From Venturia oleaginea (Eukaryota > Ascomycota > Dothideomycetes > Venturiales > Venturiaceae): a stretch of DNA of 64,000 nucleotides. A program made the translations under genes and the position numbers. The notes under the pieces were generated by a model. The model was not told the DNA's origin. It worked only from the letters and a program-made list of their open reading frames with translations, and did no database searches. Shown in pieces: positions 1-64,000 of this stretch; the stretch's first letter is position 1, and every line of letters starts with the position of its first letter. The stretch spans positions 1,240,001-1,304,000 of the forward strand of contig JABMLP010000005.1 of assembly GCA_013176395.1 (NCBI GenBank), read 5' to 3'.

Positions 1-3000
1 TACCAGATTATGCCTAGGATTTTGAGATAGTCTCCAATATGTCGAATCAAGCCAACTTTCGCGCACTCGACTTATATCTATCATACCAGTCCAGTGCCCC
101 CGTCACTCAATGCTCTTGAACTTCGGCTCCATATCTCCATATCATTACAACAACCGCCAACGCCTGTCGATGCTCAATCTTCAATGTACCTCTGAGGTTC
201 AACTAGTAAGACGATCTCTATCTAAACCTTCCCTTCGGAAACTCCTCCTATGCTACTGTACCAATAAATCAAAACTCCCAGCCTTCGCCCTATTTCGCGC
301 GCTATAAATTAACTGAACTTCCACAACAAAATCTCTGAGACCCTGGCAACTTTTTTCCAATGCTACATACATCTGCTGGACGCCATGTAGTGGGAATTCG
401 GTTTGACTGTTTTTCTTCGAACACTTCAAATATGTCCTGTCTGTGCAAGAAGTAGCGGGAATTGGCATATCTGAGTATACTCAAACTGGCTTTCTCTGGA
501 TAGACCAGGTTAAGTATACTCAAATTTCTCGAATCTCGGTGGTGGACATTGCCGGCCGCCTTTTTCTCGCACTGATAGAAGTATCTTCGTTCCATCTCAA
601 TGTTAGCTGTTCTCGATGATAGCTCAGAGATTCTGAACCTTGTCTTGAGGAAATGGTTCATATTGAGTAGTTCAAGGTTGTTTTCCAAGTCTCTCATTAA
701 GAAAGAAGCTAGATATGCCTGTAGTATTCATTACTCAATCAAACCTTCGAAATCACGCGTCATCTTCCACCACTTCCTTTTAAACATTCTGAAGCCACTT
801 CATCTAATCCAGCGCCTCATCGCAATGATGCCTTCCAACCCAAAGCTCACATTATCTTCAGACGTTACCGCGCCAGCGAATGCTCACCAGGCAGCTGTGC
901 GCTGAGGAGTACTTTCACGAGTGGGTCTCCCATTTTGTGCACCACACTATCGGCGACAGTCCAAAACCAGGCGGTTTTGCAATCGACCTGTGGCGCACAT
1001 TGATCCACCTGCTGCGTCTGTACAGCCCCCAGCGTCTCCTCTCTCAGACCTTTCAATTCCAGGGACTTTTCTTTTTCGTCACGGATTTCGTCCTGCGCTG
1101 TCTGAGGCTGGAAGCAGAACCGGTGCGCTGGGCTTATTATTAGATCTATTATGGTGAATCAACGGGAGGGAAAACGTGGAGAGTTTGCTCAGCCCCTGGT
1201 ATAGACAAGGTCCTCGCCCAGCCAAGCAAGTATGGGCCGATCGAGTCGTTTGAGGAAGCACTTTTGCCACAAGGGCTCTTTTTAGAAGCAGGCTTAGGAG
1301 GACAGGAGGAGGACTAGGACTTTTGTTGTATGCAGATCAGAACATGTTCTTCGCAATCCAACATTCCCAATTGTAGATCGATGTCGATGAATTTCTTGGA
1401 ATCTATTTTTCAAGTCGGCAAGGATTTTAGCGATATCCATCTTGAACTTATGGATTTGAGACCGAGACAGCGACTTAACTTTCAGAAGAGGGAAGACCAT
1501 GTATGTCTGCAAACCTTCGGTCGTTTCCTAATTCTCTGAACCACAACCACATCTTCCTTTTCCATTCCCATGCCCTTCCTTGTCTTAGCATACGAGTATC
1601 AACTCTTTTGGCATGCTGTACTAACTCAGATTCATCGATCATCTACGTCAGCTGATAATAACGCGACGTGACCCGGATAGGATCACGATATCACTAGCGT
1701 GATACGCGAAAAGAGACTTCTAGAAATTTCGCTCTCGCTCTCTCTTTCACTTTCAACATCGGAACACACACACACACACACACATGGAATGCATTTCATT
1801 ACCTTCTCCCCTCTTTTGCCATCTTTTGCCAACTAGAACACAACTCAGGGCAACGCGGCACACAATTCATGCGCGATATGGTCGGCCAAAAATCCCACTG
1901 CCTCACCTATTTCTGCAAGTCAATTCATTCAGTCCAGCAGTTTCACGAACTGACCCAGACACACACCCTGTTGACTTCCCTCCTTCTAGTAGCTTCGCTG
2001 ACTTGACAGTGATCTTCTTCGCTGATGCGAATGGGCAATCCGTTACATGGATTTGGAGATAAGCAGCAAGCAACACGCAGCCGTCTTTGGAGCCGACTTC
2101 AGTCATGACGCTTGAGCATCTGTTAACTCGTTAGCAGGAGATTGTCAACACAACAGCCTGGCAGCTTCACTTGCCTTACGTCAACCTTGGCCAGATATAC
2201 GTCTGGTCACCTTTTCAATTTTTCAATTAATCTTACCATCTTCACAGCTGAGAGAAATTCAAAAACCTTCATGGTATGTGAGAGGACTTCAAGACTTGAA
2301 GAGACATCTATATGAGTGCCTCATACCTTCAATTTCTCCAGCCTGTTCACATCAACTGACTCGGACTGCTTGCAGACCACGAGCGGCCTAGACGGGTCGT
2401 TCACACACCATTCCACCAAACCCACCATCACAATTCGAAAGACACTCTGCGACGCCTTTCTCCGGACCTCCGCGATGGAGAGTTGGTTTCACACCAACAC
2501 TCGCAACAGCCATCATTCACCTCCTTCACACGTCTCGTTACCGAAGAGCAAGAGATAGCAGAAGAAGACCACCTCCTCTACGAATTAGGTAACGTGCCGC
2601 CTGAACCTATCTTGAAGCACTACTTCAAGGGCGGTACCAACGGCGCACCATCAACCGAAACCGAAAGTGCCTCAGTCGCTTCGCCATCAGCTGCAGCTCC
2701 AGCTCCAATCTTAATACTTGTACCACAACATCCATTCATCACTTTCTACCATCCTCTTTCAGCCGAACATCACTTTACCACCTTCACTCAACAAAATCAA
2801 TCACACTAGTCACCCATTCAACATAATGCTCAGCAACCTCTCATAGCCGTCATGACAGACTTCAGCAACAGTCGGTCTTCCTTTTCTTCCATGACCAGCA
2901 TCACCATCGTCTCTTGATGCATAACCAGAAACATGACATCCAGCGACAAGAGACAAAGCTGATAACGCATCAGCCCTTAACCGGAGAACACTTTTCTTCA

Positions 3001-3995
3001 CTACTTCAACCTTCACCTGGAGACCACTGATCTACACATCTTCCAATAAACTATCAGAGACGCAGTGGACAACCGGAACATCGCCATCAAGACAATCATG
3101 ACTCCTCGCAAGGGTTTATGGGCGGAATTTCTGCTCTCTCTTCTGCATAATCCCACCCCACGATCAAAGGAGCTTCTAGCTAGTAAGTCCTCCAATTCCT
3201 TTCCTTTTAATGAGCGCCACAGGTTCCAAAGACTGTCGCTGCTGCCTTGCTCTTATATTGTATGTAGACGAACGAATGGAAACTTTTACTCAACTTGCCG
3301 GCCTTACTCTTCGCAAAATGGCCTCTATATATCCTAACGCAGCTGATCTTGACGATGGATATTTTCTATCAAGGCAGCCAATTTCAAGATGCGCCGTGAC
3401 CTGTTTCCGTGAAATATATTCGATCTGGAAATGCATACCTCTGTGAGACATGACCCATCCGAATCACCGACTCGATGACATAAACGGTGAAACGATGGCT
3501 TTCAGGGCGACACCAACGTCGAGGTACCGACTTTTCGTTATTCCTCATTCGTCGAGAAGCCACAAGGCTCATTCGAATCGCAACTGCCTCAAGAAAACGC
3601 CTGAATACCTTGTTGCCTGGAATAAGCTGATCGTGAGATCGATTAGGAGTTGCCAATACTTTGGTCCGATGACGCTTGTGACGGATATGAATGGGTCGAT
3701 CTTCTACACGAGGTAGAGGATTTGGGGGCTATGCGGTGTCGTGGCGGCAGATTCAAGTGAGGAAAGGGCGAATTGGATGCAATTGATGGTTGTTGAAGCA
3801 AAGAGCTCTAGATTAGCGTGATTCGATAGATGGCATGGTCAATAGATATTCAATAGAGATGTACCGTTTGAGTAGAAGCTAAAAACAAACTCTTGGCACC
3901 GCTTACTTTGGGGCTGAGGGTGCATCAATCTACCAACACTTCTCCTTCATAGTTTCCTATAAACTCCCTGGATAAGGCTATCGCCTGCTGACCCA
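1..3995. other. Leading 4 kb without a defensible gene
   Basis: No open frame here could be tied to a protein family. Some stretches look weakly coding. The minus frame ending near 865 reads through about 90 acidic/polar codons. The minus frame 1294-1512 has an amphipathic Lys/Ile-rich stretch. The plus frame up to 2809 (about 2420-2809) contains a Glu-rich then Ser/Ala/Pro-rich segment. None could be joined into a gene with convincing start, splice sites and stop, so all are left unnamed. An AC dinucleotide run lies at 1764-1784. Confidence 0.5.
1764..1784. repeat. AC microsatellite
   Basis: About ten uninterrupted AC units directly upstream of an ATG. Seen directly; no function assigned. 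Confidence 0.9.
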
Positions 3996-6503
3996 ATGTC
4001 TATGAGCTTGAGAACTTTTCTCGGTTCCAAGCGAAAATCGAGTAACAACAACACGAGCACATTGGGCAACTCCAGCACCCAGTCGCCGCCTCCAAACCAA
4101 TCCAGCATTTCAGCGTCCCCGCGCTCATCTCAAGCAAACAGCTCCACCAGCTCGCTCCCGACACAAGGACAACCTCCCGCCCCTCCAGCGAACGGCAACA
4201 ACATGAACCCCAACGCTGGAGGTCTTGGTCGCCCACCGAGCTACACCTATGCTGCTAATGGCGCTCCTCAGTTGGGTGCTCCCGGAGCTCAACATCGATC
4301 AAACTCGCCCATGCCCCCTCCACCCATAAACACTGCCACGAATCCGGCAGGCTACCCTCCTCAGCAGATCCAGCCTCAGTATGGGCATCAACAACAAGGC
4401 CCTCCAGGATATGGCGCACCTCCTCCACCAAATCAGGGCGGATACGGTCAGCCACAGGGTTATCAACCTCCTGTTCCTCAAGGGCCGGGCAGCTACGCAC
4501 GACCTGGTCCTGCGGAAGTGGACGGGGGCGCACGATCCAAGGCGCAACTCATCGTCGGAATAGACTTTGTAGGTCGCGGCTGTCACTTTTGGTTGACGGG
4601 AATTAACACGTCTGACAGGGCACCACCTTCTCGGGTGTCGCTTTTGCCTTTGCAACCAACACCGAGGCCAAAGAGGACATAATAACTGAATGGCCAGGTG
4701 CTGGCAACCAGACAAAGCAGAAGGTATGTTTGTTTCAACGTGCGCAATTACTTCATCTGACGCAAGGCTGCAGATTCCCACTGTGTTGTACTACGACCAA
4801 TACCAGAAAGTCGTAGGATGGGGCCCAGACATTGCAGATGCGCTTGCTCCAACCGGCTACCCAAAGCCTGGAGTGCAGAAGGTCGAATGGTTCAAATTGC
4901 AGCTCATGTTGTCTGGAAACACATATATCGATCCTATCAACCTACCCCCACTACCACCAGGAAAGTCCGAAGTCGATGTCGCAGCCGATTACCTTTTCCA
5001 CCTTCGCCAGGCCATGCGCAATCAGTTACAAAAGACATTGGGTGAGGTCTTCAATCGTGAAGAGCGCAATATCAGGTACTACTTGACTGTGCCGGCTATT
5101 TGGAATGATGCTGCCAAGGCTGCTACCCGAACAGCTGCCATCCAGGCTGGTTTCCTACGAGACGAGAATGACAACCGCTTGACCCTGGTCACTGAACCAG
5201 AAGCAGCAGGTATGTGTGATTCTGACTCGCTAGTCTGGACCCTGGCTGACAATTTCACTAGCTATGTTTTGCTCCAAGACTGGACTGCTCAATCTGAAGA
5301 TCCACGATGCAGTGCTCATTGTCGATTGCGGCGGTGGAACTGTCGATTTGATCGCTTACGAAGTCGAAGAGGAGCAGCCGTTCAGCGTCGCTGAATGTAC
5401 AGCCGGTTCCGGTGACTCCTGCGGTTCGACAGCTCTCAATCGCAACTTTAGCAACATTTTACGTGCGAAGATTCGCAAGATGAAGTTGCCTGATGGTTCG
5501 AGGACGGCTGGCAAAGTCTACGCGAAGTGCATCATGGACTTTGAGAACAGAATCAAGGCTGATTTCCGCAACAACGGCCAGAAATGGGCTGTTGATGTTG
5601 GTATCGAGGCTGAGTTCCCAGAGGCTGGCATTGAGGAAGGTTACATGACCTTCACCAACGAGGAGATTCTGCAGTGTTTCGAGCCTGTGGTGAACCGAAT
5701 TCTGGAACTGGTGCGGAATCAGATCATAGCCATCCAAGCGCAAAATCGAGCGCTGCAGGTATGTTTGATTCACAGGTTTCAGTAAGACTAGAAGACTAAC
5801 TGTCGAACAGAACGTACTCGTCGTCGGTGGTTTTGGTGCTTCCGAATACCTCTTCCAGCAAATCAAACTTCACGTCCCACCTCAATTCCAATCCAAAGTC
5901 GTCCGTCCTATGGACTCCGTCGCCGCTATCGTCAAAGGAGCCGTCACGGCCGGTATCACCGAACGAATCGTCACCCACCGCGTTGCCCGCAGACACTACC
6001 TCATGGCTACGTTACAACCTTTCAAAGAAGGTCACCACCCAGAACAATACCGTGTTCCATCTCTGGATGGTAAGGACCGATGCAAGTATACCAGGCAGAT
6101 CTTTGTGCAGAAGGGACAAAGGGTCAAGATTGGTGAACCGGTCAAGGTCAGCTTCTTCAGACAGGTCGCGCCTGGGGCCACGTTGATGTACGAGGATATT
6201 CTTTATGCCTGTGACGATGATGTTTGTCCAGAGTATACCAAGGACCCCAGTAAGTATCAATAATCCATGGCTCGTCCGTCCGATTATTAACACTATCTTG
6301 CAGGAATCAAGGAAGTTGTCACCCTCACTTCTGACTTGTCGAGGAAGAACTTGGAGAAGGACTTTGAGAGAATGGACACACCACAAGGAACATTCTACCG
6401 AGTATACTTCGATATCTACCTCACGCTCGATGGAAGTGAGTTTAATGCCGAATTAGTGTGCCAGGGCGAAGTCATGGGTAGGTGTACTGCCCGATTTAGA
6501 TAG
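3996..6503 (+). CDS. Hsp70-like (HSPA12-type) ATPase-fold protein
   Basis: Six exons: 3996-4568, 4619-4723, 4774-5209, 5262-5758, 5811-6249, 6304-6503, giving 749 residues. All five introns are 50-54 nt with GT-AG ends. The first ~185 residues are low-complexity (Ser/Asn, then Pro/Gln/Gly-rich with PPPP runs). An actin-like Hsp70 nucleotide-binding domain follows: phosphate-1 loop GIDFGTTFSG around residue 190, phosphate-2 VDCGGGTVD around 395, and adenosine motif VGGFGAS after the fourth intron. The canonical Hsp70 peptide-binding domain and an EEVD end are absent; a short beta-rich tail follows instead. This matches the divergent fungal Hsp70-like family related to animal HSPA12. Members bind ATP, but clients are mostly unknown, so a specific function is not claimed. 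The start is the first in-frame ATG. The family call is firm; the last exon end is slightly less so. Confidence 0.88.
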
Positions 6504-8017
6504 ATTTTTTTGTTTTGTTTGGTTGGTATGGATATTGACAGGCGTTCTCGTTGGATGATGGAAGCGTGGGTGATTGGTATTGATGATGCAAGAAAAAATG
6601 GACGATATCTCCTTAAGAAGAGAACGAGATGGGGAGGATGGTTGTTCGGCATTCCCGTTTCTGTTCCTTTGGGTGTGTGGGATGGGTGGGGAATTTATCT
6701 TGGTTGTTATTGGTGTGTGTTCTCTTTTTCGTCTCCATACCCATCACACAAATAACTAAATCTTACTTAACATGAGTCCATTTCTGGCAGGCAGTTTGGT
6801 TTTATCTGTGCGTACACAGTGGAGTGAGTTCAGTCCACTCGTGAGCATGCATAAGGATGCAACACCAAGTCTCTTTTCCACCACCACCATCATCGTTTTC
6901 ATTTGGTCAATGTTTCAGTTCGCTCTAACTTCGTCCGCGTCCATTCATTCTTTCGATAAGATCCGCTCCTCTTCGGTAACTTTCCACGCCATTCATCCAG
7001 TCATTTGACCCTACTCGTTCCCTTCTCTAGTATCTAAAAAACGTACGCTCTCCCTCATCAGACTCGAATATCTCGCATCTCATATATGCAAACATCCCCT
7101 CCGCTTCCTCTTGTTCAGCTACCCATTTATTGTTTTAAGCAACTCCCTTTCCACAGACATGTAATCGGAGGTTTGATGGTTTAGCTTACGAGTTAGCTTA
7201 CTACGAGAGGTAGAAACATCAAAATACAAAAGAGAAAGAGTAATGAATGAACAAGACGACGATCTCATATCACACACGATAGTAGCGAGATCAGAGCTTC
7301 ATCTCCATGTTGACATTGGCATCACTCGATTTCGCTCTCTGCATGATCTTGTAATTTTCACTTAGTGCAGAATGACCAACGCTTTCGTGTCTGACGCAAT
7401 CTGGAAACGGGCCAAGGTCATCTTCCCACTTAGATCGATGTCCCCGCTTTCATCTTGCTCTTTTTGATAGTTGTAATTGGTATTAAGATTTATTTCAGTG
7501 GTTCGACCCGCTTTCCCTTTCCCTTCGCAGTCCCTCAGCCGCCCAAAAGAGTACAGTAGATAGCTACAAAATCTCGCAATAGTACCCGCAACTGCAATTC
7601 GAAAAACGAATGGAGAATGTCAAAACCTAGCAGAATATCCCCGGCTCTCAGTAAACAGTCGCAGCAAATATCGGCAATGTCGCGGAAAGATTGGCCCATT
7701 TCCACTCCATGAAGGTGGAACAAGCCGTCGTCCACGAGAAAGTAATAACCACTGCAAATGTCAAAGACAAACGCCTCCCAGCTAAACAACGCTGTACAGA
7801 TCCCACCTCGCTGATTTGAACGCTTGGTCATGCAAGAGAGTTTAGTATAACGCTCACAATCCTCCCTTGCACCCATACGTCGCCTTACTAGCCGTGTCTG
7901 ACCTACCGCTCAAACGCCTTAGATTATGCCTTTATTCACAATTGCTGCACAGCGTGCCAATGATATCGCCACCTCGTTTCACTTCAGCTGTTGCCAGATG
8001 TGATGTGACTTCTCATT
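6504..8017. other. Intergenic, nothing recognised
   Basis: This spans the downstream flanks of the Hsp70-like gene (plus) and of PI synthase (minus), which converge here. Pyrimidine-rich tracts occur, but no coding, RNA or repeat structure could be supported. Confidence 0.6.
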
Positions 8018-9042
8018 TCAATTCTTCTTCGCGGCTCTTGCTGCTCTCCGAGCTGCGACATCGCCTTCTGCGAGCCACGTGCTGGCTTTTTTCAGTTGAA
8101 CGACATTAATGATTTGTTTTCCGAACATGACGGGGAAGGAAACAGCGGCTAGGATCCAGGGGACTGTGCTGTCCATCTTATTCGCTCTGTATATGTAAAT
8201 CAGTATTTGCCTGTATCCTATACTTGGAAGTGGTGAAATCTTACCGCGCATATTCCATAGCTCCTGCAGACCACGGGTTTGTGAATAGCAATGAAGGCTT
8301 TGGGGCAGCTGGACTGCCTTGTTGTAGACTTGAGGGTGATGGTTGTAGTAGTGATGGCGAGAGGAGAGGCGAAGAGAAGGAGAGGAGGTATAGCGCAATG
8401 AAGAAGACCTCATTGAACATGCAGAAGGTGAAGAGGACTTTCTGTTTCCAGAGATTAGCATCCACCTCATCATCCCAGACGCAAGATAAGACCAACATTA
8501 TTAGAGTAGTACTGCTTAAGGATCCAGCTTCGTCCCTCATCGATATTCTTGTGGCTCTGTCCTGCATCGCCCATAGCTAGGGTGGCATACATGTGCATAT
8601 AATGACTGGCGAAGTCTAGAGCAATGAGGCCCTGGAAGAGGATGGACCACCGTGGGAAAGCTGAGGCGAGGAAAACGAGGAGACAGGCAGTTGTGCATCG
8701 ATCAGTGACCATGTCGAGAACAGCGCCGAACCTGGTGGACTGATTGAATTTGCGGGCTGCGTAGCCGTCTAGAGCGTCTAGGAGACATGATATCGAGTAT
8801 AGTAGGCAGCATGTTCTGGGGTGGAGGGGCATGTAGTAGAGGGATGCGAGAGCAAGGACGATTCGGGAGTATCCTGTTTGTGAAGAGTCAGCTTGGTGGA
8901 GGCATGGGTAGTACTCGTCTGTACCTATCAAGTTTGGTATGAAGAGGAAGATGTTCTCGGTCTCGGCCATGTCCTCTATCTTCGCTGCTGCTGGTCCTCT
9001 GGGGGTCCCATTCCCGTTGGCCCTCGGTCTTGTGGCGGGCAT
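8018..9042 (-). CDS. PIS1: CDP-diacylglycerol--inositol 3-phosphatidyltransferase (PI synthase)
   Basis: Joins CDP-diacylglycerol and myo-inositol to make phosphatidylinositol, releasing CMP, in the ER membrane. Four exons on the minus strand: 9042-8925, 8873-8497, 8441-8245, 8186-8018, giving 286 residues. Introns are 51, 55 and 58 nt; the 51-nt one is in frame and stop-free but interrupts the conserved PNLIG-YSR block, so it is spliced. The CDP-alcohol phosphotransferase signature D-G-x2-A-R-x8-G-x3-D-x3-D is complete, inside DGYAARKFNQSTRFGAVLD. Hydrophobic segments lie around it, and the C-terminus is basic (KK...ARRAARAAKK). An Ala/Gly/Pro-rich N-terminus precedes the domain. A Ser/Pro-rich loop just before the third intron makes the protein longer than the yeast enzyme (about 220 residues). 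The middle intron uses GTTGGT as donor, unusual but supported by the alignment to the family's KVLFT block. Confidence 0.93.
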
Positions 9043-11873
9043 TATGTTTGAATAGTGTGCAGTGGTTGAATACTGTTCAGTGTATGGTGTGTCGGAGGGT
9101 CGCGGACACTGGCAGGTGGTGGTCGATAAGCGATAACAGCGCTTAGTCTTGGAGGCGGAAGAGGGCGCGCGCGAGTTGTGGTGTTGTTTTGATAAAGGAG
9201 AGACGTGAAACATATGGGATTGGTCTTCCTACTAATGTGTTCAAAGTCTTCACGTTAGAATTGCTTCAACGACGCGACTCCTTTCTTCCCCAGGACTAGT
9301 GCGAGGTGGAGACTAATTTCACTGCTATTTGTTATAGGAGGTAGCTCCCGTCCGTACCACTGTGTCTTCGGTCTTCTGATAGAACATGTCACTAGCCCCT
9401 ATCGATATCAATTCCCATACATTTCGACCATCTTCACTAGGCCGTGGAAAGTCTGTTGTTATGGACGAGATTGTGACATCGGGCATGATCGTGTCAGCCT
9501 CAGGCTCCATGACATCATCGCATGGGATTCTGGAAGAAGAGAAGGTATTCAAAGACAGGCTGATAACATTATCCAACAGAGACCAGCAGGAGTCGAGGCC
9601 CTGGCATGCTCTGTTTCATATATTTGCATGATCAAGAATGTAACCGCCTGAGCAGGCCTGTCGAATACATATAGACCACCCCGCAGCAAAAGAGCAGCAC
9701 CCATTCCGTTTGTTTCAGCCTCATATTTGAGAGTTTTACGTACGACGTGTCATAATATGCATGCTCGTAATAATCCCAGTTCACCCTGGGGCTGTCGTTG
9801 GCTGCCAGTAGCTGATAGCACTACCATTGAGCTTCTTGTCGCATATTTCCATCTCCACAGAATCTTTGGGTTCGATTTTCACTCGTATCTCATGTTGAGG
9901 AGCCGCCATCCGTGGTTGTCTTGATCTGTGAAGCACGGACGGCTCGACAGTCCACTCGCCCAATGTCGTTGATTGGTGACTGTTTATATTTATTTGTGAA
10001 GGAAGCGAGTAAGCAGGCCGCTTAACGCGAATAGCATGGAAGACGAAAGATGTTCAGCCTGCCGTCTCATACGCCCAACCCGTCAGCGTCAGAACGATGA
10101 TCTAGCCACGTTGAGCCTTATAGCAGCTACGCGAAGGGCGTCTAAATGGTGAAATATCATGGACTCTGTTGTACTGTCAGCCAGAGTGCAGAGTGCAGGG
10201 ATCTTTCTGTGTCGACCTCTTTTTCTTAGGAGCACATTCAATTCAGAAGAGAATCAAGAAGCTCCCTATGTGTCAAGAGAATGCTGCGCGGTCCAATTGA
10301 CATGCTACGGAGCCTTATCACATGTAGAGTAAACCCTCTCTGACGTCACCAACTCATCCTTGGAATCTGCTAGAGAGAGGAATTTCTTGGCAGGATGTTG
10401 CTTGATGTGAACAAGCATGAAGGAGTTGTTTCCGCGAAGTCCACGAGGTGGCTCAACCGTAGCTTGTCGGCGAAGGAAATTGACACTCTAAAAAGACGTT
10501 AAGATGTTGCAGTGGCGAGGATTTAGCCCTAGTACATCATTGGCACGATTGCCTAACCTCAATAAGCCCAACGTGCCAGTTTCAGTGGTGCAGGCCTTTC
10601 AGCCTTGCCGGCCGTCGGGACGAGGAATCAATGTGCATGCCCTGAGAAGATTCGAGACAAGCTGCCCAGAGATTTATAGCTTCTTGTGTTTGCAGTGTGC
10701 ATAGATTTCGGAAGCCAGTCTCGATTGTTATTAATTAGGGTCGATAAACTATGTAGCTCCGTGATGCTCGACGATGACCCGCCATGAAAGCTTTTTTTGT
10801 TCTATGGGACTGCATAGACCTAGACTTCATGGCAGCGCGTTTGAGCAAACTTGATGCCCTGTGGGATCTCCAGTCAGTCTGCTAGAAGGAGGAGGATGCG
10901 GGCGAAGGTCCAAGAGGCCAATGCTGAAGGTTGATCGTATATGGGCAGTGGTTGAACACAGCCTGGTGACGATCATGTTGTGGGGTCGGCGTCGGCCTTT
11001 GAAAGGATAATACTATGAGTAAAGATACTGTGTACTGCGTAGAGGTGAGAAGAGAAGCAACCTGGAAACCTTGACCAAGATTGATAAGCGGTAATCTAGT
11101 CGGCACAGCTTAGCTTTCCCGAAGCGCAGCTTGAGACACGAAAAGGGACTCGTTCCGTCACCTGACACAAGCAAAGGTATTAAGCTTTGTTGCTTCTAGA
11201 CCAGAGGTTGGAGTGATGAAGCCATGCACTCCTTATGATATATACGACATACGAGATGTTGAATCTATTGACCTGGCTGGCCATGACCAGAGGTCGCGAA
11301 GCTGTCCATCCGAAGTATCCGAGTCCTTTTGACAGGAATAACTTAACGCACCCATCCACAGCACAGGCCAAGGGCAGAGCACACGTCCTGTGAATATGGT
11401 CTGAGAGAGTTTTCTTATGCATGTGAGGATGACTTGAAGCCGGCTAAGGCTAGGAACCGGCACACCCGATTGACCTCGAGATTACAATGGCGCGAGCTCA
11501 CTCCTAGAGATTGAGCTCGGGAAACGGCATGGTGGTAAAGGAAGCTGATGGGATGGCTCATCCATGGAAGTTTCCGGGATGAATGGATGGAATGCAAACT
11601 TGAAGAGCTAGAACTGTTCTAACCCCATATTCTAGCCGACAGTGTCCGAGCTCCGCGTGACCCCTGGTAGTTCTACATACGTAGTACTATCTTCCCGAGA
11701 TATGCTCCCTCTCTCTTTCACATTCCTACATCATTCTGAATCTCTTGTCCTCCACCCAGAAGACCTTGTAACTCGCGGCCCCTGGTCAATATGGTCAATA
11801 GCAATTACGAACCATCCCACATAAAGCACGGCAATGAGCAGCCTCTTCTAGCAGGTACTACAATCCTTCCTCC
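9043..11873. other. Long intergenic region, nothing recognised
   Basis: 2.8 kb between PI synthase and beta-mannosidase. Only short open frames without family features. It holds the divergent promoters of the two flanking genes. No tRNA, transposon end or tandem array was seen. Confidence 0.55.
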
Positions 11874-14800
11874 ATGAGTCTCTGGGATAGAGACTTCGTT
11901 ACAAATATGACACTGGGCCATTACGAGCTGACGAAAGGATGGAAGTTCAAGGAGACAGGCACCGATGAATGGCTTCCCGTCTCGAAAGTCCCAACCAACG
12001 TTCATATCGACCTCATCGCCAACAAGAAGTGAGTTCGTTTGCTATAGGTAAATTCGCGCCCGACCGTTCGTTGATCATCAGTCAGAATTCCCGACCCTTT
12101 TCTTGGCTTCAACGAGCTCAAGTGCGAATGGGTGGGTGAGAAGTCATGGACCTACCAGACCACACTGCCAGCCGTCTCCAGGCCCGAGAAAGGGACCCAG
12201 GTGGCACTGGTCTTTGAAGGACTGGATACCTTTGCTACCGTAAAGATCAACGGCAAAGTCGTCCTGGAAACATCCAATCAATTCATTCCATACCGAGCTC
12301 TAGTGAATGATGTTTTGGACTATGGCGTCGAAGCAGTCAATATTCTCACCATTGACTTCGCCTCTGCATTTCAAAAGGCTCGAGAGATCAAAGACGCTCA
12401 CCCAGAGCACAAATGGGTTGGCTTCAATGGAGATATGTCACGGCTTGCTGTGAGGAAGGCACAATATCACTGGTAAGACCATTTGACTACCAGAGCGCAG
12501 AGAGCGCAGGACGGCATTTCAGCCTCCAATCTAGAAATCGATAGCTCTAAGTTTCTGTCGATTTGGTGCTTTATTTTGCCAGGAAGTTCCAACTATCTAT
12601 CTCGATTTCCGGACTCGCTTGAATATGAAGTATCTATATCTTCGGCGCCATGGGATTAGGTCTTTTATTCCTGTCAAATAGATCCGTACTAACCGGAGTA
12701 TAGGGGATGGGATTGGGGTCCAGTGCTCTGCCCTTCAGGTCCATGGCGACCGGTCCATCTGCAAATCTACAAGGCTCGAGTATCAGATCTCCGGATCGAC
12801 TACAAATTGTCGTCTGATCTGAAGTCTGTGAAAGGCACAATTACTGCCACGATCGAGGGACCTATAACAGGAGCTGTCACACTTGATATCCGAAGAGCAA
12901 CAAACAAAATTTTCACGCGGACGGCCAGTATGCAGGCGGATGGGAGCGCAAAAGCCAGCTTTCTAATAGACAACGTTCAACTCTGGTACCCTCACGGCTA
13001 CGGAGGACAACCTATGTACGATTTTGTTGCCACCGTCTCTCCCGACGACAAGTCCATCGAAACTACCTATCGAAGGATTGGTTTCAGGAAAGCTGAGCTG
13101 GTTCAAGAGCCCGACGCTGTTGGCAAGACCTTCTTTTTCCGCATAAACAACATCGACGTCTTCTGTGGAGGCTCGGATTGGATACCTGCCGACAGTTTTA
13201 CACCAAGAATCACCGCTGACCGATATCGAAAATGGTTGGAAATGATGGTCGATGGTTTTCAAGTTATGATTCGGTGAGTGACAAACATTTGAAGCACAAC
13301 AACATGCTTCGTGGATATTTCCACTGTCCATCTTAGCATCCCCTCAAGTTGGATGGTTTACATTCTAGATTGATATCGACAATTGTTTGGCAATTCAATT
13401 TTGAATAATAGCAGAAATTTGTCAATATCGATCTGGAGCTTAAGGTTTCGTGAGCAGAAGAGAGCCATGTAACCACAAGCTAATAAGAGTAGTGTCTGGG
13501 GTGGTGGCATATACGAGGAAGGCATTTTCTACGACCTCTGTGATGAGCTTGGAATCCTCGTATGGCAAGACTTCATGTTCGGGTGCGGAAATTATCCAAC
13601 ATTCCCAGAAATACTAGACTCGATCAAAGAGGAAGCGGTCGCCAATCTACGGAGGATTCGGCATCATCCCTCCATCGTTATCTTCGCTGGAAACAATGAA
13701 GATTATCAGGTCCAGGAATCATTCGGCCTCGAATACAATTACGAGGACAAAAACCCACAGGATTGGCTGAAGACCGACTTCCCAGCTCGCTACATCTACG
13801 AAAAAGTACGTGCCCACTACCCCACTTCAAAAGAAAGATCCCATAGATTGACTGACCGACTCGAAGTTACTCCCTGATGCAATGGAATCCGAATGCCCTC
13901 ACATCACATACCACCCTGGTTCACCGTGGGGAGACGGTTTGATTACTTCAAATACCAAGGTTGGAGATATGCATCAATGGAATGGTTGGGCGCCCTCTTT
14001 AATATCCTTCGCTCCTCGACCTCATAGGATCCGCTAACCGAAGGCAGTCTGGCATGGGACACAAGAAAAATACCAAATTTTCGACACGCTAGGTGGCCGA
14101 TTCAACAGCGAATTCGGCATGGAGGCATTCCCTCACATCGACACAATCAAGCATTACTGCACCGATGCTTCACAACTGTATCCTCAATCCCATATGCTCG
14201 ACTTTCATAACAAGGCCGATGGCCACGAGCGGCGTATCGCCACATACCTTGTTGAGAACTTCCGCACAGTCACCAACCTCGAGGGTTTCATACATCTCAC
14301 ACAATTGTCACAGGCAGAAGCCCTAATGTTTGGCTATCGTGGATGGCGCAAACAATGGGGACAGTCTCGCTTTTGTGGCGGTGCCCTAGTCTGGCAGCTC
14401 AATGACTGCTGGCCAGTTACATCTTGGTCCATCGTTGACTATTTTCAACGAAAGAAGCCGGCTTACTATGCAATGCGCAGGGTGCTCGCTCCTGTTGCAA
14501 TCGCTGTCAAACGTGAACACCATGATTGGAGCGTGGTACACGCCAGACCGGCGAAGCAAAGTCCCTGGGAGTGCTGGGTTGTGAGCAGTCAACTCGAGGA
14601 TTTGACAGCTCGAATTGAGTTGCGATTCATATCAATCGATTCCGGCAAGGATATTAAGCAAGCCATTCGGAAGACCGACATCAAGATCACTCCGAATGGG
14701 ACGACTAACATACTTGAAGGCGTTATCAATAACGAGACCGAGGAACCTCATGTCCTCGCTGCTCGCTTGTGGATCAACAATCGACTGGTATCTAGAGACT

Positions 14801-14997
14801 GTGATTGGCCCCAGCCGTTGAAGTACCTGGACTTCAGCGACCGAGGAGTTGAGGTTACTCAAGCCGAGGATATGGATACCATCACGATTCGTGTCAAGAA
14901 ACCTACCAAGGGTTTGGTATTTGAAGAAAGAGAAGGAGTGCTGATTAGTGATAGTGCTTTTGTAAGAGTTCAACCCTCAAAGGTGTTTCGCAAGTGA
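11874..14997 (+). CDS. Beta-mannosidase (GH2), 3' end replaced by an LTR
   Basis: Hydrolyses terminal beta-mannose from manno-oligosaccharides; the absence of an obvious signal peptide suggests the intracellular B type. Exons: 11874-12028, 12086-12472, 12704-13273, 13493-13805, 13867-13984, 14048-14997 (830 residues). GH2 landmarks: HWGWDWGP around residue 180, MIRVWGGGIYEE near 370, acid/base Glu in GNNED near 440, nucleophile Glu in FNSEFGMEAF near 535, then GGALVWQLNDCWP. Introns 2 (231 nt) and 3 (219 nt) are much longer than the rest. A second ATG at 11907 is possible. The retrotransposon at 14961 entered two bases into the codon after an Ala: the last dozen residues and the stop are LTR-encoded, and the true last 32 codons lie at 21145-21243. 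Catalytic residues are upstream of the break, so the shortened product could still fold; whether it is active is unknown. Confidence 0.9.
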
Positions 14998-15292
14998 GGG
15001 AAGACAGCTTATATTTCAAGTATCTAAGTACAGAGAAGAAAGTGTAAGTACAGGAAGGATAGCTAGTATATATAATCCTCCTCTTACAATAGATCCTTCT
15101 AGAAAGTATCTTTAAATGGAAACGTGACAGCTTGCAAAATAGAACATGGCAGCTTGCGAAATAGAACATGACAGCTTGCAAAATAGAACATGACAGCTTG
15201 CAAAATAGAACATGACAGCTTGCAGAATAACAAGAGAACAATTGGAAATCCAGTCATGGATAAGCTAGAGAGAAGGATTCCATCCCTTAACA
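14961..15292 (-). repeat. 3' LTR of element 1 (left copy on the plus strand)
   Basis: 332 bp. It contains about five tandem copies of a 22-bp unit (core ACAGCTTGCAAAATAGAACA) at roughly 15127-15228. In element orientation these lie upstream of the TATA-like TATATATA, i.e. in U3, where enhancer repeats are expected. It supplies the stop codon of the interrupted beta-mannosidase reading frame. Confidence 0.95.
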
Positions 15293-18200
15293 TTATCCCC
15301 TCCCCCCCTCTCTTGTAGATCGATGTGAGCGTAGTCTCTGAGGGCGTAGTATAGGTCCGTCGTTTTCAAGAACGTTGCCGTAGGCACTTTCAAAAGCGTC
15401 CAGAGCTGTAGTTTGTTGGAGTTCGCTAAGGGGTTCCCACGTAGGATCAACGTAGCCTACCCACTTAACTAAGACTTCTCGCGTTTGTTGTCGACCTCGC
15501 CGGCGCCATCTTGCGGCTAGAATAGCCTCGATACCGTATTCCTCGTCTCCTTGTTCAGTTACTATAGGAGGCGGCTGTGTATTATCTTGTATTTGTGAAG
15601 GTAGGGGATCTGTGCCAGCTCTCCTAAGTAAAGACGTATGAAATCGGTTGTGGATTCCTCTGGGTGTATCAAGCTCGTAAGACATTGAGTTGATAACTCG
15701 TGTAACTGTATACTTCCCATGAATCCAGTCTAGTTTCTTACAAGGACGTAGGGTTTTTACGTTCTTTAGGTTGAGCCAGACTTTGTCTCCCACTTTAAAA
15801 GAGTCAGCCGGAGCACGATCTCTATTAGAGTAGTATTCTTGCTGTTGCTGAGCTGATACCATTGACGTTTCTGCCCATTCTTGTGCGTCCTTCAATTTTG
15901 CTACAAGATCTTGTGCTTTTTCTTTTGGATTCTTAGGGGTTTCCTGGGGAGCTTCAACAGTTCCTATATGCTCAATGTTATAACCGTGGGTTAAGAAGAA
16001 AGGCGATAGGCCCGTAGCTTGGTTTGGTCTATTATCGAGGCATATTTGAGCAATAGGCAGGAGCTCGACCCAGTCGTTCTGACTAAATGTACAGAACTTA
16101 CGTAGATAGGCTTCAACTTCTTGATTTCTTCTTTCCGTAGATCCATCAGTCTCAGGGTGATACGCTGTAGAGAGTCTTCTCTCTATCTTAAGAAGGTGAC
16201 AAACTTCTTTCCAGAAAGCATTAACAAATTGCGTGTCCCTATCTGAGACTAGAGATCTAGGAAGCCAGTGTAATCTTACGTAGTTCTGCATAAATAGTTT
16301 TGCAAATCCTTCAGCTCCAAACTGTTCTTTAGGCACTGGGAACAGGATAGTTCCTTTACCCAAGCGGTCAGTAATAACGCAGAGTCTTGTGCATCTTTGG
16401 CTCTCTGGTAATTCGACTATGAAGTCTACTGAAATATCTTGCCAGATACGGCTAGGGACAGGAAGAGGTTTAAGTAAACCTTTCTTTTTGTCTCGCCAGA
16501 CTGAAGTTCTTCCGCAGACGTCACAATTGCGTATAAACTGACGTATATCTTGAGCAAATCCCGGCCAGTAGAACTGTCTGGAGAGAATAGCAATAGTAGC
16601 TTCTCGTCCAGGATGCCCTGATAGGACTGAATCGTGTATTTCTTGAATTACTCCTGTTAAGAGAGGCTCGTAGGAGGGCAACCAGATTCGGTCTCTATAG
16701 TAGAGCTGGTTATTTTCGACTTTACAATCTCCTATAGAAGTAGGAACCTTTAGCTTAGATGGGAACTGCCTATCTTGCTTTAGAACGCTTTGGAAAATAC
16801 GTCTGTAGTCTAGATCTCCTTCGAGTGCAGTTTCCCATCTATCCCTTAGATCACCTGAGAGAAAGGGATTTTGTATAAAGGGGATAGGTTCTTTGTCTAC
16901 TTCTTGAGCATTTTCTTGGGCAGCTTCTTCTCTTGCAGGAGTCTTATCCTCTAGAACGTTAATCCAAAGCTTTGGAGGTAATAACGTTCTAGTTCTTTCA
17001 ACGATTCTTGGGTCTTGAATATCCTTTGGGAGATCTTGATCCCTTCGAGTTAAGGCGTCTGGAACTACAGATTCAGAGCCTGGGCGATAGCCTAGTTTGA
17101 AGTTAAACTTAGCTAGTATCTGCGCCCATCTCATTTGCCTTTCATTTAGTTCCCTTTTTACCATAAACTTCTCAAGGTTCTTGTGATCTGTGAGGATAAT
17201 GAATGGCTTACTTAGGCTTAGTAGCTCGCTAGTCCAATGGACTAGAGCTTTGACTATAGCCATAAGTTCTTTGTCGTGGATATCATAATTGCATTCGGCT
17301 GGCAAGTGCTTAGTAGAGAAGAAAGCACATGGTTTCCAGTTACCTAGCTCATCTTTTTGACTAAGTACTGCTCCGGAAGCCCAGCCTGAAGCATCAGGTT
17401 CTACTCGCGTAGGCTTATCTTCATCAAGTGCAGACAGGACAGGTTCTTTGCAAAACTCTGCCTTAAGTTTTTGAAAAGATTCTTCTTGCTCCTTTCCCCA
17501 TAAAAATGGAGTATTCTTCTTTGTAAGGCGAACCAGAGGCTCCCTTATTGTTGAGTTATCTTTTACAAAGTCACGGTAGAAGTTTGTAAAGCCTAGGAAG
17601 CCACGTACTCCTCGTAGAGTAGTAGGACGTTCCCATTCTTTAATTGCTTTGATCTTCTCCGGATCCATGTGTAGGCCCGTTTCAGTATCTATAACGAAGC
17701 CTAGATACTTGACTCGTTTGGTATTAAACTCGCACTTCCGAATATCAAGGTATAACCCAGCGTTAAGGCAGCTTTGAAGTATCTTTTCAGTCTTTTCTTC
17801 ATGGTCTTTAAGGTTCTTTGAAGAGTATATTACTATATCGTCTAGATAAGCTGAGCAGAACTCGTCTAGGTATCGTCGAAGGATATAGTTTATATACCGT
17901 TGAAAAGACGCAGGTGCACCGGTTAAGCCAAAGGGAGTAACTAGCCATTCAAATAGACCATATCTAGTTCGAAAGGCAGTTTTGAACTCATCTCCCGTTG
18001 CGATTCGAATCTTGTGGAAGGCAGCATTTACATCAAGCTTACTAAGATACTTAGCACGAGCTAAGGTTAGTAAAGTCTCTTTTACTAACGGTAGCGGGTA
18101 CCTATCCTTTCGAGTAATTGCGTTTAAGGCTCGGTAGTCTACGCAAAAGCGTAAGCCCCCTCCTGGTTTCTTCACAAAGAGAACTGGAGACGCAGCAACT

Positions 18201-19130
18201 GATTTACTCTCTCGGATAAAGCCTTTATCTAGTAGCTCTGTAAGAGTCCTTCGCAAAACAAGGAGTTGTTCTCGACCCATACCATATAGAGGTCCCCAAG
18301 GAAGTGGTTTTCCTTCTTCTATAGGTATTTCGTGATCAATCCCAGGGCGATGCGGTGGTAGTCTCTCGGCCCTTTTAGGATCAAAGACAGCAGCGTACTT
18401 ATGAAACCTCTTAGGTAGCAATTCCAGTATTTGCTCTGTTGTCAAAGGGACTTTCGGCTTCAAGGCAATATCAATATCTCGAAGAGTAACAGCAAATACT
18501 CTAGACGCGTCTTTGATTTTCTCAAGTGTAGAAGTGACAAGGCGGTGGAATCTTACGGGCGCTACTTGTTGTATATCAAGTTTGTCTTCAAATTTAGCAT
18601 CGCGAATGCTAATCCCGTTTGCAAAGGTAAGAGTACCTTTAGATTCATTGATAACGGCTTTGGTGTCCTTGAGAAAAGGCCTGCCTAGTAGAAGATCCTC
18701 AAATTGTCCCGGGACTATATAAGCAAAAGCGTTGCATATAAGTCCCCCTAAATCTAGGTTCAACTTCGCAATTTTTGTCACTTGGGTCTGTCCTTCTTCC
18801 TTAAGAACTCCACCTATAGTACGCGGACTAATAGGGAGTACTTCAAGGTCCATCTGCGAAGCTTTCTCCTCGTTTATTGATGCGTAGCAGCTAGATCCAT
18901 TATCAAGGAGAGTTTTAAGAGAGTATATATCGTTCACTATAGTATTTGTGTAGAAAAGGCGGGAGAGCATCTTGGGTCTGAACTGCTCCCATTCTTTTTC
19001 TATCCGAGAACGGTGTGAATCAGTGTCTTTGTTCGAATTCAAAATACTATTTACTCTCTCAATTGACTCCTTTGACAATTTTGCTCTATCTACTCTACGC
19101 CTCCATCCACGACTTTGGATAGAGGCTACT
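15293..19130 (-). CDS. pol: Pol polyprotein of element 1 (PR-RT-RNaseH-IN-chromodomain)
   Basis: About 1,270 codons; there is no ATG at the beginning (the first in-frame start-like codon is TTG at 19078). The frame is open upstream into the end of gag and lies in the -1 frame relative to it, so a Gag-Pol fusion by frameshift is likely. Order: retropepsin-like protease with LLDNGSS in place of D-S/T-G; reverse transcriptase with the YLDD catalytic box; RNase H; integrase with an H-H-C-C zinc finger (HPGREA...CDVCGRT) and D-D-E core (SVDFI, VSDRDTQF, TERRNQE); C-terminal chromodomain (LVKWVGYVDPTWEP). The chromodomain, which in related elements steers integration to modified histones, places it among chromoviruses. 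The stop codon TAA sits immediately at the 3' LTR boundary, and the purine tract overlaps the last codons. Confidence 0.95.
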
Positions 19131-20148
19131 CTTTTTCCGAGTAGTCCTCTTCTTCAACTTCTTCATTCTCCTCAGTGGTTCCTTTGGCCCTTTTTGAACC
19201 AAGTTGCGTGACTCTTTCTACCTCTGTATCCAACCAGCAGTCTTTCATTCTATGGCCGGCCTTCCCACAGCGTAAGCAGAGGTTATTTGCCTTCCTATAT
19301 TCATAGGCTTTAGACGAAATTTTTAACTTGTTTACGCGTGTAGGCTCCCAGTCCATAGCGTTCAGATCTTTAAAAGACTTCTCTTTATCTCTGAATCGTA
19401 ACTTATCTTCTGAGGAAGAGAGCATCTTTGCTGTAGTGATTTGCATACTTGTATTCAAAAGATCGGACACAAACTGCTGGTAGGAGGTACTCTGAGATTG
19501 GCCTATTCTCTGGTTTCGCAGCTCTTGATTTATTGCTTTGTGGAGAAATGCAATTTTAACAGCGTCAGGCCAAGTCATTCCTCCAGCATTAGCAAGAGTG
19601 GTTTCAAAACGGGGAAGAAAAGAGAAGAAGGGTTCTTTCTCTTTTTGTTTGATTGTGGACAGGCTTACAGTAGCTCTTTGTTGTTGTACTGGATCGCCAT
19701 AGAAGTTGTCCATATACTGTAACAATTTCTGTCCCGTTTTATCTTCCTCTGGAGCTGTCTTTACGTAGGCCAGAGTAGCCTGAGCTGCGGAGCCTCGTAG
19801 AGAGGAGAAGATGTAGGCAAATTGGTTCCTACTATCCCCTATAGATTCTGCGTCTATCTCCAACTTCATCCTTGCTTGTTGAAACCACTGAGCCCATTCA
19901 GAACGCTTGCCATCAAATTCTTGGAGCTTAGGAAGTACAGCTTTCTTCCTATGTATTCTGTCTTTTTGTGAATTCTTAGTCTCTTGTCCTTCTACTACGT
20001 TCTCAGAGCGAGTAGTGTTAGGCAAGATTGTAAGAATACGCGTAATAGCATCGTTCTGAATGGCTAGTTGATGTTGTAATGCTGCCATAGCTTCTTGTAG
20101 GGCTTGGGGTTCTTGAGGAACTCTTTGTTCCTGATCTTCTCCTTCCAT
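19126..20148 (-). CDS. gag: Gag protein of element 1
   Basis: 340 codons from an ATG, ending SEKE-stop. The central part carries the retrotransposon gag fold typical of Ty3/gypsy elements (FYGDPVQQQRA, PFFSFLPRFE region). Near the end is one CCHC zinc knuckle, CLRCGKAGHRMKDC, for RNA packaging. The tail is very acidic. The last codons TCG GAA AAA GAG TAG overlap the -1 pol frame. Confidence 0.93.
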   Translation of the reverse strand: MEGEDQEQRVPQEPQALQEAMAALQHQLAIQNDAITRILTILPNTTRSENVVEGQETKNSQKDRIHRKKAVLPKLQEFDGKRSEWAQWFQQARMKLEIDAESIGDSRNQFAYIFSSLRGSAAQATLAYVKTAPEEDKTGQKLLQYMDNFYGDPVQQQRATVSLSTIKQKEKEPFFSFLPRFETTLANAGGMTWPDAVKIAFLHKAINQELRNQRIGQSQSTSYQQFVSDLLNTSMQITTAKMLSSSEDKLRFRDKEKSFKDLNAMDWEPTRVNKLKISSKAYEYRKANNLCLRCGKAGHRMKDCWLDTEVERVTQLGSKRAKGTTEENEEVEEEDYSEKE

Positions 20149-20812
20149 ATTTTCACCTATGAGAGATAATAGAGAGCACTACTATACACACTCCTAGGCT
20201 CTACTCTAGAGATTTGCTAGGCAGTATAGAGTCAATGCCTATTAGTATAGGAAGGTGACTATAGAATCCCAGAAGGATTTTTTACACTATAGTCCGCTCT
20301 GCAATCCTTATTACTAAGGACAGAGCTCCCAGGGACTGTGAAGGCCAAGTGTATTAAATCTCTCTCCCTAGCTCTTTCTTTCCTCAGCTTATTACAGCTT
20401 CAACTCCTAAGACTACGCTGTCTTAGGATGACCTGCCCTTGCTTCTTGGAGATTCTAGCACCTTCTAGAAAATCTCAGTTTGAATTCTCTTGAATTCCCT
20501 TTTTGGATTGGCCCTTTCGGTTGGCCCTTGCTTCTTGGAGATTCTAGCACCTTCTAGAAAATCTCAGCTTGAATTCTCTTGAATTCCCTTTTTGTTTGGC
20601 CCTTGAGGTTGGCCCTTGAAGTTGGCCTTTGAGGTTGGCCCTTGCTTCTTGAGTTAGGACAAGTGTCCTCTTCTTGAAATTCCTTTCTGTTTGGCCCTTG
20701 AGGTTGGCCCTCGCTTCTTGGATTAGGACAAGTGTCCTCTTCTTGAAATTCCTTTTTGGAGCTTGCTCTCTGTGAGCCTTTCTTCCTTTGTAAGACTGAG
20801 GTACTTAGATAA
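20149..20812 (-). repeat. Repetitive 5' leader of element 1
   Basis: The leader between the 5' LTR and gag contains degenerate repeats. An approximately 90-bp unit beginning GCCCTTGCTTCTTGGAGATT occurs at 20434 and 20524. A second family built on TTGGCCCTTGAGG and TTAGGACAAGTGTCCTC runs to about 20760. The self-priming site is at 20801-20811. No conserved open frame is apparent. Confidence 0.8.
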
Positions 20813-21144
20813 TGTAAGAGTTCAACCCTCAAAGGTGTTTCGCAAGTGAGGGAAGACAGCTTATATTTCAAGTATCTAAGTACAGAGAAGAAAGTGTAAG
20901 TACAGGAAGGATAGCTAGTATATATAATCCTCCTCTTACAATAGATCCTTCTAGAAAGTATCTTTAAATGGAAACGTGACAGCTTGCAAAATAGAACATG
21001 GCAGCTTGCGAAATAGAACATGACAGCTTGCAAAATAGAACATGACAGCTTGCAAAATAGAACATGACAGCTTGCAGAATAACAAGAGAACAATTGGAAA
21101 TCCAGTCATGGATAAGCTAGAGAGAAGGATTCCATCCCTTAACA
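20813..21144 (-). repeat. 5' LTR of element 1 (right copy on the plus strand)
   Basis: 332 bp, same sequence as the left copy including the 22-bp tandem units. In element orientation a TATATATA box (about 20927-20918) lies 36-44 nt before the 11-nt self-complementary segment at 20883-20873. That segment is the likely start of R and of the transcript by analogy with Tf1. Confidence 0.95.
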
Positions 21145-21243
21145 GCTTTGGACCTTGTTCCGGTTGATGAGCAGGAGGTTACTGTGAACGGTATGAGACG
21201 AAGAGATGATCCATTGAAATGGCGTTACCTGGGTATGAACTAA
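21145..21243 (+). pseudogene. Displaced last 33 codons of beta-mannosidase
   Basis: It begins with the duplicated target GCTTT. Joined in frame to the sequence before 14961 it reads SALDLVPVDEQEV and ends KWRYLGMN-stop, the usual kind of C-terminus for fungal beta-mannosidase B. It is cut off from its gene by 6.18 kb of retrotransposon and has no start of its own. Its frame and the target duplication together prove that the insertion split a single exon. Confidence 0.93.
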
Positions 21244-22737
21244 TGGCCTCTTTGATATTCACATTATCTTTTCTTAACACAAAATCAATTGTTTACTTCC
21301 TATTGATGAGTTGTTGGTTTGCGCTCGATGACTAGGATGCTTCGTCTCCCTTGCGGCACCAAGCTGGTCGCCCACATTCTGGCGAACTTGCTTCGATTCC
21401 AGATCGTGCTGACGATTTCTCTGCACCTCTTCCTGTCAGTTATTGTCATCCTTGAAAGCCTTTCTTACATATCTTCTTTTCCTTGGTAGGAGAGAATGAA
21501 GGCTTTCGACTGAACCATCACTCTCTTTTCATCGCCCATTGTCTCCGTGGCCGTCTCAGCACACACAATATCCATTAACAACTACAAAAGAACAAAAACA
21601 AAATGATGTAGTAAAACTTACAAACTAGTTGCAAATACCGCCTCCAGATCACTGAACCGGCTATCCCAATCTTCATCCCTCTATCATCCACCTCACTTTC
21701 CCAACATCTAACCTTTCATAAACCAGGTCACTCTTCCCTCATTCCAATCAAGGCGCGGCAGTGTAATGTCTATCACAACAGACACACAAGACTCTCGGTG
21801 ACGAGGCTCGCCCCCTCTCACGACGAGCGATCGTTCCGGGATGGACTATGTAGATCTCGGTTCGTATCCGAGTCGCGCCATTCTCTTTGGTGTTTTTCGC
21901 CCTTGTCTCTGCCTTCCCAGAGTGGGTTATTCGCGGCCAATTTTATTATCTATACTTACTATTAGAAGTGGGCAAGGAGACAAAGAATATGAAAAAGTGC
22001 GAGTCCGATTGTGCGAAGAATTTCTCGTAATGTACACACTCCCTTAAAGTCCTCTGCATTTCCTTCCACTCCCTCTAGGTCTCCTTCGAATTTTGGATGT
22101 CGTTCTCAATTCGAACTCACTCCGCTAACAAAAGGACCTCCCAAAGACCCTTGATCAACTTTCCTTCCTCGCTAACGATTATTAATCCCCCTTCGATTGA
22201 CTCAGCCTCACCCCAAAGCTCCCAGCCTTATCGCCCTTCAATTCCATCACAACCCCAGCCCTTGACAATCCCCACCCAAACAAAGATCCCAGATAAGTAT
22301 TCGATAGTACGTACACCTCTTTAAAGCCCAATCTTCGATATCAAAATAAGCTCATCCCGGAAATGCCATCAAATTTTCGTGTCTAAAAGTATATATCCGC
22401 GTTTGGAAATTGTGTTGTCGAGGCACAGATGACTTCATAAATATTTAACCATGCGACCATTTTTCGAGTAAGTTTCCCAATCATCCGACAGACGGGATTT
22501 ATGTGCTGCATTCGGGACTGCGATACCGTGGGCTAGAAGGGGTAAGTACTTCGAAAATCCAAGAGAAGAGAGGAGAGGAGGCTGAGTTACTGAACTCAAT
22601 TGAATCCAGACAGATATGTGTATCTTAGCAAAGCTATACCGGAAGTCCTGCAGCTTCAACTATACTGAATCTTCCATCTTCCGAAAGTCGTCGCTCTTCA
22701 TCCTCGAATTTCCAACAATCTGCCATCCCCCAGCCTT
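21244..22737. other. Intergenic, with one tRNA-like segment
   Basis: Downstream flanks of beta-mannosidase and, on the other strand, of PUS7. Apart from the tRNA-like segment at 21752-21880, nothing coding or repetitive could be supported. Confidence 0.55.
21752..21880 (+). tRNA. tRNA-like segment, possibly a decayed tRNA with a long insertion
   Basis: The 3' half is tRNA-perfect: T-arm CTCGG-TTCGTAT-CCGAG (21856-21872) directly followed by TCGCGCC (21873-21879) and A. The 5' half offers GGCGCGG (21752-21758), which pairs with all seven of those bases (one G-T), and a D-arm-like GTG...CAC. The loop lacks the G18-G19 pair and base 8 is C. No anticodon arm could be drawn in the 79 nt between, so isotype is unknown. 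It is either a pseudogene, a tRNA with an unrecognised intron, or chance. Confidence 0.3.
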
Positions 22738-25117
22738 CTAATTCCTCCCACTAAATTCGGGAATATAACTCTTGACACCACCGGCCTTCATCAACTCTCT
22801 CAGGGCCATGGTAGCGTACTGACTCGATCCCAATTGAAATCTCAGAATAACCGCAATCTTCTTCTCCTCTGCATCAACTTCCATCTCACCTTCTTCTTTT
22901 ACATCCTTAGCCTCTTCCTTCTGTCCGTTCAGGTAAGCTTTGACATCTTCGTTCTCTTTCTCATCGCCGTTTTTCACATTCTCTGACTTGACGGCTGGAT
23001 GCGTGTCACCTGGCTTTGACGATGCCTCGAGTCTGTCCCAGTCGGTCTGTACCAATTTTTCTTCGACATTGCTGTAGGTTTGGACTTCAGACTTCACCTC
23101 CGAATCCGGCTTTGACATCAGTTTTCTGTAGCCGCCGCTAAGACTGATGTCCTTCCACTTCCTGCTCATCTTATACGGGTCCAAACCACCTCCTCTCTCA
23201 CTACCCATGAATTCCTTGTAGAATTGGCCAACCTCGTTCTCAGGATATTTGACATCAAAGCCCGGTAGCGGAAGCACAGTATCGAAAATGTTCCATTTCC
23301 CGCTTTCCGCCTCATCTTTACTCAGTGGACGCGCTCGTTCGAAATCATCCTCATGGGCAGCGCGATCATCGTTGCCGGGGTTGATGATTACTTCGCCATC
23401 CTCATCGATGCCATCAGCCATTTGTTCATCTTCCTCATTCTTAGCTCCGACAATGACGAGATCTCCTTCCACGACTTTGTTACCGTAAGTTTCAATGCGT
23501 TTACCGGCACACATGTTCCACACAAGACTTTGGTAGGCGTGCACATACATCAACCTCAGGTTGCGAGGGACACAAGCAATAGCACCTTGCCAATCTTCTT
23601 TACTCGTCTTCTGTCCTTTATGTGAAGAGCTGAGATGACGAATGATATTCGTTTCTGCCGAGAATTTGCGGGGCATGATTTGAGCTGCTTTGCTGCCATC
23701 CTTGGTCCGTTGCCACAGGTCGATTGCTTGTGCACGCGCTCGATCGTCTGAAGAGACCTTTGTGGTTACGTTGTCGACGAGGGTATTGGGGTGGAAGGAG
23801 AGAATCATATCGACTGCGCCCTTCAAATCTTCTTGCAGCAGTTTCTTGCCTACTTGATCTGTGCCGTTTGCGAAGGAACCGAAGCGTTGTAGACCGTAGT
23901 AATTAATGTAGCCATTCTCTTGAAATTGCGACACCGCTGCCGATACGGTCTCTTCTGCCAATTTGACGCGCTCTTGCAGGCTCTTTCCTTCTTCCCCCGG
24001 GAAATGACATTCGCGAAGTGTGATTGTGAATTCGTTGCCTTTGAGGTCGCCGAGTTTGAGACCATATGGTTCGTACTTGAAGTCCCCAATTGCCGAGTTG
24101 TTCAAGGTCTTGTTGAGTGCGGCCATGCGATCTGCTTGTACTCGATAAACCGAAGCTCTCTGAACTGTGACACCACGTCTGTCCTTCGTTCCCGCGAATC
24201 CAAAATCCTTTGGCTTTGTCTTGAGCACGCTGCCCATGTAACCAATCGATTCCATTGTGTCCTTGTTTTCCTTGTATAGCGTAAAATGTAGGTATTCGCC
24301 TCCCAACTCTTGCCATGCCAATTTGCCCTTCGCTTTCTGGTCTCCGGCTTGATTTCGAGTCCACTTTCCACCACCTCTCTGCTGGCCGAATCCAGCAGCC
24401 TTGCTGACCATGATCGTCTCTTTCTCGGTCGTGAAGGTCTCGAAACGATTATTTGGAAATATCTTTCGAACCGCAATATGCGCCTTCGTCCGAGCATCTT
24501 TGTCCTCGATCACTTCAGATGTGACAGCTCCCAAATCTCTCGATTTTGCAGTAGGATTCGACTCGATTTTGGCGTACAGCTTCAGGATACCATCCACTAC
24601 GGTCTCGCCAAAGATGCCAACCAGCTCGGTCCGGTGCTCTTCGGAAAGCTCGAACTCAGCCGGTTTCTCGCCTCCATTCTCTGCTGCCCTTTTCTCTTCT
24701 CGCCTCAAAGCTTCTGCGTCTTCCTTCTCTTTGATTGCCGCTGCCGCAGCCTCTTTGGCATCTCTTGCTTTTTGGGTAGCTGCATGCTTGTCGGCTTTGC
24801 TCATGGGCTGCGGGATGTGTTTGAGGTGGAGTACCTTTCCATTGGGAAGGACTTCATTGACTAGGAAGTCTGTGTATCTGAGTTTGGGCGATGAATTCGG
24901 AGATTAAATTGTTTCAAGGGTTGCTTGGAACTGACCTTTGCTTCAAGATTCCGGAGAATCCTGGAGTATTTGGGCTCACATAGCAAGTTATGCCCGCATT
25001 CAGTTCTTTTTGCAATTGAATTTCTTCCTCCTTCTCATCTTTGCTGAGCTCAGTAGCTTGCTCCTCAAGCTTTACACGCTTCAAGGGGCGCTCTTCGTTC
25101 ATGTCTGTAGAATCCAT
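22738..25117 (-). CDS. PUS7: tRNA pseudouridine synthase, TruD/Pus7 family
   Basis: Isomerises uridine to pseudouridine in tRNA and other RNAs (U13 and U35 of tRNAs and U2 snRNA in yeast), mostly in the nucleus. Two exons: 25117-24936 and 24877-22738, with a 58-nt intron; 773 residues. The intron falls inside the conserved GILKQ-RYTDFLVNE block at about residue 61, which fixes the splice. TruD landmarks: FAGTKDRRG with the catalytic Asp near residue 295, GLQRFG, and LVWNMCAGK. A Lys/Ala/Glu-rich insertion follows the N-terminal block, and an acidic Lys/Glu-rich segment lies near the C-terminus. The start is the ATG of MDSTDMNEERP, which gives a basic RPLKRVK stretch; an ATG further up (25249) is open but looks non-coding. 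The frame is otherwise uninterrupted. Confidence 0.93.
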
Positions 25118-25801
25118 ATTTTTCAATGGATGGCGATGTAATTGTTTTGAGGATTCGAGGTCACTGTTCGAAATTCGAAGATTTACTACCCCACTAAAAT
25201 TTTGGCTGCCAGTCCCCCACAGATTGGCGCATAGCTTGGCGCCCGTCACACTGTCACATCACGGCCACGGCCAGGTAACCTTCAACAACGCCTGAACCAC
25301 TTTTCCTTTCTCTCGCGTCGCCTGATGAAGCAAGTCCCAAGCTTGGTACACGAGAGACACTCTGAGTAGACACGGTCTTCCCTCTCCGACGAAAGGAAGC
25401 ACAGTAGGATTCTACCCTCTTCAGCCTCAGCTTACCCCTTTCGATAGCAGGTGGAACTGCATATCAACATCGATAGATTCCTAGCTGTTTGATTCTAGAG
25501 ATTTCCAGGAATTCTCAACATAATATCGACATACTGGAGGAGGGTCGAAAAGCGACGGGTAAGGATTTCTTTTATTATAGTGAAAGTCGTCGAAGTCCTG
25601 GGTCATTCCCAAAATGGCATTCTACATACAGAGTCTCAAAGGGGTAAGGCTCCGCCTAGGACATGGGCATGGCCAAGTACCTGCCAGCCTCCGTCAGATG
25701 ATGGAGAAAGCTACCAGGGTCGTTATCGCCTTTCTTATGATCTTCATAACCTACGAGTTGTCTCTCGCACCCTGACCTCTTCTGCGTTGCATCTACAGGT
25801 C
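25118..25801. other. Intergenic/promoter region between PUS7 and the DUF6594 gene
   Basis: Divergent promoter region. The plus frame is open from 25580 into the DUF6594 gene, but the first ATG in that frame is at 25802. ATCGATA-like words occur near 25470 and 25528. No TATA box is clear. Confidence 0.5.
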
Positions 25802-26938
25802 ATGGAGAAGAAACTACCGACCCACGAACATGGCCTTCATCGCGCTCCAGGATATCCGGAATTGGCCTTTCTTATCTCCACAGACATGGACTTTTCGGTA
25901 TATCGGAAGTTTGATGAGCTCAGCGCCAGGAATCTGCTCAGAATGCAAGCCGAGCTCATAACCATCGAAAACGATCTCCGATCAATGGACAATGTCAAGA
26001 CTCACAATGCGCACATCATGGATGTGGCTCGGAAAGAGTCTCTGTTCTCGCGGTTGGAGATCCTTCTGGAAAGATATCGTAAGAGTATGTTGGAGAAAGA
26101 GGGACTCAATACGGCAGAAACTGAATTTTTCGATAGATACCAGATGCCGCTTGAATTTTTGAATTTCTGTATGCAAGGTCGATATCGATAAATATCTGGC
26201 AACTTCTGCATGATCGCCAAAAAATGCCGATAGCGATCTTGTAATGAAGAAGTCTATCTCACAGGAGCCTATCGCTTGAGCCACTTCTTTTGTGACATAC
26301 CCTTACATCCATTGTTCTTGCGCTGACGAACCTCACCAGAGAAGGCTCTCCTCCTACAAAACCAAATCCACGAGCTTGGCACGCCTACTCAAGATATGGC
26401 TGAGAGGTTCGACTTCTGGATACGTAACGCCGCTATGAGGAAGCACGTGGGTAACACGAAACGACATGACTTTCAACCTTCGCATCCTATGCCAAATTCT
26501 GGTCCAGAGAATCCAACGCAGTTTTGGAGAATGCGCGACTACGTCCTCCTGAAATCTCCTCCAAAACCAGATACGTGGATCGAGCGATTCACCCGCAATC
26601 GATTGGGCCGTTGGTTCCGGGACGAGCGTCCAGTCCCAGCACATTTCGACGGCTATTACTTTTCCAGGAGCAAAGTTGAAAGAGTGAAGGATTGGATGGC
26701 TTTTCCATTCGGTCTGGTCTTCCTTATCGCCCCGGCCATGTTGTTCTTCTACATCTGCTCTCCTTCATCACGACTTGCAATTCTGCTGTCTTTTATTGTT
26801 GGATTGGCGCTTGTGGTGCAGATATTTCTGGGAACAACTAGGCATGAGACATTGGCCACGGCGTTGGGGTATACAGGTGTATTAGGTCTGTTGTTCAGTG
26901 TGAGGACCGACCAGTGTCCTGTTCCTGCAAATAGCTGA
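25802..26938 (+). CDS. DUF6594 family membrane protein
   Basis: Two exons, 25802-26078 and 26340-26938 (291 residues). The fungal DUF6594 pattern is clear: YPELAFLISTD, then YRKFDELSARNLLRMQAEL, a helical stretch of charged residues, and a C-terminal hydrophobic module with about three membrane segments (GLVFLIAPAMLFFYI; LAILLSFIVGLALVVQIFL; ATALGYTGVLGLLF). Function is unknown; the family is abundant in filamentous fungi. The 261-nt intron is inferred: reading on past 26078 stays open for 37 codons but loses family resemblance. Splicing GTAAGA at 26079 to CACCAG at 26339 restores the usual RYQKALLLQNQI block in frame. An alternative donor (GTATGC) would create a stop. A neighbouring F-box-like gene is in the same orientation, with no sign of co-regulation. 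Confidence 0.8.
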
Positions 26939-27883
26939 AAACATTTCATCGCATTCAACCTGAGATCGATATCGATAATTTGGCGATCAGGTCAAGAGCG
27001 GAAGAGCGGGCAAGTCTAACATCTAGAGACATAAGACATGTGCAGAAGTTTGGCGTGTTACGAAAGCGGCGGTTCACTTTCTTCGAATCCCTTCGTCGAT
27101 GACGAGCCCTCCACTATCCGGTAGTTCAGTTCGATCAACGTTAACCATCAATCGTTTTCTCCAGATCGAGAATCTGAGAGCATTTAATTTCCGTCAAAGC
27201 TCGATCGTTCATTCGAAAACCTTCTCAAAACATCCCGTGTGTATCAACTCTCTCATGCATGGAGCGCTCCCTCGGGCGGTAGCCTAGGGATTATCTCGAT
27301 GGTTTCTGTCCTTGTGCAGCTGTGCTACTACTTGACAACAACGAGATCTCAGAACTCATGCTTATTTGGACTCGCGCACCACCACAAAAAGCACGACCAA
27401 TGTCGATACTTCCTCTACAGTCTGCAGTGACGGAGCTAATCAGGGTCAGGAAATCTAGCAGGATTGATCGGAGAACGGCATGGCGACTCACCGTAAGATC
27501 CAAGGATTTTTCGGAGTGGCCGCCGGTAAATGGATGGATTTGTTGAGCACTTTCAAGACCGAATTTTGGCGCTGCGTGAGTATCAGTGGCTCCGTGGAAG
27601 GTGTTCTTATGCCTATTCGAGAAGCAATCAGGTGGCGCGTTGAAGTCGAATAGTTTGTGGGGCTAAACGAATTCGGCCCTGAAGAGGCAAAACACGATAG
27701 AGTTTCGGGGAAAGTAAGATCCCAATACTTGCTCTTTGCATTATTGTCCTCAAATAATTAAGAGCCCAATACTTGTTCTCTGCATCATTGTCCTCAAATA
27801 AGTGGCAACCCGCTTAATACTAATGCCGCCAACTCCAATCTTACTTCTTGGAGACCACTCATCAATCTCTCCACACTTACAGC
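26939..27883. other. Intergenic, short open frames only
   Basis: A plus-strand frame of 62 codons begins with an ATG at 27099, and others lie at 27239-27546, but they could not be linked or recognised. A direct repeat (AATAC/TTG...CTCTTTGCAT/CTCTGCATCA-TTGTCCTCAAATAA) is visible at 27724-27760 and 27769-27800. Confidence 0.4.
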
Positions 27884-28855
27884 ATGGAATCATCAACTCA
27901 CCTAAATGAGAACACACGATCCTCGATGGCCTTCCGTCAGCTCAAACCATCTGGAGAGCTACCAGCAACTTCTTCTCCCGAAAGATGCAAGCCTTCTCAC
28001 CCTACCCAGTCCGTGCCCTGCCACTTCCTCACTATTGCGACTGAACTTCGTCAGAAGATCATCCTCGAAACGGTGTCAGACAAGGAAATCCTCACAGGTA
28101 TAGACTTGCGGGCGTGTCCGGTCAAGTCGAATAGAGGGGAAGACTTTTGGGCGGTACAATGGCACACGGACAGCCGCTGTGACGGCGTTGATGAAAACCG
28201 CCGCTTCGCCAGTATCAGGAGGACAAAGGAATGGTGCGATACCCTTTCATGGGCAGGCAATGCAGATTATCTGGACGATGCAATGAGCTGGTGGATTCAG
28301 CGACTGAGATTGATACATCCCACTATTACATCTGAAATTGTTTGGGTTCAAAAGAAATGGAAAGCTCGGATTAGAGAAATGGGGCAGCTGAAAGTGAACA
28401 CATGGGAGACCCTTTTCGGCAAACGGTACAAAATGTCTATTATACATGCATTCCTCACTATCTGCTAATCAAAGATCAGGATTGTGCGCGCCGCCGTCTG
28501 GGAGAGTTATTTATTCGCCAGTTATATGAACTGGAGGGATCTCGTAACAATTTCCGTGCCTCTAATAAAGGCAGAGTCAAATTCCATCGACCTCAACAAA
28601 CGGGCCTGCACTTACAACATTCGAAAAGTTGCGACCACTGCGATGGACAAGACACGGTTGTCATACTACATTGGTTCGGCAGCAATCGATATCCTGGGAC
28701 AGAGTATCAAGGCGTTTGAGAAACCTCAAGCCCAGATTACTGGAGAGATCGATATTGTTCCTTTAACAAGTTTTGTTCCCGGAGATAGCTTCTCCAGATG
28801 TACATTTTGCTCATATCGAATTCCGACTGACGAAGGAATAGAGGTCGATAGCTGA
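27884..28855 (+). CDS. Hypothetical protein with F-box-like N-terminus
   Basis: Two exons, 27884-28425 and 28480-28855 (305 residues). The 54-nt intron has GTACAA at its donor and TGCTAAT before CAG, and joins an Arg codon in frame. Residues near 45-70 read FLTIATELRQKII, the type of motif with which many fungal F-box/2EXR-like hypotheticals begin; no LRRs are visible. The C-terminal part ends with FSRCTFCSYRIPTDEG. The longer open frame upstream starts with TTG, so the ATG at 27884 is preferred. No function can be assigned. Confidence 0.55.
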
Positions 28856-30197
28856 TAGGACTGCAGCGAGGAACTTGGTGGATATACAAATGTCTTGAGT
28901 GAAAAGCAGTTCGGATAGAGTTAAGAAAGCGTGACAATGCTAAATCTGGAATGACTCTCTCTTCGTGCCATTTCAGATATGGATCTATCTCATAATGATT
29001 CTCGCCTTTTCCTCTTTCGGACGCGTCACGTGAAAGTCACTACTATCTCTTCGCACGATTTCATATTCCGCTTCATCAGAATCTTAGCTTCAAAATTGAA
29101 ATAACTTCATGAAGGAAAGCGGTGAGAGCAAGAGACATTGTTTCAGATATGTGTGATGGCTACCAACTTGAACTTGAATCCGCCATCCACTCTCGCTCCT
29201 TCACAAATCAATCACAAAAGTCGCATTTCATCAGCATCCATCAAATCAACAGTTGAATCATAGGAATATGGCCAAACATCATTGACAAAACATATGCCAG
29301 GCTTAAAGCCATAGTGGCTTGTCATGATCCTGCCGCAGTCCGGTCTAAAGACGTGGAGTTCATACGATGATTGGTACTAGGTATATCGTGAGTGTCCACC
29401 CATCAGTGGTAGTGACATAGTCACGATAGTCTCGCTGCAATTCAATTGATATCGCAGTTCTGCGATGAAGGCGAATAGACTGCAACAAATTGACCAGCAC
29501 CAAGGAGAAGGCTTTTGGGCAGATGTGAGTTGCAGGCGCAGTCAACACCTTCATTGTTCTCGGATCAGGGTGACTTGGAAAGTCGTTGGTCTTCTACAGC
29601 CCACACATCCTCCCAATCACCACAGCTTCTTCCTTTTCGGCCAAAACCCACCATTGATGCAAATGTTTCGACATGCCAATCGGTCTGCTCGGGTAGGCAA
29701 AGAAGATAGCTTGACCTCAAAGCGATTTTGAGCCCTTCAAGCTACAATTGCAGTCAACCTTTGAGCCACTACTCAAGCCACCCTTCTGGCCGCAGTCCGA
29801 GTCTGCGTTCGTCCTCAGATGTGGTGCACGCTCTGGCAGTAAGTGGTGCAGTAGTAGCCACATCAACAAAGTTTCCGACGAGGCCAGGGGATTTCAGTGC
29901 CCTTCGAGTGGCATAACAACTCCGACTCAAGTTCGATCGCGACAAATCGTTGGCAATGTTAGTTCTCGAGTAACTGCATATCTATCAACATTGATCTTGC
30001 GCGAAGTAACCTACGGGACATTGCAGGATACCGAATAAGTGGCTCATTCGCTCCTGTCTTTTGCTGAGATCTGAAAGATCTAAGCTGGGTAACTACACCA
30101 TAGACTTCTACTTCAGCCGCCAATTTCCTCACTCCCATCAACTCATCCACTCCATCAACCACACCATCTCTGGAACTTACTCTGCAACAGCCCGGCA
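28856..30197. other. Intergenic, nothing recognised
   Basis: Short overlapping open frames on both strands without family features. No repeats or RNA structure were noticed. Confidence 0.5.
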
Positions 30198-31464
30198 TGG
30201 AATCGCCTGCCTCCGGCTACACCGAGCGCTTGAGGATTCCAATTCCTAATTCCATTCCGACTCACATACCAAGTCCCAACATTGTTCGACCTCTACAAGG
30301 ACTGCCGTACCGTAAAGGCTAAAGCAGAGCGATTCAGAAACACCGGCTTTCCAGGCCAAAATGGAAGCCGGTTTCAAGTCATCGATGAGAAGAAGGGACG
30401 GCTGATCCGTGCCCAGATATTCATGTTCAGGAAGGGAAAGATTGAACCAGACTCAATGCGAGCCTGCATGATGGACTACTTCCTTGCAGATACGGACTAG
30501 TATCGCAGGCTGGAGAGGGAGTTTACAGAGGCGAGTGATGCGTGGAGCAAAGCTATCGTTGGATATACGGGACAACACACTGCGGTGGAGAAGTGGAAAT
30601 GGTTGCCTAAGACCGTGAGTGCACTTTTGCTCCTGCAATGTTCGTTTTTAATTGTCAATCTAGGTTTTTGCGACAATTAGATGGTTCGATATGAAAGCTT
30701 ACCTGCGCAATCTCCAAGCCGAAATCACCGACGAAACCCTCGCCGCTGAACGATCAGGTTCTATCACCGGACAAGCTGCTCAGCGCCAAGCTACTGCCGC
30801 TCGACTTGAGTACGTGCGTGCAAAAGGCAAATGGGTGACGTCCATGGACGATGCAATTGCCACAAAGAAGAATGCTATCGCTAGTAAATAAAGAAGAGGC
30901 GGAAGAATTTGTCGAGCAACTTCTGGGACAACGCGCCGAACTCATTGCGGCTGAACATCAAGAGGGGACAGTTTATGGTCGATTTCCATACTATGAAGAG
31001 CTAGGATTTGATGCCATCATTCGCTTCTGGCAGGAAAAGTTTGGTCTCCAGGAAGCTTACATGTTTTACGACTGCTTGAGCCCAGTCGTTGCTATCCAGG
31101 CCAACTTCAATGACCTTCACATGAAGCTTTTAAGTTAAAGACAGATCCAGAGAGATTTCACAACTATGAAAGAACTGACCTTGCCAAATAGCTGATGAAC
31201 GAAACCTGGACCCAGGTATGCCGAGCCACCTACGATTATTTCGTCGGTCCGCACCTCAAGAAGCAGAAGAAAAATCCAGCGAAAGTGTTGGAGGCTCTTC
31301 ATAGTGTCGAGAATATGTTCAAGTCCATGTCTGGATTCCCTCAGGATATTGAGGAAGTGAACATATATCCGTTTGGACGGGGGTATCTCGTCCGGCGCGT
31401 AAGGAGGCCAGACAGAAGGCTAGAAGACGCAAGAATGGTGTTGCAGGGCCAGGACGACCCTTGA
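30198..31464 (+). pseudogene. Decayed gene for an unrecognised protein
   Basis: A series of coding-looking plus-strand blocks lies in consistent order. 30282-30608 reads through a single TAG at 30498-30500, continues with a good coding stretch (YRRLEREFTEASDAWSK), and ends at GTGAGT. After an intron the frame resumes at 30665 and runs to about 30885, where a one-base shift is needed to continue into 30890-31135 (EEAEEFVEQLLGQRAEL). A last block runs 31192-31464 (TWTQVCRATYDYFVGPHLKK). Splice sites between blocks are partly unclear. One nonsense codon and one frameshift suggest a pseudogene. Nothing in it was recognised. The first exon may start at the ATG at 30198. Confidence 0.45.
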
Positions 31465-31912
31465 TGGAATTTAAATGCAGTGACAGTCATTGATGGTATG
31501 ATTCTCTTTAAACAGGATAGAGGTATGGAAAAACGCTAGAAAGGAGCGATTGAAAGATAATTAGAATTGATTCTTGCTCGAAAGAAACCCGCCACTGTCA
31601 GAAGTTGTGCCCGAGTGAACTCGCGGCATCTAGAGACACTTCTTGTAAAGTGTAGTGTTCTTTTCGCGGGGTTGAGGCCTGGCATAAGAGGCCAGCCAGA
31701 CAGAGGCGAGGTATGATCCGGAACCAAATTATCGGCGGAACCTTGAAAAGTTAGTGCCAATGGAAAGATCTCGACATTCGCGGAACTGCAGCTCCATCTA
31801 ACTAGCGAAGCATAATCAGAAACGTACTCGTCCATGTTTCATTGAGACGCAGAGTTCCGCTCGACGCCCATTCTGTCGCTAGCATTTCCGTTCCTATTAT
31901 CGCGACGAATCA

Positions 31913-32310
31913 TTACATGTGCGTGACAATCTTAGCCGCTGAAGGGTTCGCAAAGAAGCTCAGCAAATCCTCTCTAGAAAAAAGGCCAGCGGTATCACTC
32001 TTCACCTTCACAAAGTCGATATCTTTGAAGTCGATGGCTACGGTAATGATCCCCTCTTTGGCAGCGTCGAGCGCTTTTACTTGAAGACGGCCGTTCAGAA
32101 CAAGGATTTGGGAGAAGCCTCCACTAGGCTGATTATTCTGTCAGAATGCACAGTTATCATTGATATGGGATTCCCAACATGCCGTCTTGAATAAAAGAAA
32201 TTAGACATGTTCATGTTCTCCAGACCTTTTCTCTTTAGGACTTGTGTAGCAACTAGAACGAAGGCTTGACGTTCTAATTCAGAAGCTGGCTGGTACGTAG
32301 ATTGGCCTTG
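31913..32310 (-). other. Possible exons of an unrecognised minus-strand gene
   Basis: Two minus-strand frames without ATG look coding. One covers about 32310-32190 (PASELERQAFVLVATQVLKR). The other, from about 32137 to a TAA at 31913-31915, reads AKEGIITVAIDFKDIDFVK and ends IVTHM-stop. Between them lies a stretch ending CTGACAG that could be a short intron. Upstream (about 32330-32450) a third open piece exists but the phase does not match. The composition is protein-like, but no family was recognised. It may be the 3' end of a gene or a relic. Confidence 0.3.
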
Positions 32311-33926
32311 ACCTATTGACGCATCCAGCTAGGCGTGATATTCATGGTGTAGTGTTACTCACAATCTTATAGAATATAAAGGTGTTTCATACTGATCCAG
32401 TGTGGTTCCGCAAATGTTGATAATTCGGTGATGTTTCTATGGCCGAGTTGCTCTTCACCCATCGTCTTGCTCAGGGCACGAAGAGAGTTCTGACGAGGAG
32501 GAGATCGATCACACCTGATCTTCCTCCCTGTTCATCTTCCAGCATAACACAGCGTTATCGAGGTAAAGTTCGCACACTTTCGTGTGCAGCAGACTTGGAT
32601 CGAGCTTGAGACTTCACCCGGATGGATCGCCAATATTGGTGATGAAGCAAGTGCCATTGCTGTGATGGATGAAAGAGGGATGAAGGACGGAGGAGAAGAA
32701 AAGTAAGCCCTGATCGACTAAGTTGTTGGAAATCTATCTCTCAAGTGCGAACTTCATCCCGAGGATATTATTCTCTTTGAGATTGATGAGAATTCCTCAT
32801 CACTACTAATATCAAGAATGATATCTGGAATACATTTGAAGTTGTGGTTCATCGCCTGATTCGCCTAGCCCATTCAGTTTCGCCGAGTCGCAGATCTTCC
32901 TCGTCTCTATTCCCTTTCCCCCATCTCAGTTTCATTGGCCCCTACATCTTGGCATCGATACTGGCAATGGAGAAGTATCGAGTGCACAAGAAACGGGAGA
33001 AGCCGTAGGAGAGAGCGCCATCTTTCCAGGAACTACGGAGTACCAACCCGATTCGCCCCTGAGATAGCGTTCAATCGGCGTAATGCGTGCCCCTTTTCAT
33101 CCATCCCTTACAGCCTCAGCCTTGACCATGGCCCATCGGAAGGTCATATCAACCCGAAAGGGGCTCACGGAACGAGGCACTATCCCTGCCCTCTGAGTGC
33201 AACAATAATAATGAAGACTTCACCAAATCTGGCGCTACCCCTGCCGCTCACGGTATTGATAGGCATATATCCTGAGAACGAGATCAAGAAGACAATGTAC
33301 ACCACTCTCTACGGCCTGGGGGACAGCCTTGCGCTTGAGCGTACAGTCGGTTTGCGAAATCTGGGGATGATTTAAGAAATACTCAGACCTGCTCTGCACA
33401 GCTGCGATCATGACCACAGTAGCAATGCCCGACATTCTTACAATCTTGAGAGTCAGGATATTTCATCCGACACCGCTGTTGCACGTTTTGGATTGGATAA
33501 TGCGGGACTTCTAGACAACTCCAGCTTTGCAGATCGTGGTCATTAGCATCTTATTGGCGGTCAAGGCTGGTCCAACGCTCGTTCTGCTCGCATCTCGAAT
33601 AAGATATCTCTAATTTGTTCGATACGGACACGCTATTATAACGACGGAAATGCCACGCATGATTCTAGACCGTTTCCCGAGCAACGTTCAAAACAACATC
33701 GTTACCGTTGACATCGTTTTCGTCACAATTGACTTCATCATCGGCACGCCACGTTCACTCCTTCTCTCGTCTCACATTTTTCTTAACCATGATGGAAACC
33801 TTAGAGAAAGATCAAACAAAAAAGAGGCTTGATTAAAGATCGGGAGGCAAGGCGCGACAGTGTGGCTCGCCGCATGATCTGATATAGCTCTGGCTTGCTA
33901 CCTGTTTCGTACTTCCAATAGTCATA

Positions 33927-33947
33927 TGATTGATTGATTGATTGATT
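33927..33947. repeat. TGAT tetranucleotide repeat
   Basis: About five tandem TGAT units, read directly from the sequence. Confidence 0.85.
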
Positions 33948-34416
33948 TTATCCTACTCGGTTGCAGCCGCTTAATCAGGCAGCTATGTCCGGTTAGGAGG
34001 ACTTCATCAGACAGCCGACACGTGATAGATTATATAATCCACCGCGCCCCACTTCGCCCCGTTCACTGAAACAAGACCAGCTGTCCCCTCCGTCCTCCCT
34101 CTTTTCCCTTAACCAGTATCTCCAAATGCCCGCTGGCTCTTGTAGATACTGGTTATTCTGCTAGTATATCTGTGCTATGTAGACTCAAGAGGCAATGCCT
34201 CGTGTTTCGCTATCCTTCTACCTACAGTCTCCCTCTAATGCTCAGCTTTGTCTATCTGTTTCGCCTTATCCCTCAAGGCCAATGGGTTCCCTAAGTATGT
34301 TTCTGCTTGTGAAAGTTGCCTTGCACCAGATTCCTATGCGGCGGTGTATTTGGTTGTGTGATGCTGGAGACAATAGTAACCATCGTAGTCGTGATTTCGC
34401 TGCTTCGGTGTGATAC

Positions 34417-34592
34417 TGTTATGGGCATGGCCCATGGTTGGTATAGGCTAAGAGCCTAAGCCTGATTGAGCCTAGTATAGAGAAAGAACCTCATTGAGGT
34501 TCTCTGTTTGTAGATACCTTCACTCCTTAACTGAATCTAAACAATCTTTGGCTACGAGTATGCTGCGTCTTTCCAGCTACCGTCCCGTAATA
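34417..34592 (+). repeat. 5' LTR of element 2
   Basis: 176 bp. It contains inverted segments GGGCATGGCCCATG and AACCTCATTGAGGTT. The 11-nt segment at 34529-34539 is complementary to the priming site just outside the LTR. Confidence 0.95.
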
Positions 34593-34626
34593 TAGATTCA
34601 GTTCTTTACAAACCTAGGTGTATTTG

Positions 34627-35720
34627 ATGCGTAGCAACAGTACCCTATCGACTCCTACAACCTACACCCCTACTACCGACGACGACCCAATCGCGAGCAT
34701 TACGCAAGGAATCGACAAACTCTCAATGGCTCGAGCAAATTCGCCTGACACCGTACAACAATTGGTGGCAGCTCTGACCGCAGTCAGTGTTGATGGGAAC
34801 ACCGGTGCAAAAGCTATTGCATGGCCTAAATGGGACGGGAAAAGAGACAACTACACGCTGTTCAGATGGCAGATCAAGACAAAAATCACTGTTGAAAATG
34901 GGAAGCTTGGAAGCAATCAAGGAATATGCGCGAACATCTTCAACGGGCTTCCGACAGAGAAACAACAACGCGTCATCCAATGGCTAAGCAATGGAGAGCA
35001 ACATGACAACTACGAACCCGAGTCCTTTATCAAGCATATGGACGACAAGTTCTTAGATCATGAAGCGAAAGCTAAAGCTCTCGACGAGCTGAACAAGATT
35101 AGCCAAGGCAGCAGACAACCGTTCAAAGACTTCCGCCAGCAGTTCGAACAACTGACATCGCAAGCTGGATCCCTAGCGCCGCAAAGAGCCTCAAAGATCA
35201 CTATCATGAACAACGCGCTCAACTACTCCCTCCAACAGACCTTGAAATCAGTGCGATTGTCCAGGGACGACTACGACACTTACGTAAAAGATGTACAGTA
35301 CTTCGCGACGAAGACAGAGGCTCTATCCCACCAACGCCGCTATCCAAGTACGGATAAGGAGACGCCAACGACTCGAGGGAGCCACAATCACCCCAAACAG
35401 TCAGTCGTGACGCAGAAGGCGATGTCGAAATGACTGGCATCAACGCCCTTTCAGCGCAGATCGCAGCACTGATAGCTCGGGTCGATACACTCGGAAAGGA
35501 TGCGAAGAAGGACCGACGACCTAGAGCGAAATGGCGATCCCAAACAGAGTTCTTGGCACTTATACAAGCGGGCAAATGCGGGCGCTGTAAGAAGCCCAAG
35601 CACCATCCGAACGTATGCGAATTCCAACCAGCAACACGTCCAAAGACTCAGGTCACTGCGGTAATCACACAGCATACCGATGACTCCCTACAGGAAGCCT
35701 CATCAGAGTCGGAAAACTAG
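34627..35720 (+). CDS. gag: Gag of element 2, frame split once
   Basis: From the ATG at 34627 the first frame runs to TGA at 35431-35433 and contains the retrotransposon gag domain (KAKALDELNKISQGSRQPFK region). The second frame, -1 relative to the first, carries the rest: it is open from at least 35370 and ends at TAG 35718-35720. It contains one zinc knuckle, CGRCKKPKHHPNVC. The sense of both frames between 35370 and 35433 suggests a one-base indel near 35330-35380 (the second frame reads EPQSPQTVSRDAEGDVEM). This is more likely a mutation than a programmed shift, since both parts are needed for a normal Gag. The end, TCG GAA AAC TAG, overlaps pol in the -1 frame. Confidence 0.85.
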
Positions 35721-38700
35721 CTACCCTTGTGCATCGTCGCGCACGAGGGTCTGAAGTAGATGTACATGGCGAAGACATTACAAAGCTACCAGGCATAAGA
35801 GAAATCAAAGCAGCAAAGGATAGAATGGAAAGTACACCCTTCTTGATAGATACCTTGATCAACGGAACTTCTTTCACCGAATCCTTCTTTGATAACGGCT
35901 GCCTCCCTTATGCTGCTTTCAGCGAGAAGAGTGTCCAAACACATCGTCTACCGCGCATCCCAATTGACACCAAACAATTGGCACTGGCTAAAGAGAGCCA
36001 CGAGAACGGAGAAGACCTCCGTATTACGCACATGACCTACGCTACGATCGACATTGATGGTCGAGCAGAGCGAGTCTATGGGTATATAGTGAAAGGATTG
36101 AGCTTCCCTATTATCCTAGGCAAGGCATGGGCAGAGAGAAACTGGGTGCGATATATAGCAGCTAAGAGAAAGCTGCTTATTGGTCAAGGATCCCAGCGCA
36201 TCACGGTAAGAGAAAAGGGGTGGCTAGAACAGAACACCAAAGCGCGAGACCGGCTCGCTCACGTGCGGGCGGCTTGTCTAGTGTCAGGATCTGTATTTGC
36301 AGCTATTGTTGGAAGGGCCCAGCGACGGTTGAGAAGAGATGGACCGGATGGTACACAAGTGCTGGCTATCTCGATGTCGGATATCAACAAGGCCCTAAGC
36401 AAGTTAGCAGAAAGAAAACAGAGAAAGACTGAGGAAGAAATCCGACAAGAGATACCAGAAGAAATAGCAGAGCATGCTGATGCCTTTCTCGACGACGAAG
36501 ACGGAGAGATCGCGCCCCATCAAGAGGGTCGCGATCACGTTATCGAATTGATACGAGATGAACAAGGTCGCGAGGCAGAAGTTCCTTGGGGCCCATTATA
36601 CGGCATGTCGAGGGAAGAGCTATTAGTCCTACGAAAAACACTTTCGGACTATATGGACAAGGGCTGGATACGCGCCAGCAACTCACCAGCGGCAGCCCCA
36701 GTCTTATTTGTAAGGAAACCAGGTGGAGGCATTCGGATGTGTGTAGACTATCGGGCACTGAATCGAATCACTCGATCGGACCGCTACCCATTGCCACTAA
36801 TCCGAGAAACCCTACGAAATCTAGCAACAGCGCGTTGGTACACCAAACTTGACGTCAGAGCGGCATTTCATCGGCTCCGCATCAAGCACGGCGATGAGTG
36901 GAAAACGGCTTTTCGCACTCGATTTGGACTATTCGAATGGCTAGTTACCCCCTTCGGACTAGCTGGCGCACCCGCGAGCTTTCAACGATACATCAACGGA
37001 GTCCTACGGGAATCCCTAGATATCTGCTGTTCAGCCTACATGGACGATGTCTTGATATGGAGCGACGGCGACTATCTGGATCACATGGTTAAGGTTAACC
37101 AAATTCTTGCCAAGCTCAAGACTGCTGGACTTCGGCTAGACTTAAGCAAGTGCGAGTTTGCTGTTCAGGAGGTCAAATATCTGGGGTTCATTATCACTGC
37201 AGGAGAAGGGATCAAAGTCGACCCAGAGAAAGTTGCCGCGATTAAAGAATGGGAGGCTCCAGTCAATGTCACAGGCGTACGCTCCTTCCTAGGCTTTGCA
37301 AATTTCTACCGAGACTTCATCGACAACTTCTCAGAGCTCTCCGACCCCTTAATCAAGTTAACACGGAAGGCCGTCGCTTTTGTCTGGAACAAAGAACATG
37401 AGAACGCCTTTCAAGTCTTGAAGGAGCTATTCATCTCCGCCCCAATACTGGCTCACTGGAATCCAGACCTGGATACGGTACTCGAGTGCGACTGCTCTGG
37501 CTACGCGCTGGGAGGCACGTTGTCGCAGAAGGATATGAAAGGAAAACTACGACCAGTAGCATACTTCTCCCGCAAGCTCACTGCGGCTGAATGTAACTAC
37601 GAGATCCACGATAAAGAATTACTGGCAGTAATCAAGTCCATTGAACACTGGAGAGGAGAACTACGCAGTGTTGCAGCACCTTTCAAAGTCCTTACCGATC
37701 ACAAGAATCTCCGCTACTTTATGACAGCGCAGCGTTTGTCAGAGAGACAAGCAAGATGGTCGCTAATTCTATCTGAGTACCAATTCCAGCTGGAATTTCG
37801 CGCCGGAAAACTAGCGCAAAGACCAGACGCACTATCAAGAAGACATCAAGATATGCCACATGACAAGAACGACGAGAGACTACAAGGGCGAGTGGCCCAG
37901 TTGATCAAGGACGAATGGCTTCCTCCTCTTTCCGAGAGGACGACCGAAACAATCGCAATACAAGCCCTTATCTGCCCAGTCAATACACCGAATACATCCA
38001 ATAGTACATGGGACGTTATACGGGAGCCCCAGCAAAATACTGGACTGGACGGTCGACACCAGCTGACTGCCGAAAACGGTCAACACCGGTCCACTACTAG
38101 GTACGGTCAAAACCGGTCAGTTGCAAAAGGATGCGATCTTTTCGAGAAACCAGAGTTACAACTTCTCTGGGATCGCGCAATAGCAGAGGACCAATCCTAC
38201 GAAGCTATTCATACGGCTATAGTTACTGGCGAACGTTCCTTTCCTCCAGAGCTTAAGTTGTCGGTACAGCTACCCGAATGCGAAGTAGACGACCACGGCG
38301 CGGTCACGAGAAGAGGGATCCTATGGGTACCAGATTGGGAACCGCTGCGAACAACGCTGGTCCAACAAACTCACGATTCCCATGTTACTGGACACCCAGG
38401 GAGAGATAGCACGCTTGCGATTCTATCCAGAAGTTTCTTTTGGCCCCAACAATACAAGACAGTCCGGCAGTTTGTACGTAATTGCGACGTATGTGGGAGA
38501 ACAGGAATATGGCGTGATAAGAAGCGAGGTCTTCTGAAACCACTTCCAATCCCGGCCCGCTTCCACAGCGAGCTATCAATCGATTTCATGACTGATTTGC
38601 CCGCGGAGGAAAACGGCCCAAAATACCTCATGGTTATCACAGATCGCCTCCTCAAAAGTGTTACGTTGGAGGCTATGACTACAATGAGCGCCAAAGAGTG

Positions 38701-39805
38701 CGCGAAAAGGTTCTTACAATGCCACTATCGCTACCACGGATTTCCCATGGCATTGACGTCGGACAGAGGCAGCAATTGGACAGGTCGTTTTTGGAGGAAG
38801 CTTTGCGAACTTACAAAGATTGAGCAGAGACTCTCTACAGCCTTTCATCCACAGACCGATGGCGCGACCGAGCGTATGAACCAGGAAGTTCTACGCTATC
38901 TCCGCGCCTTCATCGCATACTCCCAACTAGACTGGCCAACGCTACTACCTACGGCTATGTTAGCACTGAACAATCGTGACTCTTCAGTCACAGGGATGAG
39001 TCCATTCTATCTAACCCACGGCTACCATGCGGAACCAATCCAGAAAGTACAACGAATCTCACCCAGTAACTCACCAACAGCCGATGCCGAGACCTTTGTG
39101 CAACGAATAGAAGAGGCACAAGAATATGCACAGGCAGCGATGGCCTGGTCCCAGCAGAAGATGGAGAACGACGCCAACAGGTCACGTCAAGCTGCCGAAA
39201 CGTTAAAAAAGGGCGACAAAGTCTGGTTGAACCTTAGGAATATCAATACTCCGCAGCTATCAAAGAAACTGTCGTGGACGCAAGCCAAATACACTGTCGA
39301 GAACCAGATCTCCCCGATGGTATACGAGCTGGCTGACCTGCCAAGTGGTATCCATAACCGTTTCCACGTTGACCTACTCCGCCGAGCCGCAACCGACACA
39401 CTGCCCTCACAAGAATCCGATGATACCCAGCCGCCACCATTAGTGCCTCAAACCGAAGAAACAGAGGCTGAGTTTGAAGTAGAACGTATACTTCGCGCAG
39501 AGAAGAAACGGGTTGGGCGAGGCTGGGTTCGTCAGTTATTAATCAAATGGAAAGGCTATGCAGATCCCGATTGGCAGCCACGTTCATTATTTACAGAAGT
39601 CGAGGACTTAGACCGCTTCGAGGCAGAGTATGGCAAGGGCGACGGTGTCGGCGAAGATATAGGAGCTCAAACAGGGGCCCGAAGAAACCGAGTAGCGGTG
39701 GCCAGCGCCTTCGAATCTGCTACAAGCTGGCAGAAGCGATGTATGGCGTTTGTCTGTTTGATTATCCCACCTACCACACCCTCTTTAGTCCTGCACACCC
39801 GGTAA
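35711..39805 (+). CDS. pol: Pol polyprotein of element 2 (PR-RT-RNaseH-IN-chromodomain)
   Basis: About 1,360 codons, no ATG at the start, open upstream into gag in the -1 frame. Protease with FFDNG as active-site variant; reverse transcriptase with YMDD; RNase H; integrase zinc finger (HVTGHPGRDS...CDVCGRTG) and D-D-E core (LSIDFMTD, TSDRGSNW, TERMNQEV); chromodomain LLIKWKGYADPDWQP near the end. The sequence CDVCGRT-x-x-WRDKK-GLLKPLP is shared with element 1, so the two are related families of the same lineage. Uninterrupted, unlike gag. Confidence 0.95.
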   Translation, partial: GKLATLVHRRARGSEVDVHGEDITKLPGIREIKAAKDRMESTPFLIDTLINGTSFTESFFDNGCLPYAAFSEKSVQTHRLPRIPIDTKQLALAKESHENGEDLRITHMTYATIDIDGRAERVYGYIVKGLSFPIILGKAWAERNWVRYIAAKRKLLIGQGSQRITVREKGWLEQNTKARDRLAHVRAACLVSGSVFAAIVGRAQRRLRRDGPDGTQVLAISMSDINKALSKLAERKQRKTEEEIRQEIPEEIAEHADAFLDDEDGEIAPHQEGRDHVIELIRDEQGREAEVPWGPLYGMSREELLVLRKTLSDYMDKGWIRASNSPAAAPVLFVRKPGGGIRMCVDYRALNRITRSDRYPLPLIRETLRNLATARWYTKLDVRAAFHRLRIKHGDEWKTAFRTRFGLFEWLVTPFGLAGAPASFQRYINGVLRESLDICCSAYMDDVLIWSDGDYLDHMVKVNQILAKLKTAGLRLDLSKCEFAVQEVKYLGFIITAGEGIKVDPEKVAAIKEWEAPVNVTGVRSFLGFANFYRDFIDNFSELSDPLIKLTRKAVAFVWNKEHENAFQVLKELFISAPILAHWNPDLDTVLECDCSGYALGGTLSQKDMKGKLRPVAYFSRKLTAAECNYEIHDKELLAVIKSIEHWRGELRSVAAPFKVLTDHKNLRYFMTAQRLSERQARWSLILSEYQFQLEFRAGKLAQRPDALSRRHQDMPHDKNDERLQGRVAQLIKDEWLPPLSERTTETIAIQALICPVNTPNTSNSTWDVIREPQQNTGLDGRHQLTAENGQHRSTTRYGQNRSVAKGCDLFEKPELQLLWDRAIAEDQSYEAIHTAIVTGERSFPPELKLSVQLPECEVDDHGAVTRRGILWVPDWEPLRTTLVQQTHDSHVTGHPGRDSTLAILSRSFFWPQQYKTVRQFVRNCDVCGRTGIWRDKKRGLLKPLPIPARFHSELSIDFMTDLPAEENGPKYLMVITDRLLKSVTLEAMTTMSAKECAKRFLQCHYRYHGFPMALTSDRGSNWTGRFWRKLCELTKIEQRLSTAFHPQTDGATERMNQEVLRYLRAFIAYSQLDWPTLLPTAMLALNNRDSSVTGMSPFYLTHGYHAEPIQKVQRISPSNSPTADAETFVQRIEEAQEYAQAAMAWSQQKMENDANRSRQAAETLKKGDKVWLNLRNINTPQLSKKLSWTQAKYTVENQISPMVYELADLPSGIHNRFHVDLLRRAATDTLPSQESDDTQPPPLVPQTEETEAEFEVERILRAEKKRVGRGWVRQLLIKWKGYADPDWQPRSLFTEVEDLDRFEAEYGKGDGVGEDIGAQTGARRNRVAVASAFESATSWQKRCMAFVCLIIPPTTPSLVLHTR

Positions 39806-39817
39806 GGAGGGGGGTAA

Positions 39818-39993
39818 TGTTATGGGCATGGCCCATGGTTGGTATAGGCTAAGAGCCTAAGCCTGATTGAGCCTAGTATAGAGAAAGAACCTCATTGAGG
39901 TTCTCTGTTTGTAGATACCTTCACTCCTTAACTGAATCTAAACAATCTTTGGCTACGAGTATGCTGCGTCTTTCCAGCTACCGTCCCGTAATA
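39818..39993 (+). repeat. 3' LTR of element 2
   Basis: 176 bp, no difference from the 5' LTR seen on reading; followed by the target duplication GATAC. Confidence 0.95.
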
Positions 39994-39998
39994 GATAC

Positions 39999-41205
39999 TC
40001 CGGGTATGCCCGTGGACGAGGCTGTCTGGTAGCTGCCGTATTGTATGGCGCCGATCGTGCTATAGACCTGCCGTCTTATAGTCGGAGCCTATCTGCTGCT
40101 AGTCGCTCTTCCTACTTGCTATATCGCGCTCCTACTCTTGCCAATGCCATAACTGGGACGCAACAGTCTGGGGAGAGGCTCAAGACTACGTCTGCTGGCT
40201 TGTAGGGAGGGGATTTGCCGCCAATAAGCTCCTTCTATACGTCCTTACTGCTTACTGTGTTGCGCACCTACTCTTGCCAATGCCATAACTGGGACGCAAC
40301 AGTTTGGGGAGAGGCTCAAGGCTCTGGACATCAGCTTGCAGCAGGACGGTTTGCGGAGACGATAGTAGATGAGGTTCTCTAGCAGCTGCCGTATCGTGTC
40401 GCACCGATTGTGTTGTAGACCTGTCGTCTTATAGTCGGAGCCTATCTGCTGCCAGTCGCTCTCCCTGCTTGCTATATCGCGCACCTACTCTTGCCACTGC
40501 CATAACTGGGACGCAACAGTCTGGGGAGAGGCTCAAGGCTACGTCTGCTAGCTTACAGGGAGGGGATTTGCCGCCAATAGGCTCCTTCTATGCGTCCTTA
40601 CTACTTACTGTGTCGCGCACCTACTCTTGCCAATGCCATAACTGGGACGCAACAGTTTGGGGAGAGGCTCAAGGCTCTGGGCAACAGCTTGTAGCAGGAC
40701 GGTTTGCCAAGACGTTGGGAGAGATTGTCTAGTCGTTGCAGTGGTGTGTGGTGCCGATTGTTGCACACCGGGCGTCTGGTGTTTGAGTTGTGTTGAAGGT
40801 ATTGCCGTTCTAGCAGTGACTCGTCGACTCGGAGCGTTGCAGTGTCATCTGGGGTGATGGACTAGCCGGGAGATAGTGACTAGATGGTTGCTCTTGTCTT
40901 TGGTGGACGCATCGTTCGTGTAGCTTGCTCATGTATTCGTCTGCTTGCTCTGCGGTGGCCGCGACGGCGACTCTAGAGATATCTCATCGACGCTGAGGGA
41001 CGCGCGATGGCCTCTAGAGGCCGGAGCGGCCACTGGCAGAGGTGTTTTGATGATCCTTAGATGATACTTCTGTAAATTCCAAAAATTGAGTTCTCGCTGT
41101 GTGTGCTGTTTTTTTTCTTCCAATAGTCATAATACAACAATATCGTGCTGCCAGCAATGAGGCGGGCATCACGTGAAGAGTTACAGTTGACGTGTTTAAC
41201 ACCAA
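39999..41205. repeat. Composite tandem-repeat field right of element 2
   Basis: Two copies of a 353-bp unit start with TAGACCTG at 40063 and 40416. Inside each, a shorter module (ACTCTTGCCAATGCCATAAC then TGGGACGCAACAGT) occurs twice, at about 40133, 40270, 40488 and 40625. The copies differ at scattered positions. Element 2 appears to have landed at the left edge of this field. The repeats contain open stretches (HNWDATVWGEAQ) repeated with the unit, but stops interrupt them. Origin unknown. Confidence 0.75.
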
Positions 41206-41765
41206 TCACAGATCACGGTGCTATATGAACTGCAACACGCCGAAACGCCGCGAGGCTGGCATCTAATTGGCACCTTGCATCAAAACAGCCATCCAACACA
41301 TCTCCCAAGCAAAATAAGATGGCGATCTGGGACTGGTGAACTCACTCCATAGAGCACATACATCCCCAGCTGCGTGCCAGGGGAAATTGACATCATCACT
41401 CTAGATTCCCGTAATCAAACATGGATTTTTCATGATGGCATTTTATGATGTCAATTCCTGGGTACCGTTTTGGGCTAGATCATGGCATCACGGTCACAGG
41501 TGTGCGTGTCATCGACGCGTTGGGTGCTGTGATTGGTAGGGATCGTCTCGGGCCAAAGCTGGAATGGACTGATTGAGGCTGGTGCCTGGAATCTTGAGGG
41601 AAGGCACAAGTGTACGCTGCACGTGACGAAGATCGACGAGAAAGGTATATATCCTGGATCTTTGGACAGCAGAAGCATTTTTTTCACCAGCAAACAACAA
41701 TTCAACAATCTCAAACACCTCTCACCAAACATTCAAAACCAAACCCAACTACCAACTCATTCATC
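41206..41765 (+). other. Upstream region of the KGG protein gene
   Basis: Nothing coding seen. A TATA box lies at 41646-41652, about 114 bases before the ATG of the following gene, and CT/CA-rich sequence precedes the start, typical of highly expressed fungal genes. Confidence 0.5.
41646..41652 (+). promoter_or_regulatory. TATA box of the KGG protein gene
   Basis: TATATAT in a GC-containing context, 114 bases before the ATG. TATA boxes are typical of stress-regulated fungal genes; function not tested. Confidence 0.5.
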
Positions 41766-42122
41766 ATGTCTGAAACCTACAAGCCAACTGGTACGCTCAA
41801 GATCAGACCTTTCTTCACTCTTTCCAACCTAACAGTTCACAGAGCACGACGGCCTCAAGCAGGACGGAACCCCAGACAAGCGTGTCGGAACCGGCGGTCA
41901 GTTCTCGTCCACACCAGGATCCTATTCTCAAACTGACATTCATCAGAGTTCGCCCAGGGCAAGGTTGACCCAGTGGAGGCTGGCAAGCAGGGTGGAAACA
42001 CCAGCGGAAGCGGAGGTGACAGCGAGTCTGGCAGCGGAAACTCTGGAGGAAGCGCCAAGGGTCAGTTCGCTCACGGAAAGGTTGACCCAGTTGAAGCTGG
42101 CAAGAAGGGTGGTCAGACTTGA
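41766..42122 (+). CDS. Small KGG-repeat stress-type protein
   Basis: Three exons, 41766-41790, 41843-41896, 41947-42122, encoding 84 residues. All junctions restore frame: ACTG|GTACGC to CACAG|AG, and GGCG|GTCAGT to CATCAG|AG. The protein starts MSETYKPTEHDGLKQDGTPD. It then has two near-identical motifs (EFAQGKVDPVEAGKQGG and QFAHGKVDPVEAGKKGG) separated by a Gly/Ser linker. These resemble the KGG/stress-induced repeats common in small hydrophilic fungal proteins that accumulate in conidia or under stress; a molecular role is not established. No signal peptide or Cys. The TATA box fits an inducible, strongly expressed gene. Confidence 0.82.
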
Positions 42123-43037
42123 TCTTAATTGTGGAGGCTTTCGATCTGGGTGTGTGGTATGATGTCCGGGATTTTCGGGCCTAGAACAATGGCTCGTTAA
42201 TCAAATGAACAAGAGTTCTTCCTGATCTTTTCTTTTCCTCTGGATGTTTATTGGCCGCATCGGTCCGTCCTCACACACTTCACTTTCTGTAAGCGTTACT
42301 TTGGAGCTCCTCGCACTCCTACACGCGACTTCGAACGATTATTGGCAGAAATGGACAACCAATCCAGTTTTCTTCGTACCATCCTAAGGCGCTGTATCGG
42401 CTGCCACAATAGTTGGCGGATCTAAATTGGTAGGTCACAGCTGTTTCACCAATTCTCTGCCCTTCGGCAACAATTGATATCCGATTCCACTTTTCCACTT
42501 GAAGATTAATATCGATCGATTTCTAGCAAAATGGTCCGCTAAAATTGCCAGGAGTTCAGCTAACTCGCTCTCAAGTTCGTACAGTTCGAGTGTAAAGCTA
42601 ACATAATATCACGAGATGCCAGGGGCAAATGAATCGATAACGTTCTCAGCGCCCTTGCTCTTCTCACTGGATGGCTTGGTGAAGACGATGTGCTGATCAG
42701 GACGATCGCTTCGATCTCGACGGTGCCCGAATTGCTCCTTCTCCTCTATCGTCTCCCATCAGACGGTCACATTTTTGAAAGGCTCTCTTTGATAGGCCTC
42801 ACCCCCTCATTGATACTGTCGAATAAATCCGTCCATTTCGCGCTGCTCCGCTAGCAGAAACTCTCTTCTTGGCAGTTATTCATCTGCCTTCGTTATAGTG
42901 TCTCCAATGCTCGACATTCATCTTTTCAGTACGTCCAATTTTTCTTAGTTGTCTGGAAAACCACGTGGTTCGATGTTGTACCATGCTGTCCCTAATGTGC
43001 CACGGAAAGAGCATAATGCTCACAATGCCATTGGTTT
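42123..43037. other. Intergenic, nothing recognised
   Basis: 3' region of the KGG gene and sequence with AATATCGATCGATTTCTAGC near 42510, a word type also found in the long introns and spacers of this window. No gene. Confidence 0.5.
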
Positions 43038-43734
43038 CTACGCCTTCACTTGATTCTGACCTTTCACCGAAGCCGCCTTAAAACTGCCAACGATAACGAT
43101 CGAATCCTGGCTAAAAATGACGAGGTGCTCAAGTTTATTTTCAATCCATAGGGACCCCATTTTTCGCGCGACGTGCCAGAGATAGGTTCTACCATGCTCG
43201 ACTTTGAAAGGCTTGTTTCGGACACCCTCAAATTCCTTGACAGCCTCTTTGGACTTCACTTTTCAGGGGAAATTTCTCCCTCTAGCGCCAGCTGAGAAGC
43301 AAAGTTTGTATTCGTCGATTTCGCGGTGAGGCGTCTTATCGAGTTCTGGATAATCAAGGTATCCAAATTCGCTCATATCATCTTCATCCTCCTTATTGGA
43401 GTTGTAGTCATTATCGTCGAGTTCAGAGCCAGATTCTTTTGAAATTGGCGAGTCTTTAGTTTTATACTGAGGGGCGGAATTTTTGTATCGTTATTGAGAG
43501 ATTTCAGGACATCCATGGATGCCTTTTCTCTCTCGGAGTTTCTCTCATAGTGTTCTTCGATTCTCTTCTGGACTTCCAAACGAGCAGGTTCGAAGTCGTG
43601 ATGTAATAAGTAGTGATGATCGGGGCAGACTTCCCGAAAGATCATGTACTTTAGCTCGAATGGCAGGTCCAGCAGAAACGCTTCTGCTTATGAGCCGGTG
43701 GAATGCTGATTGTTGAGGGTGTAGTTTCGGGCAT
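43038..43734 (-). pseudogene. Broken F-box-like hypothetical gene
   Basis: Read on the minus strand it begins MPETTPSTISIPP at 43734. A one-base shift then leads into an F-box-like block (FLLDLPFELKYMIFREVCPD). A second shift at an A5 run near 43490 leads into an acidic segment (ELDDNDYNSNKEDEDDMSEF). That frame has one TGA (near 43263) and continues (KSKEAVKEFEGVRNKPFKVE) to a stop at 43038. No splice sites explain the shifts. Two frameshifts and a nonsense codon mark it as a pseudogene of a family common in filamentous fungi (F-box-containing hypotheticals). Confidence 0.6.
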
Positions 43735-44270
43735 GTTGTGTTAATAGCTTGATGGAGAAAGATGTAGAATGAAGGGGAAGACTTGGAAGACGAAATTGGT
43801 GCCTTGGAGGGCATACTTATTCTGAGCAGGCACAGTGGGTCCGCCAAGAACTTACTTCAGTTGCTTCAATGAAACACCCTCAAGTTGAGACTAATATGGA
43901 CGAATTGCTAGAGATCTAGAGGGATGATTCTGCTAGAAATTGAGCGATATTGATCATAACTTGAGAGTGTGTTAGGAAAGTAAATTATCTAGTCCTTGGT
44001 GAGTTATAAGCTGATGAGCTGACAAATCTCCAGATTCAACTCATTCGAGTACTCAAAAAATTCCTTTCTCCCCCCTACGACTCCTTCTATCAAAGTTTCA
44101 TCAAGCTCCGAACCTCGTCGAATCGACCTATGTCTTCCATTACATTAACACGCCTCCAGATACTCTATCTTGTTATAGTCGGTTCTTGATTTCGAGTCTA
44201 CCTCGCGGCTGCAAAGCCATCACCAGTCGCCCTGATTTATCTCGAACTTGGTCGCTGAGGTTTTTACATA
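43735..44270 (+). other. Spacer with an open frame cut by transposon A
   Basis: From about 44041 the plus strand is open and protein-like (LRLLLSKFHQAPNLVESTYV, later SSLPRGCKAITSRPDLSRTW) up to the TA at 44269-44270 where transposon A is inserted. Past the transposon the same frame ends within ten codons. It resembles fragments of F-box-like fungal proteins (a 'SRPDLS' helix motif) but has no start, so a relic is likely. Confidence 0.35.
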
Positions 44271-46121
44271 ACGTATTCCACCATCGAGCGGGTCAACCCA
44301 TCGAGCGGGTCAAAAAGGCTTGGCACGACCAACTTATGTTACGACTCTTCAATTTAATCGCTATCAACAATAGATTCTAAGTCCGTCGTGCTGCTATCTG
44401 ATTCAGAAGATATCTTGATATCTTTTTTACAAGTTCGCGCATTATGCCCAGCTGCGCCGCAGTTCCTACAGCGCCGTTGAGTTGGTCGGGCTGTTTCTTG
44501 ACCACCACTACCACGAGCCTTCTTTGATCCCTGAGGCGCGACAGACGCCTCTGCAGCTACCTGCGCTGCTGCAGTCCCATACTCAATAGTACCACCTTGC
44601 TGGATCCACTTCCTTTTGCGCCATTTTCGGTTCGTTGTTACTGCTAATTGCTCTTCAAGCTCGCGGTTAAGCGCAACAAGCAGAGCGTTTTGGTGTAGCA
44701 TCAATTCAGCGCCCTTAACAAGCTGGGAAAAGCCTGCCTGCGCAGTAACTGGTGACCGAGTAAAAGACTCGCTTACGAGCTTGGATTGGGATCCAAATTC
44801 ATAAGTATTACTTGGAGTCTTGGACTGCCACGGCGTTTCTGGGAGATGGGTTTCTGGCGGGGTTCGTAGCCGTACTTCAAGGCGATCCAACACCACCTGC
44901 GCGTCGATAGGGACTAGCCCTACTGCCTCAAAAGCCTTTTGACAGTTCTCTTTCGTAAACACGTCGAAAAACGCGTCTTTGAAGGCAGGGAGAAAGCCTT
45001 CCTTGTTGATATGGTACACGCGTCGGCGTGCCAAGTCCCGGACGCGTTGGGAGTACTTGCGCTTCAACGGCGAGAAGCAGACCACGTCAAGGGGCTGGAG
45101 TATATGCGACGAGTGCGATGGCATGCAGAGGGTTATAATCTTGTTTTCGAGGCAGTAGTCCTTGAAATCCTGGCTGAGATGGCTCTCATGGCCGTCCAAA
45201 ATAAGCAGCCTGTATACCCCCACCTGCCGCGCCTTTGTATACGCGTTAAAGTGCTTCAACCACTCAAGACCAAGCGCGTTATTTGTCCAGCCGTTCTCAG
45301 AGACCGAGAGCTTCCAATTCCGTGGTATATCTGCCTCCTCATATCACGCAGAAATATGAACGCGTCCTTTGTAGATAATGAAGGGCGGGGTCGCATACCC
45401 AGCGGCGCAGATGCTCTGGATAACTGTAACCCACTCGCGATCGCCTGGCTGGATTAAATTAGGCCGTGTACGTCTTTCAGAAGCTGTGACGACCTTCATT
45501 GACCCAATAACGCCCATCTGGAAGCCAATCTCGTCAAAGTTGTGCGTATCCTCGTCGTGGATGCCGTACTTTGCCTTAGTGTCTGCAACGAGCTTGAACC
45601 ACGCGCCAATAATCTCTGGATCTTCCTGTAGTATCCTCTGCCTGTCCTTAGCTCGATTGAAGGCCATCTTGAGCTCATCTGAGCGCGTTATAAACCTCTC
45701 AGCCCAGTTTTTCCCTACTGGCTCTCCACCGCGTACACCTAGTAGTTTATCCGCCATATCTGCCACCTCACACAGCCGGGGCGCGAATCCTCGCGAATCG
45801 AGGTCGAGGATGTATTGGACAATTGTCTGCTCTTCAGTCGTAGTGAGCTTGTGTTGGGCGTTGCGAGTATCTAGGCGATACGTGATTCCGTTGTATCGGC
45901 TAGTCAATGTTGAAGGAGGTACATCAAACGCTTCAGCAGCGCGCCGGAGGCTTCGGAATTGGTGGGTGTTATAGGCAGAAAGGGCAAGCTGAATTCTGCC
46001 TTCTCTGTTGGATAATTGCGCATTTTGTTGTTGAGACATATCGTGTTAATGAGGGAGTTGGTCGTCTTGGCAGAAACTGACCAGCTCGGTGGGTTGACCA
46101 GCTCGGTGGTGGAACACGTTA
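44269..46121 (-). mobile_element. Pogo/Fot1-type DNA transposon, copy A
   Basis: Element 44271-46119 (1,849 bp) flanked by the TA target duplication (44269-44270, 46120-46121). The imperfect terminal inverted repeat begins ACGTATTCCACC on the left and ACGTGTTCCACC on the right. Next to it are two 17-bp direct units at each end: CCATCGAGCGGGTCAAC type at 44281-44313, and CCACCGAGCTGGTCAAC type on the right. One transposase gene on the minus strand, with a single nonsense codon. Confidence 0.95.
44354..46039 (-). pseudogene. DDE1 (pogo-type) transposase, copy A, one nonsense codon
   Basis: 562 codons in one frame, broken only by TGA at 45344-45346, where the related copy C has TGG. Order: N-terminal helix-turn-helix (residues ~10-60; QFRSLRRAAEAFDVPPSTLT); second HTH/CENP-B-like region (PRLCEVADMADKLLGVRGGE); DDE/DDD core with HNFDEIGFQ, LILDGHESH and PLDVVCFSPLK; C-terminal basic region; a CCHC knuckle CRNCGAAGHNARTC near the end. 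It encodes cut-and-paste transposition. The most intact of the four copies. Confidence 0.92.
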
Positions 46122-47522
46122 TACCAAGAATACAAATTTGTCTACCGAGTCTTGATCTATTATGCTGTGCTTACTGCTTCCGGTGAGATGATCACTCCTT
46201 ATCACGCCACCTTCGCATCACTTCTCATAATCCCAGGTCTCCTCTGGGTCGTTCATCAAGTGCAAGACTGCAAAGTTCACAGTTGCAAAAACATCGATGA
46301 CCTTCTTCATGAGAAGATGAGGATCTTTCAGGGTAGCTATTTGAAGATGGTGAACGCGTTCTACTCCTCTGTCACATCTCTCGCCAAGAACTTTGATGGT
46401 ACATGCATGGGGGACGATTCAGGGAGAACAATCATAGCGCTTCCGGAGCTAGATTGCAACAAACACAATCGGCGACGAACGCACTATGATACACACTCAA
46501 ATGATAGCGTCGTGCTTCGATATGTAGCATTATGAGCATCACACGGGGGCGAGAGCCAGACCACCTGTTTCCAGCTTGCACTCACGATAAATAGCCCTAG
46601 CCAGAAGCAAATCTGAAAATAAAATCGCAGATCATGGAGAGGGGTGATGATGGTGGTGAGAGCTTGAGGCCGCTGAGTGACTGGAGACCATTATTTGTGT
46701 TCGGGAAGCCGGAGGGTGATAGTAACGACGATTGACGAGCAAAGATGATCCATTGGACCATTCCATAGCGTGCTCCAGCTTCTTTTGCAATGAGAACACA
46801 TGCATAGAGATCAAATGACAAAGGGTGTAACACGACAATTTGGCAAATTCGCACACACGTACCTCCCCAAGGCTAGCTAAACCATAATGGGCTGGTTGCC
46901 GGTTGTTCCGAAAATGAATTACACCTGAATCTAGTCTGCCAAGAGACTCTTGAATGACCCTCTCATAAGCTTTTAGAACGATGCAGCTTCGAGATTCACA
47001 ATCTAAAATATTCACTCTGAATTTAGCAGCCTATAGAAATCATTTCCGATCAGGTTTGCATTCGGACCACGTTCCAATTGGATCAAAACTCCAGCCACGT
47101 TATCTTCAAAAAGGCGACAGTCGGTAGGACGTGTCCACCACCTCCGCAAGCTCACACCATGAAATACCCGGAGCCCGCGTGCCTTCGCAATTCCGATGAA
47201 GCGGAATCCAATGAGCATGTCAGTTGTCCCAAGCTTACAGCCAGAATTATGGGCTCACTGTGACTCTGTTATCTTCGTGGCGGGTTGTGAGATGTCCTCA
47301 CCAACTAAAGTCCAGCGAGGTCAGCAGCAGCACGGCTGGGTCGTCGCAAAGCGGACGTGAGATCCAAGTATGGATAGCCTGATGGGATGCTTATCATTGA
47401 CAAGCATCCTGCAAATTCTTGTTTAAGCTTCTGGAGAATTATTTAGGAGTGCCCGGTCCTTGGGTGTATTGCGTACCCACTACTCTCTGCTCTTTGACAG
47501 GTGCAGTTTGTTCAATTTCGCC
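46122..47522. other. Region without a defensible gene
   Basis: The plus frame 46152-46535 (TTG start) is open for 127 codons and the minus frames 46632-47218 are open for shorter stretches. None has recognisable domains, and the minus frame ends in a His-run (SSHHHHHPSP) more like translated repeat. Left unassigned. Confidence 0.4.
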
Positions 47523-49333
47523 ATGGATATCGATGAGAAGCAGGATCTTGAGGCTTCCAAGGGACCTATTGGCAATCATGCGTCTGAGACGAGCGTCGAT
47601 GCTGACGATGACTTTGTCGAAGAGACGTATGAGGTCAAACGCGCTAGAGAGCTTCAGGAAAACAATGGCTTCTTTCGAAAGTTGAAAGCTGGGGAGGAAT
47701 GGTTAGTCTGCGCGACACTTTGTACGGCTGCGATGTCACTGACGAAGCTGTCCTTAGGTTAGACGCAAAAATGGGAGTAGAATCCCAAGGGATTGATCGC
47801 GTGCACGAGGACAAAAAAGAGCCCCCTTCTATCTGGAATGTAAGGCTTGATGTGGTTAAACAGCATTGTTGACTTTGACTGACCAGAACACAGATCTTCT
47901 TCCTATGGTGCTCTCTCAACATTCATGTCGGTGTTGTGCCTCTGGGTATTTTGGGTCCTGAATTCGGCCTTTCTTTACGCCAGAGCGTTGCCGCAAGCGT
48001 GGTTGGAATACTACTGGGCTCGCTGTGCACTGCCTTTACCGGCACATTAGGACCAAAATTGGGTCTCCGCCAGATTGCTTGTTCGCGATACTCTTTCGGA
48101 TTTTGGGGAGCCAAGCTATGCAGTGCTTTGAATGTCATAATCGGTGGGGGATTTGCCGTGGTCAACTACGTTCGTATAGACGTATCTTTCTTACTCTGTT
48201 GAAGCTAATGGAATACCCAGGTTGTTGTTGGTCAGATTCTTAGTGCGGTGTCAAATTACAAGATGAGTATTACTGTGGGAATTGTCATCATCGCTATCCT
48301 GTAAGTTTCCTGAACCATTAAGTCTATAATAATAGAAGTAAGCTAACATATTAAACCCATTAGATCATATGTCATCTCTGTCTTCGGCTTCAAGTTCATT
48401 CATACTTTCGAGAAATATTCCTGGATCGGCACGTTCATCCTGATGATTGTTCTCGTTGCACAAGCCGCCCCACACGTTGATGCGGGCCTCCCTGGACGGG
48501 ACGGCTCTTCCGGTCTTGCCTTTGCCGGAAGCTTTTTGTCAATACTTGCCATCAACTTCTCCAATGCAAGTGGATGGTGCTCCATGGCAGCTGACTACTA
48601 TGTCCATTATCCAGCTACCACGCCCTGGTGGAAGACGTTCTTCTTGACTTTTTGGGGAATCGTGATCCCAACCACTTTCAGCGTTGTCATTGGAAATTGC
48701 CTTGGGAACGCTGCGCTGTCAGCAAATTATCCTCCATACGCTGATGCTTATGAGCATCATGGATTGGGAGGCTTGATCGCTACCATCTATCATCCAAGCG
48801 GCTGGTCGAAATTCTGCTTGGTCATCCTTACTTTCTCGGTTCTCGGCAACAACGTGGCGATCAACTATTCCAGCGGCCTCTCCATGCAATTGCTCGGGCA
48901 CTATTTTCACGCTATACCACGTCTATTCTGGTCCTTGATCTTCGTCATCATCGTTGCCGTCCTCGGCATCGCAGGCCAAGAACACCTGTCGCTTATCGTC
49001 TCAAACTTTGTATCCTTACTCGGATACTGGACGGTCTCATTTACCGTCATCCTCTTGATAGAAGACCAGTTCTTCCGCAAAAACAGTGGTTACAACCTTT
49101 CGGAATGGAATATGCCCGGTAAGTTGCCTTGGGGTTTGGCAGCTGTACTTGCTTTGCTTATCGGGTATCTGGCTGGTGGCTTGCCTGGCATGGCCCAAAC
49201 GTGGTATATAGGGCCCATTGCGAAGAAATTTGGACCGTTCGGTGGCGACGTGGGTATCTATCTATCGGCTGCCCTGACTCTGCTGGTGTATCCTGTGGCA
49301 AGGATTGTGGAGAAGAAGTATACTGGTCGATGA
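47523..49333 (+). CDS. Purine-cytosine permease (NCS1 family, Fcy2-like)
   Basis: Proton symporter for cytosine and purines in the plasma membrane. Exons: 47523-47701, 47758-47839, 47894-48169, 48221-48300, 48364-49333; 528 residues, matching the family length (yeast Fcy2 is 533). A hydrophilic acidic N-terminus (DEKQDLEASKG) precedes the transport domain. Recognisable NCS1 blocks: WCSLNIHVGVVPLGILGPEF, the first helix region; LGPKLGLRQIACSRYSFG; GWCSMAADYYVHYP; SVLGNNVAINYSSGLSMQLL; then QTWYIGPIAKKFGPFGGDVG near the C-terminus. About twelve hydrophobic segments are visible. All splice junctions keep frame; the third intron uses GTTCGT as donor. Substrate within the purine/cytosine range cannot be narrowed from the sequence. 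Confidence 0.93.
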
Positions 49334-50400
49334 TCCTGATCGTGCACGGCTGGTTCTTTTTGTGCGCCTTCGTGGCCACTTTGGCCAGAGTTGACAGGTA
49401 GATACACATCTCCAAAGGGGTAACATACCACGTATATAATCACCCTGGAACGCGCAGACTTTCGTAGACATTGAAGGATTTGATCCTAAGGATTTCCACA
49501 CGCGTTACTTGGAAGAAAGAAAAAATGGCAACTGTCAAACCTTGATCACCAACATCATGATCCGATCTTGGTGTCATAGTAGACCATGATTCTGGACTGG
49601 CCTGACAAATACCAGTTGATCGATATGTCACGTGCTGACAGAGTGAGAGACCGAGAGTTCCGGGATCGTCCATTTCTCCCCCAGCAACGGAAGACTTACG
49701 CGCATTGCTTTCACTTATCGATACTCGCGTGCGCGTTGGTCTCTCAACGCCTCACTGCCCCGAATTGAGAGCCAGACTTGCTACACGCCATGTCACTACT
49801 CGACACCTATCAAGCACGAACCGTGGTTGGATGCCCCTCACAACCTCATGCTTCTTTCTTGATTAGGAATTTAGTAAGCGCCTCATTGGAGCAACATATA
49901 AATGGCAACGTAGAGTCCATTCCTCTTTGTCTATAGCATCGCTGCTTCCACTCGTCCACGCTTCTCAGCGCTTTAACTGCCAATGTCCATACCCCTGAAA
50001 CTCGAGTCACGAGGCCTGTAAGGCTGAAGTTTGGGACGAGCTACTGACATAGTATTCCTCCAGACTTCATTACTATTCTATCAAGCACTAGCATTCGCCA
50101 TCCTTCAGTCTCTTATCTGAATTGCCTTTTGGCTTTTGTGACTGCTGTTGGTGGGTCCCTTTCTAGAATTTAAGTCTTTTGCTTTTCCCAATCATGCATT
50201 TCCACTTTATTTGTCTGCTTGTATACATTCCTTTGCTATTTTCTATTGATCTCCCGTCGACGAACAAGAATCGATTTGTGTATCGAGAGATACACCAATA
50301 TGACGGACGTCTAATACCTAGAGTGCATATTCTTCCTTAACGAGCGTGGTAGAGATTGACCGCTTTGCTGCTGTGCTCAGGCTCATACATTGCTCTAGCA
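49334..50400. other. Intergenic, GPCR promoter side
   Basis: No gene found. A short upstream frame (ATG at 50300, stop after four codons) precedes the GPCR start and could be a leader uORF. Confidence 0.45.
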
Positions 50401-51657
50401 ATGGTTGCTTCAGAAGAAGCTCTTATCGCCAAAGATTCGCCTGAACAGCAACGCCTGCTCCTTATCATCATTCTCACTGTTTCTATTCTCTCCACGCTTG
50501 GTGCATCATGGATGATCCTCAGTTTTGTTGTAAGTACTTCCGATGGCTAACCCTCTATACATCACTAATTTACCCAGCTGTTCAAATCAGCTAGATCTTT
50601 CCGGCATCATCTTATTCTGTAAGTTGACTTGTATCGTATGCTGTCTTGGAACCAAGCTTATTCCACTAGTGGTCTTGCCATATCCGATTTCTTGACGTCC
50701 ATCAACTTTATGTATTCGACTGCTGCACAAATTGCTGGACAGGTTTTGAAAGGTACTCGGTGTACTATCCATGGATTTCTTACCGAATGGTTTGTCATTC
50801 AAAGTATATCTTACATTTCCTTTACTTCCAGCGACTTATGCTAATGACAATGTAGCTGACTACTGGGTCCTCATGGTAGCTTTTTGTACCTTCTTCATGC
50901 TTGCCGACTTCAGAGCCCAGTCAGACTGGATTCAAGGCCACCGATGGGTGATATGGGGACTCCCGTGGGTACTTTCGGCTGTATGGGCCGTACTGGGGCT
51001 CGGCCTATTTGGCTACGGCAATATCGGTGCTTGTAAGTTTTGGTCCAAAATTGGTGATCCTTCCAGCTTATACGGATAGGGTGCTGGTTCACGAACGACA
51101 GGATACGCCTTCTGGTCAACTTCATACCTCGATGGATTATCATTGCGGCCATCTTGGTCCTTTATACACGATTATACTTCATCATCTACAGTGCACACGG
51201 ACGCTTTATCTCTATGGATGAGGAGGCCTCTGGGAGTAGCCACTCCGCGGCCAAGGTTAAAAAAGGCACAAAACCGGGACCGTCGGCGGAGCAAATCGAA
51301 CTCCAGGGTCAGCGACACGGAAGGATCGCCAAGGTATCGCATAAAAGGCCAGCTAAAACGCTGAAGAAGGTACGCACTCAAACTCCCCTTCGTCCTTCGT
51401 TTTTGCAATAGTCGTGCTGATACGTTTAGCTCGCATACCAGATGTTGACATACCCTTTAATTTTCATGCTCATTTGGATCATCCCAACCACTATCCGTAT
51501 CTACCAGGCCACCACTGGCAAACCTGCACCATATCCTATCGCCTCCGTCGACAAGGTGTGTGTCGTCATCCAGGGATTTGCTGATGCTGTCATCTATGGC
51601 TTCAATGAGGGGAGTCGGTCGGCGTGGAAGGATTTATTCTATTGTGGAAGACGATAA
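50401..51657 (+). CDS. cAMP-receptor-like seven-transmembrane GPCR
   Basis: Exons: 50401-50529, 50578-50618, 50670-50803, 50856-51032, 51080-51369, 51430-51657; 332 residues. Seven hydrophobic segments fit a receptor of the fungal/Dictyostelium cAMP-receptor-like class: LLLIIILTVSILSTLGASWM (TM1); LAISDFLTSINFMY (TM2); CTIHGFLTEWFVIQTDYWVL (TM3 with the conserved Cys); WVIWGLPWVLSAVWAVLGLG (TM4); WCWFTNDRIRLLVNFIPRW then ILVLYTRLYFII (TM5); LTYPLIFMLIWIIPTTIRIY (TM6); VCVVIQGFADAVIYGFNEGS (TM7). A Lys/Ser-rich third cytoplasmic loop lies between TM5 and TM6. It probably signals through a heterotrimeric G protein to sense nutrients or an unknown ligand. Each intron is 46-60 nt, and all joins restore conserved blocks. 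The cytoplasmic tail is very short. Confidence 0.9.
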
Positions 51658-52091
51658 CAGCTTGAAGATGCCAACGATCATAACACCATATTTTTCTTTC
51701 TTGTGCACGCTCATGGATCTCCTCGTCTCGCCGGCCCACGAACAGCATCCCGCGAATATTCTCATGTTTCGTTGCAGTCAATCGTTGTTATTCCATCACT
51801 CTTTCCGATTTACTTTCCTGGCCGCTCATTCCGTACCTCAATGAACTGAACACGGTTCTAATTCTTTAAAATCCATTCTTTCTCACTTCTTCATCCTCTT
51901 CGACATTGGTTGGCCATTGCCAGGATTGGTAATTGCACTGCACAGCAGATGTCTAACAATGTTGACGATTTCGACAATAGTAGACAAAAGTGGCAATACA
52001 ACCTTACAAGTGGTACACACTAGATTGCAGATGGATAATCTAAAAACAGAGTAAGCATACTGGCTTCATCAATTCAGCGTTATTCGGGGTA
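51658..52091. other. Intergenic
   Basis: Nothing recognised between the GPCR stop and transposon B. Confidence 0.6.
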
Positions 52092-52173
52092 TAACATATT
52101 CCACCACCGAGCCGGCCAAACCGCCGAGCCGGCCACTTTTCCTTGGCATAGCCCTTATCCTCTTTAACACGTA

Positions 52174-53658
52174 ATGTCTCAACAACGCAACGCGATAGCC
52201 GTTCAAGAAGTTAGAATTGATCTCGCTCTTCAGGCTTATATCTATGGCCAATTTCAAAGCCTACGGCGCGCTGCTACAGCCTTTAATGTTAAACACCAAA
52301 GGCTCTCTGATCGGCTCCGCGGAATCACCTCTCGATCTCAAACTCGCCCAAACTCTCATAAGCTCACTACGATAGAAGAGCAAACGATTATCCGATATAT
52401 CCTCGATCTCGATTCGCGAGGATTAGCACCCCTGCTGTGTGAGGTGGCAGATATGGCGGATAAACTACTGGGTATACGCGGTGGAGAGCCAGTAGGCAAA
52501 AACTGGGCTGAGAGATTCGTAACGCGCTCAGATGAGCTCAAAATAGCCTTCAACCGAGCCAAGGATAGGCAGAGGATACTACAGGAAGACCCAGAGATTA
52601 TCGGCGCGTGGTTCAAGCTCGTTGCAGACACTAAGGCAAAGTACGACGTCCACGATGAGGACACGCACAACTTTGACGAGATTGGCTTCCAGATGGGTGT
52701 TATTGGGTTAATGAAGGTCGTCACAGCCTCCGAGAGACGTACAAGGCCTGAACTCATCCAGCCGGACGATCGCGAATGGGTTACGGTTATTCAGAGCATC
52801 TGCGCAGCTGGGTACGCGACCCCGCCATTCATTATCTATGAAGGACGCGTTCACATCCCTGCGTGGTATGAGGAGGCAGATACACCACGGAATTGGAAGC
52901 TCTCAGTCTCTGAGAACGGCTGGACAAACAACGCGCTTGGTCTTGAGTGGTTGAAGCATTTTGACGCTTATACAAAGGCGCGGCAGGTGGGGGGGGTAAC
53001 AGGCTGCTTATCTTGGACGGCCATGAGAGCCATTTCAGCCAGGATTTCAAGGACTACTGCCTCGAAAATAAGATTCTAACCCTCTGCATGCCATCGTACT
53101 CGTCGCATATACTCCAACCCGCGTAGGTAGTGTTGGATCGCCTTGAAGTACGGCTACGTACCCCGCCAGAACCCCGTCTCCTAGGAACGCCATGGCAGTC
53201 AAAGACTACAAGCAATACTCATGAATTTGGATTCCAATCCAAGCTGGTAAGCGACTCTTTTACTCGGTCACCAGTTACTGCTCAGGCAGGCTTTCCACAG
53301 CTTGTTAAAGGCGCTGAATTGATGCTGCACCAGAACGCCCTACTTGTTGCACGATGAAGAGCAATTGGCAGTAATGACGAAGCGAAAATCGCGTAAAAGA
53401 AAGCGGATCCAGCAAGGTGGTACTATGGAGTATGGGACTGCAGCAGCGCGGGTAGCTGCTGAGGCGTCTGTCGAGCCTTAGGGATCAAAGAAGGCTCGTG
53501 GTAGTGGTTGTCAAGAAATAGCCCGACCAACTCAACGGCGCTGTAGGAACTGCGGCGCAGCTGGGCATAATGCGCGAACTTGTAAAAAAGATATCGAGAT
53601 GTCATCTGAATCAGATTGCAGCACGACGGACTTAGAATCTATTGTTAATAGCGATTAA
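52174..53658 (+). pseudogene. DDE1 (pogo-type) transposase, copy B, degenerate
   Basis: The open frame 52174-53079 (301 codons) holds the HTH region (QFQSLRRAATAFNVKHQRLS), CENP-B-like block and first catalytic Asp. At a G8 run (52989-52996) the frame shifts, so the second catalytic block (LILDGHESH) lies in another frame. A deletion near 53118-53127 removes the third Asp region (PLDVVCFSPLK in copy A). Downstream, the basic segment and CCHC knuckle (CRNCGAAGHNARTC) survive with further stops, including TAG in place of CAG. Clearly non-autonomous. Confidence 0.9.
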
Positions 53659-53713
53659 ATTGAAGAGTCGTAACATCAGTTGGTCGTGCCAAGGAAAGGT
53701 GGCCGGCTCGGTG

Positions 53714-55130
53714 CGCAGGGTTCCTCAAATCTGACTGCGCAGGGCGCTCGGACCCACCATCCCATCTCAATTTCCACGTATACACCAACTTATCACTCAA
53801 TTTACCACCACCATGGCGCCTAGAACACCCAAAAGAAAGACTGCAAGGCGAGAATATGACACCACGAAGAGAATGCGATTTTTTTAGGCCTGGGATTGCA
53901 AGAATGAGGCCGACGGCGTCGGTACAATCGCATACCTCCCTGAAATCAATATACCAACTTCTACCGCACGTAGTTGGCTTAAACTACGAGAACTTATTGG
54001 TGATGCAGCATTCAGATCACAGAGAAAGAGCAGTTGCATCATAGGGCGGCCTACCAAAGTATCTGCTTCAGATTTTACCCGCCTTACGAACCAAGATGAC
54101 CCCATACACGAAAAAGGCTGGCAGGAACAAGCCAATTCCTGCCCCGGCAAGCCTTCCGCAAAGACGTTACAGCGTCACGTATACAATGCAGGGGCTAGGC
54201 GATCCAAGAAGCGTTATCAGAAGCAGATATCCCAGGCAAATCGGCCAAAGAGGGTTGAATACGGTGAAGAACATGAGAAAAAGACCATACTAGGCTTCTG
54301 GAGTTGGATTTGGTTCATAGATGAAGCCCATTTTCAGTCCAAAGAACTCGCCAATGCACCTGAATATGAGCTACGCTTTCTAGGGCAAGAGAGAGGCGTC
54401 AATGAGGAGCTAGAAGGCGTTTTGGATGTTACTATTCACGTCGCCGGCGGCATCTCATACAACAAGAAAGGAAACCTCATATTCTACAAGGATCCGGCTG
54501 AGCCATCAGAGAAGGTCCGTAGGCAAGTCAAGCAGCCTAAAGAACTCAAATACGAGCTGGATTCAGTGTACCAAGCCCGGCTGAAGGTCTGGCAAGACCT
54601 TAAGGCAAAGGAGGACGAAACACCAAAAGGAAACTGCATAACACAGGTTTTCTACGCCAAAAAGATACTGCCGCAACACATTGAAGCTATTCAGGCCTTG
54701 GAGAAGCGTCACCAGCGCAAATACTGGCTTCAAGAGGATGGTGGTCCTTCTCACGGAATCAAGTCACCTAACAGTGACCCTGCAGTCATAAAAAGAGAAG
54801 CAGACCTTCTGTTACTTATTCACCCTCCTCAATCATATGATCTCAATCCCATTGAGTCTTGTTGGAACATCATTAAGTCCAGATTAGCTGGCAGGAGGTG
54901 GTCGTCGGTGGCTCATTTCAAGGCTGAAGTCCAGGCAGAATGGGACAAGATAACGCTCACAATGATACGGAAAAGGATCAGAGAGATGCCAGAGAGATGT
55001 AAGATGATTCAGCAAAAACCAGAGATCCATTGCAAGTCAAACGTGTGGTAAATAGCATAATACATTCAAGTTCAAAAGATGGGATGGTGGGTCCGAGCGC
55101 CCTGCGCAGTCAGACTTGAGGAACCCTGTG
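53714..55130 (+). mobile_element. DDE_3 (Tc1/mariner-like) transposon nested in copy B
   Basis: Inverted repeats about 50 bp long begin CAGGGTTCCTCAAATCTGAC at 53716 and end at 55128. The right end's complement differs from the left at one of the first 20 bases. The insertion sits within the right terminal region of transposon B. Flanks read CGGTG-CG at left and TG-GTGGTGG at right: a 3-bp GTG duplication fits if the element ends are CGCAGGG/CCCTGTG, and no TA duplication is seen. Confidence 0.88.
53813..55051 (+). pseudogene. DDE_3 transposase with one premature stop
   Basis: 413 codons from ATG 53813 in a single frame, broken only by TAG at 53885-53887 just after a T7 run (codons CGA TTT TTT TAG). 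After it: a helix-turn-helix-like region (INIPTSTARSWLKLRELIG); the first catalytic Asp in WFIDEAHFQS; the second in WLQEDGGPSHG; Glu in the LNPIESCWNIIKSRLAGRRW block. This is the D-D-E pattern of Tc1/mariner-type (pfam DDE_3) transposases. If the T7 tract were one codon change away from sense it would be whole. Confidence 0.88.
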
Positions 55131-55146
55131 GTGGTGGAATACGTTA

Positions 55147-55461
55147 GTCATCAAAAGTAATTTTTAATCTTACGATATTGGTAAACTTGCAACAATTTGA
55201 AAATTACAAGAAACTCGTCAATACACTGTTGGTGACGCGAGAATAACAAATCCACCGTGGCAGCCTAAATCTGTTGAGGTTGAGACGGGAGCCGAATGAG
55301 GAAGTATGTGCGCTGCCAAGCTGACCATCGCAACTTCCTTCCGTTGGCTGATGTTGTGCAACTTATTCTCTCCATAATTCCTCTTCTATCAACTCCTCAT
55401 CGGCTTCGGTGATTTGCTGTCGCCAGGCTGCCGATAGGTTCCAAGCGAATCCCGAAAGATC
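55147..55461. other. Short spacer
   Basis: Nothing recognised between transposon B and the HET pseudogene. Confidence 0.6.
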
Positions 55462-56631
55462 TTATAGAAATTGTAGAGAATCGTCTATTTCGATCAGTCG
55501 TTGAACGACTTGGATGAGGACATGATCGACGGTACTCGAGGACTCGTAGCTTGTTTTTATGGCGTATTTTGGATCTGCCAGGCCAATCAGCGCGTAAATC
55601 AGGTCTCTCCTATCCGACGCTTCGAAACGGGAGCAATTCTGAAGGAGAAATCGAGGATTGATGGAGTCGGTCCAGGCACACTTTGACCGAAAGATGTATC
55701 CCACCATATGTCTGGCGATCGTGCTGCGTGCAAGAGTCATCCGTAGTCTCTAGTCTAGTCTCTTCGTCGGTCATTGTCGCCGCCTGGGGCTCTGAATTGG
55801 CTAGCCAAGAGTCCCATGTCTTGAAGGTTTGTTGGAAGTCGCAGCATATCAACTCCAGGAACAGTGCTAGTTCGTCCCACGAGAGTCTCGAATTGTGAAG
55901 TACGACGTCGACCTGATGGGTGAACACGAATTCTTGATACACCTGAGCACATTAGCTCCTGTCAAAAGACACAGTAATCGCGTTTGGCTCACCCAAGCCC
56001 GTTTCCACCAGGTTTCCTTCAATACGTCCACCATCACAGATACCATGTTGAGCACTTTTTCGAACAAGTGTCCATCTTGAAAGGAGATGGCGAAACGCCG
56101 AGCCAATTTGTTCTGGTAGGACAACTGCGAGTCCAGACTAATCAATCCGACATTGTTTCAATTTTCCAGTGGAATGTTGTCGACATTGTTCATGTCGCAT
56201 CTGAAGTCTCCTGCCCTTTCTAGTTTTGCGTTGAGCATGACGAACACCATCTTGGATTGCTCGTAGATTTTTCGCATGAAGGCAATATGTGAACCCTTTT
56301 CCGCGTCGTCGGATTGATTGATACATATCTGATCAGTCCACAGAAGATCTCCCTTTGAGGCTAGTAGCCTCGCTTCTCCAACGAGATTTTCAAGGTGTTT
56401 TGCCAGAGACTCAAAAGCGTTGAACCAGTAGCCATTGACCAGGATTAGTCTCGTACCACTGGGACTTCTGGCTGCATATGAAAAAGCCACAAATTCTCCT
56501 TTGACTTCTTCGATTGAGATAGCGACGATGCTGTAGCAAACGCAAAAAAGGGTCTCGTCAGTAGGTCTTTGGCATGTGAATAAAATCGAAGACCCCCCTC
56601 TCCGTGGAAGAGTAGATAGATCGAAATGCAT
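55462..56631 (-). pseudogene. HET-domain protein gene, broken
   Basis: HET (heterokaryon incompatibility) proteins trigger cell death on allele mismatch; many copies exist per genome. From ATG 56631 the frame carries the HET core: LILVNGYWFNAFESL and LLWTDQICINQSDDAEKGSH, then MRKIYEQSKMVFVML. TGA at 56158-56160 interrupts it, but the same frame continues to WWKRAW. A 50-nt GT-AG intron (55943-55992) restores WVYQEFVFTHQVDVVLHNSR. A further shift near 55650-55740 is needed to reach RFEASDRRDLIYALIGLAD, which corresponds to the family's ATDPRDKIYALLGL block. The frame ends at 55462. One nonsense codon plus a probable frameshift indicate a pseudogene; a short intron near the shift cannot be excluded. 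Confidence 0.8.
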
Positions 56632-57041
56632 GCATGACTCGGATCCTACATATCATGTTGGTTTTGTAATGCACGAACTCCTGTGTCAGCGAATCTTATG
56701 GCAACATACTTAGCACTGTATTTTGAGTAGGATCAATGGGAGCTATCGGCATCAGCCTATGATTGGTGATAAGACAAAGGAGAGGCAGACGAAGGTGGAG
56801 AGGAAGCCATCACATGCCGATTTAGCGAGTTGGGCGGCAATAATGCCGCTCAGTGTACGGCCTACCAGTCGTTTAGACAGGACAAAGTCATTGTAGAAAA
56901 GGACCTTGGTAAAGAAGAGATGACGCAAGCATTAGTTGTACGGGAAAACTCTGCGAAACGTGCTTTAGTGCAAGTTTGTACTGCTTCCGGACAAAATTAG
57001 CACGACATTATACTAAAATGTGCTGGTATACCATATAATCA
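56632..57041. other. Spacer upstream of tRNA-Cys
   Basis: Nothing coding. It contains the 5' flank of the tRNA gene. Confidence 0.6.
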
Positions 57042-57185
57042 GGAGCGGTAACTCAGTGGTAGGTATGTTAACATTCCCCTTCTGCTCTAATTACAATAGT
57101 TCCTGCTAATATCCAATAGAGTGCGGGATTGCAGTACCAAGCGACAGATATCCTGAAGTCAGGTGTTCGATCCACCTTCGCTCCT
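57042..57185 (+). tRNA. tRNA-Cys(GCA) with a canonical intron and an extra GT-AG insertion in the D-stem
   Basis: Exonic parts: 57042-57062, 57120-57134, 57150-57185, together 72 nt, the usual size of tRNA-Cys. Acceptor GGAGCGG/TCGCTCC (last pair G-T). D-arm ACTC-AGTGGTA-GAGT, where the 3' strand is G57062 plus A57120-T57122. Anticodon stem CGGGA/TCCTG (one G-T), loop TTGCAGA with anticodon GCA at 57131-57133. Variable loop AAGTC. T-arm AGGTG-TTCGATC-CACCT. Discriminator T, as in eukaryotic tRNA-Cys. A 15-nt intron (57135-57149) sits at the normal place after base 37. A second insertion, 57063-57119, splits the D-stem. A-box-like TAACTCAGTGG and B-box GTTCGATCC are intact. TTTTCTTTTT at 57191-57200 fits a Pol III terminator. 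Confidence 0.85.
57063..57119 (+). other. 57-nt GT-AG insertion inside the tRNA-Cys D-stem
   Basis: Begins GTATGTTAAC, contains TGCTAAT (57104-57110) nine bases before its end, and closes CAATAG. These are the donor, branch site and acceptor expected of a spliceosomal intron in this genome, where protein-gene introns also use GTATGT and GCTAAT. Its length is in the 50-60 nt range of those introns. Removing it restores four of four D-stem pairs. tRNA introns at this position are not the normal eukaryotic type. Confidence 0.75.
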
Positions 57186-57190
57186 TAAGA

Positions 57191-57200
57191 TTTTCTTTTT
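57191..57200 (+). terminator. Pol III-type T-run after tRNA-Cys
   Basis: TTTTCTTTTT six bases downstream of the acceptor end. Confidence 0.7.
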
Positions 57201-57677
57201 GCCAAGTTAGCCTCCATCCTTTGAGCCGATTGATTTTTGGCCCTTCTTACCCAAGGATCATGATCTCCACACTCGTATTTTTGGATTAGATTACTTCGTG
57301 AACGCTCCCGTCAAAAGGCGAGCTACTAGGTCTGTGTTTGCTTTTGCTTGCTTCTTTGTAGCCCCGTAACGGCGGCGACGAGTTGTGATCAAACTATCGA
57401 GGCAATGAGTGAAGACGTCGACTTCGACGATGAAAAAAGAAACGGGAGAGACGAAAGCCAGAGATCAAACTTAAAACATGACGAGCAAGTCACGAAATAT
57501 GACGAACTGGTCACATGTTTTCCCGATCCGGGCGAATGCTTTCCGCGACGCGCTCTTGTATTCAGTATCGGACAAACAACTTAAACGAGGCGTTATACTA
57601 CCCAGGTGGTCCATACCGATACCATCTCAATGAGCTACCTCGAGAAGCTCTTCCCCTCTACCTCCCTGAACTCCACA
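57201..57677. other. Spacer before the CENP-X gene
   Basis: No separate gene. A frame open from 57606 leads into CENP-X with an alternative in-frame ATG at 57630. Confidence 0.5.
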
Positions 57678-58350
57678 ATGCCTCCCACCCGCACAACCTC
57701 GAATCCAAATACGCAAAAACGAGCACCTTTCAAAGCCCCCTCGCGCGTCGCAACTGGTGACAAACCCACGAAGACAACCAAGGCTAAACCACCAGCAGCA
57801 TCAAAAGCAAAGAGTGGCTTTCAATCAGCAAAAGCCGTCGACCTCTCAGATGACGCAGAATCCGACGAAGGTGAATCAGAAGACGAGGTCCCGGTACGAG
57901 AACCAGCGAAGAGTAAAGCCAAGGGCAAGGCACCTGCACCAGCAAGAAAAGAGAAGGATTCAGATATTGATATGGAGTCTGACGCTTTATCGGAAAATGA
58001 GGCACCTGCTCCTCCGCCAGTACGCAAAGTTGCAAAGGAGAGAACACTGGATCCCGCGATGCCTATACCTCCGAAACTGTTGACGCGGATACTATGGGAG
58101 GGCTTCGAAGATAAGGACATGAAGATTGGTAAGGAGGCTATATCTGTGGTTGGCAAGTACGTCGAGACTTTTGTGAGGGAGGCTGTTGCGAGGGCTATTT
58201 TTGAGAGGAGAGGGGAGGACGGGGAAGATGAGTTGGGAGATGGTTTCTTGCAGGCATGTACTCTCACTATCATAGTAGCTTATCTGTCGCTAACTTGCAT
58301 AGGTCGATGACTTGGAGAAACTTGCGCCGCAGTTGCTGTTGGATTTCTGA
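57678..58350 (+). CDS. CENP-X / MHF2 histone-fold protein
   Basis: Partner of CENP-S (MHF1); in other organisms the pair binds branched DNA with the FANCM/Mph1 helicase and also sits at kinetochores. Two exons, 57678-58253 and 58303-58350, encode 207 residues. The first ~125 residues are basic, then Ser/Glu-rich and Pro/Ala-rich, disordered. The histone-fold domain starts at PKLLTRILWEGFEDKDMKIG, continues with AISVVGKYVETFVREAVARA, and ends VDDLEKLAPQLLLDF, the typical end of the family. Yeast and animal CENP-X are about 80 residues, so the long N-terminal extension is noteworthy. The intron begins GC (CAG|GCATGT) rather than GT. A different start at 57630 (MSYLEKLFP) is possible; 57678 has the better context (CACAATGCC). 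Confidence 0.88.
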
Positions 58351-59388
58351 GGGATGCAACATTATATCCAAGAGCGGCATACTACGACCCGGATCATACG
58401 ATGGGCGCTACCGTCTTGCTGTGCGGCCTCATTCGGTCAGTTCTGGCTATGGGTCTACACTCATCTGAGCCAATGCTACGCTCAATGTTCTCGCGAAATG
58501 CAGCAACAGCAGCGGAATAGGGGAGCAGACCAGCTTCAAGAGGTGCACCTTGAACTTGTGTACGTCTCTTCGGCCTGGTGCTACTCAACAAGCAGATCAG
58601 CTGTGTCATCCATTCGCCCGGATATCTTTGAAGCCGCTGAACATGTGGCCGTCTTGCCATTGAACGCCACGATCTCTATCTGTGGTAATTTTGTTCGAGG
58701 CCACGACGGCACAAAGGATATTTAAGTTTATCGGGAAGAAATCGGAATGAGTTGCGTCACCCCTGCGTGACCTCTTGAAGTAACTCAAACACGACCCGTT
58801 TCTGGTGCATCTGAAACGCGAATCGCATCGCGACATGGCAACTTCTGAAAACCAGTCTTGCGACCCTCACCAGTTGAAGAACATCACGATGGCTCCAACA
58901 ATCCTCTAGGCAGCTTCATCGAGAATGCAGCCCGATAATGAGTAAAACTCATCTCTCAACCATCGCTTTTTAGTCCATGTAATTGCCAAATCCATGTAGA
59001 CGCGACAGACCACTTCCTGGAATCAGACTGCGATCAAACCTTTCATCCTCCATTCGCAGGCACAAATGTTTTGTTTCCTCAACTTTACCCACACGTATTA
59101 TGAGGCCAGCAAACAGGTCTCCGGATACGCCACCACGAGACATCCGTACAGTCTCAAGCTAGCTTGAACACAAATCGCAGATATCATGCTCACTGTTCCC
59201 ACATGGCTCGTCTGTTATTTCTCTCGTTGTAATAATTTTTCCGTGCGAGATTTTTGGTGCTCGACACTCTTCTCTTCCACCCTTTTCAATTCAAGAGCGA
59301 GGATTCTGGAAATCACGCGAGCTAAAGGCGGTGTCTATTGTCTTCCTCTCGCCATTCTAGAGGCTTAATTATTTTCATAAGCGCAAAT
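58351..59388. other. Intergenic, nothing recognised
   Basis: Open frames of 70-120 codons exist on both strands (for example 58354-58725), but without domain features. They overlap each other and are not listed as genes. Confidence 0.5.
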
Positions 59389-60433
59389 ATGTTGTATCGA
59401 TTCTCACTCCTCGCGTCATCGCTACTAGCGACATTACCTCTCACGACTTTCGCACAAACGACACCCGCAAAAGCAGCGCCGCAGGCTGTTACGATCATGA
59501 CTGGGCCAGTTGGAAATGCGGGAAATGGCGCGGCAGCAACTTCGGTACCAGCGGCACCACTTTCAGTCACATCGAGTCTGGTTGCAGGTGCAGGAGTGGC
59601 GCCGGCAGTGGGTGGTTCAAACTCATCAACCAGCGCCGCGCCTGCAGCTGCCGCAAGTACGCCCGGGGTGATAGGGGACGGGCAGGTTGCTGTGTGGGTT
59701 GTGAAGGTCGGAGGAACGAATAATGAGCTTATGTTTTCGCCGAACACTGTTACGGCAAAGGTGGGCGAGATGGTGCAATTTCAATTCTATTCGAAAGTAT
59801 GTTCAATCCCCAGGCTCGGAAGAAATCTTTGACGTCGTGAAAACAAGTCGCAACTGAGAGCTAACGATATCTTTAGAATCACTCAGTAGCTGCGGGCGAT
59901 TTTGCCTCACCGTGTACACCACAACAACCCGCCGCGAACGCGTTCTACAGCGGCTTCATGCCCACAGACAAGCAAGGACAACTCACATACACGATACCGA
60001 TACGCGACACAAACCCGATTTGGTTCTACTGCTCGCAAGCGAAGCATTGTCAGGAGGGTATGGTGGGCGTCATCAACCCGTACGTCACACTTTCTTCTTG
60101 TTCCTTGACTTTAATCTGCCTCCATCCTCCTCCCCCACGCGAAAATAATGAACCAAACGCTGACAACGCGCAAATAGACCTGCAACAGGCCAAACCCTAG
60201 CCGACTTTACATCGCGCGCCGCCCAAGCCCCCACAAACGTTTCACCGCAGATGCCTGGTTCTGCTCCTGCAGCGGGCGGCGGACAGATTGGAGGCATGAC
60301 CACGCCTGCGGGTCCTGATCCGGCTGCTGTGGCGCCGCCGGCTAGTGCTACGAGGAGTGCGGCTTCCCCAACCATCGGGAGATCATCTTGGGCGCTGATG
60401 ATAGTTGGATTCGCCATGTTGTTCGTCTTATAG
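59389..60433 (+). CDS. GPI-anchored cupredoxin (plastocyanin-like) cell-surface protein
   Basis: Exons 59389-59796, 59877-60079, 60178-60433; 288 residues. A signal peptide covers residues 1-22 (LLASSLLATLPLTTFA). A Ser/Ala/Pro-rich spacer follows. The cupredoxin fold starts at VAVWVVKVGG and carries likely type-1 copper ligands: His138 (KNHSV), Cys188, His193 and Met198 (YCSQAKHCQEGM). A Pro/Ala/Ser-rich tail and a hydrophobic C-terminal segment (SWALMIVGFAMLFVL) with no charged residues after it suggest a GPI anchor. Related fungal proteins are secreted or wall-bound and sometimes stage-specific; a redox partner or role is not known. Introns of 80 and 98 nt are larger than most here but have GTATGT and GTACGT donors. 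Confidence 0.9.
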
Positions 60434-60742
60434 GGTGTAATGGAGATTGGGGGAACGGTGATGGGATGGGATGAAATGGCACCCGGCATTGGGCGTTTGG
60501 AAGCAGCGAAAGGGGATGGGAAAAGAACATTAATGATTGCGCTTCTTGGCAGGTGAGGTGGTTTTTTTGGCTTTGGTGCGATTTACATATCCTGTCTTGT
60601 TTGGCAGAATGGTGTTTATCTGTCTCTGGGAGATACACTTACGATCGGCTATCAAATGTACTAATGGAACTACTCGCGTTGTTTTACCTGATTATCACTT
60701 TGTCTGCTTGGGATAGGACTGACCCAGGATCGTATCAAATAC
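60434..60742. other. Spacer before transposon D
   Basis: Nothing recognised. Confidence 0.6.
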
Positions 60743-62616
60743 TAACGTACTCCACCACCCAACCGCTCACACCACCCAACCGCTCAAACCACCCAACCGC
60801 TCAAAATTTCTTGGCACGACCATCTCATGTTACGACTCTTTAATTTTTTCGCTATCAACAATAGATTCTAAGTCCGTCGTGCTACTATCTGATTCAGAAC
60901 ATATCTCGATATCTTTTTTACAAGTTCGCGCATTATGCCTAGTTACGCCGCAGTCCCCACAGCGCCGTTGAGTTGGTCGGGCTATTTCTTGATCACCGAT
61001 ACCGCGAGCCTTCTTCGATCCCTGAGGCGCTACAGACGTCTCTACAGCTACCTGCGCTGCTGCAGTCCCATACTCCATAGTACCACCTTGCTGGATCCAC
61101 TTCCTTTTGCGCGATTTTCGCTTCGTTGTTACTGCCAATTGCTCTTCAAGCTCGTGGTTGCGCGCAACGAGTAGAGCGTTTTGATAAAGCATCAATTCAG
61201 CGCCCTTAACAAGCTGGGAAAAGCCAGCCTGCGCAGTAACTGGTGACCGAGTAAAAGAGTCGCTTACGAGCTTGGATTGGCATCCAATTCATGAGTATTG
61301 CTTAGAGTCTTTGACTGCCACGGCGTTTCTGGGAGACGGGGTTCTGGCGGGGTACGTAGCCGTACTTCAAGGCGGTCCAATTCCGCCTGCGCGTCGATAG
61401 GGACTAGTCCTACTGCCTCAAAGGCCTTTTGACAGTTCTCTTTTGTAAACACGTCGAAAAACTGCGTCTTTGAAGGCAGGGAGAAAGCCTTCCTTGTTGA
61501 TATGGTACACGCGTCGGCGCGCCAAGTCCCGGATGCGTTGGGAGTACTTGCGCTTCAACGGCGAGAAGCAGACCACGTCAAGGGGCTGGAGTATATACGA
61601 CGAGTGCGATGGCATGCAGAGGGTCAGAATCTTATTTTCGAGGCAGTAGTCCTTAAAATTCTGGTTGAGATGGCTCTCATGGCCGTCCAAAATGAGTAGC
61701 CTGTACCCCCCCCCCCACCTGCCGCGCCTTTGTATGCGCGTCAAAATGCTTCAACCACTCAAGACCAAGCGCGTTATTTGTCTAGCCGTTCTCAGAGACT
61801 GACAGCTTCAAATTGCGCGGTATATCTGCCTCCTCGTACCACACAGAGATGTGAACGCGTCCTTTGTAGATAATGAAGGGTGGGGTTGCATACCCAGTGG
61901 CGCAGATACTCTGGATAACCGTAACCCATTCGCGATCGCCCGGCTGAATGAGCTCCGGCCTTGTACGTCTCTCGGAGGCTGTAACGACCTTCATTAACCC
62001 AATAACACCCATCTGGAAGCCAGTCTCGTCAAAGCTGTGTGTGTCCTCGTCGTGGACGCCGTACTTGGCTTTAGTATCTGCAACGAGCTTGAACCACGCG
62101 CCAATAATCTCTGGATCTTCCTGTAGTATCCTCTGCCTATCATTGGCTCGGTTGAAGGCCATCTTGAGCTCATCTGAGCGCGTAAAGAACCTCTCAGCCC
62201 AGTTTTTGCCCACTGGCTCTCCACCGCGTATAGCTAGCAGTTTATTGGCCATATCTGCTACCTCACAAAGCCGGGGCGCAAATCCTCGCGAATCGAGGTC
62301 AAGGATGTATCGGACAAGCGTTTGCTCTTCGGTAAGGGTAAGTTTCCGACCATTTGGTGGTGTTTCGAGGATGAATGGGACTCCTTTAACGCGCTCAGAG
62401 AGGATTCGCTGTTTAACGTCAAAGGCACGAGCGGCGGCCCGTTGGCTTCGGAATTGGCCGGCTTGAAGGGCTTGGAGTGCGAGCTGGATTCTCCCTTCGT
62501 GTTGGAGTAATAGTGCGTTTCGTTGTTCAGACATGATCACATAAGAGGAATGGTAGAAGTCTTGGCAGATTTTGAGCGGTTGGGTGGTTTGAGCGGTTAG
62601 GTGGTGGAACAAGTTA
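60743..62616 (-). mobile_element. Pogo/Fot1-type DNA transposon, copy D
   Basis: Element 60745-62614 (1,870 bp) flanked by TA (60743-60744, 62615-62616). The left end is ACGTACTCCACC with three 17-bp units of type CCACCCAACCGCTCAAA. The right end, read as its complement, is ACTTGTTCCACC with two such units. The repeat word differs completely from copies A-C beyond the shared CCACC. Coding is on the minus strand. Confidence 0.95.
60830..62534 (-). pseudogene. DDE1 (pogo-type) transposase, copy D, several breaks
   Basis: Starts at 62534. The N-terminal HTH (QFRSQRAAARAFDVKQRILS) differs from A, B and C, while the following core (DLDSRGFAPRLCEVADMANK and on) is nearly the same. TAG interrupts it at 61782-61784, where copies B and C have TGG in the same context. 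A run of 11 C (11 G on the coding strand, 61706-61716) shifts the frame. A further insertion (GACGCAGTTTTTCG near 61462) shifts it again. The C-terminal part with a degraded knuckle, CGDCGVTRHNARTC, is open at 60830-61195. The second Cys and His positions of the knuckle remain. Non-functional. Confidence 0.9.
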
Positions 62617-62753
62617 TGCCAAATCTCCTGGCTTATACTCCCCTTCGTGCCTGACAAAGTTCGCATCTAATCGTCATCCTTCTTGCATGCATGTTGGTCC
62701 TGCTTCGCCCGAAAACCCAAGGCCGTTGGAAACTCGGGGCCAAAAGTTGCGAA

Positions 62754-64000
62754 TAACGTATTCCACCACCGAGGCGGCCACACCACCGAGCCGACCACTT
62801 TTCCTTGGCACAGCCCTGATCCTCTTCAACACGCAATGTCTCAACAACGCAACGCGATAGCCGTTCAAGAAGAAGGCAGAATTGATCTCGCTCTTCAGCC
62901 CTATACCTGTGGCCAATTTCAAAGCCTACGGCGCGCTGCTGCAGCCTTCAACATCAAACACCATAGGCTCTCTGATCGGCTCTGCGGAATTACCTCTCCA
63001 TCTCAAACTCGCCCAAACTCCCATAAGCTCACTGCAACAGAAGAGCAAACGCTTTTCCAATATATCCTCGACCTCGATTTGCGAGGATTTGCGCCCCGGC
63101 TGTGTGAGGTGGCAGATATGGCGGATAAACTACTGGGTATACGCGGTGGAGAGCCAGTAGGCAAAAACTGGGCTGAGAGATTCGTAACGCGCTCAGATGA
63201 GCTCAAAATAGCCTTCAACCGAGCCAAGGATAGGCAGAGGATACTACAGGAAGACCCAGAGATTATCGGCGCGTGGTTCAAGCTCGTTGCAGATACTAAA
63301 GCCAAGTACGGCATCCACGACAAGGATACGCACAACTTTGACGAGATTGGCTTCCAGATGGGCGTTATTGGGTCAATGAAGGTCGTCACAGCCTCCGAGA
63401 GACGTAGACGGCCTAATTTGATCCAGCCAGGCGATCGCGAGTGGGTTACAGTTATCCAGAGTATCTGCGCCGCTGGGTATGCGACCCCGCCCTTCATTAT
63501 CTACAAAGGACGCGTTCACATCTCTGCGTGGTATGAGGAGGCAGATATACCACGGAATTGGAAGCTCTCGGTCTCTGAGAACGGCTGGACAAACAACGCG
63601 CTTGGTCCTAAGTAGTTGAAGCACTTTGACGCGCATACAAAGGCGCGTCAAGTAGGGGGGTATAGGCTGCTCATCTTGGACGGCCATGAGAGCCATCTCA
63701 ATCAGGATTTCAAGGACTACTGCCTCGAACATAAGATCATAACGCTCTGTATGCCACCTCATTCATCGCATATCCTCCAGCCGCTTGATGTGGTCTGCTT
63801 CTCGCCGTTGAAGTGCAAGTACTCTCAACGAGTTCGAGACTTGGCACGCCGACGCGTGTACCATATCAACAAAGAAGGCTTCCTCCCGGCCTTCAAAGAC
63901 CGCGTTTTTCGACGTATTTACAGAAGAGAACTGTCGAAAGGCTTTTGAGATGGTAGGGCTAGTCCCTATCAACGCGGAGGTGGTATTGGATCGCCTTGAA
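62754..64000 (+). mobile_element. Pogo/Fot1-type DNA transposon, copy C (cut by the window end)
   Basis: Left end at 62756 (ACGTATTCCACC) after a TA (62754-62755). Two 17-bp units: CCACCGAGGCGGCCACA and CCACCGAGCCGACCACT, i.e. the copy B type. The right end lies beyond the window. It is only 140 bp from copy D and in the opposite coding orientation. Confidence 0.92.
62836..64000 (+). pseudogene. DDE1 (pogo-type) transposase, copy C, broken and incomplete
   Basis: ATG 62836, HTH region like copy B (QFQSLRRAAAAFNIKHHRLS), core in frame to 63612. TAG at 63613-63615 occupies the place of TGG: the other copies read GAGTGG, this one AAGTAG. The frame goes on through LILDGHESH and PLDVVCFSPLK. An extra C near 63900 (GACCGCG against GACGCG in copy A) shifts it. 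It continues past the window end. Confidence 0.9.

Follow-up and report, generated by a model that had tools for sequence, protein, structure and literature searches.

A tRNA-Cys(GCA) gene occupies positions 57042-57185 of the window, the 64,000-nucleotide stretch of DNA analysed here (C45:1240001-1304000), and is complete only when a 57-nt and a 15-nt segment are both left out (Table 1). The sequence, coordinates and tRNA identity given in a preliminary description of this locus hold accordingly. That description had proposed comparing a tRNA finder with and without the 57 nt. ARAGORN with introns allowed reported nothing on the unspliced stretch; with the 57 nt deleted it called tRNA-Cys(gca) and a 15-nt intron, which also bears out the earlier placement of an ordinary tRNA intron at 37/38 beside the larger insert. 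Rfam found no tRNA in positions 56900-57400 at E ≤ 10. The A box, the B box and the T-run were correctly described as retained, with TTTT beginning 5 nt past the end of the tRNA. The TGCTAAT motif of the 57-nt insert is positioned nine bases from its end, and the branch adenosine would be 57109, 10 nt from the end of the intron. The chance of GT-AG together with CTRAY at the right distance was estimated at p ~3.4e-4 per placement, with 4 placements possible.

A DNA search of the genome returned one other Cys(GCA) locus (L003, C4:559930-560016), which carries no insert and reads GTAG/AGTG at the corresponding position. The same two loci were the only genome matches to an exact GGTGTTCGATCCACC query from the Cys T arm. 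Exon 1 of the window gene agrees with L003 and, overall, 70 of 71 compared exon bases are identical, while the 37/38 intron differs. Because L003 preserves the empty site, the insert at D-arm position 22/23 is exact, as first proposed, and its borders are fixed within a 3-nt slide. L003 scores 48.2 bits with Rfam. The preliminary description had taken an uninterrupted Cys(GCA) set, combined with a silent interrupted locus, as grounds against its reading; the first half of that combination is present, as a single gene. With that gene in the genome, the number of copies is no proof that the window locus is used, and the spliceosomal reading is a little weaker for this locus taken alone.

Table 1. 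Features of the window, interrupted tRNA genes and U6 loci
Feature	Position	Strand	Description
tRNA-Cys(GCA) exon 1	57042..57062	+	Bases 1-22: acceptor 5' strand, D stem 5' strand, D loop, A box
Spliceosomal-type intron, 57 nt	57063..57119	+	Between tRNA bases 22/23; 5' GTATGT, 3' ATAG
Predicted branch site TGCTAAT	57104..57110	+	Motif compared with 4 of 5 protein introns of the window
tRNA-Cys exon 2	57120..57134	+	Bases 23-37, anticodon GCA
Ordinary tRNA intron, 15 nt	57135..57149	+	37/38; ARAGORN (gca)i(38,15) once the 57 nt are out
tRNA-Cys exon 3	57150..57185	+	Base 38 to discriminator; T arm, acceptor 3' strand
T arm with B-box core GTTCGATCC	57162..57176	+	Exact GGTGTTCGATCCACC search of the genome
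T-runs TTTTCTTTT(T), likely polymerase III terminator	57191..57200	+	From the sequence
Open frame downstream of the Cys tRNA	57585-58310	+
Long frames with a Gypsy-type retrotransposon gag/pol look	15293-20178; 34618-39805	-; +	By eye
Related transposase-like frames, some broken	44354-46045; 52168-53079; 61782-62666; 62671-63615		By eye
Interrupted Cys-GCA	C45
Interrupted Arg	C18; C6, C20		Arg-CCG; Arg-TCT
Interrupted Ser	C20, C13, C27; C17, C15, C5		Ser-AGA; Ser-GCT
Interrupted Leu	C23; C2, C8, C9, C24; C4, C14; C5, C11		Leu-TAG; Leu-AAG; Leu-CAA; Leu-CAG
Other interrupted genes	C10; C1; C3		Gly-CCC; Pro-CGG; Lys-CTT
U6 loci L112-L118	C23, C16, C12:1178091, C36, C2, C34, C12:932536

Elsewhere in the window, the Pus7 protein is 91% identical to that of Venturia nashicola and 87% identical to that of Venturia effusa, and a permease is 87% identical to its V. 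nashicola counterpart. The fungus is a Venturia or a near relative. The open frame that follows the Cys tRNA by about 400 bases has a C-terminal part that we take to resemble a small CENP-X-kind histone-fold protein.

A genome-wide set of interrupted tRNA genes

The genome (46.1 Mb in 61 contigs) was surveyed using a genome-wide Rfam tRNA search, B-box patterns, a branch-site pattern and DNA searches with single tRNAs. The combined set contains 67 clear nuclear tRNA genes, 45 without an insert and 22 that together hold 29 spliceosomal-type inserts; it is a biased sample because some of the searches started from interrupted genes. The Cys locus is thus a member of a genome-wide class, which goes beyond the preliminary description. 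The tally leaves out seven doubtful loci (L042, L049, L054, L055, L059, L135 and L166, the last with a deleted D arm), a partly read Glu gene (L181) and 17 organelle-like matches, 15 on C38 and 2 on C58. Isotypes were assigned by reading, and ARAGORN names several genes with an anticodon-loop intron otherwise, which leaves the counts unaffected.

The individual searches differed in yield. The Rfam search gave 62 tRNA matches, and 7 of the 40 clear nuclear genes among them are interrupted; it is incomplete, since it missed the uninterrupted Cys gene. The B-box pattern GGTTCGAWTCC matched 68 times, 5 of them on C38, and the other 63 loci, all of which were fetched, contain 18 clear tRNA genes, half of them (9/18) interrupted. 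As the screens reached 250 bases upstream for most loci, longer genes could escape. The broader pattern GGTTCGANYCC had 185 matches, and the loci fetched come from part of 100 of these, among the matches listed. Of 30 such loci, 25 were given to Rfam (L076, L088, L095, L097 and L101 were left out), which recognised a tRNA in L073, L074 and L094 and none in L082 and L098, though both were recognised by reading. The pattern CTAA...AGGTTCRANYC gave 28 matches versus 61 for its reversed control; these were read in part, and three of the ten fetched are interrupted tRNAs (L103-L105). A second screen of 33 later, unflagged loci added L148, which is counted, and L166, which is not. One pattern scan each of viral contigs and of genome contigs, in a set without relatives of this fungus, returned 0 matches.

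The 29 inserts occupy the D arm, the anticodon stem or the T arm. In our own tRNA numbering, eight interrupt position 22/23 (Cys and seven Leu genes), and the remaining D-arm and anticodon-stem sites are 13/14 (1), 18/19 (2), 20/21 (1) and 29/30 (1). Sites further downstream are 50/51 (1), 51/52 (5), 52/53 (7), 53/54 (2) and 57/58 (1). At 23/29 inserts neither the A box (bases 8-19) nor the GTTCRANYC core is interrupted, and one of the two is cut at the other six. Two spliceosomal-type introns are found in 7/22 genes, and 12/22 also contain an anticodon-loop intron according to ARAGORN. The Leu-AAG gene on C2 (L082, C2:198412-198614) holds three introns of two kinds within one tRNA gene, in the D loop, the anticodon loop and the T arm. 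Similar three-intron layouts were seen in L127, L128, L139, L148 and L151.

Several of the loci outside the tally have features of their own. L166 (C34:343512) is Leu-TAA-like, with a T-arm intron reading GTGCGC...CTGAT...ATAG and the look of a pseudogene. The match at the Arg-like L059 (C45:1547090) ends inside the T loop, with GTAGGT after TTCGAG; its 3' part was not found, and the locus may have a longer intron or be a truncated copy. L135 (C7:1014060) is a tRNA-like cloverleaf with a long insert in the anticodon loop. L054 (C19:646319) and L055 (C60:820814) are identical Ile(GAT)-like copies with identical near flanks, and one of them is near a contig end.

Splice signals and conservation of the interrupted genes

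Placement of the inserts revealed GT-AG borders in 29/29, chosen within the 0-5 nt slide allowed by the mature tRNA; the Pro and Lys inserts permit zero slide, yet also have GT-AG. A CTRAY motif is present in 26/29, where the closest branch A precedes the intron end by 10-18 nt, and is absent from three, compared with a mean of 3.5 and a maximum of 10/29 in 2000 shuffles of the introns. Three T-arm introns came from the pattern that requires CTAA, and without them the counts are 26/26 for GT-AG and 23/26 for CTRAY. Lengths are 47-60 nt in 27/29, the other two being 69 and 89 nt. Spliced alignment to V. nashicola proteins located five introns in two protein genes of the window; they measure 51-63 nt, 4/5 contain CTRAY, and the tRNA-gene inserts resemble them in length and signals. 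The spliceosomal appearance that the preliminary description ascribed to the 57 nt, and their likeness to neighboring protein introns, are both borne out. As a negative control, the anticodon-loop introns had GT-AG in 0/37 and the motif in 1/37, a few of them having been misplaced by ARAGORN. Chance is unlikely given this recurrence, 29/29 with GT-AG versus 0/37 of the anticodon-loop introns, which we regard as the strongest argument.

The tRNA is recovered when the inserts are removed. ARAGORN detected a tRNA in 22/22 genes in the spliced form; in the unspliced form it reported something in 7/22, with the wrong amino acid in four. After removal it called the Leu-AAG gene on C9 TAA and the Leu-CAG gene on C11 CAA, where alignment to siblings reads AAG and CAG. 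A TTTT within 60 nt downstream was present in 17 of 19 evaluable genes, three others having been read too short; the two without one are Arg-TCT on C6 and Ser-GCT on C5. Comparison of the Arg-TCT pair revealed exons with an identity of 0.99 and intron cores with an identity of 0.39, versus 0.45 for shuffled sequences. The Leu, Ser-AGA and Ser-GCT pairs with shared sites similarly have conserved exons and mostly diverged introns. Identity is raised to 0.59-0.60 in the introns of two Leu-AAG pairs, for which reason these D-loop introns are probably one ancestral insertion. The pattern suggests that selection sees the spliced form of the interrupted genes. In Ser-GCT on C15, substitutions that seemed to compensate one another across the divided anticodon stem were dropped as an argument, as the uninterrupted L021 has the same stem.

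For some isoacceptors, only interrupted genes were found. A DNA search with the spliced Arg-TCT gene found no uninterrupted copy, only two loci that are both broken at base 52. The equivalent search for Leu-AAG found a D-loop intron in 4/4 loci and no uninterrupted copy, its fifth locus being an uninterrupted Leu-CAA (L168), and that for Arg-CCG found a single, interrupted locus (1/1) and none without an insert. Two caveats apply: words that are very frequent are skipped by these searches, and part of the genome may be missing from the assembly. AGA is normally decoded by tRNA-Arg(UCU), and CUU and CUC by tRNA-Leu(AAG); codons of all three kinds are present in both protein genes examined.

Origin and removal of the inserts

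The anatomy of the Cys locus, the recurrence of the inserts, their splice signals, the recovery of tRNAs, the contrast between exon and intron conservation, and the families for which no uninterrupted copy was found form the basis of our interpretation. The 57-nt insert is very probably a U2-type spliceosomal intron, one of at least 29 in 22 tRNA genes, that would be removed by the spliceosome. Transcription by polymerase III, spliceosomal removal and the order of the steps are what we infer from the sequence. The internal A and B boxes would direct transcription of the interrupted gene by RNA polymerase III, and the spliceosome would cut the GT-AG intron in the nucleus, as is apparently needed for intron-bearing U6 transcripts. 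The D arm (or T arm) would thereby re-form together with the body of the tRNA, and only afterwards would RNase P, tRNase Z and the tRNA splicing endonuclease act, trimming the ends and removing the 37/38 intron. The spliceosomal intron should leave first, since a folded body is presumed to be what the endonuclease measures from (PMC4090602).

The preliminary description had suggested an introner-like insertion, which found no support and was rejected: the 57 nt match the genome once, in a search that may miss common words, and pairwise similarity among the 29 introns was in no case above that of shuffled sequences. As to the target-site duplication expected of an introner, a repeat of TAG (3 nt) is present at the Cys junction and 0-5 nt of slide at the others, which AG/G contexts would produce in any case. 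Depletion of T-runs was likewise set aside as proof of polymerase III transcription. TTTT occurs in 2/27 introns (3/29 with two later introns added), against 7.0 in single-base shuffles, 1% of which are as low, and 3.4 in dinucleotide shuffles, 27% of which are as low, so the depletion is weak and not significant against the latter.

The interrupted copies could instead be relics, pseudogenes with intron-like insertions, while uninterrupted paralogues supply the cell. Such paralogues are present for Cys, Ser-AGA (L016, L035), Ser-GCT (L021), Lys, Leu-CAA (L168) and Leu-TAG (L120), and the exons of Ser-AGA on C20 are identical to those of L016. Two genes look worn: Ser-AGA on C27 has stem mismatches, and Ser-GCT on C5 has a T-stem mismatch and an intron inside the B box in addition to its missing T-run. 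A review also considers scattered eukaryotic D- and T-arm insertions to be mostly pseudogenes (PMC4090602). Random insertions, however, would not give GT-AG in every case with placed branch sites, and the introns drift while the exons stay conserved. The relic explanation, which we consider very unlikely, is hard to hold for isoacceptors such as Arg-TCT, Leu-AAG and Arg-CCG because they were found only in interrupted form. Removal of the inserts by the tRNA splicing endonuclease, as ectopic introns, would have a parallel in Cyanidioschyzon merolae, where such introns go by an endonuclease-type route, and in nucleomorphs, where they are known and their removal route is not (PMC4090602, PMC3978253). 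GT-AG and CTRAY have no place in that route and are lacking in this genome's own anticodon-loop introns. A full 4-pair bulge-helix-bulge central helix was found at 0/27 junctions in one register, with 3/4 pairs at 6/27, a weak test because chance gives the full helix only ~2% of the time. Endonuclease-type removal was rejected and appears extremely improbable.

A further alternative accepts splicing but assigns it to polymerase II read-through transcripts, with the polymerase III transcript never spliced. Splicing is normally coupled to polymerase II, and the open frame downstream of the Cys gene is close enough that its leader could include the tRNA. This is unlikely in our judgment, considering that most evaluable genes are followed by TTTT, that the inserts are inside tRNA bodies at 22 separate loci, and that U6, a polymerase III product in fungi, carries the same kind of intron in this genome.

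Beyond this, it is probable that in this fungal lineage part of the essential tRNA supply is under the spliceosome, with Arg(UCU) and Leu(AAG) coming only from genes whose D or T arm holds an mRNA-type intron. Jointly with this, genes with two spliceosomal introns and one endonuclease intron would need two unrelated machines to act in order on one polymerase III transcript, and mRNA-splicing capacity could limit translation directly. Our confidence in this joint reading is tempered slightly by the limited sensitivity of the searches behind the Leu-AAG and Arg-TCT results. The literature characterizes nuclear tRNA introns as sequences at 37/38 that the endonuclease cuts; in this fungus, tRNAs that are close to indispensable seem to require another machine, unrelated to it. 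If so, tRNA precursors would join U6 among polymerase III transcripts processed by the spliceosome, and splicing and translation would be tied together. Such genes would be overlooked or wrongly named by common finders, as happened with Rfam and ARAGORN on the unspliced Cys gene, and tRNA sets of such genomes would be undercounted. Intron gain would also become measurable in genes bound by structure and an internal promoter, with repeated insertion at 22/23 and 51-53, beside the A and B boxes.

Comparison with known intron systems

Nuclear tRNA genes with spliceosomal introns are, to our knowledge, unreported, and a literature search, in which subscription literature was thinly covered, returned no such report among the matches listed. 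Seven U6 loci were found in this genome (Table 1), and every stretch read contains a spliceosomal-type intron or its 3' end, the 3' side alone having been read for L117 and L118. The junction in L112 is ATTTG/GTTTGT...CTCTAAT...CCAG/GTCAATTTG. Sites vary among the loci, following ATTTG or falling inside GAGAA/GATTAGC or GCATG/GCCCC. L115 has two introns, L114 lacks the first and has another, and L116 looks degenerate. Spliceosomal introns are known in fungal U6 and U3 genes (PMC5832005), those of U6 from work by Tani and Ohshima 1989 and Canzler et al. 2016 (both cited in PMC5832005), and that paper, from 2017, names no small structured RNAs other than U3 and U6 as known to be frequently interrupted. 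For tRNAs, a 2014 review attributes ectopic eukaryotic introns to nucleomorphs and Cyanidioschyzon and treats scattered others as pseudogenes (PMC4090602), and the tRNAscan-SE 2.0 paper describes detection of noncanonical introns for archaea (PMC8450103).

The closest parallel is fungal U6, a small structured polymerase III RNA with mRNA-type introns, which this genome also contains. Unlike U6, the hosts here are tRNAs of many isoacceptors with an internal promoter, and up to two spliceosomal-type introns per gene occur beside an endonuclease intron. Fungal U3 snoRNA genes similarly combine canonical spliceosomal introns with a short structured RNA; U3 is not a tRNA, however, and its introns are almost exclusively in the first stem-loop, whereas those described here are in the D arm, anticodon stem and T arm (PMC5832005). 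Introners and introner-like elements are a proposed source of new fungal spliceosomal introns, Dothideomycetes included, but they are repeated copies (PMC4457414), and the tRNA introns here share splice signals alone. Cyanidioschyzon merolae and nucleomorphs offer the parallel of D- and T-arm introns, several per nuclear or nucleomorph tRNA gene, although these are ascribed to endonuclease-type removal or to an unknown route and measure 3-24 nt in Guillardia (PMC4090602, PMC3978253). The inserts described here, in contrast, are 47-89 nt long and have GT-AG borders and a branch site.
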